From NCBI RefSeq assembly GCF_000407185.1, contig NZ_KE136484.1, forward strand, positions 124,001-188,000: 64,000 bases of DNA, in the 5' to 3' direction. Below the pieces are notes generated by a model. The model was not told the DNA's origin. It did no database searches and saw nothing but the letters and a program-made list of their open reading frames with translations. The position numbers and the translations under genes are program-made. The stretch is from Enterococcus malodoratus ATCC 43197 (GTDB taxonomy: Bacteria; Bacillota; Bacilli; Lactobacillales; Enterococcaceae). This document shows, piece by piece, positions 1 through 64,000 of the stretch. The first letter of the stretch is position 1, and each line of letters starts with the position of its first letter.

Positions 1-476
1 TCTTTTTTATAATCGTTCTGGCTATCCGGCCATTGTTCGCTCGCCTCGATCAAGGCATAGGCAATATCTAAATCCCCATCTGTAGCATTGCTCGTTTCCA
101 TCTCAACGGCTTTGCCATCTTCCAGCTTTTGGCGCCAGCTCATTAACGGATTTTCAGCACTAAGCTGGAATTTTTTATAGTAGCGATAGAAGCCATCAAA
201 TGTTTCTTCTGAAGCCCAGCCGCGTTTGGCTGCTTGCAAAGTAATCAGCATGCCGTACCCATGACCTTCAGATAATGAGACATCGGTTTTTTCATCAGGC
301 GTCGTTTCGACAAAGTCTCCATCGTCGCTTTCTTTTACATACGTCGACCGCCATTTTTGATACGTTTTTTTCTCTAAATTTGTTTGATTGTCTTTTATAG
401 TGATCATTACTGTCGCGACATAGCCTAAAAAAAGCAGGGCCAGCAGCGACCACATGATTGCTGGTCGTTTGCGCAT
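1..476 (-). CDS. Glycoside hydrolase family 8 (endoglucanase-like), partial
   Basis: The N-terminal 158 residues of a secreted or membrane-anchored polysaccharide hydrolase; the C-terminus lies beyond the left edge. Residues ~8-27 form one hydrophobic segment (signal anchor). SEGHGYGM (69-76) carries the family-8 general-acid Glu, and ATDGDLDIAYAL (131-142) is the second GH8 signature with its conserved Asp. GH8 enzymes cut beta-1,4-linked glucans or chitosan and are regular partners of cellulose-type synthases. It starts 11 bp after the glycosyltransferase stop, so it is the last visible gene of the operon. Its likely job is trimming or releasing the polymer made by that synthase (inference from context). 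Confidence 0.8.
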   Translation of the reverse strand, partial: MRKRPAIMWSLLALLFLGYVATVMITIKDNQTNLEKKTYQKWRSTYVKESDDGDFVETTPDEKTDVSLSEGHGYGMLITLQAAKRGWASEETFDGFYRYYKKFQLSAENPLMSWRQKLEDGKAVEMETSNATDGDLDIAYALIEASEQWPDSQNDYKK

Positions 477-487
477 AAGTTTGCCTC

Positions 488-1801
488 CTAATCGTCGAAA
501 CGTTGTGTTTTATACCATTTACTGCTGTCGCGCCGAAATAATTTGTCTCCAATATAGGAAAAGAAGGCAACGATCGAAATTCCAATAAATAATAGAGAAT
601 ACGTAAAATACGACGCGATCGCGTAAAAGAAATTGGCGGTCGTCGCTTGACCAAATTGACTGGACAAGGCTAATTGGATCTGCAGCAAGTAGATCGCAAA
701 CATCAATGCCCAATTAACTAGTAGCAAGGCGCCGATCTGACGATTGCTTCCGCCGAAAGTAAAGATCGCGTCAATCGATGGAAACCAGCCGTGCAAAATC
801 ATCGCGATCAAGTTGGCGACAAACATGATGTTCGATAAAATGATCGCGCTGGTAAACCAGAAAAAGGTATTGAAATAGTAAATACTCTGCAAACGAATTC
901 GCCAATTTGAACTGCCAAAAATATCTTTCATATTATTGATGATCACTTCGTAATTCCCTTTGGCCCAACGTTTTCGCTGTCGATAATAAACTGATAGGGT
1001 TTCTGGCTCTTGCTGGAAGGCTTCAGCACGCGAAGCTAAAGCAATCAGCTTTCCATGCTTCATAAGTTTAAAACTTAATGCGGTATCCTCCGTCAAAGCA
1101 CCATTGTCCCAGCCGCCTAATTCGCGAATCAGTGAAGTTTGGATAATAAAATTGGTGCCGGGAATCTGTCCGATTTTGAACAGCTGCCACAAGCCGGTAT
1201 GAATGATCCGTTGACTGGTTACGATCTCCAAATTGATACAACGCGTCAAAAAATTTCGTTTATAGTTGCGGGTCTTGTTTCTGCCAAAAACCGCACCGTA
1301 TCGTTCAGGATCTTCCAGCACCTTTTCAACTAAAAAGTACAGCGCATTTTTTTCGGGCATCGCATCGGCATCATAGACACAGAGGTAATCGCCATGAGCT
1401 ATTTTCAATGAGTCGTTTAATACCCCGGCTTTTCCTCCAGTCCCTCTTCGATCAATGACTTTGGTCAAATAGTAGCCTTCATACTCTGGCTGCTGAAAAA
1501 TCGAGTAGACACGTTCGTAGGTTTCATCTTCACAATTATCCGCGAATACCAGAATCTCCATTTTTTCTTTTGGATAGTTCATATTTAAGATCGCCTTGAC
1601 AGTATCCTGAATAACAATCTCTTCATTGTGTGCAGGGACGACGATCGTAATCAGCGGATAAGTGCGAAGCGGGTCCAGCTTATTTTTTGGCGGCCGGATA
1701 TTTTTTAGCAGGAAATAGACCGCACCAAAGAGAATTACTAGCGTGATAAGCAGGGAGAACCAAATCGAGACAATCCCAAATATTAATAAAATCGTACTCA
1801 T
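488..1801 (-). CDS. Processive family-2 glycosyltransferase (cellulose-synthase-like)
   Basis: A 437-aa membrane glycosyltransferase. TM helices lie at ~5-32 and in the C-terminal third (~308-420). The GT-A domain between them has VVPAHNEE (55-61), DAD (144-146), TED (237-239) and QRKRW (275-279), the D,D,D,QxxRW set of processive beta-glycan synthases (cellulose, hyaluronan, PNAG, mixed-linkage glucan). No PilZ domain is present, unlike BcsA. The start codon overlaps the stop of the upstream 46-aa gene by one base, so the two are translationally coupled. With the GH8 downstream and a GGDEF-like gene upstream, a beta-glucan exopolysaccharide is the best guess; the exact sugar cannot be read from sequence. 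Confidence 0.85.
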   Translation of the reverse strand: MSTILLIFGIVSIWFSLLITLVILFGAVYFLLKNIRPPKNKLDPLRTYPLITIVVPAHNEEIVIQDTVKAILNMNYPKEKMEILVFADNCEDETYERVYSIFQQPEYEGYYLTKVIDRRGTGGKAGVLNDSLKIAHGDYLCVYDADAMPEKNALYFLVEKVLEDPERYGAVFGRNKTRNYKRNFLTRCINLEIVTSQRIIHTGLWQLFKIGQIPGTNFIIQTSLIRELGGWDNGALTEDTALSFKLMKHGKLIALASRAEAFQQEPETLSVYYRQRKRWAKGNYEVIINNMKDIFGSSNWRIRLQSIYYFNTFFWFTSAIILSNIMFVANLIAMILHGWFPSIDAIFTFGGSNRQIGALLLVNWALMFAIYLLQIQLALSSQFGQATTANFFYAIASYFTYSLLFIGISIVAFFSYIGDKLFRRDSSKWYKTQRFDD

Positions 1802-1941
1802 TAGAAATCCCGCCTCCTAAAGTAACGCCAAATTCGGTCTTTAATAATCAGCAAGCAGAGGAATAAAAGCAGGGCTGCACCAAAAAAGATTCCCGTGACT
1901 ATTTTGCTCGCCTCAAAGAAATAGATAAGTAGTTGATCCAT
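1801..1941 (-). CDS. Small membrane protein of the exopolysaccharide operon (46 aa)
   Basis: ATG at 1941, preceded by GGGAGG, and stop sharing one base with the ATG of the glycosyltransferase. The peptide begins MDQLLIYFFEASK, has one hydrophobic helix at ~13-33 and ends in a very basic tail (RIWRYFRRRDF). The codons of that tail contain the AGGAGG that serves as ribosome site for the next gene. One TM helix, tight coupling and a position between regulator and synthase suggest a small accessory subunit of the synthase complex. No family is recognised. Confidence 0.7.
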   Translation of the reverse strand: MDQLLIYFFEASKIVTGIFFGAALLLFLCLLIIKDRIWRYFRRRDF

Positions 1942-1953
1942 CTGTTTGCCTCC

Positions 1954-2820
1954 CTATAAAATATATTCATCGGTAAGATCCGCTTCAGATCGGCGGTTTA
2001 CGCGGCTGATTACTTGTTCTGCGGTCATCTCGGTTGAGCCTTCAATCGTGATTTCCCCAAAGCGAATAACGGTGTTTTGGGAACGCTCGAAATTTTTAAA
2101 GGGAAAGAGTGAGAACTGGGTCTTAGTGATGCCATTCAAACGTTGAACGAAGGCGAGACTATCACCCGTTTGATAAATAGGGGACATGACGACAAAGGTC
2201 CCGTTGCCTAAATAGAATTGTTCGTCTTCAGGTAAACGGATATCACACAGCAATTGAGCCAGTGCTTGCAGCAATTGGTCAGTCGCTTGGTCATTTTGAT
2301 AACTGAGCTGTTCGAGATAATCAACTGTATAGAAGGAAATAACCAAGCCACGGCCGCTTTTAGTATATAAGTTCATAGTATTTTTAAAGGTATTGTAACG
2401 GGACTCAAATTCTTCCTTATTGCACAAACCAGTAGTTTCATCCAATGTAGTTAAATAGTGCCGCATCTTAGGCTGAAAGGTATTCAATCGTTGATTATAT
2501 AAAACGCTGCTTTTAGTGATAAGGCCTAAAACAGCAAAGATCGGAATCACGACAATCAAGTAAATTTTTTCTAGCCTGGGCATAATGATGGGGGTGTAAT
2601 AGAGCAGATATGTCCCTGTCGCCATTACCAGCATAGAAAAAACAGCGACTGTGATCGTATTTCCTAAAAAACCTACGAGCAAGCCCAAAAAAGCTAAGAG
2701 GGAAATGCTCAATACCGGGACGAAGCCCAGACGATCATCTAAGATTAAGTTTTGAACGAGGAAAATGGCGGCTAACAGGATTGTCATCCACTCAATTCGA
2801 ATCCGTCGTAAATATTTCAT
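1954..2820 (-). CDS. Membrane protein with degenerate GGDEF-like domain
   Basis: A 288-aa protein. About 100 N-terminal residues hold four to five TM helices, followed by a domain that opens like a diguanylate cyclase (DETTGLCNKEEF, ~127-138). The active-site loop GGDEF is replaced by YLGNGTF (203-209), and the metal-binding Asp region is also altered (FYTVDYLEQL). It is therefore almost certainly not a cyclase; it could be a structural or nucleotide-sensing partner of the glycosyltransferase encoded after it. SD AAGGAG lies 8 bp before the ATG. It sits between wecB (14 bp) and the 46-aa gene (12 bp), all in one operon. Confidence 0.7.
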   Translation of the reverse strand: MKYLRRIRIEWMTILLAAIFLVQNLILDDRLGFVPVLSISLLAFLGLLVGFLGNTITVAVFSMLVMATGTYLLYYTPIIMPRLEKIYLIVVIPIFAVLGLITKSSVLYNQRLNTFQPKMRHYLTTLDETTGLCNKEEFESRYNTFKNTMNLYTKSGRGLVISFYTVDYLEQLSYQNDQATDQLLQALAQLLCDIRLPEDEQFYLGNGTFVVMSPIYQTGDSLAFVQRLNGITKTQFSLFPFKNFERSQNTVIRFGEITIEGSTEMTAEQVISRVNRRSEADLTDEYIL

Positions 2821-2833
2821 ATAGTTATTCTCC

Positions 2834-3967
2834 TTATTGACTAAAGTCTTTTGGGCGATTGGCTAACTGAAAATAATGTGCGATGGCTTCAGCAATCCGT
2901 TCACTGGCTTTTCCATCACCATAGGGATTGCTTGCTTTAGACATTTCTTCATAGGCGGCTGGATCATCAAATAGTTCTTTGACCGCAACGTAGACAGTCT
3001 CACGGGCTGTACCGACAAGTCGCAGAGTACCAGCTTCGACACCTTCAGGACGTTCCGTTTGATCACGCAAAACAAGGACCGGCACACCTAAAGAGGGCGC
3101 TTCTTCCTGAACACCGCCTGAGTCTGTCAAGATCAGGTAGCTTTGTTTCGCGTAATTATGAAAATCGATGACATCCAGCGGTTCGATCAATGAAACATTA
3201 TCTGATGTACCCAGTGTTTCTTGGGCGACCTTCCGCACATTTGGATTTTTGTGCATCGGGAAAATAAACTGAGTATCCGGGTAGTCAGCTGCCGCTTGGC
3301 GGATTGCTTGAAAAACGTCATGCATCGGTTCACCTAAATTTTCACGGCGATGCATCGTGACTAAAACGATCCGTTTCTTGTTTTTAGACACGTCATCTGG
3401 AATTAAATAGTCATCCTTTATGGTGTTTTTCATGGCGTCAATAGCCGTATTTCCTGTGACATACAGGTGTTCCGCCGAATGATTTTCTTTTAACAAATTC
3501 GCTTTGCTTTGTTTGGTTGGCGCAAAGTAAAGATCTGCCAAATCATCGGTCAGCTGCCGATTCATTTCTTCAGGAAACGGCGAGTATTTGTCCCACGTCC
3601 GTAGACCAGCTTCAACATGTCCAATCGGAATTTGTTGATAAAAGGCACTCAAGGCAGCAGAGAAAGTTGTTGTCGTATCTCCATGGACTAATAACATATC
3701 GGGGCGATCTTCCAGCAAAACAGCCGCGAGTTTCTCCAACACACGACTCGTGATATCGCTCAAGGTCTGTCCTTGATGCATGATATTCAAGTCATAATCA
3801 GGAACGATCGAAAAGGAGTGCAGGACTTGATCGAGCATTTCTCGATGCTGGCCGGTCACAAGTACTTTGGTTTCAAAACGGTCATCCGCGGCTAACTGTT
3901 TGGCCAACGGGGCCATTTTGATCGCTTCTGGACGCGTTCCAAAAACTAAAAATATTTTTTTCTTCAT
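2834..3967 (-). CDS. wecB: UDP-N-acetylglucosamine 2-epimerase (non-hydrolysing)
   Basis: A 377-aa cytosolic enzyme interconverting UDP-GlcNAc and UDP-ManNAc for wall polysaccharide or teichoic-acid linkage units. Family motifs seen: FGTRPEAIKMAPL at the N-terminus, HVEAGLRT, PEEMNRQLTD, TMHRRENLG and TDSGGVQEEAPSLG with GVPVLVLRDQTERPE near the C-terminus. Length is normal. ATG at 3967 is preferred over the in-frame GTG at 3970 because it sits 7 bp from AAGGAGG. First gene of the exopolysaccharide operon; whether its product feeds that polymer or general wall synthesis is not evident. Confidence 0.93.
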   Translation of the reverse strand: MKKKIFLVFGTRPEAIKMAPLAKQLAADDRFETKVLVTGQHREMLDQVLHSFSIVPDYDLNIMHQGQTLSDITSRVLEKLAAVLLEDRPDMLLVHGDTTTTFSAALSAFYQQIPIGHVEAGLRTWDKYSPFPEEMNRQLTDDLADLYFAPTKQSKANLLKENHSAEHLYVTGNTAIDAMKNTIKDDYLIPDDVSKNKKRIVLVTMHRRENLGEPMHDVFQAIRQAAADYPDTQFIFPMHKNPNVRKVAQETLGTSDNVSLIEPLDVIDFHNYAKQSYLILTDSGGVQEEAPSLGVPVLVLRDQTERPEGVEAGTLRLVGTARETVYVAVKELFDDPAAYEEMSKASNPYGDGKASERIAEAIAHYFQLANRPKDFSQ

Positions 3968-4109
3968 CACGAATCCTCCTTGAAAATATGGAATGCTATA
4001 GATGATTTCAGCTAAACTAAAATTCAGAGCATAGTGTTTTTAGTATATCATCAGGTCCAGTTATTTAAAATTAATACACCGTACGGATCATTGCTATCTG
4101 ATATCAGCT

Positions 4110-4150
4110 AAAAAAAGGCAAGAAGCGAGACGACTCTTCTTGTCTTTTTT
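4110..4150 (-). terminator. Rho-independent terminator, probably bidirectional
   Basis: Stem AAGGCAAGAAG / CTTCTTGTCTT with A- and T-tracts on both sides. It lies just downstream of the minus-strand yoaK-like gene and upstream of the wecB operon, separating the two units. Confidence 0.75.
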
Positions 4151-4154
4151 GTAT

Positions 4155-4811
4155 TTAATGAAACGCGCGTTTATCTTTGATTAGTAAGAAAACCGCGATC
4201 GATAAAAAGATCAAACTGAATAAAATCGTTCGCTGATCCAAATAGGTCACCAAAAAACCGTTCAGGAATGCTCCGACCACAAAACTGATCAAAATAGACA
4301 ATGTATCGCGGAACGCTATCCGTTTTGCCGATTCATGCTTGATATAGCCTTCAAAGAAATTCGTTGAAAGGTTTCGCAAATTCCCCGTCATCATCAACGA
4401 AGTAAAAGGCTTGCCCTTCAAACGTTGAAATTCCTGCAGCTGGGTCGCCGCCGCGATAGAGAGCAAGGCATTGGCTAATAAATTTGGCAGATGAGGCGAA
4501 AAGATCCCAATAAGCAAAAGCAAAACCATTTCAAACCCTAAAAACCACAACTGCTGATTATTCATGATTTTGGTTTGCAGATAGCGTGCCAACAATGCGC
4601 CTGCCGCAAAAGCTAAAATCGGAACCAAATAATGAATCAATGCATCCAAATGTCCTTGGCCTAAATGAACCCCTAGTAAGATAAAATTCCCCGTCTGCAA
4701 GCCTGCGAAGACCTCGCCGTGAACCAAATAGGTATAAGCATCTAAGCCGCCGGCCGTTGCCGCTAGAGCCATCCCAAATTCCAGCCGTTCATGTGCTTTT
4801 TCTTCCATCAT
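4155..4811 (-). CDS. YoaK/DUF1275 family membrane protein
   Basis: A 218-aa polytopic membrane protein with about six hydrophobic segments. Features typical of DUF1275 (YoaK) are AATAGGLDAYTYLVHGEVFAG, the TGNFILLG segment and SLMMTGNLRNLS. Function in the family is unknown; a small-molecule transport role is usually guessed. GAGGTG lies 5-8 bp before two adjacent ATG codons, so either may start the protein. It is monocistronic, with terminators on both sides. Confidence 0.8.
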   Translation of the reverse strand: MMEEKAHERLEFGMALAATAGGLDAYTYLVHGEVFAGLQTGNFILLGVHLGQGHLDALIHYLVPILAFAAGALLARYLQTKIMNNQQLWFLGFEMVLLLLIGIFSPHLPNLLANALLSIAAATQLQEFQRLKGKPFTSLMMTGNLRNLSTNFFEGYIKHESAKRIAFRDTLSILISFVVGAFLNGFLVTYLDQRTILFSLIFLSIAVFLLIKDKRAFH

Positions 4812-4921
4812 TTCCGCACCTCTTATTCTTCATCAGAAGTGTACGCTAAATACAGAAAAACGACAAAAGAAGTGTATTGCTAGTTAAAAGAAGCCGCTTC
4901 TGGAACGCCGTTTATATAGAA

Positions 4922-4958
4922 AAAGCAGGTGTGACAAGACTTTTGTCACACCTGCTTT
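4922..4958 (-). terminator. Strong terminator of the ABC exporter operon
   Basis: Near-perfect stem AAAGCAGGTGTGACA / TGTCACACCTGCTTT, followed on the minus strand by a T-rich run. It lies 8 bp past the stop of the second ABC gene. Confidence 0.85.
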
Positions 4959-4965
4959 GGCCTAG

Positions 4966-6609
4966 CTATTTAAGTCGTCTATTTTCTAAATGGAGTTGTT
5001 TGTCAGCGATTTTTAAAGTGCTGTCGCGATGAGAAACGAGAATCATCGTTTTATCCTGCAGTTTTTCTTTGAACGAGGCAAGAATCGCTTGTTCGTTTAC
5101 GTAGTCGAGATTACTTGTCGGTTCATCCAGCAGGATCAGCGGTGCATCGTAGACGAGTAAGCGGGCCAAGCCGATTCGTTGGCGCTCGCCATCGGAAATG
5201 CTGCGGGAGAGTTTGCTGAGCTGTGTTTGATACCCTTCCGGCAATGAAAGAATCCAATCATGGATCGCCGCAGCTTTAGCGGCCTCTTCGATCTCAACTT
5301 GTGAGACGCCTTCACGTTTCAAGGAAATATTATTAGCGATCGTGTCCTCAAATAGAAATGTCGATTGCTCCATAACACCTTCTAAATGATGCAGCGAGTC
5401 TTCCTTGAGTGAAGACAGCGGAAGATTATTGACTGTTAATGTCCCATTGTCTGGGTCCCAATAGCGCATCAAAAGTTTAAGCAGAGTACTTTTTCCACTG
5501 CCGCTTTCGCCGCTGATGCCAATACTTTCTCCCTTTTGCAGGTTGAAAGAAATTTGCTCCAAGACCGCTTTTTCCGTTTTTGGATAATGGAAAGAAAGAT
5601 TTTCCGCTTGAAGTGTTTCGATTTCAGTGATGGACGCTGTACTTTTTTCAAATTCAACAAACGGTTCTTCGTGGACTAGTTGATACAACCGCCGACCACT
5701 GGAGAAGGTCGTTAATAGCGCATTTCCTAGATTACTTAAGGCCAATACCGGTCCAAATGAGCTTAGGCTTAACACGACAGAAAGGACGATTGTTTCCATT
5801 GAAAGTCCGCGGCTGCTGCCCAGATAGAATACGCAAAGTGTCGTTCCAATAACGACGGCCTCACTCAAAAGCTGCAGCGAGTTTCCTTGGAAAATCCGGC
5901 GGCGATTTTGGTGATTCAAGACTTGGCTGTCTGTTTTTAATTTATCCAGCCGCGCCTCTTCTAAATGAAATTGTGCGATATCCTTTAAGCTGTTGGCATT
6001 TTCCATAATCGTCTGACTGACCTGCACAAAGGCACTTTTGTATTCGTCACCGATTTGAAGATTTCTGCGATAACTAATGAAAGGAATGATACCGCCAATT
6101 AAAATCTGACCAGCCATTAAAAGCAAGGCTACCCCGAGATCAAACTGGGCCAGAAAAACAAAGGTCACGAGCATCGTACCTGAAGCGATAAAGACAGGCG
6201 AGATCGTGTGGGCGAAAAAGACTTCCAAAGCTTCCACGTCTGTCGAAATCGACGTGATCAGTTCGCCGCTGTTTTTGCCAGTCAGCCGAGCGGGGCCGAT
6301 GGTTCTTAAAGCTGAGAAAATTTGTTCTCGAATATGAGCCAGCAAGGAAAACGCGATGTCGTGATTTTGGTATTGTTCCAAGTAACGTGCGACACCTCGA
6401 ATGATTCCACAACTGATCAGCACAGCCAAAGTTAATAGAAGATTTACCTCCTCACCAGTAATCAAACGCAAGAAGGTGAGTGTGCTGATAGTAGGAATCG
6501 CTACGACGGCGAGATTACTGAGGATTCCCAGCAAGATGGCCGCAGCCATTTTTACTTTAAAGGGCTTGGCGAAAGTGAGCAGCCAGCGAATCAAGATTCG
6601 ATCATTCAT
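4966..6609 (-). CDS. ABC transporter, fused permease/ATPase (CydC-like half exporter)
   Basis: A 547-aa type IV ABC half-transporter with six N-terminal TM helices and a C-terminal nucleotide-binding domain. Walker A GESGSGKST and Walker B LILLDEPTSNLD are intact. The signature LSGGQ is replaced by SISDGERQR, the asymmetry often seen in heterodimeric exporters. Its ATG (8-9 bp from GGGAG) overlaps the end of the partner gene by 8 bp. The protein resembles CydC, but no cytochrome bd genes are nearby. The Fur-type promoter suggests a role in iron, haem or siderophore handling, in the manner of IrtAB-like pairs (inference). Confidence 0.8.
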   Translation of the reverse strand: MNDRILIRWLLTFAKPFKVKMAAAILLGILSNLAVVAIPTISTLTFLRLITGEEVNLLLTLAVLISCGIIRGVARYLEQYQNHDIAFSLLAHIREQIFSALRTIGPARLTGKNSGELITSISTDVEALEVFFAHTISPVFIASGTMLVTFVFLAQFDLGVALLLMAGQILIGGIIPFISYRRNLQIGDEYKSAFVQVSQTIMENANSLKDIAQFHLEEARLDKLKTDSQVLNHQNRRRIFQGNSLQLLSEAVVIGTTLCVFYLGSSRGLSMETIVLSVVLSLSSFGPVLALSNLGNALLTTFSSGRRLYQLVHEEPFVEFEKSTASITEIETLQAENLSFHYPKTEKAVLEQISFNLQKGESIGISGESGSGKSTLLKLLMRYWDPDNGTLTVNNLPLSSLKEDSLHHLEGVMEQSTFLFEDTIANNISLKREGVSQVEIEEAAKAAAIHDWILSLPEGYQTQLSKLSRSISDGERQRIGLARLLVYDAPLILLDEPTSNLDYVNEQAILASFKEKLQDKTMILVSHRDSTLKIADKQLHLENRRLK

Positions 6610-8329
6610 GTCCAACCGCTCCCTTCATTTGCTGATTTTCTTCGGTGAAGTAGGCATTGAAGTAATCCGAAGTTTGTTCCAACTCCCGTGGTGTCCCAGA
6701 CTCAACGATCGCGCCATCTTTGAAGACATAGACCTGATCGGCATTTAGAACATTATACAGACGATGAGAAACGAAAATCACGATCGTTGTTTTGGCTAAT
6801 GTTTTGAGTGTGTCCAAGATGATCTCTTCACTTTCGATATCGACACCTGAAGTGATCTCGTCGAAAAGATAGAGTTCAGCTGAAGCAGCCAACGCCCGAG
6901 CTAAAATCAGCCGCTGCCGTTGTCCGCCAGATAGATTTTTACCGTTTTCTTCTAAGACGGTGTCCAGTCGTTCCGGTAATTGCTCTACGAACGCCGTTAA
7001 TTTTACTCGGTCTAGCAAATGCCACAGCTCCTCATCACTCAGAGTTGGGTTCGCTAGTCGCAGATTCTCTCGAATACTTTCGCCATAAAGAAAATCTTTC
7101 GTGTTGACTAGAATCCCTTTATTAAGAATCACTGAACGGCTCAGTTCGGTTAGATCGGTTTGATTCCAGCGAATCGTTCCCTGGTAATCATCCAATTGAT
7201 TCAAAAGTAATTGGGCAAAGGTGCTTTTACCTGAGCCGGATTTTCCGACAAAGGCGGTAAAGGTTCCTTTTTCCAAGTGCATCGAAACCTGTTGGATTGC
7301 GGGGGGCTGCTGGTTTTCATAGGTGAAGTCCAGCTGATCGACCGTGATCGTTTGCAGAGATTCATGCCATGAGCGGATCGTTCCGTCGCTTTTTTCGGGT
7401 AGTGCCAAATAATCAAAAATCTTCCCGCAGGAGCTGATTCCATTCATCGCTACATGGAAGAGGGAACCCAGCTGACGCATCGGCAAGAAAAATTCTGCGC
7501 TGACTAAAATGAAGATCAGCACACCATAAATAGTCAGCTGTTGATGTTGAAAAGCGATCAGCGCCAGCCCCATTCCGAGTGCTGCGCCGCTATAAGAAAA
7601 GATATCCATGATCGTAATTGAATTCAGCTGCATCGACAATAAGCTCATCGTCGCTTTGCGGAATTTTTGCGCATCGGCGGCTAATTCTTGTTGTTTCGCC
7701 TCATCCTGATCATAAGCTTTCAAGACACTTAGAGCACTCAAGCTTTCATGGAAACGAGTTCCTAGATTTGTGTATTGATCCCAATACTTACTTAAGATCC
7801 GCTTAGCGATCTTCATCACCATCATGATAGTCAGTGGAATGAACGGCACACAGATCAGCATCGCTACGGCAGGCTGCCAAGCAAGGGAGACTAAATAGCC
7901 GAATAAAAGCAACGAAGCCACTAGACAGTAAAAAAGCTGCGGCAGAAAATGCGCATAATACATTTCCAGCTGTTCGATTCCATCGCCGGAAAGCTGCGCC
8001 AAAGTCGTTGCTGGTAATTGTCGAGAAGTATTTCCCAGCCGAAAAGCTTTTTCCATCACTTTCGTTCGCAGTGCGACTCGCAGTTCCGCGGAAGCCTGAT
8101 CTGTTAGATGAGCAGATAGACGAATAAGAAACAGTTTTCCTAAGAGAGCTAACAGGATCAAACTAAAAGGCAGACTAAGCTTAAGGTGGATTCCTTCAAT
8201 CAGATTGCTCAATAAGAATGTCAGTATCCGCCAAATGTATAAGGACAGTCCAAGACTGATACAACGAATCACGACCTGTAAGATCAGGGTCTTCTTTTTA
8301 GCGATGGCAAAGAGCCGACGATCAATCAT
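6602..8329 (-). CDS. ABC transporter, fused permease/ATPase (CydD-like half exporter)
   Basis: A 575-aa partner of the following gene: six TM helices, then an ATPase domain with Walker A GKSGSGKST, canonical signature LSGGQRQRLILARAL and Walker B LYLFDEITSGVD, with the H-loop in FVSHR. Intact signature here and a degenerate one in the partner indicate a heterodimer with one standard and one altered ATP site. Start overlaps the ybaN-like stop by 8 bp and the stop overlaps the partner start by 8 bp, so the three genes are translationally coupled. Substrate is not evident; iron regulation is inferred from the shared promoter. Confidence 0.82.
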   Translation of the reverse strand: MIDRRLFAIAKKKTLILQVVIRCISLGLSLYIWRILTFLLSNLIEGIHLKLSLPFSLILLALLGKLFLIRLSAHLTDQASAELRVALRTKVMEKAFRLGNTSRQLPATTLAQLSGDGIEQLEMYYAHFLPQLFYCLVASLLLFGYLVSLAWQPAVAMLICVPFIPLTIMMVMKIAKRILSKYWDQYTNLGTRFHESLSALSVLKAYDQDEAKQQELAADAQKFRKATMSLLSMQLNSITIMDIFSYSGAALGMGLALIAFQHQQLTIYGVLIFILVSAEFFLPMRQLGSLFHVAMNGISSCGKIFDYLALPEKSDGTIRSWHESLQTITVDQLDFTYENQQPPAIQQVSMHLEKGTFTAFVGKSGSGKSTFAQLLLNQLDDYQGTIRWNQTDLTELSRSVILNKGILVNTKDFLYGESIRENLRLANPTLSDEELWHLLDRVKLTAFVEQLPERLDTVLEENGKNLSGGQRQRLILARALAASAELYLFDEITSGVDIESEEIILDTLKTLAKTTIVIFVSHRLYNVLNADQVYVFKDGAIVESGTPRELEQTSDYFNAYFTEENQQMKGAVGHE

Positions 8330-8714
8330 TCGGTTCGCCCGCCTTCACAGACGTCTTTTTCCCTCGCAGATACCAAGTCAATCCAATCACGTGGGCAATG
8401 TAGACGACCACTAAACAAATCCGCATCGGCGTATTATCCACTAAGAGCCCGGGAATCAGAAAGACAACTAAGATCATCAGAAACATCCTCACCATGCCGG
8501 CGTTGGTGATTTTCTTTTTAACGAGGGGTTCTTCCACCGCTCGCTGGTAGAAAGAAGAGTGAATAAATTTGTTGTAATATTTATCAGAACTGCGCAGCCA
8601 AAAGAAGGCTGTCAGCAAATAGAACACCGTTGTTGGTAAAAAAGGCAGAAAAATGCCGATTGTCCCCAGTGCAAATGTAATTGCACCAAGAGAAAAGAAA
8701 ATGATTTTTTTCAC
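8322..8714 (-). CDS. YbaN/DUF454 family small membrane protein
   Basis: 130 aa with about four hydrophobic segments; the motif LGTIGIFLPFLPTTVFYLLTAFFWLRSSDKYY is typical of YbaN (DUF454). I chose the GTG at 8714 because GGAGGT sits 7 bp upstream of it; a longer in-frame ATG at 8729 contains that ribosome site in its own second and third codons. First gene of the Fur-box operon with the two ABC genes. The family's role is unknown, but genomic pairing with transporters and iron control is a useful clue. Confidence 0.82.
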   Translation of the reverse strand: MKKIIFFSLGAITFALGTIGIFLPFLPTTVFYLLTAFFWLRSSDKYYNKFIHSSFYQRAVEEPLVKKKITNAGMVRMFLMILVVFLIPGLLVDNTPMRICLVVVYIAHVIGLTWYLRGKKTSVKAGEPND

Positions 8715-8760
8715 ATGTGTGACCTCCATTAATGAGATAAAAGAAAGAGCTTACCAGCTT

Positions 8761-8789
8761 ATAGTATGATAAATGAAAATGATTATCAA
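8761..8789 (-). promoter_or_regulatory. Sigma-A promoter with embedded Fur box
   Basis: On the minus strand TTGATA (8789-8784), a 17-bp spacer and TACTAT (8766-8761) form a promoter ~45 bp before ybaN. Positions 8774-8788 read TGAAAATGATTATCA, one mismatch from the 7-1-7 Fur consensus TGATAATNATTATCA, so repressor binding would block the -35/-10 interval. Iron-dependent repression of ybaN and the ABC pair is inferred. Confidence 0.75.
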
Positions 8790-8873
8790 TCTCTTTAACG
8801 ATTTCTTTTATCCAAAAAAACGAAAAAAATGACTCCTCCTTTGAGTAACAAGCAATTAGCTTAAAAAAAATCG

Positions 8874-8921
8874 GCGTTTCTTTCTAAAATAGTAGGAATA
8901 GCAAGTAAAGAAACGCTTTTT
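8874..8921. terminator. Hairpin with T-tracts on both strands in a divergent intergenic region
   Basis: Perfect 10-bp stem GCGTTTCTTT / AAAGAAACGC with a 23-nt loop, followed by TTTTT on the plus strand and by eight T on the minus strand. No annotated gene ends here: it lies between the divergent ybaN and capA-like genes (8715-9078). It may end a short untranslated RNA. The rest of this gap holds only the Fur promoter and AT-rich sequence. Confidence 0.4.
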
Positions 8922-9078
8922 AATGATTCTTTTTTTTAACAAAATCAATAAAAAAAGCATTTTAAATAACTATTCCCATCTTCAACAGATTAACGTAAAC
9001 TATTTTGTGTAGAAGAAAATTGAAACGATCTGAAAGCCAATTGTTTGTTGCGAAGTCTAAACGAAGAGGAGTTAGCTT

Positions 9079-10245
9079 GTGAAAACATTTTTTAAAATGA
9101 GCCTGATCATTCTTTTATTTCTCAGTGGGTGTGGGAGTAAAGAACCAGAAAAAAGCACGAAGGATAAAACCTCAAAGACAACTGAAGAAGCATCAAAAGC
9201 AAAAGACGATACTTTAGTGAAACTGAATTTTTCTGCGGTAGGGGATAATTTGATCCATGACTATATTTACGATCATCTTAGGCAGCCAGATGGGACGTAC
9301 CGTTTTGATGAAATGTACGAACCCACAAAGTATCTGAACAAAGACCGAGATGTTTCTTATATTAATCTGGAAACGATTTGTGCCGGGGAAGAATTAGGCC
9401 TATCAGGATATCCTACCTTTAACGGACCAACTCAAGTATTGGATTCTTTGCATACGGCGGGATTCAATTGGCTGTCCGCAGCCAGTAATCATACGATGGA
9501 CAAAGGGGAAGACGGCATCGTTAAGCAGCTCGAATACTTAGAGAAGTATCCCGATATCACGGTAACAGGTTCGCAAAAATCGTCCGAGGCCAAGCGGATT
9601 CATGTGAAGAAAATCAAAGGTGTAAAGGTCGGAATGATTTCCTATACCTTTGGATTGAACGGTATTCCGCTGCCTGAGGGTAAAGAGTATTTAGTCAATC
9701 TGATCGATGAGGAACAGATAAAGCAAGACATGCAGGAATTAAATAAGCAGAGCGATGTTCAAATCGTCAGTATGCATTGGGGCGAAGAATATCAATTTGT
9801 TCCAGATGAAAACCAAACCCAGTTAGCGCAGCTCTTGAGTGACGCAGGGGTGGACGTGATCGTTGGCGGGCATCCTCATGTTATTCAGCCGATGGAGTAT
9901 CTGACCGGTGAGTCTGGGAATCAAACTTTGGTGATGTACTCATTAGGGAATTTCATTTCTTCCCAAGCGGAGAACGATCGGATGCTTGGCGGCATGGGAC
10001 GTTGGACGATCGATTATGATAAAAAGAAGAAGGACGTCAAGTTTGAACAGGTCGAATTTTGGCCGACGATTACTTATATCGGGGATAATTATCAAACCTA
10101 TAAGACATATGCGTTAAAAGATTATACCGATGATTTAGCCAATCAGCATATGATCCATGTCAATCAAGGGCAAGATTTATCACGAGAATACTTTATCCAA
10201 CGAACAAAAGAGATCATGAATGACAAAGTAAAACTCGTCTATTAA
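9079..10245 (+). CDS. CapA-family lipoprotein (PgsA/CapA metallophosphatase fold)
   Basis: 388 aa, GTG start 8-9 bp after GAGGAG. The signal peptide ends in the lipobox LSGC, so the protein is anchored outside the membrane; a charged Lys/Glu-rich linker (~25-50) follows. The calcineurin-like CapA/PGA_cap domain shows AVGDNLIHD, ETICAGEE, SAASNHTMDKGEDG, MHWGEEYQF and GGHPHVIQP, carrying the expected metal-binding Asp, Asn and His. Relatives act in poly-gamma-glutamate or capsule synthesis, but no capB/capC homologues are next to it, so its role as a lone lipoprotein is unclear. Confidence 0.85.
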   Translation: MKTFFKMSLIILLFLSGCGSKEPEKSTKDKTSKTTEEASKAKDDTLVKLNFSAVGDNLIHDYIYDHLRQPDGTYRFDEMYEPTKYLNKDRDVSYINLETICAGEELGLSGYPTFNGPTQVLDSLHTAGFNWLSAASNHTMDKGEDGIVKQLEYLEKYPDITVTGSQKSSEAKRIHVKKIKGVKVGMISYTFGLNGIPLPEGKEYLVNLIDEEQIKQDMQELNKQSDVQIVSMHWGEEYQFVPDENQTQLAQLLSDAGVDVIVGGHPHVIQPMEYLTGESGNQTLVMYSLGNFISSQAENDRMLGGMGRWTIDYDKKKKDVKFEQVEFWPTITYIGDNYQTYKTYALKDYTDDLANQHMIHVNQGQDLSREYFIQRTKEIMNDKVKLVY

Positions 10246-10336
10246 AAAATCGACCAGAAGATAGCAAGTCAAATCAAGCGGCAGCCTTTCTCGCTTCCTA
10301 TAATGAATGTAGGGTAGTCGAAACGGGGGAAACAGA

Positions 10337-11305
10337 ATGTATGAGTGGCAGAAACAGATTCAACAAATCGTGGATGAGATCGATCACTGTATCGAAGGCT
10401 ATAATGATGAGGCCTTGACGTTGCGGCGGCTTTCCCGAAAGATGGGGTATTCCGAATTCTATACGACGCGAAAATTCAAAGAAATTTCCGGCATGCCATT
10501 TCGCGATTATTTGCGTCAACGGAAATTAGCCTTTGCTTTAAAGGAAGTTCGCGACAACGAAAAAAGTTTCTTGGATATTGCTTTTGATTATGGCTTTTCT
10601 TCGCATGAGGCCTTTACCCGCGCATTTAAAAGAATGTACGGAGTCGCGCCTAGTGAGTATCGAAAACAGCCGCGACCAGTCGTCCTTCGTACAAAAATCA
10701 ACCCTTTTGACCGCTACTTTTTAGGATTAGGAGAGATTGGTATGGTGAAATCAACCGAAGATATCAAAACGTATTTTGTTACGATTCCGGCACACAAATT
10801 TTTGCACATCAAAAACAATGAAAGCAATGGGTATTGGGATTTTTGGCAGAAGCAAAGCCAGATTCCTGGGCAAGATTGCGATACGATCAGCGGATTATTG
10901 GATAGTATCAAAGGGAAATTAGATGACAAGGGCGGCAATAAGGCCGATAGCAGCAGTGGTCAAGCAATGGCCTACATCAGTGATCCGGATGGTCGTCTTT
11001 GTGATTGGGGCTTTTTACGATCGGAATGTTATGGTGTACGTTTGCCGATGGATTATCAGGGGGAAGTACCGGAACAAATGATTATGCTAGATGTTCCAGA
11101 AGCCGAATATCTGGTTTTTGAACACGGACCTTTCGATTATGAGCAGGAGAATCGCAGTGTCGAAGAAGAGGTAGAAAAAGCGATGAAGGATTTTGATTTT
11201 TCCGCTACGGACTATCATTACGATACGACACCGGGCCGAGTTATTTATTTCTATCATGATCCAGAACGCTTTTGGAAGTATGTAAGACCAGTAGTGAAAA
11301 AATAA
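10337..11305 (+). CDS. AraC-family regulator with GyrI-like effector domain
   Basis: 322 aa. Residues ~1-110 are an AraC/XylS DNA-binding domain with two helix-turn-helix units (LTLRRLSRKMGYSEFYTTRKFKEISG and FLDIAFDYGFSSHEAFTRAFKRMYGVAPSEYR). The C-terminal ~180 residues are a GyrI-like small-molecule-binding domain ending EYLVFEHGPFDYE and FYHDPERFWKYVRPVVKK. Such proteins respond to lipophilic cations or drugs. GGGGG precedes the ATG. It is monocistronic with its own terminator; its target is not evident. Confidence 0.85.
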   Translation: MYEWQKQIQQIVDEIDHCIEGYNDEALTLRRLSRKMGYSEFYTTRKFKEISGMPFRDYLRQRKLAFALKEVRDNEKSFLDIAFDYGFSSHEAFTRAFKRMYGVAPSEYRKQPRPVVLRTKINPFDRYFLGLGEIGMVKSTEDIKTYFVTIPAHKFLHIKNNESNGYWDFWQKQSQIPGQDCDTISGLLDSIKGKLDDKGGNKADSSSGQAMAYISDPDGRLCDWGFLRSECYGVRLPMDYQGEVPEQMIMLDVPEAEYLVFEHGPFDYEQENRSVEEEVEKAMKDFDFSATDYHYDTTPGRVIYFYHDPERFWKYVRPVVKK

Positions 11306-11308
11306 AAG

Positions 11309-11347
11309 GAACAGCGGTGTTGGTTAAAAACTGACCCGCTGTTTTTA
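11309..11347 (+). terminator. Terminator after the AraC-GyrI gene
   Basis: Stem ACAGCGG / CCGCTGT followed by TTTTTA, directly after the stop codon. Confidence 0.8.
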
Positions 11348-11452
11348 TTGTTAAAAAAATTTTGTTAGGTGTAAACTAACCTTGGATAAAATAAAGAAGC
11401 AGTAAATCTTACGCCCGATTCAGTTTGCGAGCGTCAAAGGAAGTCTAGGAGA

Positions 11453-11800
11453 ATGAAAGCAGCAGAAACAGACCCACGAAAACAGGCACAACAGTTGATC
11501 CACGATTTATACAATCGTTTGATCAAACGGGAAAATCCTCCTGAAACGGTGACGGATATCACCGATGTCTTATTACAAGTCTATCGCAAGCTAGACAATG
11601 AAAAGAATCCAGCGGCCTTGGTCAATCGGTTGGTCAACTACATTTATCGTGTCGGATTTGATAATAAAGTTCATTTTGATAAAGCAGAAGAGCAATTGAT
11701 TATCGACCTCGGAACGATCTCAAATCGTGCCGGATTTAACGGTGTTTACCGCTCTGATGCAGGAAATAAAGCACAGTTTTATAGTGTGTTTGATCGCTAA
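11453..11800 (+). CDS. Bacteriocin immunity protein, enterocin A immunity family
   Basis: A 115-aa soluble helical protein. The pattern (QAQQLIHDLYNRLI..., a long amphipathic middle ending VNRLVNYIYRVGFDNKVHFDKAEEQLIIDLG) matches the four-helix EntA_Immun family, which protects cells by blocking class IIa bacteriocins at the mannose PTS. No bacteriocin structural gene or exporter is near, so it is an orphan immunity gene, common in enterococci. AGGAG lies unusually close to the ATG; AAGGAAG ~10 bp upstream may be the real SD. Confidence 0.75.
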   Translation: MKAAETDPRKQAQQLIHDLYNRLIKRENPPETVTDITDVLLQVYRKLDNEKNPAALVNRLVNYIYRVGFDNKVHFDKAEEQLIIDLGTISNRAGFNGVYRSDAGNKAQFYSVFDR

Positions 11801-11808
11801 TAGTAAAT

Positions 11809-11848
11809 GAAGAAGCTAGTCTGATGTTTGTCAGACTAGCTTCTTTTG
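11809..11848. terminator. Bidirectional terminator
   Basis: 15-bp perfect stem AAGAAGCTAGTCTGA / TCAGACTAGCTTCTT followed by TTTG. It serves the immunity gene and, on the other strand, the convergent aldo/keto reductase. Confidence 0.8.
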
Positions 11849-11896
11849 TTAAAACCGCAACCTAAGTGAGTAGGTTGCGATTAAAACTTCGAATGG

Positions 11897-12739
11897 CTAT
11901 TTTCTGCTCAATGTGCCCTTCAAAAATTCTTCGTCGTTAGGATCACCAGAGCCGCGTTGATTTTTATCAATCGCTGCGATGAGCTTCATTTCTTCGTCGG
12001 TCAAGGTGAAGTCAAAGACATCGATATTTTGCGCGATCCGTTCTGCGTGAACAGATTTTGGAATCACGATGATGTCACGTTGCAAGTGCCAACGCAAGAT
12101 GACTTGAGCGACCGATTTGTTATGTGCTTCAGCGATTTTTGCCAAAGTCGGATCTTCCAACACATTGCTCTTACCTTGGCCAAGTGGCCCCCAAGCTTCA
12201 TGAGCGATATCCATACTCTTCAAATAAGCATGCAGCTCTTTTTGTTGGAAGTACGGGTGTGTTTCAAGCTGGTCGACTGCTGGTTTGATTTTTGCGGTCG
12301 TCATCAATTTTTCGAGATGAGGTTGTTCAAAATTTGAAACCCCGATCGATTTGATCAAGCCGTCATTGTACAAGGTTTCCATTGCTCGCCATTTTTCGTT
12401 ATAGCCTTCGCTTGGCCAGTGGATCAAGTAAAGATCCAAGTAATCTGTCTGCAATTTCTTCAATGATTCGTGGAAAGCCGCGATCGTTTCATCATAGGTC
12501 GTGTTGCTGTTCCAAACTTTTGACGTAATAAATAGATCCTCACGTTTCACATCGCTCTCAGCAAGCGCCTCGCCAAGCCACGCCTCATTGTGATAGATCG
12601 TTGCAGTATCAAAGTGACGATACCCGCTTTTCAATGCATCAGCTACTGAACGTTTCAAATCGTCTGCGTCTTGAACTTTAAAAACGCCTAATCCCAATTG
12701 CGGGATCATTTGACCATTGTTTAATCTCAACTGTTCCAT
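11897..12739 (-). CDS. Aldo/keto reductase (AKR5-like)
   Basis: A 280-aa NADPH-dependent carbonyl reductase with TIM-barrel fold. The catalytic tetrad is visible: Asp and Tyr in HFDTATIYHNE, Lys in FITSKVWNSN, His in LYLIHWPSEGY. NADPH-binding IPKSVHAERIAQNIDVFDF lies near the C-terminus. AGGAGG precedes the ATG. It is a stand-alone gene, convergent with the immunity gene. It resembles, but is distinct from, the MerR-controlled reductase at 22,933. Physiological substrate is unknown. Confidence 0.9.
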   Translation of the reverse strand: MEQLRLNNGQMIPQLGLGVFKVQDADDLKRSVADALKSGYRHFDTATIYHNEAWLGEALAESDVKREDLFITSKVWNSNTTYDETIAAFHESLKKLQTDYLDLYLIHWPSEGYNEKWRAMETLYNDGLIKSIGVSNFEQPHLEKLMTTAKIKPAVDQLETHPYFQQKELHAYLKSMDIAHEAWGPLGQGKSNVLEDPTLAKIAEAHNKSVAQVILRWHLQRDIIVIPKSVHAERIAQNIDVFDFTLTDEEMKLIAAIDKNQRGSGDPNDEEFLKGTLSRK

Positions 12740-12962
12740 TAAGAAAAACCTCCTAATATAGTAGTTACATCTAAAAGTATAACGCTAGATGGACTATATC
12801 GTAATAATTTTGCTTTGCTAACGCAATGTTTTTTCATTAATTCAAAAAGTGAATATTTTTTTTATTTTTAGAAAAATCTGTTTTTACAAACAGGTAGAAT
12901 TGAAAAATAACAAAAGTTATAATATTGGTGTTCGTATTATCAAAAAAGAATGGAGTAGTGCG

Positions 12963-15863
12963 ATGGGAAAATTCGGAATGAATCGTTTGCGTGATAATGT
13001 AGAACAAAAATATCGAGCGAAAAGGTACAAATTATGGAAAAATGGAATTTTTAAAGGATTACTTTTGTCCATTTTACTACTGGGCTGTGCCATCCTTTTT
13101 AGTCCTGAGAACGTTCAATCCGCGGTTTGGCAGGCCAATTCTGTGGAGACGATCAAAGCAAAAATGCAAGTGGGCAAGAATTCTTATACCTTTGAAGCAG
13201 GCGATACGTTTTACAATATCGGGTTGGCAGTAAATGTGAAATGGCAGACGCTAATGGCACTGAATGGTTTTGAAGAAGGCAGTCAGTATACCGTCCCTGT
13301 TGGAACAACGATCAAATTTGATGGTTCAAAGATTACAGTAACGGACCAAAATGGAAACGCTATCAACGAGAAGGAACTTACCGAGGCAGATAAGATCGAT
13401 CCCTCAAAACCTTTTGCCAATCAATCGTCGAATTCTTCTCAAAATGGCGAAAAAACTACGAGTGTGACACCAGCCGAAACACAAAAGACCCAAACGAACC
13501 GAGTGGAAAAGTCCTCAATGGTAACTGTTAAGGGTGAAGTGGAAGCTAATCAAGCAGAGACGCCAATCGATAAAGCACAGGCCGAAAAAGAAAAACAGGC
13601 GGCAGAAGCAGAACGAGAACAGGCTGAAAGCGAAAAACAAACAGCCGAAAAAGAACGGCAGGAAGCGAAACGATTAAAACAAGAGGCAGAGCAAAAACTG
13701 ACAGAGGCGTTAAACAAAGAAAATACGGAATTCTATGCCGAGCTGCAAGCAAAACAAACGGCTGCGACCACCAAGGTGACAGAAGCGCAAGCCAATTATG
13801 ACGGACTCACTGCACAACTAGCAGTTGTCGAGCAAAATGTCGCGGCTGCTGCAACAGCTCAACAATCCGCACAAACTGCATTAACGACAGCGCAAACAGC
13901 AATCAATTCAGCGACTGCAAATCAAACAACCGCGCAGCAGCGGGTGAATGATGTCAGCGCACAGATATCCACTTTGCAGAGCCAAGCAGGAAGTGATGCG
14001 GCCATCCAAGCACAGCTTGAACAATTGAACCAACAGCTTGCCGCAGCGCAAGGAGAGTTGAATGCGTACGGAGCACAAGTAGCCGCTGCACAGCAAAGCG
14101 TTAATACTGCACAAGCCGCTTATAGCAAGGCAGAGGCCACGTTGAATTCTGGTGTCGCTGAAAAAGCATCGATTGAGCGCGCTATTGGACAGGCGCAGCT
14201 CACTCTAACAGCAGCACAACAAGAATTAGCCAATTTGCCTCAGTCATCAACCGCAGCAACTAGTGATGAAGCGAAAAAAATTCAAGCAGAGCTGTCTCAA
14301 TGCAATGATCGCCTCACTGCATTAGAGGAGCAGATCAGCAGTTTAGCAAATAAAATCCAAGCTCTCGACAATCGTATCGCTGAGTTAGATCAGCTCATTC
14401 AAGGAGTTACAAATGAGGCGAAAACTGTCGAAGCAGAAGGAAAAGAGGCAGAGAATTCCACAGCAGATACCAATCAGCATGTCGATAAAGCAAACGGTAC
14501 AGCCACAGAGGTTGAAAATAAGTTGCCGCATATTCCTGCTAATGTGGATATGCATGTCACAATTCTGATGGATGACGAAGGAAATACAATAACTGATACC
14601 ACTGGCTATGCGAAAGTCTCTGAATCAGCACCAGAAAAGACGGTCGAAACACTACCAAACGGCGATACAATCACGACGTATACAACAACAGTGACGTACC
14701 ACAAAATAGTGAACAAAGATAAAGAAGTGATCAACAATGTCGATGAAGCTGGAAATCCTTTGACTAATTTAGAAGGCTATTTCAAAATCAACGAATCAGC
14801 ACCAGAAAAGACGATTGAAACATTACCGAATGGCGACACGATCACGACGTATACGACAACAGTAACGTATCACAAAATAGTGAACAAAGATGAGAAAGTG
14901 ATCAACAACATCGATGAAGCCGGCAATGTTCTGACTAATTTAGACGGCTATTTCAAGATCGCCGAATCAGTGCCAGAAAAGACGATCGAAACCTTATCGA
15001 ATGGCGACACAATCACGACGTATACGACAACAATGACATACCACAAAATAGTGAACAAAGATGAAGAGGTGATCAAAAACGTTGATCAGTCAGGAAAAGA
15101 ATTAACTGATCTGACAGGCTATGAAAAAGTTTCCGAATCGCAACCGGTGAAGACGGTCGAAAGATTATCGAATGGTGATACAATCACGACGTATACGACG
15201 ACTGTTACCTATAAGAAAATCGTAGATCCAATCATTGAAGCAATCAAATCCGCGGATGATGCTGAACTCAAAACAATCAAGGAACAGATAGTAACCGACA
15301 ATACCAGAGTGACCGTGGAACAGGCGGATAAATTGGTCAATGTTGAGTTTTCAAAAGAAGTAGCGAAGCATTTTGAGAGACTAGTTCAGGAAGAACAGAC
15401 CAAATATAAAGAGAAACTAGTCAGCAATACCAAGGATGAAGCGGCTTATCGCGAAATTGCGGAACGGGCAGTCGAAGTCATGTATAAATTCTCTCATACC
15501 CGTCCAAGTAATTTGGCTAGTGATGGAACCTATGTGGTAGAGCGGGAAGTGGGTTCTCAAAAGATGGGATTCTTTAGCGAAAATAATACTTATGTATACA
15601 TTGAGAAATCCGCGGTCAATGGCAACTCTGCACTCCTTGCGCAATTAATTGCTCAGCAGATGTTTAATCAATACATTGAAGGTGAACGAGAAGCTGGCCG
15701 AGCGAATGACTACACAAAAGGTGGGCACTATATGAATATCATCATGTCTGGCCATACTGATATGGCTCTTGCTGTATTTATCATGGATGATGAGGATTAT
15801 CCAGATCGATACTATAAAGTAGCGAATACCGTAAGCACGGGTTATGTTTCAATTGTAAAATAA
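12963..15863 (+). CDS. Secreted LysM / coiled-coil / four-repeat protein with CAP-like C-terminal domain
   Basis: 966 aa from the ATG at 12,963 (GGAG 8 bp upstream; a longer in-frame reading begins at 12,849 without SD). Order: basic N-terminus with a membrane segment (~27-45), LysM-like wall-binding module (SYTFEAGDTFYNIGLAVNVKWQTLMALNG), an Ala/Gln/Glu-rich coiled coil (~190-500), four 57-aa Thr-rich repeats, and a C-terminal domain with AERAVEVMYKFSHTRPSN and GGHYMNIIM, reminiscent of the CAP/SCP fold in PgrA/Sec10-type surface-exclusion proteins. No LPxTG is present, so wall retention would rely on LysM. An adhesin or wall-associated role is inferred; it is monocistronic. Confidence 0.7.
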   Translation: MGKFGMNRLRDNVEQKYRAKRYKLWKNGIFKGLLLSILLLGCAILFSPENVQSAVWQANSVETIKAKMQVGKNSYTFEAGDTFYNIGLAVNVKWQTLMALNGFEEGSQYTVPVGTTIKFDGSKITVTDQNGNAINEKELTEADKIDPSKPFANQSSNSSQNGEKTTSVTPAETQKTQTNRVEKSSMVTVKGEVEANQAETPIDKAQAEKEKQAAEAEREQAESEKQTAEKERQEAKRLKQEAEQKLTEALNKENTEFYAELQAKQTAATTKVTEAQANYDGLTAQLAVVEQNVAAAATAQQSAQTALTTAQTAINSATANQTTAQQRVNDVSAQISTLQSQAGSDAAIQAQLEQLNQQLAAAQGELNAYGAQVAAAQQSVNTAQAAYSKAEATLNSGVAEKASIERAIGQAQLTLTAAQQELANLPQSSTAATSDEAKKIQAELSQCNDRLTALEEQISSLANKIQALDNRIAELDQLIQGVTNEAKTVEAEGKEAENSTADTNQHVDKANGTATEVENKLPHIPANVDMHVTILMDDEGNTITDTTGYAKVSESAPEKTVETLPNGDTITTYTTTVTYHKIVNKDKEVINNVDEAGNPLTNLEGYFKINESAPEKTIETLPNGDTITTYTTTVTYHKIVNKDEKVINNIDEAGNVLTNLDGYFKIAESVPEKTIETLSNGDTITTYTTTMTYHKIVNKDEEVIKNVDQSGKELTDLTGYEKVSESQPVKTVERLSNGDTITTYTTTVTYKKIVDPIIEAIKSADDAELKTIKEQIVTDNTRVTVEQADKLVNVEFSKEVAKHFERLVQEEQTKYKEKLVSNTKDEAAYREIAERAVEVMYKFSHTRPSNLASDGTYVVEREVGSQKMGFFSENNTYVYIEKSAVNGNSALLAQLIAQQMFNQYIEGEREAGRANDYTKGGHYMNIIMSGHTDMALAVFIMDDEDYPDRYYKVANTVSTGYVSIVK
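14544..15227 (+). repeat. Four tandem 171-bp (57-aa) coding repeats
   Basis: Marker blocks recur at 14,694, 14,865, 15,036 and 15,207, exactly 171 bp apart. Each unit carries ETLxNGDTITTYTTT and a following TYHKIVNKDxxVI, with a GY(F/E)K(I/V)xES stretch. Repeats resemble MucBP-like extracellular modules. Near identity at DNA level indicates recent duplication or homogenisation, so copy number may vary among strains. Confidence 0.85.
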
Positions 15864-15868
15864 ACTAA

Positions 15869-15909
15869 AAAAGAAGCTGATCTGATTTTTCTCAGATCAG
15901 CTTCTTTTC
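15869..15909. terminator. Bidirectional terminator
   Basis: 15-bp perfect stem AAGAAGCTGATCTGA / TCAGATCAGCTTCTT flanked by A-rich and TTTT tracts. It lies between the LysM protein gene and the convergent acetyltransferase gene. Confidence 0.85.
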
Positions 15910-15910
15910 G

Positions 15911-16444
15911 TTACTGACGAAGAAGAGAGTAGATGCATTGATCAACGACGCCGCGATTATTTTTGCCTCTTTGTCTAAGCACCCCTTCAAAAACAAAACC
16001 GCATTTAGTCAAAACCGATCCAGAGTTTTTATTTTCAGCATCATGGAAAGCTTCCAGTCGATTGACCGATGTTGTCTCGAATAAAAAATCGATTATTGCT
16101 GATAATGCTTCGGAGGTGTAGCCTTGATGCCACCAATTTTGTCCAATTACATACCCGATCGCCATTGTCTGGATCTCTTTATAATCGTCCACGACAGAAA
16201 TTGAACCGATCAATTGTCGCGACTCCTTAAGCTCAATTCCCCAGCAAAAAGTATCGTGAGTCTGATACTCATGTTCGATAGTTTTCAAATAAGCAGAAAC
16301 GTCTTCCAGCTTTTGATACGGTTTCCAAGGCAGGTATTTTGTCGCTGCCGGATCAGACGCCCAATTGTTGAACATCTGGCGGCTGTCATCGACAGTCAAC
16401 TTCCGCAAAATCAATCTGTCAGTAACGAGTTGTTCAGTCCCCAT
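15911..16444 (-). CDS. GNAT acetyltransferase, RimJ/RimL type
   Basis: 177 aa from the ATG at 16,444 (MGTEQLVTDRLILRKL). An in-frame ATG at 16,495 has no SD and overlaps AT-rich sequence that looks like a promoter. Family features are TDRLILRKLTVDDSRQMF, the acetyl-CoA loop region YVIGQNWWHQGYTSEAL and NRLEAFHDAENKNSGSVLTKCGF with VLRQRG. These enzymes acetylate N-termini or small amines; the substrate here is not evident. Confidence 0.85.
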   Translation of the reverse strand: MGTEQLVTDRLILRKLTVDDSRQMFNNWASDPAATKYLPWKPYQKLEDVSAYLKTIEHEYQTHDTFCWGIELKESRQLIGSISVVDDYKEIQTMAIGYVIGQNWWHQGYTSEALSAIIDFLFETTSVNRLEAFHDAENKNSGSVLTKCGFVFEGVLRQRGKNNRGVVDQCIYSLLRQ

Positions 16445-16532
16445 TTTTCCACGACCCTTCGATTCAAATCTGCTATTTTTTATAAATTCTATCATATTAT
16501 TCGTGGGAAATAATCCGGAGCGGTCAAAAAGA

Positions 16533-16560
16533 AAAGCTAACCTGCGCGCAGGTTAGCTTG
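16533..16560. terminator. Terminator after the LLM oxidoreductase gene
   Basis: Stem AAGCTAACCTGC / GCAGGTTAGCTT with a very short loop. It lies just past the stop of the minus-strand LLM oxidoreductase; the minus-strand continuation is T-rich (TTTCTTTTT). Confidence 0.7.
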
Positions 16561-16573
16561 ATTCTTCTAGTAT

Positions 16574-17599
16574 CTATCTCCAGCCCAAATCAGGGGCGAC
16601 ATCTTTTACGATGCTTTCAAGTAGATGCATATTGTACTCTACACCCAAAGTATTCGGAATCGTGACTAGTACGGTATCCGCTTCTTTGATTGCTTCGTCT
16701 TCCGCTAATTCCTTGACGATCTTATCTGGTTCGCCGGCAAAGGTTTTGCCGAAGATCGTTGGGTTTTGGTGATATGCTAGGAAACCAACTTGATCGTAGT
16801 TGGCATCGTCGCCTTGATGCCCGAACAATTGACGATCCAAGTCGGAAGTGATTGGTTGGATCGAACGGGTTACCAAAGTCCGCGGTTCGAAGTCGTGACC
16901 GGCTTCCTTCCACGCTTCTTTATAGGCGCGTAATTGTTTCGCTTGTTGGACATGGAACGGTTCGTTCGTTTCGTAGTTCACCAAAGTTGATGACTGCAAG
17001 TTCATTCCATGTTGAGCCGCCCAGACCGCTGTTCGGGTTGAACCAGCTCCCCACCAGATACGTTGACGCAATCCTTCTGAATAAGGTTCCAAACGTAGTT
17101 TCCCAGGTGCTTGCGGAAACATTGGTTGCGGATTTTGTTCAGCGAAACGTCCGCCTTCGATCAGTTTCAAGAATTCCAATGTCCGTTCACGAGTGATATC
17201 TTTGATTTCATCCTCGCTGTAGTCATAGCCAAAATATTTCCAGCCATCTAGTACTTGTTCGGGTGAACCACGGCCCACGCCCAACTGCACTCTTCCTTGA
17301 GTAATAATATCTGTCAGACCAGCATTTTCCGCCATCATATAAGGATTTTCGTAACGCATATCGATCAAACCAGTCCCGATCTCGATCTTGCTGGTTTTTG
17401 CGCCGATTGCTGAAAGTAATGGGAATGGGGAACCAATTTGATCCGCAAAATGATGCACGCGGTAATAGGCGCCGTCGATCCCGATCTTTTCTGCTTCGAC
17501 CGCTAACTCAATCGATTGCAAATACGAATCTTTTGCTGTTTTAACAATTGACCCTTGGTCCATCCAATGACCAAAACTCAAAAAGCCGATTTTTTTCAC
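16574..17599 (-). CDS. LLM-class flavin-dependent oxidoreductase (luciferase-like)
   Basis: 341 aa from GTG at 17,599, 9 bp after GAGGAGG; a longer ATG reading at 17,632 would include that SD inside the gene. N-terminus KKIGFLSFGHW, then YRVHHFADQIGSPFPLLSAIGAKTSKIEIGTG and RVQLGVGRGSPEQV are bacterial luciferase-family FMN-binding motifs. Such enzymes are monooxygenases or reductases using reduced FMN. No partner flavin reductase is adjacent (one lies at 19,963). Substrate unknown. Confidence 0.88.
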   Translation of the reverse strand: MKKIGFLSFGHWMDQGSIVKTAKDSYLQSIELAVEAEKIGIDGAYYRVHHFADQIGSPFPLLSAIGAKTSKIEIGTGLIDMRYENPYMMAENAGLTDIITQGRVQLGVGRGSPEQVLDGWKYFGYDYSEDEIKDITRERTLEFLKLIEGGRFAEQNPQPMFPQAPGKLRLEPYSEGLRQRIWWGAGSTRTAVWAAQHGMNLQSSTLVNYETNEPFHVQQAKQLRAYKEAWKEAGHDFEPRTLVTRSIQPITSDLDRQLFGHQGDDANYDQVGFLAYHQNPTIFGKTFAGEPDKIVKELAEDEAIKEADTVLVTIPNTLGVEYNMHLLESIVKDVAPDLGWR

Positions 17600-17844
17600 G
17601 ATGAATGACCTCCTCAACTCTTCGTAAAACACTTACTTTTAATAAGTTAAGTTGATTCTACTACTTTCTTTTTTTAAAAGCGAATAATTGTTCTCGGAGA
17701 TTTTTATATAAATAATTTAAATAAAATATATTCGAAACCTGTCAAGAGGCAGTTTCTATTGTCGCGGCGGGGTTATATTTTTTATTAATTATTATAACTA
17801 AAAGGGCATGTATACTAGCTACGAAATGAGAGGAGTGTTCCAAG

Positions 17845-18762
17845 ATGAAAAAAATACTGACACTGTTTTTTATGGGTGGTCTATTTTTTCCAATTACAGG
17901 CTGCGCCAATACTCGGGAAACGATTTTTACCGGCTATCCCGATCGCGTGGATACGTACTACAAACCATTTATGAAGGATATAAAGCAATTCAGAAAAGAT
18001 ATGAACAGCATAAAAATTGGTTATGGGGATATCTGGATTAGGGATGTTGCCCCAGTGGTGACTGACCGGTTAGTGAAATTCAATTACTCGCCTGATTATT
18101 TGCCAAAGAAACAAAGCAAAAAGATCCAAGCCCGTTTTCAAGATTGGCTTAAGGAAAACGAGTTTGACTATAAACAATCTGATATCGTGTTAGATGGCGG
18201 AAACTTTATTTACAATGGGAAGAAAACGGTGATTATTACTAAGAGGATCTTGAAGGATAATCCTGAGTACAGCCAAGAGTCATTAGTCAATAAACTCAAG
18301 GAATTATTGAACGTCGACAAAGTCATTCTGATAGATGAAGAGCCTGGTGATGTATTGGGCCATGCGGATGGCCAGGTTCATTTTATTCAATCAAATGTCC
18401 TATTTATCGGTGGTTTTGAAGGCAAGGAGACGGTGAGGCAGCAAATCAAACAGGCCGCGCCTGAAATAAAAATCATTGATCTGCCATCCAATTATCAAGC
18501 AGAAGGCCAATACGATGAGACGATCCCATCAGCCAAGGGACTTTATGTCAATATGATGGAAACCGAAAACGATATTTATGTACCGAAATATGGTCTTAAA
18601 TCAGATCAGAAAATCATCGATACGGTGTCAAAATATACTAAAAAGAAGATTCATTCAGTGGATGTCAGCGAACTTTCTACGTTAGGAGGATCGATCAACT
18701 GTCTGACCTGGTATTGCCCAGCAGAACTTTTACCCCAAAAGGTTGCGGGTGAATCCGAGTAG
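17845..18762 (+). CDS. Agmatine deiminase-family protein, lipoprotein form
   Basis: 305 aa, shorter than cytosolic agmatine deiminases (~360). A lipoprotein signal (TLFFMGGLFFPITGC) places it outside the membrane. The PPAD/agmatine-deiminase catalytic pattern is kept: GDIWIRDVAPV, LDGGNFIYNG, GHADGQVHFI with the catalytic His, and the C-terminal Cys in LGGSINCLTW. AGGAG precedes the ATG. Agmatine deiminases are normally cytosolic and clustered with putrescine carbamoyltransferase, absent here, so a secreted guanidino-group hydrolase is an unusual variant. Exact substrate unknown. Confidence 0.8.
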   Translation: MKKILTLFFMGGLFFPITGCANTRETIFTGYPDRVDTYYKPFMKDIKQFRKDMNSIKIGYGDIWIRDVAPVVTDRLVKFNYSPDYLPKKQSKKIQARFQDWLKENEFDYKQSDIVLDGGNFIYNGKKTVIITKRILKDNPEYSQESLVNKLKELLNVDKVILIDEEPGDVLGHADGQVHFIQSNVLFIGGFEGKETVRQQIKQAAPEIKIIDLPSNYQAEGQYDETIPSAKGLYVNMMETENDIYVPKYGLKSDQKIIDTVSKYTKKKIHSVDVSELSTLGGSINCLTWYCPAELLPQKVAGESE

Positions 18763-18800
18763 TATAAATGTCTGGCTTAAATGAAAGACAGAAATCATGC

Positions 18801-18829
18801 AAAAAAGAGTGCCGCAGCACTCTTTCGTT
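18801..18829. terminator. Bidirectional terminator
   Basis: Stem AAAGAGTGC / GCACTCTTT with loop CGCA. It lies between two convergent genes, with A-rich sequence on one side and TCGTTTTAT on the other. Confidence 0.75.
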
Positions 18830-18833
18830 TTAT

Positions 18834-19265
18834 TTATGAACTAACTTTTTCACTGAGTATTTTTTTATTTTCTGCGTCATTGGTCACACGAGCACCGATT
18901 TTTACTTCCCCATTGTAATTATGATCACTGTCATAGATGGTGCTAGGGGATACTTGGCAAGTCAAATCGCGATTGCAATGGTATTGAAGAGTATTTCTAG
19001 AAGACCAATAAGGAATATCTACATGGAATTCAAAAGAGCCCAATGAATTCTGTTTGTCTGTTCCTTGCGCGACTAAGCTGATCTTGAATTCAGGACCTAA
19101 GGGTTTCCCTGATGGAGTAAATATTTCGTAAACGCCTTCATTTTTTGCAGGGATGATTTCTGGAAAGGATACGATTGAATTTCCATTGTAAATGTATTTA
19201 CTAGCCAATTTTAAGTCTTGATTCGTAGTATTAATAACGGTCAATCTAGCAGTCCATTTTGGCAT
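18834..19265 (-). CDS. Small beta-rich protein, possibly aegerolysin-like
   Basis: 143 aa from ATG at 19,265 (AAGGAGC 7 bp upstream). No signal peptide and few helix-forming stretches: it looks like a beta sandwich. The order (N-terminal RLTVINTTNQDLKL, a polar middle, then GSFEFHVDIPYWSSRNTLQYHC) resembles aegerolysins and Cry34-type proteins, which bind lipids and form pores with partners. The match is by pattern only, and no MACPF or Cry35-like partner gene is nearby. If wrong, it is an unassigned small beta protein. Confidence 0.4.
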   Translation of the reverse strand: MPKWTARLTVINTTNQDLKLASKYIYNGNSIVSFPEIIPAKNEGVYEIFTPSGKPLGPEFKISLVAQGTDKQNSLGSFEFHVDIPYWSSRNTLQYHCNRDLTCQVSPSTIYDSDHNYNGEVKIGARVTNDAENKKILSEKVSS

Positions 19266-19489
19266 GATATATGCTCCTTTTAGGTTTAATGGTATCAAGA
19301 ACGGGCCCGAACTTTAATACATATTAAGCATAGCATGTCGATAGAAAATTAGAAAATCAAACACTAGTTATTGTTTATTATAATTAATTGAAAAGAAATA
19401 TATATATTATTGGTTATAAAAAAGCTTAGTTATCATTAACAAATAGTATAAAGACGAAGAAATCAAATCGTCATGATCGAAAACTTTTT

Positions 19490-19831
19490 TTATAAAGATT
19501 CCACCCGATTATTCTCGCCCCAGATACACATTTGATCCAACACACCCATAAGCGATTTTCCCCGTTCTGTTAGGGAGTACTCTACTTTAGGCGGGATTTG
19601 TGGGTAGATGACTTTTTTGATTAATCCATCGGCTTGTAATTCTTTTAACTTTTGGCTCAGTGTTTTATCTGAAATAATTTTGAGATAGCGCTGAAGCTCA
19701 TTGAAACGGACAACAGTATATTCCTCTAAACAATACAGGATAGTCATCTTGTATTTGCCTTCGATCAGCGACATTGTATAGCTGAAACCTGTTTCTTCGA
19801 ACTTGGCATCACGAATACATTTGTTACTCAT
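19490..19831 (-). CDS. HxlR-family winged-helix regulator
   Basis: A 113-aa DNA-binding protein with the HxlR pattern: an N-terminal Cys (NKCIRDA), then LIEGKYKMTILYCLEEYTVVRFNELQRYL and ISDKTLSQKLKELQADGLI, ending YSLTERGKSLMGVLDQMCIWG. It is divergent from a flavin reductase gene 131 bp away, the usual HxlR arrangement, and the Cys near the N-terminus could sense oxidants or electrophiles. SD AAGGTG lies 5 bp before the ATG. Confidence 0.9.
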   Translation of the reverse strand: MSNKCIRDAKFEETGFSYTMSLIEGKYKMTILYCLEEYTVVRFNELQRYLKIISDKTLSQKLKELQADGLIKKVIYPQIPPKVEYSLTERGKSLMGVLDQMCIWGENNRVESL

Positions 19832-19962
19832 ATAAACACCTTGCTTTCTTCTGGGTAAGTTACTTACAAAAATATCGGTACTTGATTATCATCTAGTTTG
19901 TTAATACCATAACAATATAGATGAACGATGTCTAGAACGATTTTATAAGGAGGAGTTTTGGT

Positions 19963-20541
19963 ATGAAAAAAGAACTTGGCGTACACCCGTATCTGTTTCC
20001 TATGCCTGTTTTGATGATTTCCACTTATGGTGAGGACGACGTTGTAAATGTAATGAATATGGCTTGGGGTGGGATGTGCGGGGAGAACATGGTCGCGCTC
20101 AATATTACGAAAACCCATAAAACGGCAGAGAACATTCGGCAAAGAGGCGCGTTTACCCTTAGCATTGCAGATATTCCGCATCTGGAAGAAGCCGATTTTT
20201 TTGGAATGGTTTCGGGAAATAAGATCGTCGATAAATTCGAACGCAGCGGATTGCATGCTGTAAAGAGCGACAAGGTAGATGCTCCGGTGGTAGAGGAATT
20301 CCCGCTCACATTGGAGTGCAAGGTTGTAAAAATTCAAGATGACGAATTCGGATATCGGGTAATCGGTGAAGTGCTCAATGTCCTGGCTGATGAAGAAGTG
20401 CTGAACGAAAAAGGCAAGATTGATCCTACTAAATTGAATGCTTTTGCATTTGATCAATTCCAAAACGGGTATTATGCGATTGGTGAAAAAGTTGGTCAGG
20501 CATGGAGAAGCGGTGCAAAAATGGTACGAGACGCTAAATAG
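19963..20541 (+). CDS. Flavin reductase-family protein (flavoredoxin-like)
   Basis: A 192-aa FMN-binding split-barrel protein. Seen: VHPYLFPMPVLMISTYGEDDVVNVMNMAWGG, NITKTHKTAENIRQRGAFTLSIA, and FGYRVIGEVLNVLADE. These proteins reduce flavin or carry electrons to partner oxidoreductases. AGGAGG lies 9 bp before the ATG. Divergent from the HxlR regulator, which probably controls it. Confidence 0.88.
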   Translation: MKKELGVHPYLFPMPVLMISTYGEDDVVNVMNMAWGGMCGENMVALNITKTHKTAENIRQRGAFTLSIADIPHLEEADFFGMVSGNKIVDKFERSGLHAVKSDKVDAPVVEEFPLTLECKVVKIQDDEFGYRVIGEVLNVLADEEVLNEKGKIDPTKLNAFAFDQFQNGYYAIGEKVGQAWRSGAKMVRDAK

Positions 20542-20575
20542 TTAGCAGCCAGAAAAACATATGAAATCAATTAGA

Positions 20576-20622
20576 AAAAGCTTTCTGACAACCTGTTTTC
20601 GGATGTCAGAAGGCTTATTTTT
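20576..20622 (+). terminator. Terminator after the flavin reductase gene
   Basis: Imperfect stem AAGCTTTCTGACA / TGTCAGAAGGCTT followed by ATTTTTAA. Also usable by the convergent minus-strand gene. Confidence 0.7.
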
Positions 20623-20633
20623 AATGCCTGAAA

Positions 20634-21188
20634 TCAAATGAAACTCTCCAAAAATTCTGTCGCCACGCGGTCAAAGGATTCGTCGTAGTCGATCACTAAT
20701 TGTTTTAAGGGTTCGATCTGACTGACTTTTTTCCCTTGGCTTTGAACCTCCAGCAATAATTCTTCTCCGTTTAAACGGAAGTCGACAAATACTTCATCAT
20801 CGATATTCGTTTCTAAATAATCGATCATTGATTCGAAATAACCTTCGGATAGCGGGTCAGCAACTTCCATCAATACATGATCCAGCAGTTTTTCAACTTC
20901 AGGGTTTTTATATAGAAGAAAATGTTTGCTGACAAAGGCGGAGTCATAGATATTCTCAATCTTGAAATCTAAAAATTGCAGATAATCTTCGACCTCACCG
21001 ATCTTTTCTAATGTATCGAATACATTGCGTAAGATCCGTAATAGTGCGGCATCAAGGATTTCATCAAGGTTTTCTTTCGGATAATAGCTCTCGATTTTTT
21101 CCTCTTCCTCAAAAAAACTCGCTTGTACTTTCTCAAAATAACCGCCGCCGGGCTGATCTTCGACGAAAAAGCTTACTTGCATTCCCAT
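20634..21188 (-). CDS. Conserved acidic protein of unknown function (184 aa)
   Basis: Start at ATG 21,188, 6 bp after GAGGTG; the GTG nine bases upstream overlaps that SD. The protein is highly acidic, helical and soluble, with no TM segment or signal (for example a run of Glu after SFF at ~25-35, and many Asp/Glu throughout). No family recognised. A small hairpin (GACCTCC / GGAGGTC, 21,218-21,237) lies in the leader and could affect ribosome access. Monocistronic. Confidence 0.6.
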   Translation of the reverse strand: MGMQVSFFVEDQPGGGYFEKVQASFFEEEEKIESYYPKENLDEILDAALLRILRNVFDTLEKIGEVEDYLQFLDFKIENIYDSAFVSKHFLLYKNPEVEKLLDHVLMEVADPLSEGYFESMIDYLETNIDDEVFVDFRLNGEELLLEVQSQGKKVSQIEPLKQLVIDYDESFDRVATEFLESFI

Positions 21189-21395
21189 TCTGTTCACCTC
21201 ATTGATTCAATAAATAGTGAGACCTCCAAAACGGGGAGGTCGGCTTTGATTATTAGTCTAGCATAAGAACGTCTGCATGACGTTTTGGCGAATTGGAATA
21301 TATAGAAATTAATAGCAGAACTATTATGGCTTTTATCGCGCTCAATTTGAGATAATAAAAGAAATGATGTTTAAGCAGGAGAGGAGCTTGGCGAA

Positions 21396-22277
21396 ATGGA
21401 TAATTTTTCTACATGGGTGTCTGATCAAGATATCAGTATTCAATATTTGTATACAAAATATTTGAAGCAGAACCCTGATGTTGAACTTCAAAAGCGAATT
21501 GCTCTAGAAGGGTACGGAAAGTACTTGTTGTCTCAACAAAAATCTGATGGTCATTGGGGAAAGTATTACTATCAACCTAAATGGACTTCGACCCATTACA
21601 CGTTGTTGCAATTAAAAGATTGCGGAGTTTCCCCGGATACTTCTGCTTGTAGAAATATTTTGTATAGTATGTTTGAAGAATGCCAGTTGCCAGAGGGTGG
21701 TTTGAACTTAGCGAAATCGGATATGAAGAGTGATATCTGTGTGGATGGGATGATTCTAAATTATGCTAGCTATTTTCTTCCTGAATATGAAAAACTGGAG
21801 CCGCTTGTTGCCTCGATTTTACAAAAACAAAAATCGGATGGCGGTTTTACTTGGTATGATCAAAATGAGGGCGATCCACATTCAACCATCTGTGTTCTTG
21901 AAGGCCTGCGATCATTTTTAGCGTCGACAAAAGATGAAGCTCTAAAGTCTAAAGTAAAAGCCGCTATTCAAAGAGGAATTGATTATTTCTATCAACATCA
22001 GCTTTTTTTAGAGGAGAAGAAGTATCAAAAATTAACTTATCCATTTCGCTACTTCTATAGCATTTTTCGCTTTCTATTATTTGCGGCCGATCTAGGTCTA
22101 GAAGTCAATGACTCGATTAGTGAAGGGCTAAAATTGCTTTCTAAGAAGGAAAAAAACGGTTTTTTTACATTGGAAAAATTATACAAAGGCCAAACCTTTA
22201 TTGATTTCTCAAAAGTGGGAGAGATTGATCCGTTTCTCTCAATTTATGGGAACTATATTTTTGCTCAATTAAAGTAA
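21396..22277 (+). CDS. Prenyltransferase / terpene-cyclase-fold (alpha-alpha barrel) protein
   Basis: 293 aa, cytosolic. Repeats of the QxxDGxW type, typical of squalene-hopene-cyclase-like and prenyltransferase-like helical barrels, occur at LLSQQKSDGHWGKYYY and ILQKQKSDGGFTWY, each followed by a helix. It is shorter than true terpene cyclases (~600 aa) and the DxDD acid motif is absent, so a cyclase activity is unlikely; a binding or ligase-accessory function is possible. GGAG lies 12 bp before the ATG. Monocistronic with a strong terminator. Confidence 0.65.
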   Translation: MDNFSTWVSDQDISIQYLYTKYLKQNPDVELQKRIALEGYGKYLLSQQKSDGHWGKYYYQPKWTSTHYTLLQLKDCGVSPDTSACRNILYSMFEECQLPEGGLNLAKSDMKSDICVDGMILNYASYFLPEYEKLEPLVASILQKQKSDGGFTWYDQNEGDPHSTICVLEGLRSFLASTKDEALKSKVKAAIQRGIDYFYQHQLFLEEKKYQKLTYPFRYFYSIFRFLLFAADLGLEVNDSISEGLKLLSKKEKNGFFTLEKLYKGQTFIDFSKVGEIDPFLSIYGNYIFAQLK

Positions 22278-22301
22278 AAAAATAGATAATACAAATACAG
22301 C

Positions 22302-22346
22302 AAAATAGCCGAAACCTTGAGTACTCAGGTTTCGGCTATTTTTGTA
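22302..22346 (+). terminator. Terminator after the barrel protein gene
   Basis: Stem AAATAGCCGAAACCTGAG-like arms (AATAGCCGAAACCT / AGGTTTCGGCTATT) followed by TTTTG. Confidence 0.85.
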
Positions 22347-22378
22347 GATTATTCCCAATATTTTTTGAGCAAAGTTTC

Positions 22379-22409
22379 TTGCCTTAGAGTTCACTCCATG
22401 GTTTATGAT
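22379..22409 (+). promoter_or_regulatory. MerR-type promoter/operator with 19-bp spacer (merR)
   Basis: TTGCCT, 19-bp spacer containing GAGTTCACTCC and GGTT, then TATGAT. The stretched 19-bp spacing is the hallmark of promoters activated by MerR proteins through DNA untwisting. The -10 overlaps an upstream in-frame ATG of the merR frame, ruling that start out. Confidence 0.8.
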
Positions 22410-22437
22410 GATTTATATAAACGAGGAGGCAGGATCG

Positions 22438-22857
22438 ATGAACATTAAAAAAGCAGCAGAGATGTTTGATTTATCCGTGGATACGTTGCGTTATTACGAA
22501 CGGGTCGGAGTTATACCGCCAGTCGGCAGAAATGCCAGCGGTTATCGGGAGTATACGACCAATGATTTAAATTGGATTTATTTGGCGAAGAGCTTGCGCG
22601 GTGCCGGGTTATCGGTTGAATCTCTGATTGAATTTGCGCAGCTGGCGCAATTGCGGGGAAAAGAAAGTGTTGAAGAAGCTCAAAAACAAATTTTGTCCGA
22701 TCAATTGGAAGAGCTGGATCAGAAAATGGCAGAAATCCAAGATGTCAGAGAATTGCTGGCTTATAAAATCGAAACCTATGACGATCATATCGCGAAATTT
22801 AAGGCAGGCGAGATGACACCAGATAAAGTAGAAAAATTATGGGAAAGAAAAAAATAA
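22438..22857 (+). CDS. MerR-family transcriptional regulator
   Basis: 139 aa, ATG at 22,438 after GAGGAGG. Residues 1-70 are a MerR winged helix (NIKKAAEMFDLSVDTLRYYERVGVIPPVGRNASGYREYT, then DLNWIYLAKSLRGAGLSVESLIEF), followed by a long dimerising coiled coil. There is no Cys-rich metal loop, so it resembles AdhR/NmlR-like regulators of carbonyl or electrophile stress. Matching 19-bp-spacer promoters precede it and the next gene, so it controls itself and the downstream reductase operon. Confidence 0.9.
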   Translation: MNIKKAAEMFDLSVDTLRYYERVGVIPPVGRNASGYREYTTNDLNWIYLAKSLRGAGLSVESLIEFAQLAQLRGKESVEEAQKQILSDQLEELDQKMAEIQDVRELLAYKIETYDDHIAKFKAGEMTPDKVEKLWERKK

Positions 22858-22867
22858 AACTTTTTAG

Positions 22868-22898
22868 TTGCTATGGAGTGAACTCCAAGGTTTAGGAT
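22868..22898 (+). promoter_or_regulatory. MerR-type promoter/operator with 19-bp spacer (reductase operon)
   Basis: TTGCTA, 19-bp spacer with the palindrome GGAGTGAACTCC, then TAGGAT. It shares GAGT-AACTCCA-GGTTTA elements with the site at 22,379 and lies in the 75-bp merR/reductase gap. Confidence 0.8.
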
Positions 22899-22932
22899 AG
22901 GTCATGTAATCAAGTTAGAGGAGGAAAAATAA

Positions 22933-23799
22933 ATGCAAACAATCAAATTGAACAATGGTGTAGAAATGCCGCAGCTAGGATTCGGAGTGTATCAAATTCC
23001 ATTAGCTGAAACAGCAGAAGCCGTTTATCAAGCGATTCAAGCAGGTTATCGATTGATCGATACCGCATCTGTCTATGGCAACGAGAAGGAAACCGGGGAA
23101 GGAATCAAACGAGCAATCGATGAAGGTCTCGTTACCCGTGAAGAACTTTTTGTCACGTCTAAACTGTTTATCTTACAAGCACCTGAAGCTAAGGCCGCTG
23201 AAACTATTGAACAATCATTAACTGTAATGGGCTTGGATTATTTGGATCTTTACTTGATTCACCAACCTTATGGCGATACTTATGGCGCGTGGAGAGCGAT
23301 GGTTGCTGCACAAAAAGCCGGAAAATTACGAGCAATCGGCGTATCCAATTTCAAATCAGCGAAAATGATTGAGTTCGTCGGCTTGAATGAAGTAAAACCG
23401 CAAATCAACCAAATCGAAGTAAATCCTTGGAATCAACGAATCGAAGACCAAGAATGGCATGAAAAATACGGTGTGCAAATAGAAGCATGGGCACCATTTG
23501 CGGAAGGACATCATGAACTATTCACCAATCCAGTTTTAGCAGAAATCGGCGCACAATATGGCAAATCAGTTGGGCAAGTCGTTCTTCGCTGGTTGATGCA
23601 ACGGGGAATCGTCGCTTTGGCGAAATCCGTTCGACCTGAACGGATGGCGGAAAATATTGATGTCTTTGATTTCGAATTAACGAAGGAAGACATTGAGAAA
23701 ATCGCAAGCTTGGATATGAAGGAATCAGCTTTCTTCGATCATGATGCACCGCAACAAGTAGAGTGGTTCATGAATCGGATGCTAGATACCGAGAAATAA
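22933..23799 (+). CDS. Aldo/keto reductase, MerR-controlled
   Basis: 288 aa. Catalytic residues visible: Asp/Tyr in LIDTASVYGNE, Lys in FVTSKLFI, His in LYLIHQPYGD; the cofactor motif ALAKSVRPERMAENIDVFDFEL is near the C-terminus. It reduces aldehydes or ketones with NADPH. It is the first structural gene after the MerR-type promoter and is followed by an NAD(P)-binding protein 30 bp later. Together they suggest detoxification of reactive carbonyls (inference). Confidence 0.9.
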   Translation: MQTIKLNNGVEMPQLGFGVYQIPLAETAEAVYQAIQAGYRLIDTASVYGNEKETGEGIKRAIDEGLVTREELFVTSKLFILQAPEAKAAETIEQSLTVMGLDYLDLYLIHQPYGDTYGAWRAMVAAQKAGKLRAIGVSNFKSAKMIEFVGLNEVKPQINQIEVNPWNQRIEDQEWHEKYGVQIEAWAPFAEGHHELFTNPVLAEIGAQYGKSVGQVVLRWLMQRGIVALAKSVRPERMAENIDVFDFELTKEDIEKIASLDMKESAFFDHDAPQQVEWFMNRMLDTEK

Positions 23800-23829
23800 G
23801 TCGCAGGATTTGAAAGAAGGAAACGTAAA

Positions 23830-24447
23830 ATGAACGTACTGATCATTGGCGCAGGCGGACAAATTCCAGAGGTGTTGATTCCGCTATTACAAGAGCAATC
23901 GGATCTGAAGCTGACACTCTTCGGTCGGAATGCCGACAGCTTACCTTATGAAAATGTAACGAAGGTGACTGGCGATGCCGGAAAGTTAGCCGATTTAGTA
24001 AAAGCAATGGCGCATCAAGACGTTGTTTACATGAATTTTGATAATAAAAAGATTACCGAAGTTGTGATAGAGGCGATGCACAAAACGGGTGTGAAGCGCA
24101 TTATCCAAGCAGGTGTGTTAAGTGTCTACGGCGAAGTCGCTGAACCTTTCGCCGCTTGGAATAGTCGAATGATGGGCGGAAGCATCGCGCATAATCGCGG
24201 GATTGAAGCCCTAGAAGCAAGTGATCTGGCGTACACCTATATGCGGATGACTTGGTTATACAACGGCACCCGAAGTGATTATGTCGCAAGTCCAAAAGGT
24301 GAACCCTTTTTAGGTGCTCAGATTACGAGACGGGCGATCGCACAATTTGTCGTGGATAATATCACTGGCAAACGGAATGATATCAAAGCCAGCATTGGTT
24401 TATGGGAACCCGGATCAGAAAACAAAGCGAAACCAGATTTTTATTGA
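23830..24447 (+). CDS. NAD(P)-binding Rossmann protein (NmrA/SDR-like)
   Basis: 205 aa. N-terminal dinucleotide fold VLIIGAGGQIPEVLIPLL, then LFGRNADSLP; later GVKRIIQAGVLSVYGEV and YTYMRMTWLYNG. It belongs to the atypical short-chain reductases (NAD(P)H-binding PF13460-like) that act as redox sensors or reductases. SD AGAAGGAAA lies 8 bp before the ATG. Co-transcribed with the upstream reductase, ended by a terminator at 24,481-24,524. Confidence 0.85.
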   Translation: MNVLIIGAGGQIPEVLIPLLQEQSDLKLTLFGRNADSLPYENVTKVTGDAGKLADLVKAMAHQDVVYMNFDNKKITEVVIEAMHKTGVKRIIQAGVLSVYGEVAEPFAAWNSRMMGGSIAHNRGIEALEASDLAYTYMRMTWLYNGTRSDYVASPKGEPFLGAQITRRAIAQFVVDNITGKRNDIKASIGLWEPGSENKAKPDFY

Positions 24448-24480
24448 TTTCTCTGATGGATGTTGGCTGATGAATGACTA

Positions 24481-24524
24481 GGCTGTGGCATAGCAGTTCT
24501 TTGCGCTGTGCCATGGCCTTTTTG
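24481..24524 (+). terminator. Terminator after the MerR-controlled reductases
   Basis: Imperfect stem GGCTGTGGCATAGC / GCTGTGCCATGGCC followed by TTTTTG. Confidence 0.75.
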
Positions 24525-24562
24525 TGAACGGAAGGGACTCTGAAAGCGGGGAAATACATACG

Positions 24563-25181
24563 ATGAACAAGAAACGCATCTTGATATTATTAGCGTTCAC
24601 GGCGGCCGTTGGCGGGATTTTTATCAGCCAATCAAGGGGAGAAAAGGAAGCGTTAGACATGAAAAAAACAAAAACATTGATCGTGTACTATTCACGAACT
24701 GGAAACACTAAAGTCGTCGCGGAATTGATCCAAGACAAAGTAGGCGGTGATTTAGCACAGATCGAAACGAAACAGGAGCGGCCTTCAAACTACCGAGAAG
24801 AAGTCTCGCAGAATGAACGAGAACAAAATGAAGCTGTACTGCCAGAGCTAAAGACAGCTATTCCTGATTTTGAAAGCTATGATCGAATCTTCATTGGCGC
24901 TCCTACGTGGAATATGGCGTTGCCGCAAGCAGTGATCACCTTCATGGATCGCCATGATTTTACTGGGAAAACAGTGATCCCGTTTAACACCAATGGCGGT
25001 TACGGCGCAGGATCAAGTTTTGAACAGATCAGGACTGGCGCTAAGGGAGCGAGAACCCTTGAAGGTTTTTCAAGTGGAAGGCGGCAGAGAAACGGATGGC
25101 GTCTTGCTGGATATTGAAGGGCAAAGAAAAACAGAAGTCTCGCGGGAAATAGCTGTATGGTTAGAAAAAATCGGACAATGA
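24563..25181 (+). pseudogene. Flavodoxin-like gene, disrupted by a +1 frameshift
   Basis: The protein begins MNKKRILILLAFTAAVGG (membrane anchor ~5-20), then the flavodoxin FMN loop VYYSRTGNTKVVAELI, IGAPTWNMALP and FNTNGGYGAGSSFEQI. After ARTLEGF the frame breaks at a run of five T (25,066-25,070). Removing one T restores LEGFQVEGGRETDG and an expected C-terminus ending WLEKIGQ at 25,181. As written, translation leaves the family sequence and stops at 25,117. Either a true pseudogene, a slippery phase-variable run or a sequencing error. Confidence 0.75.
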
Positions 25182-25206
25182 ACGAAATAGAAAGAAGTTA
25201 AACAAT

Positions 25207-26508
25207 TTGAATAAACAGAAATTTGGTATGATTTTACCGATTACATTGCTCGCGTATTTTTTGATATTAATGGATAACTCGATTATTTTTACGAGCTCTG
25301 TACAGATTGGAAAGAGTTTAGGGCTATCTGCCGCCGCGCTTTCGTGGGTATCTAGTGCCTACACGCTGACGTTTGGGGGCTTTTTACTTTTAAGCGGGCG
25401 CCTCTCAGATCTATTAGGGAGAAAACGCATCTTTTTAGTTGGACTGATTATTTTTGGGGTCAGCTCATTGATCATCGGATTATCTCAAACACCGGAGATG
25501 GTCATCGCGATGCGGGCTGTGCAAGGGATCGGCAGCTCCATTATTGCGCCAACGACCTTAGCCTTGATTATGGATGCTTATAAAAATAATATGCGGCAAC
25601 GGGCCATTTCGTACTATGGCGCGACGGCTGGGATCGGTTCGAGTGTGGGCTTATTAGTAGGTGGTGGCCTGACGAGTCTCATTTCTTGGCGAGCAGGTTT
25701 TCTGATCAATGTACCTTTTACGTTGATCTTGTTCTTCCTGACTTTACGATTTGTGGAGAACTCTGAAAGGAAAAAAGAAACGATCGATTACCTCGGAAGT
25801 CTTCTATCGATTGTAGGTTTGATTGGAGTTATCTATGGTTTCACTGAAGGAAAGGGGCTATTCGTCCTTGCGGGGATCATTATTCTAGGACTGTTCATTA
25901 TGCATGAACGAAGCACGTCTTTCCCGCTTTTGCCATTATCACTATTTAAGAATAGAATACGCTCCGGCGCCTATGTGGCGCGCCTTTTATTCATGATGGC
26001 GATGCTGCCGTTTTGGTTCTTTTTGCCGCAGATGATGCAGAGTCAGTACGGCTTTTCTGCCTTACAATCAGGGATGGCTTTCTTGCCGCTTACGATCGTG
26101 AACTTTATCGTAGCGATGCAGCTGCCGCAATTAACGGCTCGATTTGGCAATAATAAGATTTTATTGGTTGGGGAGATTATTTTGGCGGTCGGTTTAATCC
26201 TGTTGGCATTCTCTAATACAGCGAATGGCTATTGGGCCGCCATTCTTATTCCGATGCTGATACTTGGTTTAGGTCAGGGCTTGATTTTGGCACCAGTTAC
26301 CTCAGCGGGTGTCCATGAAGCGCCGCCCGAACTGGCGGGTATCGCCAGCGGTGTGACCAATACGATGCATCAAATAGGCGGACCAATCGGTTTGTCCTTG
26401 ATCGTCTCAATTACGAACAACTTTCAAACGGAGATTTGGCTGATGGCACTATTCACCGTCATCTCAGTCGTGGTAGTCGCTGTATTTGTTCGTTCGAATA
26501 ATGGATAA
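25207..26508 (+). CDS. MFS drug transporter (DHA2-like)
   Basis: 433 aa with about 12-14 membrane segments; TTG start with a weak SD (AGAAAGAAG). Motif A is seen as GRLSDLLGRKR, motif B as RAVQGIGSSIIAP, and motif C-like GIGSSVGLLVGGGLTSLISWR, typical of proton-driven multidrug exporters such as EmrB/QacA types. It lies 25 bp after the broken flavodoxin gene and may be co-transcribed. Substrate not predictable. Confidence 0.85.
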   Translation: MNKQKFGMILPITLLAYFLILMDNSIIFTSSVQIGKSLGLSAAALSWVSSAYTLTFGGFLLLSGRLSDLLGRKRIFLVGLIIFGVSSLIIGLSQTPEMVIAMRAVQGIGSSIIAPTTLALIMDAYKNNMRQRAISYYGATAGIGSSVGLLVGGGLTSLISWRAGFLINVPFTLILFFLTLRFVENSERKKETIDYLGSLLSIVGLIGVIYGFTEGKGLFVLAGIIILGLFIMHERSTSFPLLPLSLFKNRIRSGAYVARLLFMMAMLPFWFFLPQMMQSQYGFSALQSGMAFLPLTIVNFIVAMQLPQLTARFGNNKILLVGEIILAVGLILLAFSNTANGYWAAILIPMLILGLGQGLILAPVTSAGVHEAPPELAGIASGVTNTMHQIGGPIGLSLIVSITNNFQTEIWLMALFTVISVVVVAVFVRSNNG

Positions 26509-26516
26509 AAGAGACA

Positions 26517-26553
26517 CAAAAACCAGCTAGATAATTGCTCTAGCTGGTTTTTG
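26517..26553. terminator. Bidirectional terminator
   Basis: Stem AAAAACCAGCTAG / CTAGCTGGTTTTT between the transporter and the convergent small gene. Confidence 0.85.
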
Positions 26554-26557
26554 CGTA

Positions 26558-26890
26558 TTAATTATTATTAACGATTTTTTGGATTTCTTCTGCAAGCTGA
26601 CGGATCACATTCGGCGCACTTTTACGATAGTCTTCGATGAATGACCCCGACAAGCTGCTGACGGTACCGACCTCTTTGTTCATGATGTCAAAAACAGCGA
26701 GGGTCTGATCTTCCGGCTGCCATTTTAGTTTCCAATAGGGTCCTTCTAGGTCGCCATCAAGGATTTGCTGCCCATTATCCAGCACAGCTTGGCGAATCAC
26801 TTCTTCTTCGGTAATGTCTTTGCCTTCGCCTCTTAGATAGTTCAACTTTTGTTCGATTTCATACATATTTTCGGGAACTAATGAATACAT
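26558..26890 (-). CDS. Hypothetical protein (110 aa)
   Basis: A soluble protein, no TM or signal. It starts MYSLVPENMYEIEQKLNYL with an amphipathic helix, then GQQILDGDLEGPYWKLKW and an FDIMNKEVGTV strand region, and ends in a helix. No family recognised. GGGAG precedes the ATG at ~10 bp. Monocistronic; the terminator at 26,517-26,553 ends it. Confidence 0.6.
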   Translation of the reverse strand: MYSLVPENMYEIEQKLNYLRGEGKDITEEEVIRQAVLDNGQQILDGDLEGPYWKLKWQPEDQTLAVFDIMNKEVGTVSSLSGSFIEDYRKSAPNVIRQLAEEIQKIVNNN

Positions 26891-26974
26891 TTTTTATGGT
26901 CTCCCTTTCTCACACTTTCGCGAGGGTTTATTTTCTTCAGTTATACTCAAATTCCCGCGAATCTGCAAAGAAAA

Positions 26975-27003
26975 ACCCTTATACCAAAGTTTGGTATAAG
27001 GGT
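26975..27003 (-). terminator. Terminator after the GNAT gene
   Basis: Stem CCCTTATACCAAA / TTTGGTATAAGGG, followed on the minus strand by TTTTTC. It lies 10 bp past the acetyltransferase stop. Confidence 0.85.
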
Positions 27004-27012
27004 CTGAACGTT

Positions 27013-27555
27013 CTATTCTCTCCAATATTCCGGCTGCATAAAGGCATCGCAGCAACGCACTGTTCCAGCATACTGATCAATTGGAAAATCAGAGTCTAAA
27101 GCTTGAACCATCCACGCATCTTCTTTTCCTTTTTCAACAGGGTAGGGAGCTTGGAAGCCCATTGGCAAAGCGGGTTTGAATCCATGCTTTGGATAATAGT
27201 CGATATGTCCTAAGACAAAGACTAGCTCAACCTGTTCAGCTTTCAACAGACGCAGGCCTTCTCTGATCAGCAGACCGCCGATTCCTTGCTTCTGATAATC
27301 CGGTACAACGGCTAATGGACCAAGGATCATGACGGAAAGCTGTGCTTGATTCGCAATCACGGCCTTCGTAAAAAGGATGTGACCGACCGCTTTATCCTCA
27401 TCGTAGGCCAAAAGAGACAGCAGTGGTTTTGCGCTGGAATCCGCTAATAGCTTCTCAGTCAGATCCGCCTCGTCCAATTCTCCGAAGGCACGTTTTTCGA
27501 CTTGATAGATGGTTTCGTTATCTTCCGACGTTGTTTCTCGAATAGTGATGTTCAT
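27013..27555 (-). CDS. GNAT N-acetyltransferase (YhbS-like)
   Basis: 180 aa. Acetyl-CoA motif: LGPLAVVPDYQKQGIGGLLIREGL, preceded by the strand VGHILFTKAVI and followed by VFVLGHIDYYPKHGFKPAL, the YhbS-type arrangement. SD AAGGAG lies 9 bp before the ATG. Stand-alone; substrate unknown. Confidence 0.88.
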   Translation of the reverse strand: MNITIRETTSEDNETIYQVEKRAFGELDEADLTEKLLADSSAKPLLSLLAYDEDKAVGHILFTKAVIANQAQLSVMILGPLAVVPDYQKQGIGGLLIREGLRLLKAEQVELVFVLGHIDYYPKHGFKPALPMGFQAPYPVEKGKEDAWMVQALDSDFPIDQYAGTVRCCDAFMQPEYWRE

Positions 27556-27726
27556 TGTTTTGCTCTCCTTATTAAATGAATTTTTTCATCTGAGTTAAGA
27601 GCAAATCACCAGTAATAAACACAAGTTAGTCAAACAAGAACCTCCTTTGCTTTGATACCTTCATTTTAGAAGAAGCAGCGAGTAAGAACAAGGGATAATC
27701 CAAACTCGAAATTTAGGTGTACGAAG

Positions 27727-28587
27727 CTAATCACGGGAATCTTTGAGCTTTTTGATTTCCTCAATAGGCAAGTCAGTAGCCTTGGCTATTTGTTCTATAG
27801 GAAAATTCATGTTAATTAAGTTAAGCGCTACTTCATAATGGCCTTTCTCAATTCCTTCCATCCGAGCGGTGGAGATCACGGCATCATTAATGGCTTTTGA
27901 TTTATCGATTTTCATGATCATTTCTTTTTCCTCCGTTCCAAGAGTGTAATAATCGACTTTGCGTTTGGCTTCTTTAATATAGTCAGAGGCATTATCGTGA
28001 ACGTTACCAGTCTTTAAGAAGTACTGCCAGTGATAGATAGCACTTTGCTTTTCTCTATTTTTATTTTTTAAGCCGAAGAAGCATAGGATCAGCAGCTCCT
28101 TTTTATTGGTTCCAAGAAATGATTGATGAGTCTGATCATTCAATAAACGAAAAATTTGTAAGGCATCTTGCTTCTGATCGAATAAATGGAAATCAACGAT
28201 ATTGATTCCATAGGCCGGGCGCAAGGCGGAAAAATTATTGTCTCGGATGAAGTCATTTGTTTCGAGATTGCCAAAGGGACTGCAAAAAGCTTCGGCCAAG
28301 TAAAAGAGCGAGCGTTCACAGAAATAAGCGTGCGGCTGAATCTGGCACTCGATTGTCGCGTGGCTGCCATCTTCTCCAGTGGCTAGAATATCCACTTCTG
28401 TTCTCATTAGGTCCATTTCTTCAAACGATTTTTTATAACTGTCAATATGATACGTTTCTTTTGGCGTAAGTGTCTGGAACTCGATGCCCAGCAGGTCTTT
28501 GACGAAAGCTTTTAGGATATGCGGGGAATCTTCAGAGGTCAGCATCTTCTTGAATAATAGATCATTCGTAGGTAAATATGTTTGCAT
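27727..28587 (-). CDS. Rpn-family recombination-promoting nuclease / PD-(D/E)XK transposase-like
   Basis: 286 aa. N-terminus PTNDLLFKKMLTSEDSPHILKAFVKDLLG and MRTEVDILATGEDGSHATIECQIQ (PD-(D/E)XK core with D-E-Q in place of the classic ExK) match the Rpn/PDDEXK transposase-like family. The C-terminal YEVALNLINMNFPIEQIAKATDLPIEEIKKL is the helical tail usual for these proteins. They promote recombination or act as nucleases; often many copies per genome. No inverted repeats of a mobile element were seen around it. Confidence 0.85.
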   Translation of the reverse strand: MQTYLPTNDLLFKKMLTSEDSPHILKAFVKDLLGIEFQTLTPKETYHIDSYKKSFEEMDLMRTEVDILATGEDGSHATIECQIQPHAYFCERSLFYLAEAFCSPFGNLETNDFIRDNNFSALRPAYGINIVDFHLFDQKQDALQIFRLLNDQTHQSFLGTNKKELLILCFFGLKNKNREKQSAIYHWQYFLKTGNVHDNASDYIKEAKRKVDYYTLGTEEKEMIMKIDKSKAINDAVISTARMEGIEKGHYEVALNLINMNFPIEQIAKATDLPIEEIKKLKDSRD

Positions 28588-28699
28588 TCTTTCACACCTT
28601 TCAGCTAGAAAACTTACATGCTGAATGGTTTTTCTCGCCTCAATTATAGCATGGCCTATCAGCAGTGTTCAAAGTTCTTTCACTCTAAGATACGTAAAA

Positions 28700-28736
28700 G
28701 AACCCACTTGAAGTGCAACAGGGTTTATAAATTTGA
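28700..28736 (+). promoter_or_regulatory. Candidate MerR-type operator, copy 1
   Basis: A 37-bp stretch beginning GAACCCACTTGAAGTGCAAC matches 28 of 37 positions of the site at 29,940-29,976, including TGCAA, GG and ATAAATT. Two such sites flank the MerR-GyrI gene. The rest of the 28,588-28,877 gap holds only this site and the promoter at 28,816. Confidence 0.55.
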
Positions 28737-28815
28737 GCAGAGACAATCTAAGGGAGAGGAAGATTGTCGCACCGCGAATGTAGCAGGTCTCCTCAGACCC
28801 ATTACCAAAAAAATC

Positions 28816-28846
28816 TTGACTCTTCCTTTGGGTAAGAGTTCATAAT
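28816..28846 (+). promoter_or_regulatory. MerR-type promoter with 19-bp spacer
   Basis: TTGACT, a 19-bp spacer with the imperfect palindrome ACTCTTCCTTTGGGTAAGAGT, then CATAAT. It lies 32 bp before the regulator start, as expected for self-activation. Confidence 0.75.
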
Positions 28847-28877
28847 AAAAGCAGGTCATGGGAAGAGGAGATGAAGG

Positions 28878-29852
28878 ATGAATAATTTAGTGAAGATCAG
28901 GGACGTTTCCAGTAAGTACAATATCACAGCACGGGCGTTGCGCTATTATGAGGACATGGGCTTACTGAACAGTACTCGCAGCGAGGAATCGGCGTATAGA
29001 ATGTACGACGAAAGTGCGGTTAGGCGAATCGAGCAAATTCTTATTTTGCGAAAATTGAATATCAGTATCAAGGATATTCAGCGGATTTTTAAGGCATCTG
29101 GATCTGATGTTGTTTTAGAAGTATTAGGGAAAAAAGTAGAGAATATCGATGATGAGGTATCTTTACTGAATGAATTGAAAACGATTGTGCTTGATTTTAT
29201 CGAGGAAATAGAACGAATGAATTTTTCTGATAATGCGGATATCAAGCAATTATATGACAAGGCAAAAGATATAGAGACACAAATCGTCAATGTAGACTAT
29301 ATTGGAAAGCCGGCGAACATCAATCGCTTGATCGAAATTACGGATAAGTTGGATAAAAAAGTTCCAGACGTGATGGTTATAAGAATTCCTCCGTTTAGAG
29401 CGGTAACATCGGGAAAACAAACGTTTGAAGACATCTTTAAAAAGGGCGGTTATATGTTCCAGCTATGGCAGCATTTTCCTTTATATCGTCCGGTGATCTT
29501 TGATTGTTTAGATTTTATGCTGCTAAATGAAGACAAGGCTACTATGATCTGCGCAGTCAAAGACGGGGTCAGCGAAGCAGATGTGCATCCGCTTAAACTG
29601 ATTGATTTTCCTGGCGGCTTGTATGCAATGGCAGTCAGCATTGATGAGGACGACGAGAGTATCCAAAAAGTTCAGGACAAAATCTTTCAATGGGTCGAAA
29701 GTACAAACTTCGAGGTTGATACGACGCGCAGCTTTATGTTCAACATGCCTTATTTAGATGAGGAAAATGAGTATCAGCAAGATATCGAAAAGGGACTAGG
29801 CTATAGACAAATGCAACGATATGTCCCGATAAAATTGAAAGAAGAATTGTAG
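28878..29852 (+). CDS. MerR-family regulator with C-terminal GyrI-like effector domain
   Basis: 324 aa. N-terminal MerR winged helix (VKIRDVSSKYNITARALRYYEDMGLL, RRIEQILILRKLNISIKDIQRIF), a coiled coil (~75-125), then a GyrI-like ligand pocket (MVIRIPPFRAVTSGKQ..., LKLIDFPGGLYAMAVS), the BmrR/EcmrR layout for lipophilic drugs. GAGGAG and AAGG lie upstream of the ATG. It is flanked by related operators at 28,700 and 29,940, so it probably controls itself and the small gene at 30,012. Confidence 0.88.
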   Translation: MNNLVKIRDVSSKYNITARALRYYEDMGLLNSTRSEESAYRMYDESAVRRIEQILILRKLNISIKDIQRIFKASGSDVVLEVLGKKVENIDDEVSLLNELKTIVLDFIEEIERMNFSDNADIKQLYDKAKDIETQIVNVDYIGKPANINRLIEITDKLDKKVPDVMVIRIPPFRAVTSGKQTFEDIFKKGGYMFQLWQHFPLYRPVIFDCLDFMLLNEDKATMICAVKDGVSEADVHPLKLIDFPGGLYAMAVSIDEDDESIQKVQDKIFQWVESTNFEVDTTRSFMFNMPYLDEENEYQQDIEKGLGYRQMQRYVPIKLKEEL

Positions 29853-29872
29853 AAAAACTAATCATAGATAAT

Positions 29873-29908
29873 CAACACCTGCGGGACATAAGCCGCAGGT
29901 GTTTTTAT
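29873..29908 (+). terminator. Terminator after the MerR-GyrI gene
   Basis: Stem AACACCTGCGG / CCGCAGGTGTT followed by TTTTATAT. Confidence 0.85.
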
Positions 29909-29939
29909 ATGGTTCGAGGCAAAGTGAAAAAAGTGTCGT

Positions 29940-29976
29940 GAACTCCCTTGCATTGCAATGGGTTTCATAAATTAGA
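29940..29976 (+). promoter_or_regulatory. Candidate MerR-type operator/promoter, copy 2
   Basis: Contains the palindrome CCCTTGCATTGCAATGGG and reads as TGAACT, 19-bp spacer, TTCATA. It shares 28 of 37 positions with the site at 28,700 and precedes the 92-aa gene. Confidence 0.6.
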
Positions 29977-30011
29977 CTAGAAGTAGCAGGAAGACAAAAG
30001 GAGGGTTTCAG

Positions 30012-30290
30012 ATGAACTCAGTAGTAGAAATCACGGACATGTTGGGCATTGATTATTATTATGTTTCAGTAGCGATTGTGGGAAATACGCTGCTGCTGGA
30101 AAAGCCAAAGGGAATGGTTGCTAAGAACATCAAACGGCGGATCAATTTGTCCGAGATTGACGATGTTTGTATCATACAGGAAAAGGGCGTCAGCAAGTTT
30201 GCCATTTTTTATGATCGAAACTGGTATACGTTTATTGATTATGGGAACCATGTCGTGTCTTATTTAAAAGAGGCGCTGGTTTTCAGCTAG
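30012..30290 (+). CDS. Hypothetical protein (92 aa), likely MerR-controlled
   Basis: Strong SD AAAGGAGG 8 bp before ATG. It is soluble and beta-rich: DYYYVSVAIVGNTLLLEKPKG, INLSEIDDVCIIQEKGVSKFAIFYDRNWYTFIDYGNHVVSYL. The pattern of alternating strands suggests a small PH-like or beta-barrel domain. No family recognised. Its promoter matches the MerR-type operator, so it may be the effector gene of that regulator; the next gene follows in 17 bp. Confidence 0.6.
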   Translation: MNSVVEITDMLGIDYYYVSVAIVGNTLLLEKPKGMVAKNIKRRINLSEIDDVCIIQEKGVSKFAIFYDRNWYTFIDYGNHVVSYLKEALVFS

Positions 30291-30307
30291 GAAAGTAGGG
30301 ATAGGGA

Positions 30308-31093
30308 GTGAATGCTTCGACGATGAAGAAAAAAATGGTTGTTTTTGATATTGATGGTACACTGTTAGGGAGTAAGAAGAACGTCCCTTTCTCCACACTT
30401 GAAGCATTGACGCGGTTGAAGCAGCAAGGGCATACCTTGTTTGTAGCGACAGGCAGAAGTTTATTGTACGCTAAACCGATTATTCAGCTGCTGGGTTTTC
30501 AAAATTATATCGTCTGCAACGGTGCGATCGGATTCATTGAACATAAACAAACATTCGGCAGCGAACTAGCCGCCGATGATCTGTTTAGCCTATTGGACAA
30601 GTTCTCTCAGCTAGAGATAGACTCGGTCATTGTTACCTTGAATCAATTGCATCGTGTGTCTAGTTTTGATTTGGGAAAAATGCGCGAGGCTATGAGCTAT
30701 GTCGGTGGATCATTGCCACCTCTGCACGACAAAAAAGAAGAACTTGTTTACCAGGTTCTGGCCTTTTACGATCACACGGTGGAGCAGAAGATCGAACCGC
30801 ATTTTTCTAAGTTTGACTTTGTTCGCTGGCATGAAGCTGGGGTGGACATCATTCCGGCTGGCGTGTCAAAGGCAGCGACTATCTTGGAGTTAGCTGAACA
30901 GATGGGGTTTGTAAAAGAAGATATTGTCTCTTTTGGTGATGGCTTGAATGATCGGGAAATGCTGCAAGCTTCAGGAATCGGTGTGGCGATGGGCAATGCT
31001 TCGCTGGAGGTAAAGGGATGCGCGGATATGGTCACGGATACGAACGATGATGACGGTATTTTTAACGCGCTAAAAAGACTATCACTTATTTGA
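30308..31093 (+). CDS. Cof-type HAD-IIB phosphatase
   Basis: 261 aa. HAD motif I VVFDIDGTLLGS, motif II VATGRS, motif III Lys in PAGVSKAATILEL, motif IV SFGDGLNDREML. The C2B cap is the type acting on sugar phosphates, pyridoxal phosphate or FMN. GTG at 30,308 (AGGGA 6 bp upstream) or ATG at 30,323 could be the start. Its stop overlaps the region just before the LacI gene, so the two are likely co-transcribed. Confidence 0.9.
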   Translation: MNASTMKKKMVVFDIDGTLLGSKKNVPFSTLEALTRLKQQGHTLFVATGRSLLYAKPIIQLLGFQNYIVCNGAIGFIEHKQTFGSELAADDLFSLLDKFSQLEIDSVIVTLNQLHRVSSFDLGKMREAMSYVGGSLPPLHDKKEELVYQVLAFYDHTVEQKIEPHFSKFDFVRWHEAGVDIIPAGVSKAATILELAEQMGFVKEDIVSFGDGLNDREMLQASGIGVAMGNASLEVKGCADMVTDTNDDDGIFNALKRLSLI

Positions 31094-31107
31094 TGAGGAG
31101 TTTGTTT

Positions 31108-32034
31108 ATGGTAACGATCAATGAATTGGCCAAGCTTTCAGGATATTCGACCACGATGATTTCCCGTGTCGTCAACAATTATCCCTATGTGGATGAGGAA
31201 AAAAGACAGGAAATTTTGAAGCTGATCAAAGAGCTGAATTATCGTCCGAATTCGATCGCCAGAAATTTAAGCATCGGGAAAACCTACAATATCGGGGTGA
31301 TCATTCCATCCCTCCAGCGTCCTTATTTTGAGCAGATGGTTAGTGGCATAGCCGAAGAAGCCTTTAAACACAATTATAAGGTCACGCTTTTGCCTACGAA
31401 CTATGATCGGGAAACAGAACTGAGCTACTTGGAGGATTTCTCTACCAAACAATACGATGGCCTCTTTATTACTTCAAAGGTAAATAGTCTACAGAAGATA
31501 CTTGAATACCAGCAATACGGACCATTGATCTTTTGTGAATCGGTCCCGGATGAAGAGGTAGCGAGTGTTTCGATTGATCGAGAGCAAGCCTTCATGGATG
31601 CGATGGCCTATTTCTTTGAACACAACATCAAAAAGATCGGTATGACCGTGGGCAGAAATGAACGCTACAGCAATAGTACGAAGCTCTTTTTACAGTTAGC
31701 GAAGGCCAATTTCGACTCCTTCGATGAATCAAGTGTTGTGCGCAACTGTCGGACCTATGAAGATGGCTATCGAGCCGGTCAATTCTTCTATGAGAACAAT
31801 CAAGTAGACGGCATCCTCACAAACGGCGATGAAGTCAGCGCGGGCATCTATGATTTTTACCGCGGCAAAAAGACCCCGCTGATCATTGGGCAGGACAATC
31901 TACTAGCCAGCAAGCTTCTGAACCTTTCAACGATTGATTATCATCTGTCGAAAAGCGGTCGTGAAGCCTTTCGGCAATTTATCGAAAATAGAAAAGATAA
32001 GATCATGATCGAACCTACCTTAATAAAACGATAA
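31108..32034 (+). CDS. LacI-family transcriptional regulator
   Basis: 308 aa from ATG at 31,108 (GAGGAG 7 bp upstream; a longer in-frame TTG lies upstream of the SD). N-terminal HTH INELAKLSGYSTTMISRVVNNYPYVDEEKRQEIL with hinge NYRPNSIARNLSIGKT, then a periplasmic-binding-like sugar domain (IGVIIPSLQRPYFEQMVSGI, DGLFIT, SIDREQAF, DGILTNGDEVSAG). Effector unknown; no sugar operon is adjacent, only the HAD phosphatase upstream. Confidence 0.92.
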   Translation: MVTINELAKLSGYSTTMISRVVNNYPYVDEEKRQEILKLIKELNYRPNSIARNLSIGKTYNIGVIIPSLQRPYFEQMVSGIAEEAFKHNYKVTLLPTNYDRETELSYLEDFSTKQYDGLFITSKVNSLQKILEYQQYGPLIFCESVPDEEVASVSIDREQAFMDAMAYFFEHNIKKIGMTVGRNERYSNSTKLFLQLAKANFDSFDESSVVRNCRTYEDGYRAGQFFYENNQVDGILTNGDEVSAGIYDFYRGKKTPLIIGQDNLLASKLLNLSTIDYHLSKSGREAFRQFIENRKDKIMIEPTLIKR

Positions 32035-32047
32035 GCTGAGAAATAGA

Positions 32048-32072
32048 AAAGAGGGCAGATGCTCTCTTTTTT
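32048..32072 (+). terminator. Terminator after the LacI gene
   Basis: Stem AAAGAGGGC / GCTCTCTTTT with a very short loop and a T6 run. Confidence 0.7.
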
Positions 32073-32091
32073 GTTTCCATTCTATATGTAA

Positions 32092-32122
32092 GCACCTGCG
32101 GCGAAAATGGCCGCAGGTGTAT
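32092..32122. terminator. Terminator of the Fst-like toxin RNA, possibly bidirectional
   Basis: Stem ACCTGCGGC / GCCGCAGGT with loop GAAAATG. On the minus strand it lies 15 bp past the toxin stop. In par loci the toxin and antisense RNAs share such a terminator. Confidence 0.65.
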
Positions 32123-32136
32123 TTACGTTTCAGTCG

Positions 32137-32229
32137 TCACGGATCATGCCCGCTCAACCAGTGGTTGACGAGGGCAATGATCAGCCCCACAAAGAGTGGC
32201 GCGAGGACATATCGCATGAGCTCACTCAA
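32137..32229 (-). CDS. Fst/Ldr-family type I toxin (30 aa)
   Basis: A 30-codon frame with TTG start at 32,229, 10 bp after a perfect AGGAGGTGAT. The peptide starts MSELMRYVLAPLFVGLIIAL and ends NHWLSGHDP: one TM helix with the AP-x-FVG-(L/V) motif of E. faecalis pAD1 Fst, and a short polar tail. Such peptides insert into the membrane and kill when the antisense RNA is lost. A TTGACT / 18 bp / CATGAT promoter at ~32,317-32,346 (minus) would give an RNA of ~215 nt, near the size of par RNA I. The matching antitoxin RNA is not identified. Confidence 0.8.
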   Translation of the reverse strand: MSELMRYVLAPLFVGLIIALVNHWLSGHDP

Positions 32230-32345
32230 GTTTTCATCACCTCCTCTCCAATCAATCTGGAGGGTGACGACGTGAGCGGGTACCTACGCGCAGTTCGTTA
32301 GAGAAAGGCAGAATTTAGCTGTGGAAATCATGGGGAAACCACGCT

Positions 32346-32930
32346 TTATGAGTCAATATCCGGGTCGTCCTTATTCCTATTTTTATTTCTGCGAAACCAA
32401 TTGAGCAGACTGGGTTTAGTTCTCACCGAGTCTTGGGCTTGCCGCGGTGGCGGTTGATCTGAAGGGCTTTCAGCAGAATCTTCTTCAATATTTATCGTGC
32501 GTATTTCTCCGATTTGTGTCGCATTTTTTGTTAATAAATAGGGGCTAATTCTCGGTTCTGAAGAAGGTTCTGGAGTTATACCCACCTTATCCACAGGGGT
32601 CGCTTTGTAAAAATAGATTTCCCCAGACTTTTCCACATTATCCACAGGTTCTGTGTGTGGAAAAGGCGCTATTTTTGGTATAGCTGGTTTCTTGCTGATC
32701 GGTTGCTCCGCCTCATCATCAAAAATCGTTGTTTCAATGGTCGTTACAGTCTTGGCAGTAACCACAGAATCAAATAGTTTTACGCCATCTTTTTCAAAAA
32801 TATCTAAGTTCGTCAGTAGTTCGCAAGCTTCTTTGATCTCTGGTCCTGACAAAGTAGTGTCCACATCTTTGTACGTCCAGTCATGATTTTTTCCTTCCCC
32901 GTTCAGGAAGGTCACGATTAAGTTTGCCAT
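32346..32930 (-). CDS. DUF2922-type protein with long proline/charged tail
   Basis: 194 aa. Residues 1-75 (NGEGKNHDWTYKDVDTTLSG, LFDSVVTAKTVTTIETTIF) match the small DUF2922 family and the separate 70-aa protein at 33,428. The following ~120 residues are low-complexity (Pro, Glu, Asp, Lys) and end in a basic stretch NWFRRNKNRNKDD. DUF2922 proteins are normally ~70 aa, so this is an unusual extension. No signal peptide or TM. Last gene of a four-gene minus-strand operon. Confidence 0.65.
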   Translation of the reverse strand: MANLIVTFLNGEGKNHDWTYKDVDTTLSGPEIKEACELLTNLDIFEKDGVKLFDSVVTAKTVTTIETTIFDDEAEQPISKKPAIPKIAPFPHTEPVDNVEKSGEIYFYKATPVDKVGITPEPSSEPRISPYLLTKNATQIGEIRTINIEEDSAESPSDQPPPRQAQDSVRTKPSLLNWFRRNKNRNKDDPDIDS

Positions 32931-32977
32931 TGCCTATTCTCCTCTCTATCTTTCTTTGCGCAGGTCATTCGTATCTA

Positions 32978-33361
32978 TCAAGGTTCGTTTGTTTCATCAG
33001 GACGGACAGCTGAGACTAAGGAACGGGCGATGGACATAACTTTCTCACCAAAACTTCTAACAGTGAATAATCGTAAACGCAGTGAACGCCATTCCGGTGC
33101 CATGAAGTAATCTTGGAAGTAGTAAAAGAACCGCTTCATAGTCCGGGTCGCTTTGGTATTCATGAACAGGTAGCGGACAAGATCCTTCAAAATGTGAGCA
33201 AACTCTTGCGCACCGAGCTGATATCTCACGCGTAACGTCAGGATATATTGGATCGTTAAACTGCTATTTTGAGTTTGATTATAAAAATTGGTGATTCTTG
33301 TTTCTAAGGTCTTTGGTTTCAAATTAAACAATTGTCGGCACGACAAGAGCTGCTCATTCAT
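32978..33361 (-). CDS. Hypothetical basic helical protein (127 aa)
   Basis: A soluble, Arg/Lys-rich, helix-rich protein (LFNLKPKTLETRITNFYNQTQ, LKDLVRYLFMNTKATRTMKRFFYYFQDYF, SLRLRLFTVRSFGEKVMSIARSLV). The charge suggests nucleic-acid or membrane-surface binding. No family recognised. It lies between the two DUF2922 genes (gaps 66 and 47 bp) with AAGGAGGAGG before its ATG, in the same operon. Confidence 0.55.
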   Translation of the reverse strand: MNEQLLSCRQLFNLKPKTLETRITNFYNQTQNSSLTIQYILTLRVRYQLGAQEFAHILKDLVRYLFMNTKATRTMKRFFYYFQDYFMAPEWRSLRLRLFTVRSFGEKVMSIARSLVSAVRPDETNEP

Positions 33362-33427
33362 AGATTTTCCTCCTCCTTTTAAGGAAGGAGCACGGCTGCT
33401 GCGCCGCGGCTCCTTAAATGCTGTTGA

Positions 33428-33640
33428 TTAAAAAATAATTGTTTCCACAGTTTCGACATACTTGGCGCTGACGACTTCGTTAAAAAGCTTTTCGCCGTCC
33501 TTTTCAAATAGATGCAGCAGAGTGAATCTTTCTAAGATGCCGCGAATTTCTTCGGTTGATTTGCCTTCACCAGGATCAGCGTAGCTCCATGTTTGAGAGC
33601 GGCCGACGCTGGTTTTAAAGATCGCTACAATTTTCTTCAC
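33428..33640 (-). CDS. DUF2922 family protein (70 aa)
   Basis: Compact protein matching DUF2922: VAIFKTSVGRSQTWSYADPGEGKSTEEIRGILERF, then LFNEVVSAKYVETVETIIF. Function unknown. Paired with DUF1659 upstream (26-bp gap), as in many Firmicutes. AGGAGGAA lies before the ATG. Typical length. Confidence 0.8.
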   Translation of the reverse strand: MKKIVAIFKTSVGRSQTWSYADPGEGKSTEEIRGILERFTLLHLFEKDGEKLFNEVVSAKYVETVETIIF

Positions 33641-33666
33641 GTTTATTTCCTCCTCTTTTTTTCTAA

Positions 33667-33882
33667 TTAGTTACTTGATTTCGTTACTCGCGATTGACTA
33701 GTGACGATCACGCCATCGAGCAAGGTACCGTCTTTGTCTAAATCTTTCATGATCTCACCTAATGTGATGATTTCATTTTCGTCAGGATCATCGACGATAT
33801 TTTGGAAAGTCACTTTCTTTAATTTCTGTACGCCTAGTTGTGATAGGTGGACTTGTAATTTGGTGCCTAATTTTTGAATCAT
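33667..33882 (-). CDS. DUF1659 family protein (71 aa)
   Basis: Begins MIQKLGTKLQVHLSQLG and has KKVTFQNIVDDPDENEIITLGEIMKDL, then DGVIVTSQSRVTKSS; the pattern of DUF1659, the standard partner of DUF2922. First gene of this operon; GGAGG lies 6-9 bp before the ATG. Upstream sequence (33,954-34,037) holds several TTCGAA palindromes. Confidence 0.78.
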   Translation of the reverse strand: MIQKLGTKLQVHLSQLGVQKLKKVTFQNIVDDPDENEIITLGEIMKDLDKDGTLLDGVIVTSQSRVTKSSN

Positions 33883-33953
33883 TCTTCAACGCCTCCATGT
33901 TTTGTATTTTTGTTCCGGCCGGTGACTAAAAGATAGCGGATTTAAAAAAATAA

Positions 33954-34037
33954 ATCGAACCGCAATTTCGATCTCAACGGTTCAATTTCGAACGTTTAGG
34001 GCTTAGAAACGTTGAGTTTTCGTTTCGAATGTTCGAA
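33954..34037 (-). promoter_or_regulatory. Cluster of TTCGAA/ATCGAA palindromic motifs before the DUF1659 operon
   Basis: TTCGAA occurs at 33,987, 34,024 and 34,032; ATCGAA / TTCGAT form an inverted pair at 33,954-33,972; AACGTTT / AAACGTT another at 33,991-34,013. This density in ~85 bp upstream of the operon suggests a regulator array. The bound protein is unknown; the ComK-like neighbour binds different (A-tract/T-tract) sites in B. subtilis. Confidence 0.4.
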
Positions 34038-34065
34038 GTTGGACAGTCAAAATCGAAATTGGTCT

Positions 34066-34095
34066 TTGACTTGTCTCAGCGAAAAGAAGTATAGT
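34066..34095 (+). promoter_or_regulatory. Orphan plus-strand sigma-A promoter
   Basis: TTGACT (34,066-34,071), 18-bp spacer, TATAGT (34,090-34,095). No coding sequence follows on the plus strand; the next structure is the hairpin at 34,130-34,163, so a ~60-nt RNA could be made. It points into the 3' end of the comK-like gene. Confidence 0.45.
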
Positions 34096-34129
34096 GAAGG
34101 TTTTGCTTCTAAAAGGGGCTGAAGGATAT

Positions 34130-34163
34130 AAAAATAGCCGGATGAACGAGTCATCCAGCTATT
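34130..34163 (-). terminator. Terminator after the ComK-like gene
   Basis: Stem AAATAGCCGGATGA / TCATCCAGCTATTT, followed on the minus strand by TTTTTATA. Confidence 0.8.
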
Positions 34164-34171
34164 TGTGTGCC

Positions 34172-34888
34172 TTATTGCCAATTTTCCCAATGAAGATCTT
34201 GCGGATTTTTTTCTAATTTTTCGAAATAATGAAGGAAGCGTGCGCGTTGGTAGCGGCGATGAATCTCATATTTACAGGTGACAAACTTTTTAAGTAAGGG
34301 ACGTTTGACCAGACTCCGTCCAAAGGAAGTGTTGGGAATCTTCAAGTAGTCCATCGGCCGACTAGAAAGATCAGAGGTATCTTGGCGAATCGCTGCCAAG
34401 ACTCCACAAGCAATCTCAGACCGTAAAAGAGCATAGTAGCGTTGAACAGGCACCATCAGTTTTATCCCGTTCAACAATTGCGCATAATGAAGACCGCCCA
34501 ATTCATAGATATTTTCTATTTTGAGGGGATTGATCCAGATACTTTGTCTGACTCCTTCTAATGGACACAAGGTAAAATTCGGACAAGCCCAGGGGAATTT
34601 GTATCTCCCAAAGGCACCAATATCTTTAAGAACAGAAGACAGAACAGGGTACTCGGGAAGACAGTGAGCGAAAGAGAATTGCTTTAAAGCATTTAGAGCT
34701 GTTTCATTTGTAGTATAAAAACCGCTGTCAGAAATGATCAGTACACCCGAGCGATCAGGCATGGGAACAATGCAGATAATCTCCTGAATCTCCAATGGAT
34801 CATAAATATCCGTAACAGAAAGAAAAGCGTCCCACATCGGATTCCAACATCTGTAATCCAAAATATCCTCAATATTAATTTCATTCAT
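34172..34888 (-). CDS. ComK-family competence transcription factor homologue
   Basis: 238 aa. The central part aligns by eye with B. subtilis ComK: FYTTNETALNAL with FYVN..., YKFPWACPNFTLCPLEG with KPPIMVDPSNQIFLFPTLS, IWINPLKIENI with CGWISHVHVKEF, LLNGIKLMVPV with FSNGKTMELPI. The protein is ~45 residues longer, with a basic C-terminal extension (RPLLKKFVTCKYEIHRRYQRARFLHYF). ComK activates DNA-uptake genes in Bacillus. Here it lies 290 bp upstream-side of the DUF1659/DUF2922 operon, which might be its target (inference). AGGAGG before ATG. Confidence 0.62.
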   Translation of the reverse strand: MNEINIEDILDYRCWNPMWDAFLSVTDIYDPLEIQEIICIVPMPDRSGVLIISDSGFYTTNETALNALKQFSFAHCLPEYPVLSSVLKDIGAFGRYKFPWACPNFTLCPLEGVRQSIWINPLKIENIYELGGLHYAQLLNGIKLMVPVQRYYALLRSEIACGVLAAIRQDTSDLSSRPMDYLKIPNTSFGRSLVKRPLLKKFVTCKYEIHRRYQRARFLHYFEKLEKNPQDLHWENWQ

Positions 34889-35086
34889 TTTAACTCCTCC
34901 TTATAAAAGCGCTTAATTGTGGTTCTAAAACAACTATACGATAAAAAATTTTTTTGAGATGGTGTTATTTTTTATTTGAAAAAAAGAAAAACAAAAAAAC
35001 GGCTTTTGCGAATTATTAAATAAAATAGAAAAATTAATCCTTATTTTTATTTATAAAAAATATGAAAACTATTTTTGACATGAAAA

Positions 35087-35121
35087 AAGGCATTTTCTCA
35101 ACGTTTTAGAGAAAATGCCTT
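35087..35121. terminator. Perfect hairpin, possible bidirectional terminator
   Basis: Arms AAGGCATTTTCTC / GAGAAAATGCCTT around AACGTTTTA, with A-run on the left and TCATTTATTT on the right. No gene on either strand ends here, so its role is uncertain; it could be a relic of an element end. Confidence 0.5.
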
Positions 35122-35390
35122 CATTTATTTAGGTGATATTTGATTGCTATGGATGTTATTTTCATTTAAATTATTACATAGTCTGATTAAAACTAGGAAT
35201 AAAATTCTTTCTAAAAAACAATTATCTAATAAAAAAATGAATTGATTTGTTTTTATTATATGATAACGCATAAGAATAATCAATATATAGTTTTAATTTA
35301 TTAAAAAAAGACATTTTTAATATTCTATTAACAGAGAATCACATTAAAAAGAAGTGGATTAGAGCTGAAATCGTTTAAAGTAACGAGATA

Positions 35391-35413
35391 TTTACCGTCA
35401 ATTAAGCCGTCAG
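35391..35413 (+). repeat. CCGTCA repeat pair, left of integrase
   Basis: ACCGTCA (35,394-35,400) and GCCGTCA (35,406-35,412), 12 bp apart, within 35 bp of the integrase start. The same two words occur in swapped order after the gene (36,698-36,714). They may be integrase arm-type binding sites or an autoregulatory operator. Confidence 0.5.
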
Positions 35414-35425
35414 GAGGAAGAAATT

Positions 35426-36541
35426 ATGCGAAGAGGAGAAAATATTTACAAACGAAAGGATGGACGTTGGGAAGGCCGCTACAAAAAGGGCTATAAAACC
35501 AACGGACAGATCAAATATGGCTACATTTATGGAAAAGCTTTTCAAGAGGTACGAATCAAACTCTATTCATTGAAAGCCCACTATCATACGCAGCAAGAAA
35601 TCTACGGGGATGCCTGTATTCCTCTAGAGGAATGGGGAAAACTTTGGTTACAAGAAATACAAAAAGAGGTAAAACCTTCTACGTATAGTTCGTACCAATA
35701 TAAACTATTTAACTACGTTTTTCCCTTTATTGGGCATTTCTATTTAAATGAGTTAAACGAAGAAATCGGAAAAAGAGTCGTCACGGAATGGTTTAAACGA
35801 GGATTGCAGCTTTCTACGATGCAGGTAATTTTACGAGTCATGAACCAATGCTTAAGCTATGCGAAAGAAAAAAATAAGGTAAAGGAGAATCCCTTTTTAT
35901 CAATTAAATTGCCAAAAGCAAGTAACAAGAAAATTCGCTCATTAACCAAAAAGGAGCAATCCAACCTTGAGAAAATGGCGTTAAAGGAGAAGAAAGATCA
36001 CGGCTTACCAACTTATCTAGCATTGTATACAGGACTTAGGATCGGAGAAATCGCTGCTTTACAATGGAGCGATATTGATTTTGATCGTAACTTAATCCAT
36101 GTGAATCGTACTTATCAGCGAATCGCATTAAGCCTGAAAGATCAAAAAACACAATTAGTCATTGGTTCTACCAAGACCGATTCCGGTACACGTTCAATTC
36201 CAATGAGTAAATCATTAAGACGAGAACTATTAAAACACCAACGACGAGCCAAAGGGAGATTTGTATTCTCCACAAACAATCATCCAATGGAACCACGGTT
36301 GTTAACCTATCATTTCCATCAATTACGAAAGAAATGCGGATTAGAGGAGATTCATTTCCATCAACTACGCCATACCTTTGCGACACGTTGTTTAGAAGTA
36401 CAAAGCGATATCCTATCTGTTAGCGCAATGCTGGGACACGCTTCGACAAAGCTAACCCTAGATACCTATGCAGACTCAATGATGGAGCAGCGGATAGAGG
36501 ATATTTACCGAATGGAGATCGCTAATAGACAACATAAATAA
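35426..36541 (+). CDS. Tyrosine recombinase / phage-type integrase
   Basis: 371 aa. N-terminal AP2-like arm-binding domain (GENIYKRKDGRWEGRYKKG), SAM-like core-binding domain (~65-165: WGKLWLQEIQKEVKPSTYSSY), then the catalytic domain with Arg in TGLRIGEIAALQWSDID, Lys in STKTDSGTRSIPM, HQLRHTFATR, GHAST and Tyr in LDTYADSM. All six active residues (R, K, H-R, H, Y) appear intact. AGGAGG before ATG. No excisionase, repressor or phage gene is adjacent, so it is a solitary integrase beside the WxL cluster: remnant of an element or a local DNA-inversion enzyme. Confidence 0.9.
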   Translation: MRRGENIYKRKDGRWEGRYKKGYKTNGQIKYGYIYGKAFQEVRIKLYSLKAHYHTQQEIYGDACIPLEEWGKLWLQEIQKEVKPSTYSSYQYKLFNYVFPFIGHFYLNELNEEIGKRVVTEWFKRGLQLSTMQVILRVMNQCLSYAKEKNKVKENPFLSIKLPKASNKKIRSLTKKEQSNLEKMALKEKKDHGLPTYLALYTGLRIGEIAALQWSDIDFDRNLIHVNRTYQRIALSLKDQKTQLVIGSTKTDSGTRSIPMSKSLRRELLKHQRRAKGRFVFSTNNHPMEPRLLTYHFHQLRKKCGLEEIHFHQLRHTFATRCLEVQSDILSVSAMLGHASTKLTLDTYADSMMEQRIEDIYRMEIANRQHK

Positions 36542-36602
36542 ATAGCGAACGTTTTTTTAAAAGAATTTCCCTTTATTGGCGTACTCCTTTTTGCTCTCCG
36601 AA

Positions 36603-36616
36603 AGTAAGCGCTTACT
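36603..36616. promoter_or_regulatory. Cre-like palindrome
   Basis: AGTAAGCGCTTACT, a perfect 14-bp palindrome that differs only in its outer bases from the CcpA site TGTAAGCGCTTACA. Located between integrase and WxL gene, ~280 bp before the latter. A CcpA link is inferred. Confidence 0.45.
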
Positions 36617-36696
36617 AAAGATTATTAAGTAATAATTTATTTTTTTTTCGAAAAATTATAAAAAAGAATTCGGTAAAATTCACAAACAAAGCCAAA

Positions 36697-36715
36697 AGCC
36701 GTCAGTTACCGTCAA
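36697..36715 (+). repeat. CCGTCA repeat pair, right of integrase
   Basis: GCCGTCA (36,698-36,704) and ACCGTCA (36,708-36,714), 10 bp apart; extended words AAGCCGTCAG and TTACCGTCAAT are both also present at 35,392-35,413 in reverse order. Confidence 0.5.
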
Positions 36716-36724
36716 TCACTATAG

Positions 36725-36750
36725 ATAAACGTTGTTATATCAACGTTTAT
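36725..36750. repeat. 10-bp inverted repeat with 6-bp centre (possible recombinase core or operator)
   Basis: ATAAACGTTG, TTATAT, CAACGTTTAT: perfect arms. The geometry fits a tyrosine-recombinase core site and also a dimeric repressor site. It lies 10 bp from the CCGTCA pair and 145 bp before the WxL gene. Confidence 0.5.
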
Positions 36751-36830
36751 AGGCCGATTCCTAGTTTTAATCAAAACTGGAAAAGAAATCTTGAATCAGC
36801 TTAGAATTTTACCTATTGTTCTTATTTTAG

Positions 36831-36861
36831 TATCAAATGTATCGTATGTACATTTTTGATA
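36831..36861 (+). promoter_or_regulatory. Imperfect inverted repeat before the WxL gene
   Basis: TATCAAATGTA / TACATTTTTGATA (two-base insertion in one arm) immediately upstream of the leader and SD AAGGAG of the WxL gene. Candidate operator overlapping the promoter. Confidence 0.45.
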
Positions 36862-36894
36862 TACAAAATTAAATTATTTTAAGGAGAGAAAGAG

Positions 36895-37686
36895 ATGAAT
36901 AAGAAGAAATTAGTAACGGGTTTATTGAGCACAGCACTTTTGGGCAGCATCTTGGTTACTACTGCATCACCGGCAGAAGCAACAGATTATAAGGGACAGT
37001 CGAATGGGTCAATAAAGTTTAAGTCAGGAGGATTAGTTACTCCTCCGATTGATCCACCAATTGTTCCACCGGTTACTCCGCCAACTGGTGATTTTGGTTT
37101 GTTATATGTACCGAAAGAATTTAACTTCGCGGAAACAGCAGTACCAACAAGTGTTGTTACGACAGATACAATCATTCCGATTGATACGAACTGGGAAGGC
37201 ACTCCGGCCAGCAACACAGGCGGGACGGGCGGCACCAATACTGCAACGAAACATTTTGCGGTTGGAGATGTTCGTGGGACACGTGCTTCTGGTTGGAGAT
37301 TGGAAGCGAAATTAACGGGCGATTTAGCGGTTAGCGCGAGTAAAAAATTAGATGGGGCAACAATTACAATGACTCAAGGGATCAATAAGTTGACACCCGC
37401 AACACCGCCAACGAATCCATGGACATCAACACCAACATCTCTTAGTTTTGATGCGCACACACCAGATAGTATGACTACATCAGTAGAATTGAAAAAAGCA
37501 AGTACGTTAATTATGAGCGCCTCTGGAGAAACGAATCCTGGCGATGCGGATGGTCGTGGGGAGGGCTATTGGCAAGGAGAATTTACCACTATCAACTTAA
37601 AGATTCCAGCAATACCAATGAACAAAGTAGCTGCAGGTGAACAGTATACGGGTACAATTGACTGGACATTAACCGATTCGATTTAA
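36895..37686 (+). CDS. WxL-domain cell-surface protein
   Basis: 263 aa. Signal peptide with cleavage near ASPAEA (~30). A Pro-rich linker (PPIDPPIVPPVTPPTG) separates the N-terminus from the WxL domain, whose two hallmark motifs are GWRLEAKL and, at the C-terminus, TIDWTLTDSI; the segment VGDVRGTRASGWRL is diagnostic. WxL proteins bind peptidoglycan non-covalently and assemble with DUF916 and LPxTG partners, which follow directly. AAGGAG precedes the ATG. First gene of surface cluster 1. Confidence 0.93.
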   Translation: MNKKKLVTGLLSTALLGSILVTTASPAEATDYKGQSNGSIKFKSGGLVTPPIDPPIVPPVTPPTGDFGLLYVPKEFNFAETAVPTSVVTTDTIIPIDTNWEGTPASNTGGTGGTNTATKHFAVGDVRGTRASGWRLEAKLTGDLAVSASKKLDGATITMTQGINKLTPATPPTNPWTSTPTSLSFDAHTPDSMTTSVELKKASTLIMSASGETNPGDADGRGEGYWQGEFTTINLKIPAIPMNKVAAGEQYTGTIDWTLTDSI

Positions 37687-37760
37687 AATAGATTAGACAG
37701 AAAAAATAGGTTGAAGATGAGCCAATTATTTTCAACCTATTTCTATTAAGAGGAGTCCGG

Positions 37761-38831
37761 ATGAAACAGACGAAAGTTATCATATGTCTCTTGCTAGGTG
37801 CATTGACCTTTTTCGGTGGAACCGCTTATGCCGAGAAGACGAGTGAAACGCAAGGAATGACTGAAAATGAGAAACGAGCAGGCTTTACCGTTCAGGGTGT
37901 TCTACCTGAAAACCAGATCAATGATCGAATCAGTTTCTATCATTTGTTGGTTCAACCGGGAGCAGCACAAACGGTTGAAGTCAAGATTTTCAATAGTTCT
38001 GCGGAGAAACAAACCTATAAAGTAGAGGTCATTCGAGCAGCGACCAACAAAAATGGGTTGATCACCTACGATGAACGAGACAAGCCAGCCGATAAAAGTA
38101 TGAAGCTGCCGATTACAGAGATTACTAAACCTAAAAATAAGGAAGTCAGTGTGGAGGCCTATTCGGAAGGCAAAGCCGAGATTGACATAAATGTTCCTGC
38201 TGAACCGTTTTCCGGCATCACTTTGGGAGGTATCCGCATTTCATTGAAAGATGAAAAAGAAGACGAAGCGGATCAAGGTATGTCAGTGAAAAACACCTAT
38301 GGGTACGCGATCGGGATGATTTTGACAGAGGATGCGAATACGCCGATTTATGGAGAAACGGAGTTGAAATTGTCTTCATTAAAACCGGAAGTTGATTATG
38401 GCAGTAAGGTTCTTGAAGCATTGATCCAAAATCCTCATCCTGAAGCAATGGAGAATTTAGAAGCGGAAGGGAAAATCACCAAAAAGGGCAGCGATAAAGT
38501 AATTGCGAAGCATGCCGTCAAACCGGTCAAAATAGCGCCGAACTCGATCTTTCCTTTTCAAATTGATTGGGGAATGCAAGAGGTCGCAGCAGGTGATTAT
38601 ACCTTCACTGGGAAAATCAAAGGGGAAACAAAAAGCTGGGATTTCAAAGAGGATTTCACCATCACCAGAGAAATGGCGAAGAAGATGAATAAACAAACAG
38701 CCTTTCGCGTGTTTATCCCTGAATGGTGGACGAAGACATTCTATGGCGTGCTGGTAGTGACTGTGATTCTGGTGCTGTTCTTAATGTTACGTCTCATCAA
38801 GCGAAAGAAAGCGAAGGAGGGAGACGAGTGA
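37761..38831 (+). CDS. DUF916/DUF3324 WxL-interacting membrane protein
   Basis: 356 aa. Signal peptide (residues 1-24, ending AYA), DUF916 domain (GFTVQGVLPENQINDRISFYHLLVQPGAAQTVEVKIFN), DUF3324 domain (~170-315: NTYGYAIGMILTEDANTP...), then a C-terminal TM helix (~326-346) and basic tail. These proteins bind host matrix and peptidoglycan and recruit WxL proteins. SD AAGAGGAG. Stop overlaps the GTG of the next gene by four bases. Confidence 0.92.
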   Translation: MKQTKVIICLLLGALTFFGGTAYAEKTSETQGMTENEKRAGFTVQGVLPENQINDRISFYHLLVQPGAAQTVEVKIFNSSAEKQTYKVEVIRAATNKNGLITYDERDKPADKSMKLPITEITKPKNKEVSVEAYSEGKAEIDINVPAEPFSGITLGGIRISLKDEKEDEADQGMSVKNTYGYAIGMILTEDANTPIYGETELKLSSLKPEVDYGSKVLEALIQNPHPEAMENLEAEGKITKKGSDKVIAKHAVKPVKIAPNSIFPFQIDWGMQEVAAGDYTFTGKIKGETKSWDFKEDFTITREMAKKMNKQTAFRVFIPEWWTKTFYGVLVVTVILVLFLMLRLIKRKKAKEGDE

Positions 38832-39259
38832 AGAAAAAAATCGGGTTTTATGTAGCCGCCGTACTATTTTGCCTAAGTGTCAGCTGTGCGTCGGTATTAG
38901 CAGCAAGTCATGAAGGACAATCACCAGTTGGTGTCGGATTTTATGATCCCACTAGTACAAGCAGTTCGACCGAACCAACAACTAGCACGACAACTTCAAC
39001 TACTAGTTCAAGTAGCACCAGTCCTACAACAGATTCAAGCTCCACTGTCGAATCTAGTAGGAAAGGGCAAGTCTTACCGGTAACAAATACTAGAGCTGGA
39101 AGCAGTGGCGGAGGCTATTGGGATTATATTACCGATACTGCCAGAAAAGTCTTACCGCAAACAGGAGAATTTATCAGTAAGAATATTGCTCTGCTAGGTA
39201 TGGGAATGGTTATCCTTGTTTTCTTCTATTTGAGAAAGAATAGGAGGAAGAAGGTATGA
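38828..39259 (+). CDS. LPxTG-anchored small surface protein
   Basis: 143 aa, GTG start at 38,828 in a GTGA overlap with the previous stop; SD GAAGGAGGG. Signal peptide, then a Ser/Thr-rich stalk (~40-78), a short GSSGGGYWDYI segment and the sortase signal LPQTGE followed by a hydrophobic helix and RKNRRKKV. Typical third gene of WxL loci, giving a covalently anchored partner for the complex. Confidence 0.9.
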   Translation: MKKKIGFYVAAVLFCLSVSCASVLAASHEGQSPVGVGFYDPTSTSSSTEPTTSTTTSTTSSSSTSPTTDSSSTVESSRKGQVLPVTNTRAGSSGGGYWDYITDTARKVLPQTGEFISKNIALLGMGMVILVFFYLRKNRRKKV

Positions 39260-39975
39260 AGATGTTAAAAGAATGGGGTTTGAAGATTGGTTTTTTAATT
39301 TTGATTTCAAGTATTATAGGAATTGCGCAAGAAGTACAGGCAGCTCCGCGCATCCCCTTCAACGAGCATGTTGGTATTGAATTTGATATTAAAAAATATG
39401 ACGGGACACCATATAAAGATGCACAAGTACTAGTAGATCTTAAGGAGGAGTCTAGTAAGCCAACCGTGGTAAATAATTTTTTGGAGATAGGTGGGGTATC
39501 TACAAAAGATGTTTTGATAACTTCAACAAATGGCCACTATGTTCATAATTATGGGTTATTTGACATGGGATCCGTATTTTATTATCCTCCCGTTTGGACT
39601 GATCATAGTTTCCACTATGCTTATTATACAAACCTTCGTTTATTACCAGGAAGGCATATTAAGAAACTCGAAGTAGGCGATTATTATTATCTGATAAAGA
39701 CTTGGTATTATGATAAATCATATAACTATACTAAATTTGTCGATAATGATAGAGTTTTGAACTCCCCTTCACAAAAAATTGTTTCTCTAGCTAATGGGGC
39801 ATTCCTTTATAAAGATGAGAATCTTTTGACAGGGTACCATGATCGTCCGCAAGTTGAATTCGGGGGTATTTCGATGAGTACTTGGCGAGATGAATCTAAT
39901 ACTTATCAAAATACATCAACAGATACCTTTGGTCGAAATATCTCCTTTATCGTAACTCCCTGTCAAGGGCCATAA
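39256..39975 (+). pseudogene. Secreted surface protein of WxL cluster 1, truncated by IS insertion
   Basis: Starts in an ATGA overlap with the LPxTG gene. Signal peptide ends near VQAAP (~30); the mature part is Tyr-rich and beta-like (SVFYYPPVW, DHSFHYAYYTNLRLLPG, YYYLIKTWYYDKSYNYT). Native codons end at 39,960 after IVTP; the last residues CQGP and the stop are read from the IS left end. The original C-terminus, probably much longer in such clusters, is missing. The 5' part would still be made and exported. Confidence 0.8.
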
Positions 39976-40020
39976 TAAAATGTTGGTTTTGGGCCATTGA
40001 AATTGTAGGTAGTTTTCTCT

Positions 40021-40782
40021 TTATCGTTTCGTTTCTTTTCCTTTCGTTTCACTATAACTTTTCATTCGATAGGAAGGTCCTGTAATTTGAATAATTTTAG
40101 AATGATGGACCAATCGGTCCAATAAAGCATTAGTCAATTTCTTATTACCAAAAATTTCGGACCATTGAGACAGAGGAATATTCGTTGTAATAATCGTTGA
40201 TTTTCTTTCGTATCGCATATTAATTAGTTGAAACAGTAAGTTAGATCCTTCTTTTGAGAAGGGGAGATACCCGACTTCATCAATAATTAATACAGAATAG
40301 CTCGCATATTTTTTGAGCATGGTATCACTTGTCCCACGTTTATGTGCCCGGATAAGTCGATTAACCAGTTCTGTACTAGTGATAAATAAACAGCTCTGCC
40401 CTCTATCAATACACTCTAAACCAATTGAAACGGCTAAATGAGTTTTTCCAACACCGCTATTTCCAATGAATAAAAGGTTGTCATACGTGTCTAAAAAGCG
40501 TAATGTCACTAAATCTTGAATTTCACTTTTTTTGATTTTGGGTTGAAAATCAAAGTTAAAATCATGAAGGCGTTTATGATAGGGAAACATTGCCCGTTTT
40601 AAAATTTTTCTTTGGGTCTCCTTTCTACGATAGCTAATTTCTTGATGTGTTAATTCAAATAAAGAATCAACTAGAGATTGTTCATTTTTAGCTACTTCAT
40701 CTAAATGGGCAGGTAAAATTTCTTTGATACAGGTAAGATTTAAATCTGATAATTGATTTAATAACTGATGGTAATTTGACAT
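40021..40782 (-). CDS. istB: IS21-family helper ATPase IstB
   Basis: 253 aa from ATG 40,782 (AAGGAGG 5 bp upstream). DnaC-like AAA+ protein: Walker A GNSGVGKTHLA, Walker B SVLIIDEVGYLPFS, sensor-1 IITTNIPLSQW, and the N-terminal IstB region. It cooperates with IstA in target choice. It starts 10 bp past the istA stop. Intact. Confidence 0.95.
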   Translation of the reverse strand: MSNYHQLLNQLSDLNLTCIKEILPAHLDEVAKNEQSLVDSLFELTHQEISYRRKETQRKILKRAMFPYHKRLHDFNFDFQPKIKKSEIQDLVTLRFLDTYDNLLFIGNSGVGKTHLAVSIGLECIDRGQSCLFITSTELVNRLIRAHKRGTSDTMLKKYASYSVLIIDEVGYLPFSKEGSNLLFQLINMRYERKSTIITTNIPLSQWSEIFGNKKLTNALLDRLVHHSKIIQITGPSYRMKSYSETKGKETKR

Positions 40783-40792
40783 ATGAGCCTCC

Positions 40793-42019
40793 TTATAATT
40801 CATCGTAAGCATCTAAATTTTCTTCTACAAAGCGCTCCAACTCTTCGTCTTCTAAGTATTTGAAGACATCAGATCGAAGAATCTCAAGAGAGTCATCACG
40901 TTGATAATTTAAGGTTTTTTTGCTTAATGGGTGCGAGCGAATACATTGATGGCCATACCAAATGAATAGACTGTCCTTACGGACATCTAAAGTTACCTCT
41001 TTACCAATATATTTCACGGGAACAGAATACTTTGAGTTTTGATATTGGACCATGGATTCAATGGAAACTTTTCTAATTACGTGTTGGGTTCTAGAAACAT
41101 ATCTGACTAATTCTAAACGATTGAAAGGACGCAACACCGATTGTTCATCTATAAGAAGCTTAGAGGGATGATTATTCACTGCTTGAGAACGTTCATTATT
41201 TAAGTCATTCATAAACTCATAGACGATTCGTTTTAGCTCCTGCTCATTTTCAAACTCGTAGTTAAAGACCATTAAGCGGTTAACAGTACGAGCTAAAGCT
41301 TCAACTTTGCCTTTGGTTTGTGGACGAAAAGGGCGACAAGCAATCGGATTGAATCCAGCATCTTTAGCAAATTGACGAAATTTTTCGTTAAAAACGGTTT
41401 GACCAAATTGGCTTTTACTTCTATCAACAACTGTTTTCATATTGTCAAACCAAATTTCTTGAGGAACACCATTCCCGCAGTACTCAAACGCATTGACCAA
41501 ACAATTGAAGACATTCGCTTGGGTTCGATCAAAGGTTACCTCTAAGTATTTCATGCGAGAATAGCCTAGAATATATAGAAAAAGATTGAAGTAAAAGACT
41601 TCACCATGTTTACTCACCATCTTAATATTTTCTTTCCAATCGACTTGAGCAGAAAGACCTGGCGTCGTTTCAATTCGAATGGTTGCCTTTTTTACACGCT
41701 TTTCTCGATAGTTCCGACAATATCGTTTGACGGTGGTATAGCCACCTTGATATCCTTTTTTCTTAATAAAATAATAAATTGAAGAAGCGGAACAGCTTAA
41801 CTCCATTTTATCTTTAATAATTTCTTCAAAACCGCTTAATAAAAGAGGAGCAGAAGATTGTCTCTTTTTGATCTGTTCTACTTCCCCTTTAGTTCCAGCT
41901 TCATAGTAACGCTTGACTGTTCGGTAATCACAATTATATTGCTTGGCCATGGCTGCATAGTTAGGTTGAATATCGTTCATAATGTGTCGTAAGACTCCTT
42001 CTAAGACATCTTTTCGCAT
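40793..42019 (-). CDS. istA: IS21-family transposase IstA
   Basis: 408 aa. N-terminal HTH (NYAAMAKQYNCDYRTVKRYYEAG), then a DDE rve-type core: first Asp in SAQVDWKEN, second in EIWFDNMKT, Glu in KGKVEALARTVNRLM. C-terminal beta domain follows. GGAGAG lies 6 bp before ATG. Looks intact, so the element may still be active. Confidence 0.95.
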   Translation of the reverse strand: MRKDVLEGVLRHIMNDIQPNYAAMAKQYNCDYRTVKRYYEAGTKGEVEQIKKRQSSAPLLLSGFEEIIKDKMELSCSASSIYYFIKKKGYQGGYTTVKRYCRNYREKRVKKATIRIETTPGLSAQVDWKENIKMVSKHGEVFYFNLFLYILGYSRMKYLEVTFDRTQANVFNCLVNAFEYCGNGVPQEIWFDNMKTVVDRSKSQFGQTVFNEKFRQFAKDAGFNPIACRPFRPQTKGKVEALARTVNRLMVFNYEFENEQELKRIVYEFMNDLNNERSQAVNNHPSKLLIDEQSVLRPFNRLELVRYVSRTQHVIRKVSIESMVQYQNSKYSVPVKYIGKEVTLDVRKDSLFIWYGHQCIRSHPLSKKTLNYQRDDSLEILRSDVFKYLEDEELERFVEENLDAYDEL

Positions 42020-42097
42020 GAGTCACTCTCCTTGAATGGTTTCATGAAAAAGAATATCAGATTTTAAATCTAACCTACATTTTCGATGGCCCTTTTC

Positions 42098-42352
42098 CTA
42101 CATTTTATCGTGGCCCTTTACAGCATTGGATTTAAGCTCCGATCGAATTTGAATGATTCCGGTCTTTTCAATTAGGATAAACTTCTCAATATTTTGATAT
42201 TCAACAAAATGCTGATTAATCGTTGAAATCGTCTCTTTTACAGCTCTTTTAGAAATAGATAGATTTTGTGAAATCTCATCAGTAGAGGTTTCACTTTTGT
42301 TTATTACATAAAATAACACCATTAATTCTCTTTTTAAATAATTTGATAACAA
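42098..42352 (-). pseudogene. Mga-like regulator, N-terminal fragment cut by the IS
   Basis: A TTG start at 42,352 follows GGGAG by ~8 bp; an upstream in-frame ATG (42,379) is also possible. The fragment LSNYLKRELMVLFYVINKSETSTDEISQNLSISKRAVKETISTINQHF is the HTH of Mga/PRD-type regulators, which often flank WxL clusters. Native sequence stops at 42,123 after KSNA; VKGHDKM is IS-encoded. Full proteins are ~480-500 aa, so the regulator is lost. It is divergent from surface cluster 2 and was probably its controller. Confidence 0.72.
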
Positions 42353-42460
42353 CCAACCCTCTCCCTTCATCAAATACAATTATTGTATATCGTTGTACAA
42401 AAACTCTAGATAGCTAGTACTCCTTATCCCATGGTAACATACAGTTATTGATGTGAGTAT

Positions 42461-42570
42461 GTAAAATAAACATTTGATTTTTTTACAGATGAATATTGCC
42501 TTTCCTTTACTAGTTTAATCACATTGAGCTAGTTTTTTTTAATAATAAAGAAAACAAATGTTTATTTTAC
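42461..42570. repeat. 16-bp perfect inverted repeat in the cluster-2 promoter region
   Basis: GTAAAATAAACATTTG (42,461-42,476) and CAAATGTTTATTTTAC (42,555-42,570), 78 bp apart; with one mismatch the arms extend to 21 bp. The enclosed segment holds AT-rich sequence and TTGAGC. Together with its flanks this fills most of the 305-bp gap between the cut regulator and the 42,685 gene. Could be paired operator sites, a long RNA hairpin or an invertible segment. Confidence 0.75.
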
Positions 42571-42684
42571 TTAATGCCGCATCAAGGAATACTAAAGGTG
42601 AAAAATGAAAAATTGAGTATTCCTAAAATTGATTTTGATGATAAAAGCACATGAACGATTATCCAAAGGAGGAGAAGAAAGTTA

Positions 42685-43200
42685 ATGGAAAACGGATCTA
42701 TTAGAGAGCAGAAGAGTAGAAAAAAAATCATACTATTTCTCATTCTGATTTTGCTCGTAGTAGTAGGATTCCTTCTATATAAAAACATGTATAGAAGTCC
42801 GAGTGCGATGGTATCTACAGATGTACCAAGTGGAGAATTTGCAAAAAAACTATCAAGCAGTGAATTAGAAAAGTATCTTCAAGACAAGGCTGACAAGAAC
42901 TATATGCGAATTCAAATGAATCCTACGATGATTTTGGATACTAAAGGTGACTTGTCTTTAAAGATTGTAAACTCGCCTAAAAATATGTATTCAGTGAGAG
43001 TCATTACTTCTATTGAAGGTGTCGACGGTAAGATATATGATTCAGGAATTATTCAACCTGGAGAATATGTAGAACAAGGAAGATTAAGTAAAAAAGTTGA
43101 TAAAGGAATTAATAAAACTATAAGTAAGGTTATGTATTACAACGACAAACAAGCCTTAATTGGTCAAAGTAATGTAAAGGGACAACTATCCGTTTCTTAA
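42685..43200 (+). CDS. Membrane-anchored extracellular protein of surface cluster 2 (171 aa)
   Basis: A basic N-terminus followed by one TM helix (~15-35, IILFLILILLVVVGFLL), then an extracellular beta-rich domain (YMRIQMNPTMILDTKGDLSLKIVNSP, VRVITSIEGVDGKIYDSGIIQPGEYVEQG, ISKVMYYNDKQALIGQ). No lipobox. No family recognised, but similar single-pass proteins open other WxL-type loci. AAAGGAGGAG lies ~13 bp before the ATG. Confidence 0.6.
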   Translation: MENGSIREQKSRKKIILFLILILLVVVGFLLYKNMYRSPSAMVSTDVPSGEFAKKLSSSELEKYLQDKADKNYMRIQMNPTMILDTKGDLSLKIVNSPKNMYSVRVITSIEGVDGKIYDSGIIQPGEYVEQGRLSKKVDKGINKTISKVMYYNDKQALIGQSNVKGQLSVS

Positions 43201-43248
43201 TAAGTGATAGTGCCGATAGATATTCATTTAAAAATTGGAGGAAGAAAA

Positions 43249-43866
43249 ATGAAAATTACGAAAATTTCTGGATTTGTAGCATATGCTGCGTTAGGTTTAT
43301 CACTGGTGTCATTAAGTGGAATAGATGCCTATGCTTGGACTGGCGGGGCAGAAGACCCCAATACTGTGTACGATCAGGTGACTGAAACTGAAGAAGCGAC
43401 TGTTTCGGCAAATGGTGAATTTAAACAATTTGATCCTACAGATCCGGAAGGTCCAGATCCAGAAGAGCCAACGGATTGGATTGATGTTATGGTTCCAACG
43501 TCAACCGATTTTGCTCAGACAGATGCTACTCCTAATGGTATTGTTGCGCCACTTTATAAAGTTACGAATAATTCCGCAAAAGGAGTAAAAATTTCGGTAA
43601 AAGATTTTCAAGATACTAACACAGCAGAGTCTGCTAAAGTCCCAGAATTAGGATTAAAAATTGAGAATAAAGCGGCAGGTATTTCAATTCCAGTTGTTGA
43701 GCAAGGAAAACCGATAGCTGCTGTGACTGAATTGGCAACAATAACTAAAAAAGGTGATGCAATGACCTTTACTTATTCTGGAAATGTGGGAGCTGGGTTT
43801 CAGTTTTCAGATGTAGCCGTAAAACCTATTTACAGCTTAGTTTTGCAATTAGAAACAATCAACTAG
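43249..43866 (+). CDS. WxL-like surface protein lacking the WxL motif (205 aa)
   Basis: ATG at 43,249, 5 bp after GGAGGAA (a longer GTG reading would contain this SD). Signal peptide ends near DAYA (~26). An acidic Pro/Asp/Glu linker (FDPTDPEGPDPEEP) precedes a beta-sandwich domain that opens IDVMVPTSTDFAQTDATPNG and YKVTNNSAKGVKISVKD. That opening matches the C-terminal domain of the 1316-aa protein (DITVPTQTEFIGLD, YKITNNSSVELGVAIKE). Layout resembles WxL proteins, but no Trp-x-Leu pair is present. Confidence 0.65.
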   Translation: MKITKISGFVAYAALGLSLVSLSGIDAYAWTGGAEDPNTVYDQVTETEEATVSANGEFKQFDPTDPEGPDPEEPTDWIDVMVPTSTDFAQTDATPNGIVAPLYKVTNNSAKGVKISVKDFQDTNTAESAKVPELGLKIENKAAGISIPVVEQGKPIAAVTELATITKKGDAMTFTYSGNVGAGFQFSDVAVKPIYSLVLQLETIN

Positions 43867-43876
43867 AGTGATTTGT

Positions 43877-44224
43877 ATGAAAAAATATGGGCTTTTACTT
43901 CTGCTTCTTCTATTAGCAGGTGGTCCTTTATCACCTGTAATCGGCTTTGCCGAAATGGAAGAAGCAGTTATACCAACTGAAGGTCATTTTGTTAAAGAAT
44001 TAGAAGAAAAGGAGATAAATGATTCTGCTATATCGGCTCATAAAGCGGTAGATAAGGAAAAGACGGACAGGATCAAATTACCTAAATTAAACGATAAAAA
44101 CTATCTTGAAATATCTTTCTTAGGATTGCTCTCTTTATTGTTTTTTTGTCTGCTTGTTATGGGGAAAGGCCATGTTTCATCGAAGAAAACTGAAAGTCGA
44201 AAGTTAGAGAGGTGTAAGAAGTGA
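43877..44224 (+). CDS. Small surface protein with degenerate LPxTG-type signal (115 aa)
   Basis: ATG at 43,877 after GAGTG. N-terminal signal peptide (LLLLLLLLAGG, cleaved near GFA). The C-terminus has sortase-signal geometry: LPKLNDKNYLEIS, hydrophobic helix (SFLGLLSLLFFCLLVMG) and a basic tail, but the TG of LPKTG is LN. Sortase A cleavage is therefore doubtful, leaving a membrane-anchored protein. Stop overlaps the next GTG by four bases. Equivalent in position to the LPxTG gene of cluster 1. Confidence 0.65.
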   Translation: MKKYGLLLLLLLLAGGPLSPVIGFAEMEEAVIPTEGHFVKELEEKEINDSAISAHKAVDKEKTDRIKLPKLNDKNYLEISFLGLLSLLFFCLLVMGKGHVSSKKTESRKLERCKK

Positions 44225-47200
44225 AAAATAGTTTTCGAATTTTTCTGATTTTTGCACTAATAGTTCAATCAATGAATTTTTCTCCGATTATTTTTGCTGA
44301 AAGTACTATGGATTCCGTACAAGGTGATGTAGAAATGGCTAGTACAGAATCTAGTGTGGCAAACTCAATAGTGGAATCTGAACCAGAGGAAGAAAAATTA
44401 TTGGATGCGGTCCCTGAAGAAGAGCCGGAAACAGAAATTATCGAGAGACAGGATACTCTTGATAGAGCGGAAGAGTATGCCTTACCACTACTAGTCGCTC
44501 CAAAAGAAGCTTCTTTTTTATTGGGTACAAACATAGATGAAATTAATCTAAAAGATTTTATTAAAGCGGTTCGATACGATGATCAAGTATTAACTGAAGA
44601 TAAATATGAAGTAGAGCTGTTAAACTCTATTCAGACATCAAGTGTAGTTACCCATACTGCCAAACTTCGTGTCTATTTAATAGCAGACCCAACAATTGAT
44701 GCGATTACTTATGCAAATGTAAAAATAAAATGGGGCGATACAATAGCAATGGGCGGAGTGGAGACTTATGTTAATCGAACTACAGCGGCCTTTTCGGTAC
44801 ATCCGGGGATTTCAAAGTTTATCACTGCTGCAAGAGGAAATAGGTATGAACAAAATCAAATTAATAAGAAATTTGCAGGAGAAAAATATTATAGTTTTGA
44901 TTGGTTTGACCTTAGCTCAACAAACGCCCTTCATTTAAAATCTTCTCTAAATGGTGACCAGCACATGGAAGCAAATGGAGATGAAATTGATGATGAGGCT
45001 CTGAAGAAGTGGACGACGCAGCCTGTAAATAATGGGGACATTGTTCGTGCGTGGATAGCGGAAAAGAAACTATATTTACTCGGAAATGGTCAGGAGCAGT
45101 TAACGAAAGACGACACAGCTGACAATTATTATGAAATCACGGATCAAGGATTTAAACAATTGAATATTAATCAACTGATACCTGTTAAACAACGCATTGA
45201 TTACGGACTCAGTACAGCCGAGTTAGATAAAAATGTGTCTAAGTATTTAGATACAAGTGAGTATGGAAATATGGAGGTTAAGCGATTTATCAACTATCCA
45301 AATACTCATGTATCAGGTGATACCAGCGGGATTATCCAAGTTGAAGAAACTACAGAAAATGGAAAGAAAATAACTTATGATTATACCATTCCCTTTACGG
45401 TGATGGAGCCCTCTATCATTGCAAAGGGAAAAAATGGTACCACTCTTTTAGGGAGCATGATCGATCAACTAAATTGGACTGATTTTGTTCAAGACGTCCA
45501 ATTAGGTGATGAAGCACTTACTCCAGATAAGTACACCGTTACTTCACAAAATCAAGTAAGTTTGGATACAGTTGGTAAAAAAACGGCAAATCTTCGTGTA
45601 GCATTAAAAAGCAATCCATCGAATTTTATTGATGTTGAATCTATTATCGAAGTAAAATGGGGAAGCACAATAGCAATGGGGGGAGTTGAGTTTTTCCCTG
45701 ACCGCACAACAGCCGCTTTTACCTTACACCCAGGTTCATCCAAAGTAATAACAGCCTCGGGTGGAAATACTGATGAAAACAAGGTTATCCATAATCATTT
45801 TGGAAATGAAAAATATTATAGTTTTGACTGGTTCAATATGAAACGACTGGGCGAGATACACTTGAAGCCCACCAAAAATGGCGATCAGCATATTGAAGCA
45901 ACTGGGGACGAGCTCATGCAAGACGCATTGAAAAGATGGACGACACAGCCTGTAAATAATGGGGACATTGTTCGTGCGTGGATAGCAGAAAGGAAACTAT
46001 ACTTTATAGGAAATGACCAGCAACAGTTAACGAAAGAAGACACTGCTGACAACTACTATGAAGTTACAGACCTAGGGTTTAAACAATTGAAAATCAATCG
46101 ACTGATACCTGATAAACAAACCATTGTTTACGGACTCAGCCCAAGTGAGTTAGATAAAAATGTGTCTAAGTATTTAGATACAAGCGAGTATGAAAATCTA
46201 AAAGTTAAGAAATTTGTCAGACATCCAAATACCTCTGTAATCGGTGATACCAGTGGTGTCATTCAAGTCGAAGAAACAACTGAAAATGGAAAAAAATTGA
46301 CTTATGATTATACAATTCCTTTTACAGTGGAGCATCCTATCATTGCAAAAGAAAAAAATGGTACAACTCTTTTAGGGAGCACAGTGGATCAACTAAATTT
46401 AACTGATTTTGTTCAAGACGTCCAATTAGGTGGTGGAGCACTTACTCCAGATAAATACATCGTTACTCTACAAAAACCAGTAGACTTAGATACAGTTGGT
46501 AAAAAAACGGCAAACCTTCGTGTAGCATTAAAAAGCAATCCATCGAATTATATCGATATTGAATCTATTATCGAAGTAAAATGGGGCAGCACAATAGCAA
46601 TGGGAGGAATCGATTTTTTTTCTAACCGCACAACAGCCGCTTTTACCTTACACCCAGGTTCATCCAAAGTAATAACAGCCTCGGGTGGAAATACTGATGA
46701 AAACAAGGTTATCCATAATCATTTTGAAAATGAAAAATATTATAGTTTTGATTGGTTCGATATGAAGCGCACGAGCGAGTTACATTTGGAGCTAAATAAA
46801 AATGGGAACCAGCATATTGAAGCCACTGGAGATGAGTTCATGCAGGAAGCTTTAAAAAGGTGGACTAGACAGCCTGTAAATAATGGAGATATCGTTCATG
46901 CATGGACAGCAGAAAAAAAACAATACTATACTGAAAATGAGTCTCTAAAAAAAGTAGAAGCTGACAACTACTATGAAATTACCGATCAAGGATTCAAACT
47001 ATTGAATTTTAATAAAATAGCTCTCAAGAAACACACGATTGATTATAAGACTAGCCTAAGTGAATTAGATAAAAATATCAGGAAGTACTTGGATACGGAG
47101 CAGTATGATAGTCTAGAGGTAAAAAAATTCATTGAATATCCCGATACGAGTAAACAAGGGGATGCGAAAGGGATCATTCAGGTAGAAGAGACGACTGACC

Positions 47201-48171
47201 ACGGGAAAAAACTAACATATGATTATACAGTACATTTTCTGGTAGATTCACCGAAAGCTGCGACTGCTGATGCGGTGACACAGATTATTGATATGAATGG
47301 TTCTTTACCTGATGCGATGAAAGTATTGACGAATATTCAGTATGACGGAGATAAAAGTGAGCTAACAGCAAAATATAGTAAAAATCCAGATACCTCAGTA
47401 ATGGGCCCCGCAACAGCTGTGGCAGAGTTAAGCACGCCAGAGGGCAAGAAAACAAGCATTACGATACCTGTGTTTATTAAGGATGAAAATACAGTGGTAA
47501 AAGATGATTACGCGATTCAAGCAGCCGGATTTACGATGTTTGTCGGTGAGATCAAAAAGGCGGAGTCATCTAGCACTCTAAATGAGATCATTATGGATAA
47601 AAGCCTTGCTAAAGCATGGAATATTCATACTGGCTCAGTGGAGACGAAAAATCTAAAAATATCGAAAAATGATATCCTAGCTAATCCTGGTACGTATAAA
47701 GTTGCATTCACAATTGGGAAGACGGTAAAGGAAATCGAGGTAAATGTTTTATTAGATAGTGAGCTAGTTGATATAACAGTTCCTACGCAGACAGAATTTA
47801 TCGGACTTGATGTAGATAAAGGAAAGGTAAAATCGCCCAAGTATAAGATTACCAATAATTCTTCTGTTGAACTTGGAGTTGCGATAAAAGAAATTAAGGT
47901 GCGCTCGAATTCCTCACAAATGAAGTTGTTGAAGGAACCTGATCCTGATCCAATAGAGAAGGAGAATTCCGCGAAGCTGGCATTAAGTCATTCAAAAGAA
48001 TCTAAAGACATAACGTTGGATATGATAGACTCAGCGCCCAATAAAACTGTTTTTTCGCTACCTCCTTCAGAGCAGGGAACATTTGATATAGCTGGAAAAT
48101 ATTTTGGAGATTTTTCTACTTCGAAACAATTGAAATTTGATTTTGTTTATTCTTTCGATATATTGTTTTAA
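44221..48171 (+). CDS. Giant repeat surface protein with C-terminal WxL-like domain (1316 aa)
   Basis: GTG start, GAGGTG 6 bp upstream, in a GTGA overlap with the preceding gene. Signal peptide (~1-27), an acidic low-complexity stretch (~30-85), three ~309-aa repeats (from ~100 to ~1005), a linker of Ig-like strands, and a C-terminal domain (~1180-1316) that starts DITVPTQTEF and aligns with the 43,249 protein. Each repeat has LLGSxxDQLNxTDFVQDV, GSTIAMGG, YSFDW and YDYTIPFTV. No LPxTG or TM at the C-terminus; wall binding would need the WxL-like domain. Probably an adhesin; not a family I recognise in full. Confidence 0.72.
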   Translation: MKNSFRIFLIFALIVQSMNFSPIIFAESTMDSVQGDVEMASTESSVANSIVESEPEEEKLLDAVPEEEPETEIIERQDTLDRAEEYALPLLVAPKEASFLLGTNIDEINLKDFIKAVRYDDQVLTEDKYEVELLNSIQTSSVVTHTAKLRVYLIADPTIDAITYANVKIKWGDTIAMGGVETYVNRTTAAFSVHPGISKFITAARGNRYEQNQINKKFAGEKYYSFDWFDLSSTNALHLKSSLNGDQHMEANGDEIDDEALKKWTTQPVNNGDIVRAWIAEKKLYLLGNGQEQLTKDDTADNYYEITDQGFKQLNINQLIPVKQRIDYGLSTAELDKNVSKYLDTSEYGNMEVKRFINYPNTHVSGDTSGIIQVEETTENGKKITYDYTIPFTVMEPSIIAKGKNGTTLLGSMIDQLNWTDFVQDVQLGDEALTPDKYTVTSQNQVSLDTVGKKTANLRVALKSNPSNFIDVESIIEVKWGSTIAMGGVEFFPDRTTAAFTLHPGSSKVITASGGNTDENKVIHNHFGNEKYYSFDWFNMKRLGEIHLKPTKNGDQHIEATGDELMQDALKRWTTQPVNNGDIVRAWIAERKLYFIGNDQQQLTKEDTADNYYEVTDLGFKQLKINRLIPDKQTIVYGLSPSELDKNVSKYLDTSEYENLKVKKFVRHPNTSVIGDTSGVIQVEETTENGKKLTYDYTIPFTVEHPIIAKEKNGTTLLGSTVDQLNLTDFVQDVQLGGGALTPDKYIVTLQKPVDLDTVGKKTANLRVALKSNPSNYIDIESIIEVKWGSTIAMGGIDFFSNRTTAAFTLHPGSSKVITASGGNTDENKVIHNHFENEKYYSFDWFDMKRTSELHLELNKNGNQHIEATGDEFMQEALKRWTRQPVNNGDIVHAWTAEKKQYYTENESLKKVEADNYYEITDQGFKLLNFNKIALKKHTIDYKTSLSELDKNIRKYLDTEQYDSLEVKKFIEYPDTSKQGDAKGIIQVEETTDHGKKLTYDYTVHFLVDSPKAATADAVTQIIDMNGSLPDAMKVLTNIQYDGDKSELTAKYSKNPDTSVMGPATAVAELSTPEGKKTSITIPVFIKDENTVVKDDYAIQAAGFTMFVGEIKKAESSSTLNEIIMDKSLAKAWNIHTGSVETKNLKISKNDILANPGTYKVAFTIGKTVKEIEVNVLLDSELVDITVPTQTEFIGLDVDKGKVKSPKYKITNNSSVELGVAIKEIKVRSNSSQMKLLKEPDPDPIEKENSAKLALSHSKESKDITLDMIDSAPNKTVFSLPPSEQGTFDIAGKYFGDFSTSKQLKFDFVYSFDILF
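44518..47240 (+). repeat. Three ~0.93-kb coding repeats in the giant surface protein
   Basis: Units start near 44,518, 45,448 and 46,372. Units 2 and 3 share long identical blocks (for example around 45,580-45,800 and 46,500-46,730), showing recent duplication or gene conversion; unit 1 is more divergent. All three contain GGV/I(D/E)...TTAAF and the KYYSFDWF motif. Confidence 0.85.
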
Positions 48172-48302
48172 CGATAAAGAGTGTTCATTTATGGAAAAAG
48201 TTTTGAAAGATATTTAGTCGAGTATGTGGTGTGAATTTTGCATCGCATGCTTTTTTTGGTTCAGCAGATCTCAAATAATAAAATTGTAAGGCAGGAGTTT
48301 CT

Positions 48303-48401
48303 ATGTTCAAATATCTTTTTCTTAATATGTTGTATTCGGTCAGAAAAGTAAAAGAACTCTTTTTTAGATGTAGCTACTTTTTTTTTTCATCAGTATCGTA
48401 G
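48303..48401 (+). CDS. Possible 32-aa peptide
   Basis: ATG with GCAGGAG 5 bp upstream; reads MFKYLFLNMLYSVRKVKEL then Phe-rich SYFFFSSVS. Good ribosome site but low-complexity, T-rich codons and no known family. The 48,172-48,562 gap otherwise shows only an imperfect hairpin (GCATCGCATGC followed by T7 near 48,240-48,257) that might end cluster 2. Confidence 0.25.
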   Translation: MFKYLFLNMLYSVRKVKELFFRCSYFFFSSVS

Positions 48402-48562
48402 GAACAAGAATAGAAGACGACCTTCTTTCTTGCGAGAAATAGGGCTGCTTCACTTTTTTGATTGAGACGATATCTAGTGAAAGATAAGCAGAGAATTTTA
48501 CTTACAAATAGTAAGATGATATGGTGAGATTAATTAATCGAGATCATTCAGGAGGTTTTACC

Positions 48563-49423
48563 ATGACAGTTATTATTCCCGCATTTCAATTAAATGCCGC
48601 CGCTCACATTGGACAGGTAGCTTTGAAAGTAGCGAATTTAGAAAAGATGACCAATTTTTATCAAGAAGTGATTGGTTTACAAGTTTTAGAGCAAGATGCA
48701 ACCCAAAGTATTCTAGGAGTTGGGGATACGGTATTATTGGAATTGAATAAAGTGCAGAATCCTTTACCTATAACACCAAAAACAGGGTTGTTTCATGTGG
48801 CTTTTCTGTTGCCTAGTCGGAAAGATTTAGGGAATGCGTTGCTTCATTATTTACAGGTTGAAGCTCCCTTGATCGGTGCCAGTGATCACGGTTATAGCGA
48901 GGCGCTGTATTTAAATGATCCAGAAGGCAATGGCATCGAAGTGTACTATGATAAACCGCAAAGTGAGTGGGACATCCGTGCAGATGGTGAGATCGTTGGC
49001 GTGACCCTTGAGATGGACGCTGAAGCTGTGATTGCTGCTGGTGATGGCGTGTGGACTGGATTTCCGACGGGAACAACTGTCGGTCACGTCCACTTAAAAG
49101 TAGCCGATCTGATGCAAACAGAGAAATTTTTTACAGAAGTTTTAGGCCTGTCTTTGAAAAATAATTTTGGCGATCAAGCCAAATTTTTTGCCACTGGCGA
49201 TTACCATCACCATATCGGGTCCAATGTCTGGTTAGGAAAAAATATTCCTGCGATGACAGAAAATGATTTGGGATTGGATTATTTCAGCTTCTCCGTGCCA
49301 AACCAAGCAGAGTTGGATCGTCTAGAAAAACATTGGGAAACACAGATAGATTACACCAAGGCCGAAGATGGCAGCTTGATAGTCGTTGATCCGAATGGGA
49401 TTATGATGAAGTTTTTTAACTAA
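48563..49423 (+). CDS. VOC-family glyoxalase / extradiol dioxygenase-like protein (CatE type)
   Basis: 286 aa from ATG 48,563 (CAGGAGG 8 bp upstream). Two tandem VOC modules: IGQVALKVANLEKMTNFYQEVIGLQV with metal ligands in HVAFLL and GIEVYYDKP, and HVHLKVADLMQTEKFFTEVLGLSL ending VVDPNGIMMKF. Layout matches the CatE/YfiE family of ring-cleavage-like enzymes. Stand-alone gene with its own terminator; substrate unknown. Confidence 0.88.
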   Translation: MTVIIPAFQLNAAAHIGQVALKVANLEKMTNFYQEVIGLQVLEQDATQSILGVGDTVLLELNKVQNPLPITPKTGLFHVAFLLPSRKDLGNALLHYLQVEAPLIGASDHGYSEALYLNDPEGNGIEVYYDKPQSEWDIRADGEIVGVTLEMDAEAVIAAGDGVWTGFPTGTTVGHVHLKVADLMQTEKFFTEVLGLSLKNNFGDQAKFFATGDYHHHIGSNVWLGKNIPAMTENDLGLDYFSFSVPNQAELDRLEKHWETQIDYTKAEDGSLIVVDPNGIMMKFFN

Positions 49424-49426
49424 TAA

Positions 49427-49463
49427 CGAACCCCGCTAAGAATTTTCTTAGCGGGGTTTTTGA
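49427..49463. terminator. Bidirectional terminator
   Basis: Stem AACCCCGCTAAGAA / TTCTTAGCGGGGTT followed by TTTG, between convergent genes. Confidence 0.85.
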
Positions 49464-49475
49464 TGAAAGAACCTT

Positions 49476-49967
49476 TCAGTTTATTGGAATATAAATATCG
49501 GTGAGGCTTTTGTCTTTGAAATTTTTCGGCGGCTCAGTAACAAATAATTCAAAAGGCACGGCATCGCGCGCTTTCTGCTCATCCTTAAAGAGCCATTCTT
49601 GATACATATACTGCCAAGCATCCCCGTACTCTTTCGCGGATAGTTCAAAGTGACCAACGCCAAATTTTCCTGAAATACTAGATAGGCAGATGTTGCCAGT
49701 TTCTTGTACAGGACAATCATTAGGAATCGTCATTGCGACACTGGTTCGCAAATTTTTATCATCCGTAATAAATGGATTGTCATCGTAAATGGTTAACACT
49801 TTGGTTTCATTTTCGACGATGAGATCATTCTTCGTCGCAAATTCAAACAGTTCGTTGAACAGCTTTCGACTCTGTTTCCTAAATGCTGCATAGCTTCCTC
49901 TAAAACGAATATAGATGATTCTCAAGTCTTCCAAATTTTCTGTTGTAATACTCTTAGGCTCAATCAT
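49476..49967 (-). CDS. GyrI-like effector-binding protein (split from AraC partner)
   Basis: 163 aa, ATG with GGAGG 8 bp upstream. The sequence IEPKSITTENLEDLRIIYIRFRGSY, then GKFGVGHFELSAKEYGDAWQYMYQEWL and a final FELFVTEP is the C-terminal half of AraC-GyrI regulators (compare the fused protein at 10,337). Here it is a separate gene 35 bp after the AraC-type DNA-binding gene, in another frame and with its own SD, so the split looks stable rather than a fresh stop. Confidence 0.82.
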   Translation of the reverse strand: MIEPKSITTENLEDLRIIYIRFRGSYAAFRKQSRKLFNELFEFATKNDLIVENETKVLTIYDDNPFITDDKNLRTSVAMTIPNDCPVQETGNICLSSISGKFGVGHFELSAKEYGDAWQYMYQEWLFKDEQKARDAVPFELFVTEPPKNFKDKSLTDIYIPIN

Positions 49968-50002
49968 TGTTACGTCCTCCGTCTTCTTTAAGAATGACTC
50001 TA

Positions 50003-50389
50003 TTATTCCATGTCCCTGTTAAAGTTTCTTGTCATTTCTTGCTGTTTCCGATACTTTGAAGGACTAAGACCAAAGTGCTTTCTAAACGCGCGACTAAAAG
50101 AACTCGCATCAGTATAGCCATAATTTAAAGCAATCTCGGTTAACGAAAGGGAAGACGTGACACATAAAAAGATGGCTGCACGTTCCAACTTAAATCTTGT
50201 CACAAATTCCTTCAACGTTTCTGAGGAATATGTTTTAAAGATCCGGTGAAAATGAAACTCTGAAAAGTGAGCATTTTTAGCTAAGTCACTTAACGATATC
50301 GGCTCAGAAAGATGCTGCTCGATGTAGTCCTCGGTTTTGTTGATTAAACGCTGATAGCTTTGTTTAGATGACTCTTTTGCGGTACCCAA
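50003..50389 (-). CDS. AraC-family DNA-binding protein (HTH only)
   Basis: 128 aa from TTG at 50,389, 6 bp after AGGAGGTG; longer in-frame ATG readings (up to 50,482) include that SD as codons for RR. Two HTH units: ISLSDLAKNAHFSEFHFHRIFKTYSSE and LSLTEIALNYGYTDASSFSRAFRKHFGLSPSKYRK. The usual GyrI effector domain is encoded by the next gene, so the two products likely work together. Confidence 0.85.
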   Translation of the reverse strand: MGTAKESSKQSYQRLINKTEDYIEQHLSEPISLSDLAKNAHFSEFHFHRIFKTYSSETLKEFVTRFKLERAAIFLCVTSSLSLTEIALNYGYTDASSFSRAFRKHFGLSPSKYRKQQEMTRNFNRDME

Positions 50390-50538
50390 AAAAGCACACC
50401 TCCTGTAGATTTCTCTTGGTTCTATCATAGAGCGCGGAAAGTTGTCTATAATCATATTTTCGTATTCTAGCCAATTATTCAAGTCTAAAGTCTAAATTTT
50501 TAAGAATAATATCTTGTTGAAGGGGAGGTGAAAACTAC

Positions 50539-50587
50539 AAAAAAAGAGCAGAACCGCTTTTATTTCAAAGTGTTCTGCTTTCTTTAG
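50539..50587 (-). terminator. Terminator after the lipoprotein gene
   Basis: Arms AGCAGAAC / GTTCTGCT with a T7 run on the minus strand (CTCTTTTTTT). Confidence 0.7.
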
Positions 50588-50647
50588 ATTCTGCTTGTTT
50601 AAAAAGATTGAATAGTAATTAGTGACAAAAAATTTGTGCATCTTGTT

Positions 50648-51556
50648 TTAATTATTCATCACGGTAACTTCTGAGGTATCCATGAATTTGGAAGAAACCA
50701 CTTTGTACGTAGCCGGGTAACCATTAGAAAGATCTTGTTCCTCCAGTTGTCCAGAACTATTTATGCGAAACATATCAATAGTGTCCACTTGTTGAGTGCT
50801 GTGGTTCACTCGAACGTAAGCATATCCGTCTTTATTTTCTATGGATAACTTGTAAGGAAATGATGATCTCCCCATACTGAATTGCTTGTCTAAAACGGCC
50901 CCAACCCATTCTTTTAATTGCTGTGAAGTGAGATTCTTAGTATCAACATTTGTATCAGAATTGTTTTCAGATGAACTATTTCCATATAGGTCTTTTTCAG
51001 GACCGAAAGACCAAGTAATGCTATGTCCATTAGAATCTGTGGTCCAAGAATCGAATGAAATAATTCCATTATTTATGGAATAGGGGATATTTCGATGTTC
51101 AATAATTAACATATTATTGGTTAGAGTGTACGGCGCATCATAGTCCGGCCTATAAGTGCCAGCTAGTTCAACACGTACAGTAGAATCGTTGGTAAAGTTA
51201 AATCCAGCCATACCATCATGCATTAAATTTTGTGGTGCTTTGCTTTCTTCCATTGCTTGGTTAGCATCTATACCATCATATAAAGAGGGTACCATGGTAA
51301 ATCTGTTTCCTACTAGCTGTTTTCGTGCCGTACTTATAGTATTTGATTCATCGCCAGACACATCATTTTTCTGCTTTTTACTAATTGTACTGTCGTCTGT
51401 GGAACTATTAACAGTACTAGATGTACTACTGGATTTCTTTTCAATACTAATAGTCTGTTTTGTAGATTTTACTGTTGTATCGGTATCTGATTTTTGACAA
51501 GCACCTAGCAAAAGAATACTTGCAACTAGGCTTCCAACAAAAAGTCCCTTTTTCAT
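50648..51556 (-). CDS. Lipoprotein of unknown function (302 aa)
   Basis: Signal peptide with lipobox LLGAC (Cys ~20), then a ~60-residue Ser/Thr/Lys linker, a beta-rich middle (NLMHDGMAGFNFTNDSTVRVELAGTYRPDYDAPYTLTNN) and a C-terminal domain (LTSQQLKEWVGAVLDKQFSM, YVRVNHSTQQVDTIDMFRIN). This two-domain lipoprotein type is frequent in enterococci, with no assigned role. SD AAGGAGA before the ATG. Monocistronic with its own terminator. Confidence 0.7.
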   Translation of the reverse strand: MKKGLFVGSLVASILLLGACQKSDTDTTVKSTKQTISIEKKSSSTSSTVNSSTDDSTISKKQKNDVSGDESNTISTARKQLVGNRFTMVPSLYDGIDANQAMEESKAPQNLMHDGMAGFNFTNDSTVRVELAGTYRPDYDAPYTLTNNMLIIEHRNIPYSINNGIISFDSWTTDSNGHSITWSFGPEKDLYGNSSSENNSDTNVDTKNLTSQQLKEWVGAVLDKQFSMGRSSFPYKLSIENKDGYAYVRVNHSTQQVDTIDMFRINSSGQLEEQDLSNGYPATYKVVSSKFMDTSEVTVMNN

Positions 51557-51693
51557 TTTATCTCCTTATTATTAACACAATAAAAAACGTTGTTTATTTA
51601 ATATCTTGATTATATACCACCATTGTTTGATTGTGAAACGGGTAGTTATGTGTATGAGGTAAGAAGTTTAGTGTGAAGATCGAGTTTAGATAA

Positions 51694-51732
51694 CTAAAAA
51701 ATCTGCCAAGAGTTTTCCTGGCAGATTCTTCA
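51694..51732 (-). terminator. Terminator after thrS
   Basis: Stem AATCTGCCA / TGGCAGATT followed by TTTTTTAG on the minus strand. Confidence 0.8.
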
Positions 51733-51773
51733 GTCGAATTGGAATATATTATCCATTATATTGTTGCTAGACT

Positions 51774-53681
51774 CTAAAAATTATGCACCTTTTCAGCTAT
51801 CTGTTTGCCAACTAGGTCGAAGAAGGCATCTTTGCTCATTTTTTGGATTTGTTGTGAACCGCGTTTTCTAACAGAGAACTCGTTTCCATCCATCTCATGG
51901 TCACCTATGACTAAGATATATGGAGCTTTTCTTAGTTCGGCTTCACGGATTTTTTTGCCTAATTTTTCATTACGGACATCCTTTGATACTCGAATTCCTT
52001 TTTCTTGAAATTCATGATAAAGCGAATCGACATAATCTCCGTGCTTCTCTGCGACGGATAATAATTCTACTTGTTTTGGTGCTAACCAAACAGGAAACGC
52101 TCCGGCATAATGTTCAATTAAGATACCAAAGAAACGATCTAAAGAACCGAATACCGCACGGTGAATCATAACTGGACGTTGTTTTTCATTGTTTTGATCA
52201 ATAAAACTTAGGTCGAATTTTTCTGGCATTTGGAAATCCAATTGAACAGTTGCGCATTGATGGCTGCGATTTAACGCGTCCTTGATATGGATATCGATTT
52301 TAGGACCATAGAAAGCACCGTCGCCTTCATTAATCGCGTATTTATAGCCCAAGCTGTCTAAGACTTCTTTCAATGAATCTTCCGCTTTATCCCACATTGC
52401 GATCTCTCCCATGAAATCATCGGGACGAGTAGACAATTCAACCGAATATTCAAATCCAAAGACCTTATAAACTTCATCGATTATTTTTAATGCCAATGAA
52501 ATTTCGGATTTAATTTGATCGGGACTAACGAAGATATGCGCATCATCTTGGCAGAATGTACGAACTCGAAGCAAACCATTTAACGCACCGCTGAATTCAT
52601 GGCGATGAACTTGACCAAATTCTGCCATTCGAATCGGTAAATCACGATATGAACGCACCGCATCTTTATAAATCATGCAGTGACCAGGGCAGTTCATTGG
52701 CTTCAACGCGTAATCTTGATCATCCACTTTCGTAAAGTACATATTGTCCTTATAATGATCCCAATGTCCGGAACGTCTCCATAAGCGTTCATTCATTATT
52801 AAAGGAGTTTTCACTTCGTCATAATCATATCTAGTTTGTAATTCACGCAAGAATTTTTCTAATTCGTTGCGAACAGTTTGTCCATTCGATAAATAGAAGG
52901 GCATCCCGGGAGCCTCTTCGGAAAACATGAACAGCTTCAATTCTTTTCCCAATTTTTGATGACTGCGTTTTTCGGATTCATCTAAGAAATGCAGATATTC
53001 AGCTAAATCTTCCTTAGAAGAAAATACTGCACCATTCACTCGCTGCAACATCTCGTTGTCTGAATTTCCTTGCCAATAAGCGCCGGAAACTTTTAACAGT
53101 TTGAAGTCCTTTATGTGATGTACATCTAGTGCAAATGGTTCTTTTGAAAAAGTGAACACGTCTCCCAGTTGGTAAATAGATACTTGATCGTCTGCTGGTA
53201 GAGCATTCAAGAGTTCTACTTGTAAGTCGTTGTCTGCAAAAATCTCCTTAGCTTCACGAACAATCACTTCCTGTTTTTTGATCAGTCCGCTGTTTTTTTG
53301 AATTTTCTTCATGCCTTGCTCGATCTCTTTAAATTCTAAAATACTCAGTGATTGATCTAGACGCATATCGACAAAAAAGCCATTTTCATCGAGCTGTATT
53401 TCAGAAATGGACACTTTTTTATAACGTTCTTTGATCGCCTGACTGAAAACCAAACCGATACTCCTGCGTATTGCTGCTAGACCTTCTTGGCTATCTTTTC
53501 CATAGAACGCAACGTGACTGGGTTTATCAATTTGAGAAAGCAAGTCTGACAAAGTACCGTCAATACTTCCAATGACTGCATCAGCATCTATTTCTTTTGC
53601 TACTTCATACAATGTAGTTCCTGCCACCACCATTTTTTTGCTTCCATTTGGAAATACGATTTCAACTTCATTGTTTGACAT
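51774..53681 (-). CDS. thrS: Threonyl-tRNA synthetase
   Basis: 635 aa, full length. Order: TGS domain (1-65), editing domain with HxxxH-like region (~70-220), class II catalytic core (RRSGHWDHYKDNMYF, LKPMNCPGHCMIYK with the zinc Cys, EFGQVHRHEFSGALNGLLRVRTFCQDDAHIF, RPVMIHRAVFGSLDRFFGILIEHYAG) and the anticodon-binding domain (~535-635). It charges tRNA-Thr in the cytosol. Expression is controlled by the T-box leader upstream; promoter at 53,990-54,018. Confidence 0.97.
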   Translation of the reverse strand: MSNNEVEIVFPNGSKKMVVAGTTLYEVAKEIDADAVIGSIDGTLSDLLSQIDKPSHVAFYGKDSQEGLAAIRRSIGLVFSQAIKERYKKVSISEIQLDENGFFVDMRLDQSLSILEFKEIEQGMKKIQKNSGLIKKQEVIVREAKEIFADNDLQVELLNALPADDQVSIYQLGDVFTFSKEPFALDVHHIKDFKLLKVSGAYWQGNSDNEMLQRVNGAVFSSKEDLAEYLHFLDESEKRSHQKLGKELKLFMFSEEAPGMPFYLSNGQTVRNELEKFLRELQTRYDYDEVKTPLIMNERLWRRSGHWDHYKDNMYFTKVDDQDYALKPMNCPGHCMIYKDAVRSYRDLPIRMAEFGQVHRHEFSGALNGLLRVRTFCQDDAHIFVSPDQIKSEISLALKIIDEVYKVFGFEYSVELSTRPDDFMGEIAMWDKAEDSLKEVLDSLGYKYAINEGDGAFYGPKIDIHIKDALNRSHQCATVQLDFQMPEKFDLSFIDQNNEKQRPVMIHRAVFGSLDRFFGILIEHYAGAFPVWLAPKQVELLSVAEKHGDYVDSLYHEFQEKGIRVSKDVRNEKLGKKIREAELRKAPYILVIGDHEMDGNEFSVRKRGSQQIQKMSKDAFFDLVGKQIAEKVHNF

Positions 53682-53719
53682 ACTTGTTCAACTCCATTCT
53701 CTTTTTTAGTTAAAAAAAT

Positions 53720-53983
53720 ATATAAAAAAACACGCCCCCTAAAAAGGGACGTGTTTAGTTAACGTGTTACCACCCATGTTCCCAAGAAACACATCTAGCT
53801 TACGTATTTTCTTGGCTCATTGCGATATTATAACGTATATCGTGCGATCAGTTTTTTGCTGATTTCTCAAAGGTAGTAATTCCAAAAAATCTCACTAGAA
53901 GCTCGCAGCCAAGGCTTCACTCTCTGAAAGTTGATACTAATGGAATCATGTCCTTATCTTTGCTTTTTGTTGTTCGATTGATT
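53720..53983 (-). promoter_or_regulatory. T-box riboswitch leader of thrS
   Basis: On the minus strand: AGAGAGTG and GCTGCGAGC stem-I elements (53,900-53,925), a likely specifier region ATTACTACC (~53,877-53,885; ACU or ACC, both Thr), the conserved T-box GGGTGGTAACACG (53,775-53,763) and a terminator stem AAACACGTCCC / GGGGGCGTGTTT with a T7 run (53,752-53,720). Uncharged tRNA-Thr would stabilise the antiterminator. The codon choice between ACU and ACC is not resolved by eye. Confidence 0.9.
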
Positions 53984-53989
53984 GTTGCT

Positions 53990-54018
53990 AGATTACTCCC
54001 CTAAAAATGAAAAGTCAA
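53990..54018 (-). promoter_or_regulatory. thrS promoter
   Basis: TTGACT (54,018-54,013), 17-bp spacer, TAATCT (53,995-53,990), placed just before the T-box leader. Confidence 0.8.
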
Positions 54019-54215
54019 GCAAATACTAAATTATTATTTCAGAAAAATTTCACAGAAACCTTACAAGCTTTTTAAAAAATGTGAAATACAGTATATCACG
54101 TTGCGTTAAAAGAAAATTGACTTGTAGCAGTCTGAGAGTTAATTCTGTTTCCAATTAAGAAGGGGCTATCATAAATTTTTAGCTTTTCCGAATAGAAAAA
54201 ACACCACTAAAATAA

Positions 54216-54262
54216 ACAAATGAACCCCACAAAAAAAATCTTGGTGGGGTTCATTGCATTTA
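54216..54262 (-). terminator. Terminator after guaA
   Basis: Stem AATGAACCCCAC / GTGGGGTTCATT, then a T-rich tail on the minus strand. Confidence 0.8.
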
Positions 54263-54310
54263 AGTGTTTATCGCAACAAAATATGTCTACACTCAATTTG
54301 ATTTTTTAAT

Positions 54311-55879
54311 CTATTCCCACTCAACGGTTGCTGGTGGCTTAGACGTAATATCGTACACGATCCGGTTAACATGAGCGACTTCATTTACGATACGGACTGA
54401 GATTTTTTGCAAGACATCCCAAGGGATACGAGCAAAGTCTGCGGTCATACCATCGATTGAAGTGACTGCGCGGATACCGACTGTGTAGTCGTAAGTACGG
54501 CCATCTCCCATAACACCGACTGAACGGATGCCTGGTAAGACAGTGAAGTATTGCCAGATATCGCGGTCAAGACCGGCGTTGGCGATTTCTTCACGTAAGA
54601 TCGCATCTGATTCGCGAACGATCTCAAGTTTTTCTTCAGTGATTTCACCAAGGACGCGGATACCTAAACCTGGTCCTGGGAATGGTTGGCGCCAAACGAT
54701 TGAGTCAGGCATGCCAAGCTGAGTTCCTAATTCGCGGACTTCATCTTTGAATAGAGTATTTAACGGTTCGATCAATTCGAACTGCATATCTTCTGGTAAT
54801 CCACCAACATTATGGTGTGATTTGATTGTTTGAGCTGTTTCAGTTCCAGATTCGATCACATCAGTATAAAGCGTTCCTTGAGCTAAGAAAGAAATACCTT
54901 CTTTACCAGCAAGTTTAGTTGCTTCGTCGTCGAATAGGTAAACGAATTCGTTTCCGATGATTTTACGTTTTTGTTCTGGATCAGAAACGCCGGCTAATTT
55001 ATCTAAGAAACGGTCTTTAGCATCGACTCTGATAATGTTCAAGCCGAATTTTCCGCCTAGAGCGTCCATCACTTGTTCGCCTTCGTTTTTACGTAAAAGA
55101 CCGTGGTCTACGAAGATCGAAGTTAATTGATCGCCGATCGCTTTTTGTAAAAGTACGCCAACAACACTTGAGTCCACGCCGCCTGATAGGCCTAGTAAAA
55201 CTTTTTTGTCGCCGACTTGTTCACGGATTTTTGCGACTTGCATATCGATAAAGTTATCCATGCTCCAGTCGCCTTTGCATTGACATACATCTAGGGCAAA
55301 GTGACGTAATAGTTCATTGCCGTATTCTGAGTTGCGCACTTCTGCGTGGAATTGGATTCCGTAGAAGTTGCGGTTAGTGTCTTGGATCGCTGCGATCGGG
55401 CAGTCTTTGCTGGTGCCGACTCTTTCGAAGCCGTCAGGAACTTGTGTGACCAAGTCGCCGTGACTCATCCAAACCGTTTGTTCTTTTGGCGTACCTGCGA
55501 ATAGAACAGCATCGTCAGAAAGAACTTCTAAGGTTGCTTGACCGTATTCACGGTTTGTCGCTGGTTCAACTTTTCCGCCTAAGTTATATGTGATCAGCTG
55601 CATGCCGTAACAGATACCTAAGACTGGAATACCTAATTCAAAGATTTTAGGATCGATGGAGAAGGCTCCTTCGTCATAAACACTGTTTGGGCCACCTGAT
55701 AGGATGATCCCTTTTGGATTCATGGCTTTGACTTCTTCAGCAGTGATGCGGTGGCTCATAAGTTCTGAGAAAACACCGAATTCACGGATACGACGAGTGA
55801 TTAATTGGTTATACTGACTACCATAATCAAGTACAATGATTTTTTCTACGTTGGTCATTTCGGTAGAAACGTTTGTCAC
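54311..55879 (-). CDS. guaA: GMP synthase (glutamine-hydrolysing)
   Basis: 522 aa, GTG start after GGGG. The class I glutamine amidotransferase domain (1-200) has the nucleophile in LGICYGMQL and the His/Glu in [10 protein letters not shown]; the ATP pyrophosphatase domain has [11 protein letters not shown]; the C-terminal dimerisation domain has [14 protein letters not shown] and ends [10 protein letters not shown]. Converts XMP to GMP. Lies downstream of coaA (55-bp gap containing a weak hairpin and a TATAAT), so it may have its own promoter. Confidence 0.97.
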
Positions 55880-55934
55880 AATTATTACCCCTTTTCAAGT
55901 TTTATTATAAAAGAAAGCAAGCTTTCTTTATAAG

Positions 55935-56858
55935 CTAGTATTTACGCAAATAGATTTCATCAATGATATGATGTTTTGCCTTGTGCAAGATAATATCAGC
56001 TCGGCCTCTCGTTGGCAAGATATACTCTTCCAAATTCTTCAAGTTGACATTTTTCCAGACATCTTCTGCCATAGACAGCGCCTTTGTGCGGTCGCCGACA
56101 GCATAGTCATAATAGTAGTTATCCGGATCTTTAAAGGCAGTATCCAATAGGGATTCAAACCGTTCCAAATACCATCTTTCGACGAGCTTTGGATCAGCGT
56201 CCACAAAAATCGACAGGTCAAAGAAGTCGCTGACGTAGATTTGCTGATTGGCTGGCAGCTGCAACGTATTGATTCCTTCCACGATCAAGATATCCGGAGA
56301 ATCGATCAGTTCGTATTCGCCATCCACGATATCATAGACATCATGCGAATATTTTGGAATCGGAATATTTTCTTTGCCGGATTTCACTTCATTCAAGACA
56401 TCGATCAAGTGCTCCATGTCATAGCTTTCAGGAAATCCTTTGCGGTCCATGATTCCGCGTTCTTCTAAAACAGCATTTGGATACAAGAAACCATCAGTAG
56501 TGATCAATTGGACAGTTTGGTGTTTAAATAAGCGGTCCAATAAGGTTTGCAATAAACGAGCGGTGGTACTTTTTCCGACAGCCACACTTCCGGCGATCCC
56601 GATAATAAACGGCGGCATCTTTACATAGCGATGCAGAAACAACCCTTTGCTCAAAGTTAGCGATTCAAAATCCTTCATATAAAGATGGATCAGGTGACAT
56701 AAAGGTACATAAACATCGGCCACATCTTTCATCGAGATTTGGTCATTCAAACTTTTGATATTATCAAGCTCTGCTTGCGTCAACGGTGTGTTTCCCGGTG
56801 TGTAGAAATCTTGCCACTGGTCACGGGCAATCCGAAAATAGTTCCCTCTTTCGTTCAT
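55935..56858 (-). CDS. coaA: Type I pantothenate kinase
   Basis: 307 aa from ATG 56,858 (AAGGAGG 5 bp upstream; a TTG reading six codons longer includes the SD). P-loop IAGSVAVGKSTTARLL, followed by TTDGFLYPNAVLEERGIMDRKGFPESYD and PTRGRADIILHKAKHH are CoaA signatures. Phosphorylates pantothenate, the first step of coenzyme A synthesis. Bacterial-type CoaA, subject to CoA feedback in relatives. Confidence 0.96.
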   Translation of the reverse strand: MNERGNYFRIARDQWQDFYTPGNTPLTQAELDNIKSLNDQISMKDVADVYVPLCHLIHLYMKDFESLTLSKGLFLHRYVKMPPFIIGIAGSVAVGKSTTARLLQTLLDRLFKHQTVQLITTDGFLYPNAVLEERGIMDRKGFPESYDMEHLIDVLNEVKSGKENIPIPKYSHDVYDIVDGEYELIDSPDILIVEGINTLQLPANQQIYVSDFFDLSIFVDADPKLVERWYLERFESLLDTAFKDPDNYYYDYAVGDRTKALSMAEDVWKNVNLKNLEEYILPTRGRADIILHKAKHHIIDEIYLRKY

Positions 56859-57210
56859 GATAACCTCCTTATTCAACTTAAGTAGTCATTTTTCATGCCA
56901 TATGGTCTTCCTCTAGGCTTAAAATAATCTGCGCAAAGAAGAGCGGACAGCCTTTGATAACTGCGCTTATTCTACCATAAAAAACAGACTAGAAAGTGCT
57001 TCCTTCCCAAGAAATCCGAATAATTTCCTGACAAAAAACGTTATCTATCATTTTAGCCGAAAAAAACCTAAAAAAGCTATCGTAATGGTAGGAGTTTCAT
57101 TGTTTTTTTAGTTGCGGACAAGAAAACTAGCGAGAAGTTAAGAAAACGCGAGAAGACTGACGAAAAAGTGTATGATAAAAGAAAGTTTATTGATGAAAGC
57201 AGGTGCTAAA

Positions 57211-57789
57211 ATGAAAAAACTAAAAGAGATGAGTTTGGAAGAGTTATGGCAGTTATTTCCAATCATTTTGAAGGAGCACAGCCCCGTTTATGTTGAATGG
57301 TATGAAGAGGAAAAACATAATTTAGAAGAGCTGTTTTCTGAGTTTGAGATTTTAGTTATCAGCCATATCGGCAGCACGTCGGTAGAAGGACTGATTGCTA
57401 AACCAATCGTGGACATCTTGCTGGAATTTCCTGCTGGTTATGAACATGATCGGGTTTCGGTAATGCTGCAGCAAGCGGGCTGGACTTTAATGATCAAGGA
57501 TGATGTAAAACAAACGATGGATTTGAATAAGGGCTATTTGCCTACTGGATTTGCTAAAAAAGTGTATCATCTGCACGTAAGGCCGTTGGGGGACTGGGAT
57601 GAACTCTACTTTAGAGACTATTTGCGAAAATATCCAGAAGTCGCGCGGGAATACGAGACTCTGAAACTGTCTCTAAAAGAAAAATATGAACACGACCGAG
57701 ATGCCTATACAAATGCAAAAACAGAATTTGTTCAGAGGTACAGTCAAAAAGCCCGAGCCGAATTTGGCACACGCTATTTGACTGAATAA
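57211..57789 (+). CDS. GrpB-family protein (UPF0157, nucleotidyltransferase fold)
   Basis: 192 aa from ATG 57,211, AGGTG 6 bp upstream. Motif ISHIGSTSVEGLIAKPIVDILLEF is the GrpB/DUF157 signature (Gly-Ser and Asp residues of a nucleotidyltransferase fold); YHLHVRPLGD and FRDYLRKYPEVAREYETLKLSLKEKY follow. Function in bacteria is not settled. Stand-alone. Confidence 0.88.
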   Translation: MKKLKEMSLEELWQLFPIILKEHSPVYVEWYEEEKHNLEELFSEFEILVISHIGSTSVEGLIAKPIVDILLEFPAGYEHDRVSVMLQQAGWTLMIKDDVKQTMDLNKGYLPTGFAKKVYHLHVRPLGDWDELYFRDYLRKYPEVAREYETLKLSLKEKYEHDRDAYTNAKTEFVQRYSQKARAEFGTRYLTE

Positions 57790-57846
57790 ATCGGACATTT
57801 CGTGCTATGATAGAGGGGAACTTTGCATGAGGAGGCAGCGATAACT

Positions 57847-58428
57847 ATGAAAAAAATCGTTTTGTTTGGCGACAGCTTGCTGGCTGGTGTCATGAATGGT
57901 GAGACTAGTGATATTTTAGATAAACATATCATCAATGAATTGACCGGAATGGATTTTCCCGGTTATGGACTAGTGAAGTTAGGAAAACGCGGCGAATCTT
58001 CTTCCGAGGGATTGGCTCGAATCGATGATGCAGTGGAAGCAGAAGGCGATTTTGTGGTAATTTCTTTTGGAACCAATGATTCATTGAAACAGAAAAATAC
58101 GCTTGAAGATTTTGGCGAGAATATCAGAGAAATCATCGAGTCCTTTGACGCGTCAAAAGTGATCCTGCTGACGACAGGCTATATCAATACAGAAATTATA
58201 CCGAGCGGCGACAACGAGCGGCAACAGCTTTATGCTGAAAAAGCGAAACAGATCGCGGACGAAGTTGGGGTCAATGTGATCGATCTTTACCATCACATGA
58301 CGGTCTATCCAAAACCAAATGAGTTCGTGCAAAAGGCCGATGGCATCCATCCTTCAGAGGAGGGGTACCATTTCTTAGGGGCTTTGATCGCACGGGACAT
58401 CAAAGAAAAATTATTAGCAGAAGGGTAA
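57847..58428 (+). CDS. SGNH/GDSL esterase
   Basis: 193 aa, cytosolic. Block I KIVLFGDSLLAG with the catalytic Ser, block III SFGTNDS, block V ADGIHPSEEGY with Asp and His. Hydrolyses esters or thioesters. GGAGG lies ~11 bp before the ATG and an extended -10 (TGCTATGAT) at ~57,802. The methyltransferase gene follows 4 bp after the stop. Confidence 0.9.
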   Translation: MKKIVLFGDSLLAGVMNGETSDILDKHIINELTGMDFPGYGLVKLGKRGESSSEGLARIDDAVEAEGDFVVISFGTNDSLKQKNTLEDFGENIREIIESFDASKVILLTTGYINTEIIPSGDNERQQLYAEKAKQIADEVGVNVIDLYHHMTVYPKPNEFVQKADGIHPSEEGYHFLGALIARDIKEKLLAEG

Positions 58429-58432
58429 GTTT

Positions 58433-59032
58433 ATGGCAAATCATTATTATTCGGAAAATCCTGAGACGGCTCACGATCTTCATCAGTGGTCGTTTGAATT
58501 GGCAGGGAAAAATTTTCAATTCGTAACAGATAGCGGAGTCTTTTCTCGCGGCACAGTCGATTACGGCTCGCGTGTATTGATCGAGCATTTTGAAGCAGAA
58601 GACTTACCAGACGGAACCTTGTTAGATGTCGGTTGTGGCTATGGTCCGATTGGCTTGGCTTTGGCCCATCAAACGCAGCGTTCAGTAGAAATGATCGATG
58701 TGAATAATCGTGCGGTAGAATTGGCGCAGGAAAATGCCAAACGCAACGGCATCGAAGCGGATATCCATCAATCGAATATTTACGAAACTTTGCATCAAGA
58801 GACATATGCGGCGATCATCAGTAATCCGCCGATTCGTGCGGGGAAAAAAGTCGTGCATCAAATCTTGATCGAGGCGGAACCTCTATTGAAAGTCGGCGGT
58901 TCTTTGACTATCGTGATCCAAAAGAAACAAGGCGCTCCCAGCGCGAAAAGCCGGATGGAAGAAGTCTTCGGCAACGCTGAGATCGTGGCGAAGGACAAAG
59001 GCTACTACATTATCCGCAGTATTAAAGAATAA
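58433..59032 (+). CDS. RsmC-like class I SAM methyltransferase
   Basis: 199 aa. SAM motif I LLDVGCGYGPIGLALA, motif IV SNPPIRAGKKVVHQI (NPP signature of N2-guanine rRNA methyltransferases RsmC/YbxB), start YYSENPETAHDLHQWSFELAGKNFQF. Likely methylates 16S rRNA guanine. SD inside the end of the previous gene (GAAGGGTAAG). Co-transcribed with the SGNH hydrolase. Confidence 0.9.
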   Translation: MANHYYSENPETAHDLHQWSFELAGKNFQFVTDSGVFSRGTVDYGSRVLIEHFEAEDLPDGTLLDVGCGYGPIGLALAHQTQRSVEMIDVNNRAVELAQENAKRNGIEADIHQSNIYETLHQETYAAIISNPPIRAGKKVVHQILIEAEPLLKVGGSLTIVIQKKQGAPSAKSRMEEVFGNAEIVAKDKGYYIIRSIKE

Positions 59033-59036
59033 GAGA

Positions 59037-59078
59037 TTTATCCCAAGAGTATCCTGTTGGAACTTTTGGGATTTTTTT
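59037..59078 (+). terminator. Terminator after the methyltransferase
   Basis: Imperfect stem ATCCCAAGAG / AACTTTTGGGAT followed by TTTTTT. Confidence 0.65.
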
Positions 59079-59239
59079 ATAAGCGAAAAGGCTTGCAAGC
59101 GGAGTCAAAGAAACGCTATAATCACATTGACTCACAATTTTCACAAATGTGATATAGCTATGTTGAACGCGACGAACATCCGACTTATTTTTTCTCGTGG
59201 AAAAGATAAGCACATCAGCAGAAATAAGGGGACAAACCT

Positions 59240-60187
59240 ATGCAAAAAGAAGAAGATAAATTATTGGTTCGAATTGCCGAGATGTATTATCAAGAAGATA
59301 AAAATCAAAGTCAGATCTCAAAAGAATTAAATATCCATCGCAGCACGATCAGCCGGCTCTTGAAGCGTTCGCGGAACGAAGGAATCGTCAATATTTCGAT
59401 CAATTATGATAAGGCGGGAACCTACAGCATTGAAAAAGAGCTGCAGGAGAAATTTGATTTAGAAAAAGCGATCATTGTTCAAGCCGGAACGGATTTGAGC
59501 CGTACACAAAAGGATAAATTATTGGCTCAAGGAGTCGGTGAATACCTTACGGAAATCATCAAGGATGACATGATTTTTGGTTTCTCATGGGGGGAAACGA
59601 TGTCCGCGATTCCAGAAGGTCTGGCCCAGTATGACGTGGACAATATTTTATGCGTACCGATGATCGGCGGGCCTTCTGGTCGGTTGATCAGTGATTATCA
59701 TGTAAACACGATTACCTATGAAGCATCGAAGAAATTGAATGGCCGAGCGTTGCTGATTGATTCGCCTGCCTTTCCTGAAACAGTGGCGTTGAAGAAAGCC
59801 CTGATGGAAAATGAGTTCAATCAAGAATTGATCGATTATTGGCGTAAAATCGATATCGCTGTCTTAGGGATCGGCTCTCCCAATTTGAAGGCAAGCGAGA
59901 GCTGGAAACAGTTCTATGGCGAAGATGTTTTGGCTTATTTAGAAGGGAAAAAAGTAGTGGGGGACGTGGTGTCGCGCTTTTACAATATTGCTGGCGAACA
60001 CATCGACAATACCCTGGATGATCGTTTGATCGGGATCGATATCGCTGATTTGAAACGGACACCTTACCGAATCGGTGTAGCGGAAGCCGTCGATAAAGCG
60101 GACGCGATCGCTAGTGCGTTGAAAGGCCGTTACATCAATGTGCTGGTCACAACAGAAGAAACTGCTCAAGAAGTGTTGAAAAGATAG
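59240..60187 (+). CDS. SorC-family sugar-operon regulator (SorR-like)
   Basis: 315 aa. N-terminal HTH KNQSQISKELNIHRSTISRLLKRSRNEGIV and a C-terminal sugar-phosphate isomerase-like domain (FGFSWGETMSAI, MIGGPSG, IDIAVLGIGSP, GDVVSRFYNIAGE, RPYRIGVAEAVDKADAI-type ending). SorC proteins bind phosphorylated sugars; this one most likely controls the sorbose-type PTS operon starting at 61,948. Its own terminator follows at 60,180-60,207. Confidence 0.88.
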   Translation: MQKEEDKLLVRIAEMYYQEDKNQSQISKELNIHRSTISRLLKRSRNEGIVNISINYDKAGTYSIEKELQEKFDLEKAIIVQAGTDLSRTQKDKLLAQGVGEYLTEIIKDDMIFGFSWGETMSAIPEGLAQYDVDNILCVPMIGGPSGRLISDYHVNTITYEASKKLNGRALLIDSPAFPETVALKKALMENEFNQELIDYWRKIDIAVLGIGSPNLKASESWKQFYGEDVLAYLEGKKVVGDVVSRFYNIAGEHIDNTLDDRLIGIDIADLKRTPYRIGVAEAVDKADAIASALKGRYINVLVTTEETAQEVLKR

Positions 60188-60207
60188 GCTCGTCCTATCT
60201 TTTTTTA
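60180..60207 (+). terminator. Terminator after the SorC-type regulator
   Basis: Stem AAAAGATAGG / CCTATCTTTT with loop CTCGT and a T7 run. Confidence 0.8.
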
Positions 60208-60232
60208 TCCGTTCATTGTAGAAGGAGGAGCT

Positions 60233-61099
60233 ATGCAAGTTATTCGTTTGCTTCAAACGATTTTGATTCTATTAAGCCGCAAGCAAGTGACCGCTAAAGA
60301 ATTGGCTGAACGGTTTCACGTTTCTGTTCGCACAATCTATCGAGATGTGGATGTATTGAGTTTGGCGGGGATTCCTGTTTACGCGAATAAGGGGCGAAAC
60401 GGCGGAATCTTTTTGGATGAAACCTATCACGTTAGTAATGCCTTGATTGAAAAAGAGGAGCAGGATGATCTATTTTTAGCGCTGCATTTATTGCAGTCCG
60501 TCGGCTTGGCCGACACAGAGGACTTATTGAAAAAGATGGGGACGGTTTATGATTGGAGCGAATGGTTAGAGGTCGATCTAAGTCAAACGGAGATTGCCAG
60601 CCAGACCTTCGATCAGATCAAAGACGCGTTATTCAATCATCGTGAGATTACATGCGTTTACCATACGGAATATGGTCAGACACGCCTTTTGTCATTGGCC
60701 CCCAAACGCATATTGTACAAGTATCAGACCTGGTATTTATTAGCTTGGGAACCGACAAAAGAGTCGTGGTCGCTGCTTCCAATCAAACAAATCAGAGATG
60801 TTCTTTTAAAGAAATCAATCGACTACCCATTACCGGAAGAAGTGTTAACGTTCCCTCAACTAACCGTCCAATTACGTTTCAGCAAAAGAATCGCCTATAA
60901 AAAATATGCGGAGTTTGCGGATTTCGATTGGAAAGACAATGCGGATAATAGTTTTGATGCGTCATTAACCTTCGCGGAATTTGATGATTTGTATCGCTTT
61001 TTATTGCCTTTGGGAAAAAATGTTGAAATCTTAGGGCCTAGCTGGATTCGGGAAAAAGTATTGAATTATGTGTCAGCTTTTTACGAAAATCATTTTTAA
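60233..61099 (+). CDS. YafY-type regulator with HTH and WYL domains
   Basis: 288 aa, AGGAGGAG before the ATG. N-terminal HTH_11 (RLLQTILILLSRKQVTAKELAERFHVSVRTIYRDVDVLSLAGIPV) and WYL domain (~130-210: CVYHTEYGQTRLLSLAPKRILYKYQTWYLLAWE, ending with a WCX region). Often paired with GyrI-like proteins, as here: the next gene encodes one, but with a premature stop. Ligand unknown. Confidence 0.9.
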   Translation: MQVIRLLQTILILLSRKQVTAKELAERFHVSVRTIYRDVDVLSLAGIPVYANKGRNGGIFLDETYHVSNALIEKEEQDDLFLALHLLQSVGLADTEDLLKKMGTVYDWSEWLEVDLSQTEIASQTFDQIKDALFNHREITCVYHTEYGQTRLLSLAPKRILYKYQTWYLLAWEPTKESWSLLPIKQIRDVLLKKSIDYPLPEEVLTFPQLTVQLRFSKRIAYKKYAEFADFDWKDNADNSFDASLTFAEFDDLYRFLLPLGKNVEILGPSWIREKVLNYVSAFYENHF

Positions 61100-61156
61100 T
61101 ATGACATGTTCTGGCACCTTGATTCGTTAGAATAAAGAAAAGAGGAGGAGATACGC

Positions 61157-61630
61157 ATGCAATTTGAACAAATCGTGAAACCTGATCAATGGATTCTTTC
61201 CCAAAGTTTTACTGTCAAAGTAGAGGAGATCCCACAAGTGATTGGACCAACCTTTATGAAACTAGGAGGATTTATTTAGGCACAAAATATCAATATTTTA
61301 AGTACCCCATTTGTATCCTTTAAAAACATGGATGAAAATGGCGGACTCGATGAACAAGCGATTCAAATGGAGGTTGGCTTCCCAGTCGCGGAAGAAGTGA
61401 AGAATGCTGCGGAAGTAGATAGCGACTGCTATTTTCTACCTTCTTACAGAGCATTATCTAACCTGTATGTCGGCAAGTACGATGATATGACGGAGCCGTA
61501 TTTTGCGATGATGGAAGAGATCAGAAAAATCGGTGGGAAGTTCAGCGGAATCTCTTATGAGTATTATTTGAGCGATGAAGAAATTCCAGAAGAACAGCAA
61601 GAAACAATTATGGAGTTAGTCTACGAATAA
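61157..61630 (+). pseudogene. GyrI-like effector-binding protein, interrupted by an in-frame stop
   Basis: The frame opens at ATG 61,157 with SD AGAGGAGGAG: QFEQIVKPDQWILSQSFTVKVEEIPQVIGPTFMKLGGFI, then TAG at 61,277-61,279, then AQNINILSTPFVSF and GLDEQAIQMEVGFPVAEEVKNAA to the proper C-terminus at 61,630, in the same frame. The stop is one transition from CAG (Gln), so a single recent mutation is enough. The second half has no good SD of its own. Confidence 0.8.
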
Positions 61631-61647
61631 ACTGAAATAGCGTGAGC

Positions 61648-61679
61648 AGGACAAGTTGAAAAGCTTGTCCTTTTTTGCG
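61648..61679 (+). terminator. Terminator after the GyrI-like pseudogene
   Basis: Stem AGGACAAG / CTTGTCCT followed by a T6 run. Confidence 0.75.
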
Positions 61680-61775
61680 TGTCGACAAAATTAAAGGGAA
61701 TGAAATCTAATTGGATCGGCCTGCAAGCTGATCTTAATTAGGAGCCAGCTCATTATTTACTTGAGTAATTCTTGT

Positions 61776-61803
61776 AACAAAAACGGGGGCATTCAATTTT
61801 GTT
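61776..61803. promoter_or_regulatory. Candidate operator inverted repeat upstream of sorF
   Basis: AACAAAA (61,776-61,782) and TTTTGTT (61,797-61,803) around a GC-rich centre, ~60 bp before the -35. A likely site for the SorC-type regulator, by position only. Confidence 0.35.
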
Positions 61804-61861
61804 GCGTCCGTCAATTTTATGCACTTTTGTGATTTTGTTTTAAAAAAGTTGAAAAAAATTA

Positions 61862-61890
61862 TTGACAACGTTTTCTTGCGCAGTTAATAT
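61862..61890 (+). promoter_or_regulatory. Promoter of the sorbose-type operon with overlapping cre-like site
   Basis: TTGACA, 17-bp spacer, TAATAT. TGACAACGTTTTCT (61,863-61,876) matches the CcpA consensus except for its last base and overlaps the -35, so carbon catabolite repression is expected. Confidence 0.8.
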
Positions 61891-61900
61891 AAAGGTGCAA

Positions 61901-61935
61901 CAAATGTTAAGAGGAAATCACAAATGTTAAAAGGA
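61901..61935 (+). repeat. Leader direct repeat carrying the ribosome site
   Basis: CAAATGTTAAGAGGA (61,901-61,915) and CAAATGTTAAAAGGA (61,921-61,935), exactly 20 bp apart. The second supplies the AAAGGAG used by the dehydrogenase gene. Each contains an ATGTTAA, that is, a two-codon mini frame (ATG TTA A..), of unknown meaning. Confidence 0.5.
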
Positions 61936-61947
61936 GCGTTTGCAATG

Positions 61948-62745
61948 GATTGGTTAGATGTAGAAGGGAAAACGGTCATTGTTACAGGAGGCTCATCAGG
62001 AATTGGAGCAGCTATTGTCAAAGAATTATGCGATTTGGGAATCAATGTTGTGAATGCAGATTTGAGAGCCGGATCATTTACTCACGAAAATTTGTTCTTC
62101 AGTCAAACAGATGTTACTTCTCCCGAATCAGTTGAACAAACGGTAGAAACAGCCGTTACGAAATTTCAAACGATTGATGCCGTGGTCAATAACGCGGGGA
62201 TCAATATACCAGCTTTACTCGTTGATGAAGAAATGACAGAAGAAGGCAAGTTCCAAATCAACGAACACATTTTTAATAAAATGATCGCGATCAATCAAAA
62301 AGGTGTCTATCTGATGGGACAAGCGGTCGGTCGTGTGATGGTCAAACAGGGATACGGCGTCATCATCAATATGTCATCGGAATGCGGTTTGGAAGGTTCT
62401 GAAGGTCAGAGTGTTTATGCGGCAACCAAAGCCGCGGTCAATAGTTTTACCCGTTCGTGGGCCAAAGAATTAGGGAAAAAAGGGGTTCGCGTAGTAGGAA
62501 TCGCGCCCGGCATCATGGAAGAAACGGGTTTACGCACGATCGAATATGAAACAGCACTCGCTTATACACGGGGGATCTCTGTTGAACAATTACGTGCTGG
62601 CTACAGCAATACGAAAACTATTCCTTTAGGACGTGACGGTAAATTAAGGGAAGTCGCTGATCTTGTTGCTTATTTTGTTTCTGGCCGTTCGAGTTATGTG
62701 GATGGCGTCACCGTCAATGTGGCAGGTGGTAAAACCCGAGGGTAG
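61948..62745 (+). CDS. sorF: Sorbitol-6-phosphate 2-dehydrogenase (SDR)
   Basis: 265 aa from ATG 61,948 (AAAGGAG 9 bp upstream). Rossmann motif VTGGSSGIGAAIVKEL, NNAGIN, Ser in NMSSECG, catalytic YAATK, and GRSSYVDGVTVNVAGGKTRG at the C-terminus, the ending of the lactobacillus sorbitol-6-P dehydrogenases. It interconverts sorbitol-6-phosphate and fructose-6-phosphate. In lactobacilli the same gene opens the L-sorbose operon, followed by mannose-type PTS genes as here. Confidence 0.82.
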   Translation, partial: DWLDVEGKTVIVTGGSSGIGAAIVKELCDLGINVVNADLRAGSFTHENLFFSQTDVTSPESVEQTVETAVTKFQTIDAVVNNAGINIPALLVDEEMTEEGKFQINEHIFNKMIAINQKGVYLMGQAVGRVMVKQGYGVIINMSSECGLEGSEGQSVYAATKAAVNSFTRSWAKELGKKGVRVVGIAPGIMEETGLRTIEYETALAYTRGISVEQLRAGYSNTKTIPLGRDGKLREVADLVAYFVSGRSSYVDGVTVNVAGGKTRG

Positions 62746-62780
62746 GATATCCGTTTATTAATAAGAACTAGGAGGTTTTT

Positions 62781-63194
62781 ATGAACAAAGTAATTTTAGT
62801 GGCTCATGGCAAGTTGGCCCATGAGATGAAGAATTCAGCTGAGATGATTTTTGGCGCGCTGCCAGATTTTGAATCCGTCGAATTTTTGAAGGAGGAAGGC
62901 TTGGACACGATCCAAGAAAAAATCACGGCGGCAATGGATGACGATACGACATCCTATCTTGTATTGACCGATTTGTTTTGCGGCACCCCATACAATGCTA
63001 GTTGTGCGGTCGCTATGAAAAATCCCGAACGCGAGATCGAGGTCGTGTCGGGAATGTCGCTGCCGATCGTCTTAGAGGTAGCGAGTATGTTAGGAAGTGG
63101 TCTGCAAGATATTGTGAATCATGCAACAAGTATTCCATGCGATACAGTGAAAGCGTTTAAACAGCAAGTGATTGAAGAAGAGGAGGATTTTTAA
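62781..63194 (+). CDS. PTS mannose/sorbose-family EIIA
   Basis: 137 aa. MNKVILVAHGKLAHEMKNSAEMIFG carries the phosphorylated His (residue 9); FCGTPYNASC and GMSLPIVLEVASML are EIIA-Man signatures. Accepts phosphate from HPr and passes it to EIIB. AGGAGG 6 bp before the ATG. Its 3' end contains the SD of the EIIB gene. Confidence 0.92.
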   Translation: MNKVILVAHGKLAHEMKNSAEMIFGALPDFESVEFLKEEGLDTIQEKITAAMDDDTTSYLVLTDLFCGTPYNASCAVAMKNPEREIEVVSGMSLPIVLEVASMLGSGLQDIVNHATSIPCDTVKAFKQQVIEEEEDF

Positions 63195-63195
63195 G

Positions 63196-63684
63196 ATGCA
63201 AATCAAATTAGCACGAGTGGATGATCGATTGATTCACGGACAAGTAGCGACGGTTTGGGCGAAGGAAGCTGGCGCGAAACGAATCATTGTCGTCAGCAAA
63301 GAAGTCGCGAATGATGACATTCGAAAAACATTAGTAAAACAAGCTGCACCTCCAGGAATCAAAGTGAATATCGTCGACCCAGAAAAAGCGGTGAAGGTCT
63401 ATAACAATCCGAAATATGCGGACGAAACGGTCTTCTACCTATTCACCAACCCAATGGAAGTTTTGGAATTAGTACAATTAAACGTACCGATCAAATCCAT
63501 CAATATTGGTGGGATGCAATTCAAAACTGGACGAACACAAATTACGAAAGCCGTCTCAGTCGATCAAACAGAAGCCGAAGCTTTTCGCAACTTAGAATCT
63601 GCAGGAGTGGAATTGGACTTGCGAGTCGTTGCAACCGATCCGAAAGGCAACTTTGAAGAAAAACTAAAAGAAGCAGGGTTTTAA
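63196..63684 (+). CDS. PTS mannose/sorbose-family EIIB
   Basis: 162 aa from ATG 63,196, one base past the EIIA stop, with GAGGAGG upstream. Phospho-His is in RVDDRLIHGQVATVWAKE; TRQITKAV-type region (FKTGRTQITKAVSVDQTEAEAF) follows. Transfers phosphate to the incoming sugar at the EIIC/EIID channel. Operon context points to L-sorbose, but mannose-type EIIBs cannot be assigned a sugar by sequence alone. Confidence 0.92.
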   Translation: MQIKLARVDDRLIHGQVATVWAKEAGAKRIIVVSKEVANDDIRKTLVKQAAPPGIKVNIVDPEKAVKVYNNPKYADETVFYLFTNPMEVLELVQLNVPIKSINIGGMQFKTGRTQITKAVSVDQTEAEAFRNLESAGVELDLRVVATDPKGNFEEKLKEAGF

Positions 63685-63691
63685 ATATTGG

Positions 63692-63811
63692 ATGGCAGTT
63701 CCACTTTTTACAGTTGGATTATGTGAAAAAACACTACGACAAGATAAGTCATTAGAAAGTGTTAAAGAACATAGTGGAATGGTATACGGTTTGAAGATCG
63801 AACTCATTTAA
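63692..63811 (+). CDS. Possible 39-aa peptide between EIIB and EIIC
   Basis: ATG TAA-bounded frame (MAVPLFTVGLCEKTL, ends MVYGLKIELI) in a 168-bp gap inside an otherwise tightly packed operon. SD is weak (AGGG 15 bp away). It could be a real small protein, a remnant of a larger gene, or chance. Confidence 0.25.
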   Translation: MAVPLFTVGLCEKTLRQDKSLESVKEHSGMVYGLKIELI

Positions 63812-63852
63812 AAAAAAATGATTACCTTAATATAAAATAGGAGGACACAAAA

Positions 63853-64000
63853 ATGGAATTATCAGTTTTACAGATTGTACTTATTTTTCTTTTTTCATGT
63901 GTGTGCGGGATGGGCAGTGTGTTGGATGAATTTCAAACGCATCGACCGTTGATTGCGTGTACGATGGTCGGCTTGATTTTAGGAGACGTGCAGACGGGAA
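63853..64000 (+). CDS. PTS mannose/sorbose-family EIIC, partial
   Basis: Start of the membrane channel subunit: MELSVLQIVLIFLFSCVCGMGS, then DEFQTHRPLIACTMVGLILGD, typical of EIIC of the mannose family. AGGAGG precedes the ATG. The gene runs off the right edge after 49 codons; EIID and other sorbose genes are expected beyond. Confidence 0.9.
   Translation, partial: MELSVLQIVLIFLFSCVCGMGSVLDEFQTHRPLIACTMVGLILGDVQTG

Follow-up and report, generated by a model that had tools for sequence, protein, structure and literature searches.

What kind of surface system is encoded by a set of four adjacent genes that resembles a WxL cluster in its parts, and how might its products hold together? The window, by which we mean the whole 64,000-nucleotide stretch of DNA analyzed here, is part of a 4.6-Mb Enterococcaceae genome. 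Four of its open reading frames on the + strand (42685-43200, 43204-43866, 43868-44224 and 44221-48171 in the ORF list of the stretch) had been proposed as coupled genes of a divergent WxL-like wall-binding system. The coupling is borne out: the genes, here called g1 to g4, are real and operon-like, and the set recurs widely, across genera. The new observation of this analysis, judged from sequence, is that g3 opens with the strand-like segment found at the N-terminus of g2. We consider it probable that g1-g4 specify a self-contained surface-protein complex that has the parts list of the WxL (Csc) system, draws on other protein families, and is joined by strand complementation. The features of the locus are as follows.

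42685..43200, + strand: g1, 171 aa, N-terminally membrane-anchored, ectodomain of about 130 aa
42727-42780, + strand: hydrophobic stretch of g1, residues 15-32
43249..43866, + strand: g2, small secreted domain protein; its reading frame is open from 43204
43390..43437, + strand: strand-like N-terminal segment of g2, EEATVSANGEFKQFDP
43477..43863, + strand: core domain of g2, beginning at WIDVMVPT
43877..44224, + strand: g3, small sorting-signal protein; ORF open from 43868
43958..44005, + strand: segment of g3 resembling the g2 strand, located at the mature N-terminus, EEAVIPTEGHFVKELE; p 0.02 in the window locus
44078..44092, + strand: LPKLN sorting-signal-like motif in g3
44221..48171, + strand: g4, 1316-aa large surface protein
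44500..45414, + strand: repeat 1 of g4
45415..46329, + strand: repeat 2 of g4
46330..47253, + strand: repeat 3 of g4
47278..47484, + strand: Rib-like module in the stalk of g4 (PF08428 at E 3.7e-4, under the cut-off)
47755..48159, + strand: core domain at the C-terminus of g4, a homolog of the g2 core that lacks the strand segment
48220..48252, + strand: terminator-like stem-loop 3′ of g4; such sites are no more numerous in the region than expected by chance
42123..42379, − strand: probably what is left of the 5′ part of a divergent Mga-type regulator gene; ORF 42098-42379 enters the IS end

The first protein carries the expected transmembrane anchor: positive charge comes first at its N-terminus, followed by the hydrophobic stretch and then by the ectodomain. 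For g2 we prefer the start at 43249, because the methionine at this position (Met16) is invariant in all 32 aligned sequences, the window copy included, and a ribosome-binding site, GGAGGAAG, precedes it. The start of g3 was chosen by comparison with relatives, and the GTG start of g4 overlaps the g3 stop. The large protein has the three repeats that had been described, each of about 305 aa and with identities of 53-72%. The domain said to be common to the small protein and the end of the large one was recovered as well, since a profile built from small proteins only finds g4 residues 1179-1313 as homologous to g2 (E 7e-13).

The original prediction had proposed a co-occurrence analysis, and the four genes do occur together elsewhere. 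In profile searches of 105 Enterococcaceae genomes, g2 was found in 63 and g1 in 66; every one of the 63 g2-positive genomes also has g1, and g1 occurs without g2 in three, two of which are borderline. The g1 profile has matches in 71 of 395 Lactobacillales genomes, six of which are to be discounted, their match being confined to roughly the first 70 profile positions, where the hydrophobic part lies, and in 9 of 398 Bacillota genomes, the window's own included; the relatives in other Bacillota are distant. Listeria, Vagococcus and Lactococcus all have relatives. Carrier species are, among others, Enterococcus pallens, gallinarum, mundtii, raffinosus, canis, caccae and moraviensis, and outside that genus Vagococcus bubulae, Lactococcus chungangensis and Lactococcus raffinolactis.

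Gene maps of 102 loci reduced to 85 distinct g1 genes. Of these, 75 lie no more than 3 kb from a small g2 gene and 74 are next to a secreted protein of at least 450 aa; 51 have a large protein with a detected g2 domain, and 43 a sorting-signal protein by a strict filter; all four parts are present by that filter, which missed short g3 proteins, in 30. The ten g1 genes without g2 comprise one at a contig end, five in Listeria (L183-L187, labeled by the genus group of the genome) and four in other Lactobacillales, and nine of the ten have another small protein beside g1. When large proteins were sought with the small-only g2 profile, 46 were matched (43 distinct, as near copies are included), with the match at the C-terminus in 44. 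The pair g1 and g2 is the steady core of the system, and the recurrence of the set across genera is beyond chance.

Several loci depart from the common layout. Large proteins of 989-1456 aa that end in the g2 core domain occur at L084, L085 and L111; the 15-19 kb examined around them contain neither g1 nor a small g2 gene. A g1 and g2 pair lies at 166-1423 of L113, on a 10-kb mobilizable plasmid of Leuconostoc mesenteroides, with no g3 or large protein nearby in the 7.7 of 10.2 kb examined. At the distant Bacillota loci L212, L215, L216 and L218 a g1 relative stands beside another small secreted protein, with no recognized g3 or large partner, and L215 and L216 have in common a gene of about 250 aa a little upstream. 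A search of plasmids with g1 returned two records, and one with g2 gave no matches. The set is annotated in an E. gilvus plasmid record as three hypothetical proteins and one LPXTG protein, and both annotated records examined list g1 and g2 as hypothetical proteins.

Scans with Pfam and NCBIfam of 33 g1 and 32 g2 sequences gave no fitting family for either protein, and no family matched more than one of the 32 g2 sequences. The commonest matches of g1 were CD1107-like, in 6 of the 33 sequences with a best E of 0.002, and lnt, in 5 with a best E of 7e-7; both were set aside as presumably reflecting the hydrophobic N-terminus, the match positions being those of the window protein only. When PDB sequences were searched with the g2 profile, Vip3 chains were matched weakly (E 3e-4 to 2e-3), and Pfam Vip3A_N touches one of the 32 g2 sequences (E 0.024); we take these matches as chance.

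The proposed kinship with WxL proteins fared unevenly. As the original prediction stated, Trp-x-Leu is missing: there is no W-x-L in the window g2, in g4 after residue 1080, or in the last 150 aa of any of the 63 g2 proteins. The description of g2 and the end of g4 as a WxL-like sandwich found no counterpart in the searches, as PF13731 (WxL) matches neither protein in the window and none of the 32 g2 sequences in Pfam, and profile-profile comparison (hhalign) of g2 with WxL gave 0.3%. For g1, there was no match to PF06030 (DUF916) or PF11797, and the hhalign match to WxLIP, the membrane protein of WxL clusters, covers the hydrophobic stretch only. The cluster itself contains no DUF916, as predicted. 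A WxLIP profile was found in three of 116 loci, each time near its own WxL gene: in the window on the other side of an IS21 element, at L148 about 4.5 kb away and beside its WxL gene, and at L224 adjoining its WxL gene. The term divergent WxL is not supported as a statement of sequence homology, either of g2 to WxL or of g1 to DUF916. By sequence comparison, g1-g4 are built from families that are unrelated to, or unrecognizably distant from, those of WxL; a distant common origin of g1 and g2 with the WxL system is neither shown nor excluded by such comparisons. L224 is of separate note, in that a distant g1 and a small partner (7466-11428) lie directly beside WxL and WxLIP genes.

In the window, a classical WxL cluster lies at 36895-39259, with PF13731, a WxLIP (PF06030 and PF11797) and an LPQTG protein. 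It is separated from g1-g4 by the IS21-type element (IstB PF01695, rve/Mu transposase), which ends at 39961 and 42122; a target duplication at these ends was looked for and none was found, and ORFs on both flanks run into them. The ORF on the g1 side matches HTH_Mga below cut-off (E 2.2e-4) and is matched by one of five regulators of relatives (E 1.3e-4). In six of seven neighbors tested (L075-L080) a Mga-type regulator gene is divergent from g1, and in those six it is full length, at about 500-540 aa. This IS21 copy has probably cut a likely Mga-type regulator gene, leaving only its start here. Since the regulator is probably reduced to its start, the window copy of g1-g4 may be silent or wrongly regulated. 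At L072, an LRR protein gene (10624-12150) stands where relatives have the Mga-type regulator.

The sorting signal of g3 had been called degenerate. The motif is there, as LPKLN followed by a hydrophobic stretch and a Lys/Arg tail, and the protein is matched by the NCBIfam model NF053819 (EF0750_LPXTG) at E 7.8e-7 and 29.6 bits, below the cut-off of 47 bits. Degenerate is not the right word, as the family at large uses a relaxed signal. LPxT[GNSA] occurs in 23 of 63 g3 proteins, and in 29 the first residue of the motif is F, Y or H, not L (the motif groups overlap slightly; the last match was counted, and one mis-picked string, in L081, was corrected by eye). LPKLN is no one-off, because leucine stands at position 4 in ten of the 63 (LPKLN, LPQLG, LPKLG and others), the window included and one of them doubtful (L151). 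From these motifs, a relaxed, putative sorting signal is a trait of the whole g3 family.

The central observation concerns the other end of g3. Following a signal peptide or at the very N-terminus, g3 opens with a stretch resembling the g2 N-terminal extension, the pair in the window being EEAVIPTEGHFVKELE in g3 and EEATVSANGEFKQFDP in g2. We scored 63 distinct g2-g3 pairs, leaving out g2 genes without a recognizable g3 neighbor, with a profile of the other g2 proteins from which the own g2 and near-identical segments were removed. The segment was found in g3 at p<=0.05 against own shuffles in 47 pairs and missed this threshold in 16, compared with 10 of 277 other small ORFs of the loci that reach it. 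The best match lies at the mature N-terminus in 61 of 63 g3 proteins; in 29 the segment is already reached in the first residues, and no signal peptide is apparent ahead of it. Seven distant-type loci gave no significant sharing of the segment (p 0.05-0.77). Among short g3 proteins, those of L106, L159, L144 and others have 71-86 aa, no apparent signal peptide, and the segment first.

The segment has the alternating hydrophobic character known from N-terminal segments of donor-strand fibers. Around its central glycine, g2 is hydrophobic at −4 (63 of 63), −2 (86%) and +2 (63 of 63), with polar residues between. The 53 profile-picked g3 segments with this glycine are hydrophobic at −4 and +2 in 98%, a figure that the picking favors. 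Segments of g2 and g3 from one locus also resemble each other more than shuffled pairs do (20.2 versus 16.7, p 0.0002, 34 clusters, with pairs at p>0.2 or with g2 at least 60% identical left out), a likeness that may partly reflect shared ancestry.

The large proteins of the g4 kind nearly all lack the segment. In 37 of 43 the match to the g2 profile starts at position 60 or later of 203, behind the segment, and a search for the segment itself gave six of 43 at p<=0.05, four of these on the core. The match starts before the segment in the large proteins of L082, L098, L192 and L198, and the segment itself was not found there. As a possible third carrier, g1 was considered and rejected, with two of 33 at p<=0.05.

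Do classical WxL clusters follow the same arrangement? In 40 classical loci, the N-terminal segment of the small WxL proteins, which reads Y-x-S-N-G-x-x-x-F, was found at p<=0.05 in 16 of 31 small LPxTG proteins and in 5 of 95 control ORFs; in a smaller WxL set it was found in 6 of 12. A loose pattern fits 25 of the 31, a count that has no control. Matching within a locus is weakly above that of shuffled pairs (p 0.009, 21 pairs), the own score exceeding the mean of others in 11 of 21. The EF0750_LPXTG model also matches several small WxL proteins at their N-termini, with the signal peptide inside the match. The g2/g3 and WxL segments do not match each other: cross-tests gave 2 of 63 and, in the smaller WxL set, 0 of 12. 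Among large classical WxL proteins the segment reached p<=0.05 in 2 of 6, and in 0 of 3 of another set, numbers too few to judge absence. On these comparisons, both systems follow one rule, in which the small LPxTG or sorting-signal protein bears the N-terminal segment of the small partner, with different sequences in each. In this sense the earlier view of a system parallel to classical WxL complexes is supported, by the parts list, by the recurrence of the set and by the N-terminal sharing seen in both systems.

Strand complementation is our probable explanation for the g1-g4 complex. The core domain of g2 and g4 would be an incomplete beta sandwich. A strand of WxLIP has been modeled as filling a gap in the WxL sandwich (PMC10599100, section 2.4, 2023), and it is this published model together with the shared segment that leads us to propose strand complementation for both systems. 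In the order of assembly that we infer, g1 would be the membrane partner, receiving the core domain at the membrane as WxLIP is modeled to do for WxL. A tethered donor, g3, would be anchored through its sorting-like signal, in wall or membrane, while its strand docks a g2. Being both donor and acceptor, g2 would pass its own strand to the next g2 or to the end of g4, and g4 would be an acceptor-only adhesin whose repeats are projected as the adhesive tip. A role in adhesion is suggested by modules in some large relatives: four of nine scanned have Pfam matches (mucin/carbohydrate-binding, Rib, Ig-like and InlB repeats were among the modules seen), the other five having no Pfam module. The large protein of L106 has a pectate-lyase-like adhesive domain and that of L183 has LRR/DUF285.

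Three other readings were weighed. One takes g1-g4 as a divergent branch of true WxL: g2 and the g4 end would be WxL domains from which both W-x-L motifs have disappeared, and g1 a DUF916 protein that has become smaller and inverted. This reading is compatible with strand complementation. The identical parts list and the shared-segment rule speak for it, as do a comparison of the g1 and WxLIP ectodomains (hhalign, 62 columns, 23% identity, probability 11%) and the g2 blocks ITNNSGRPV and YTLTLKF, which recall the two WxL blocks by eye only. Given the 0.3% for g2 and WxL, the absence of PF13731 from g2, g4 and all 32 g2 sequences, and a membrane topology of g1 that appears from its sequence to be opposite, we regard such a descent as doubtful. 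It is also unlikely, in our estimate, that the shared IxVxGxLG segment is a recognition tag by which g1 or a secretion or wall factor gathers g2 and g3, with g4 joining through its core. Such a tag would fit the presence of g1 in every g2 genome, the pairing of g1 and g2 without g3 or g4 nearby in L113, and the placement of the segment at the mature N-terminus in 61 of 63 g3 proteins; however, g4 has to join without the segment, alternating hydrophobic residues around a central glycine form an edge-strand pattern, and the published model for WxLIP and WxL is one of strand insertion.

The third reading, that g3 is a former copy of g2 which has lost the core and kept the first strand without a present role, would account for the similar N-terminal segments of two neighboring genes that share an orientation. 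Against it, the segment is kept while the rest of g3 looks unalignable by eye, its −4 and +2 positions are hydrophobic in 98% of the 53 picked segments (with the picking favoring that pattern), it persists in g3 proteins without a signal peptide, and a like arrangement of other sequence is found in WxL clusters. We therefore rate a relic as very improbable.

Strand complementation, if correct, would give these observations a wider meaning. The g1-g4 system is common in Enterococcaceae, with g1 in 66 of 105 genomes, yet has had no name. The g3 copy of the first strand of g2 hints at how such surface kits may assemble, and the shared segment suggests a possible role for the puzzling small LPxTG protein of WxL clusters. 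The anchoring of WxL-type adhesins to the wall would become a question of peptide binding. Among the matches listed in our literature search, which covered a minority of subscription journals, there was no description of the g1-g4 gene set.

Among known systems, the closest in layout are the WxL/Csc (cscABCD) clusters, described for Enterococcus, Listeria and Lactococcus (PMC1534035, PMC9772566, PMC10599100). They likewise consist of a membrane protein, a small protein of the domain only, a large protein ended by the same domain, and a small LPxTG protein; members of this last group were described as too unlike one another to be aligned (PMC1534035). Unlike them, g1-g4 have no WxL domain, W-x-L or DUF916/DUF3324, and g1 is half the size of their membrane protein and is anchored at the N-terminus. 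The published definition of a WxL cluster demands a WxLIP (DUF916 and DUF3324). Measured against it, g1-g4 have the C-terminal domain common to small and large protein and the small LPxTG protein in the operon, with a relaxed signal, and have no WxLIP. Protein by protein, g1 does not show the combination of PF06030, PF11797, signal peptide and C-terminal TM that marks a WxLIP, g2 and g4 do not show the PF13731 match with two W-x-L motifs, and g3 stays below the EF0750_LPXTG cut-off. The Listeria loci L183-L187, which we take to be lmo0549-type, are like the window in having a g1 relative, a small secreted protein and an adjoining small LPKAG protein, and L183, the one scanned, has a large LRR (DUF285) protein; they are unlike it in that the g2 profile does not detect their small protein.

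A donor-strand assembly with a partner chaperone is described for Gram-positive bacteria in TasA-TapA of Bacillus subtilis (PMC9674648 and PMC10151520). The likeness to g1-g4 is drawn from descriptions. TasA-TapA fibers are not known to have a large adhesin or a sorting-signal partner. In chaperone-usher pili, the subunit consists of an N-terminal donor strand and an incomplete domain, and the tip adhesin of a binding part and an incomplete domain without a donor strand; these pili are Gram-negative and require an usher. No chaperone-usher family appeared in the Pfam scans of g2, and in the arrangement proposed here, unlike in those pili, a sorting-signal protein would bear a donor strand. We tentatively suggest, as a possibility that falls somewhat short of probable, that WxL clusters and g1-g4, though unrelated by sequence, share strand complementation as their way of assembly. 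The set would then be a four-gene Gram-positive counterpart of the chaperone-usher system, in which the donor strand of the sorting-signal protein would fasten the subunits to the wall, together with a tip adhesin that is donor-less.
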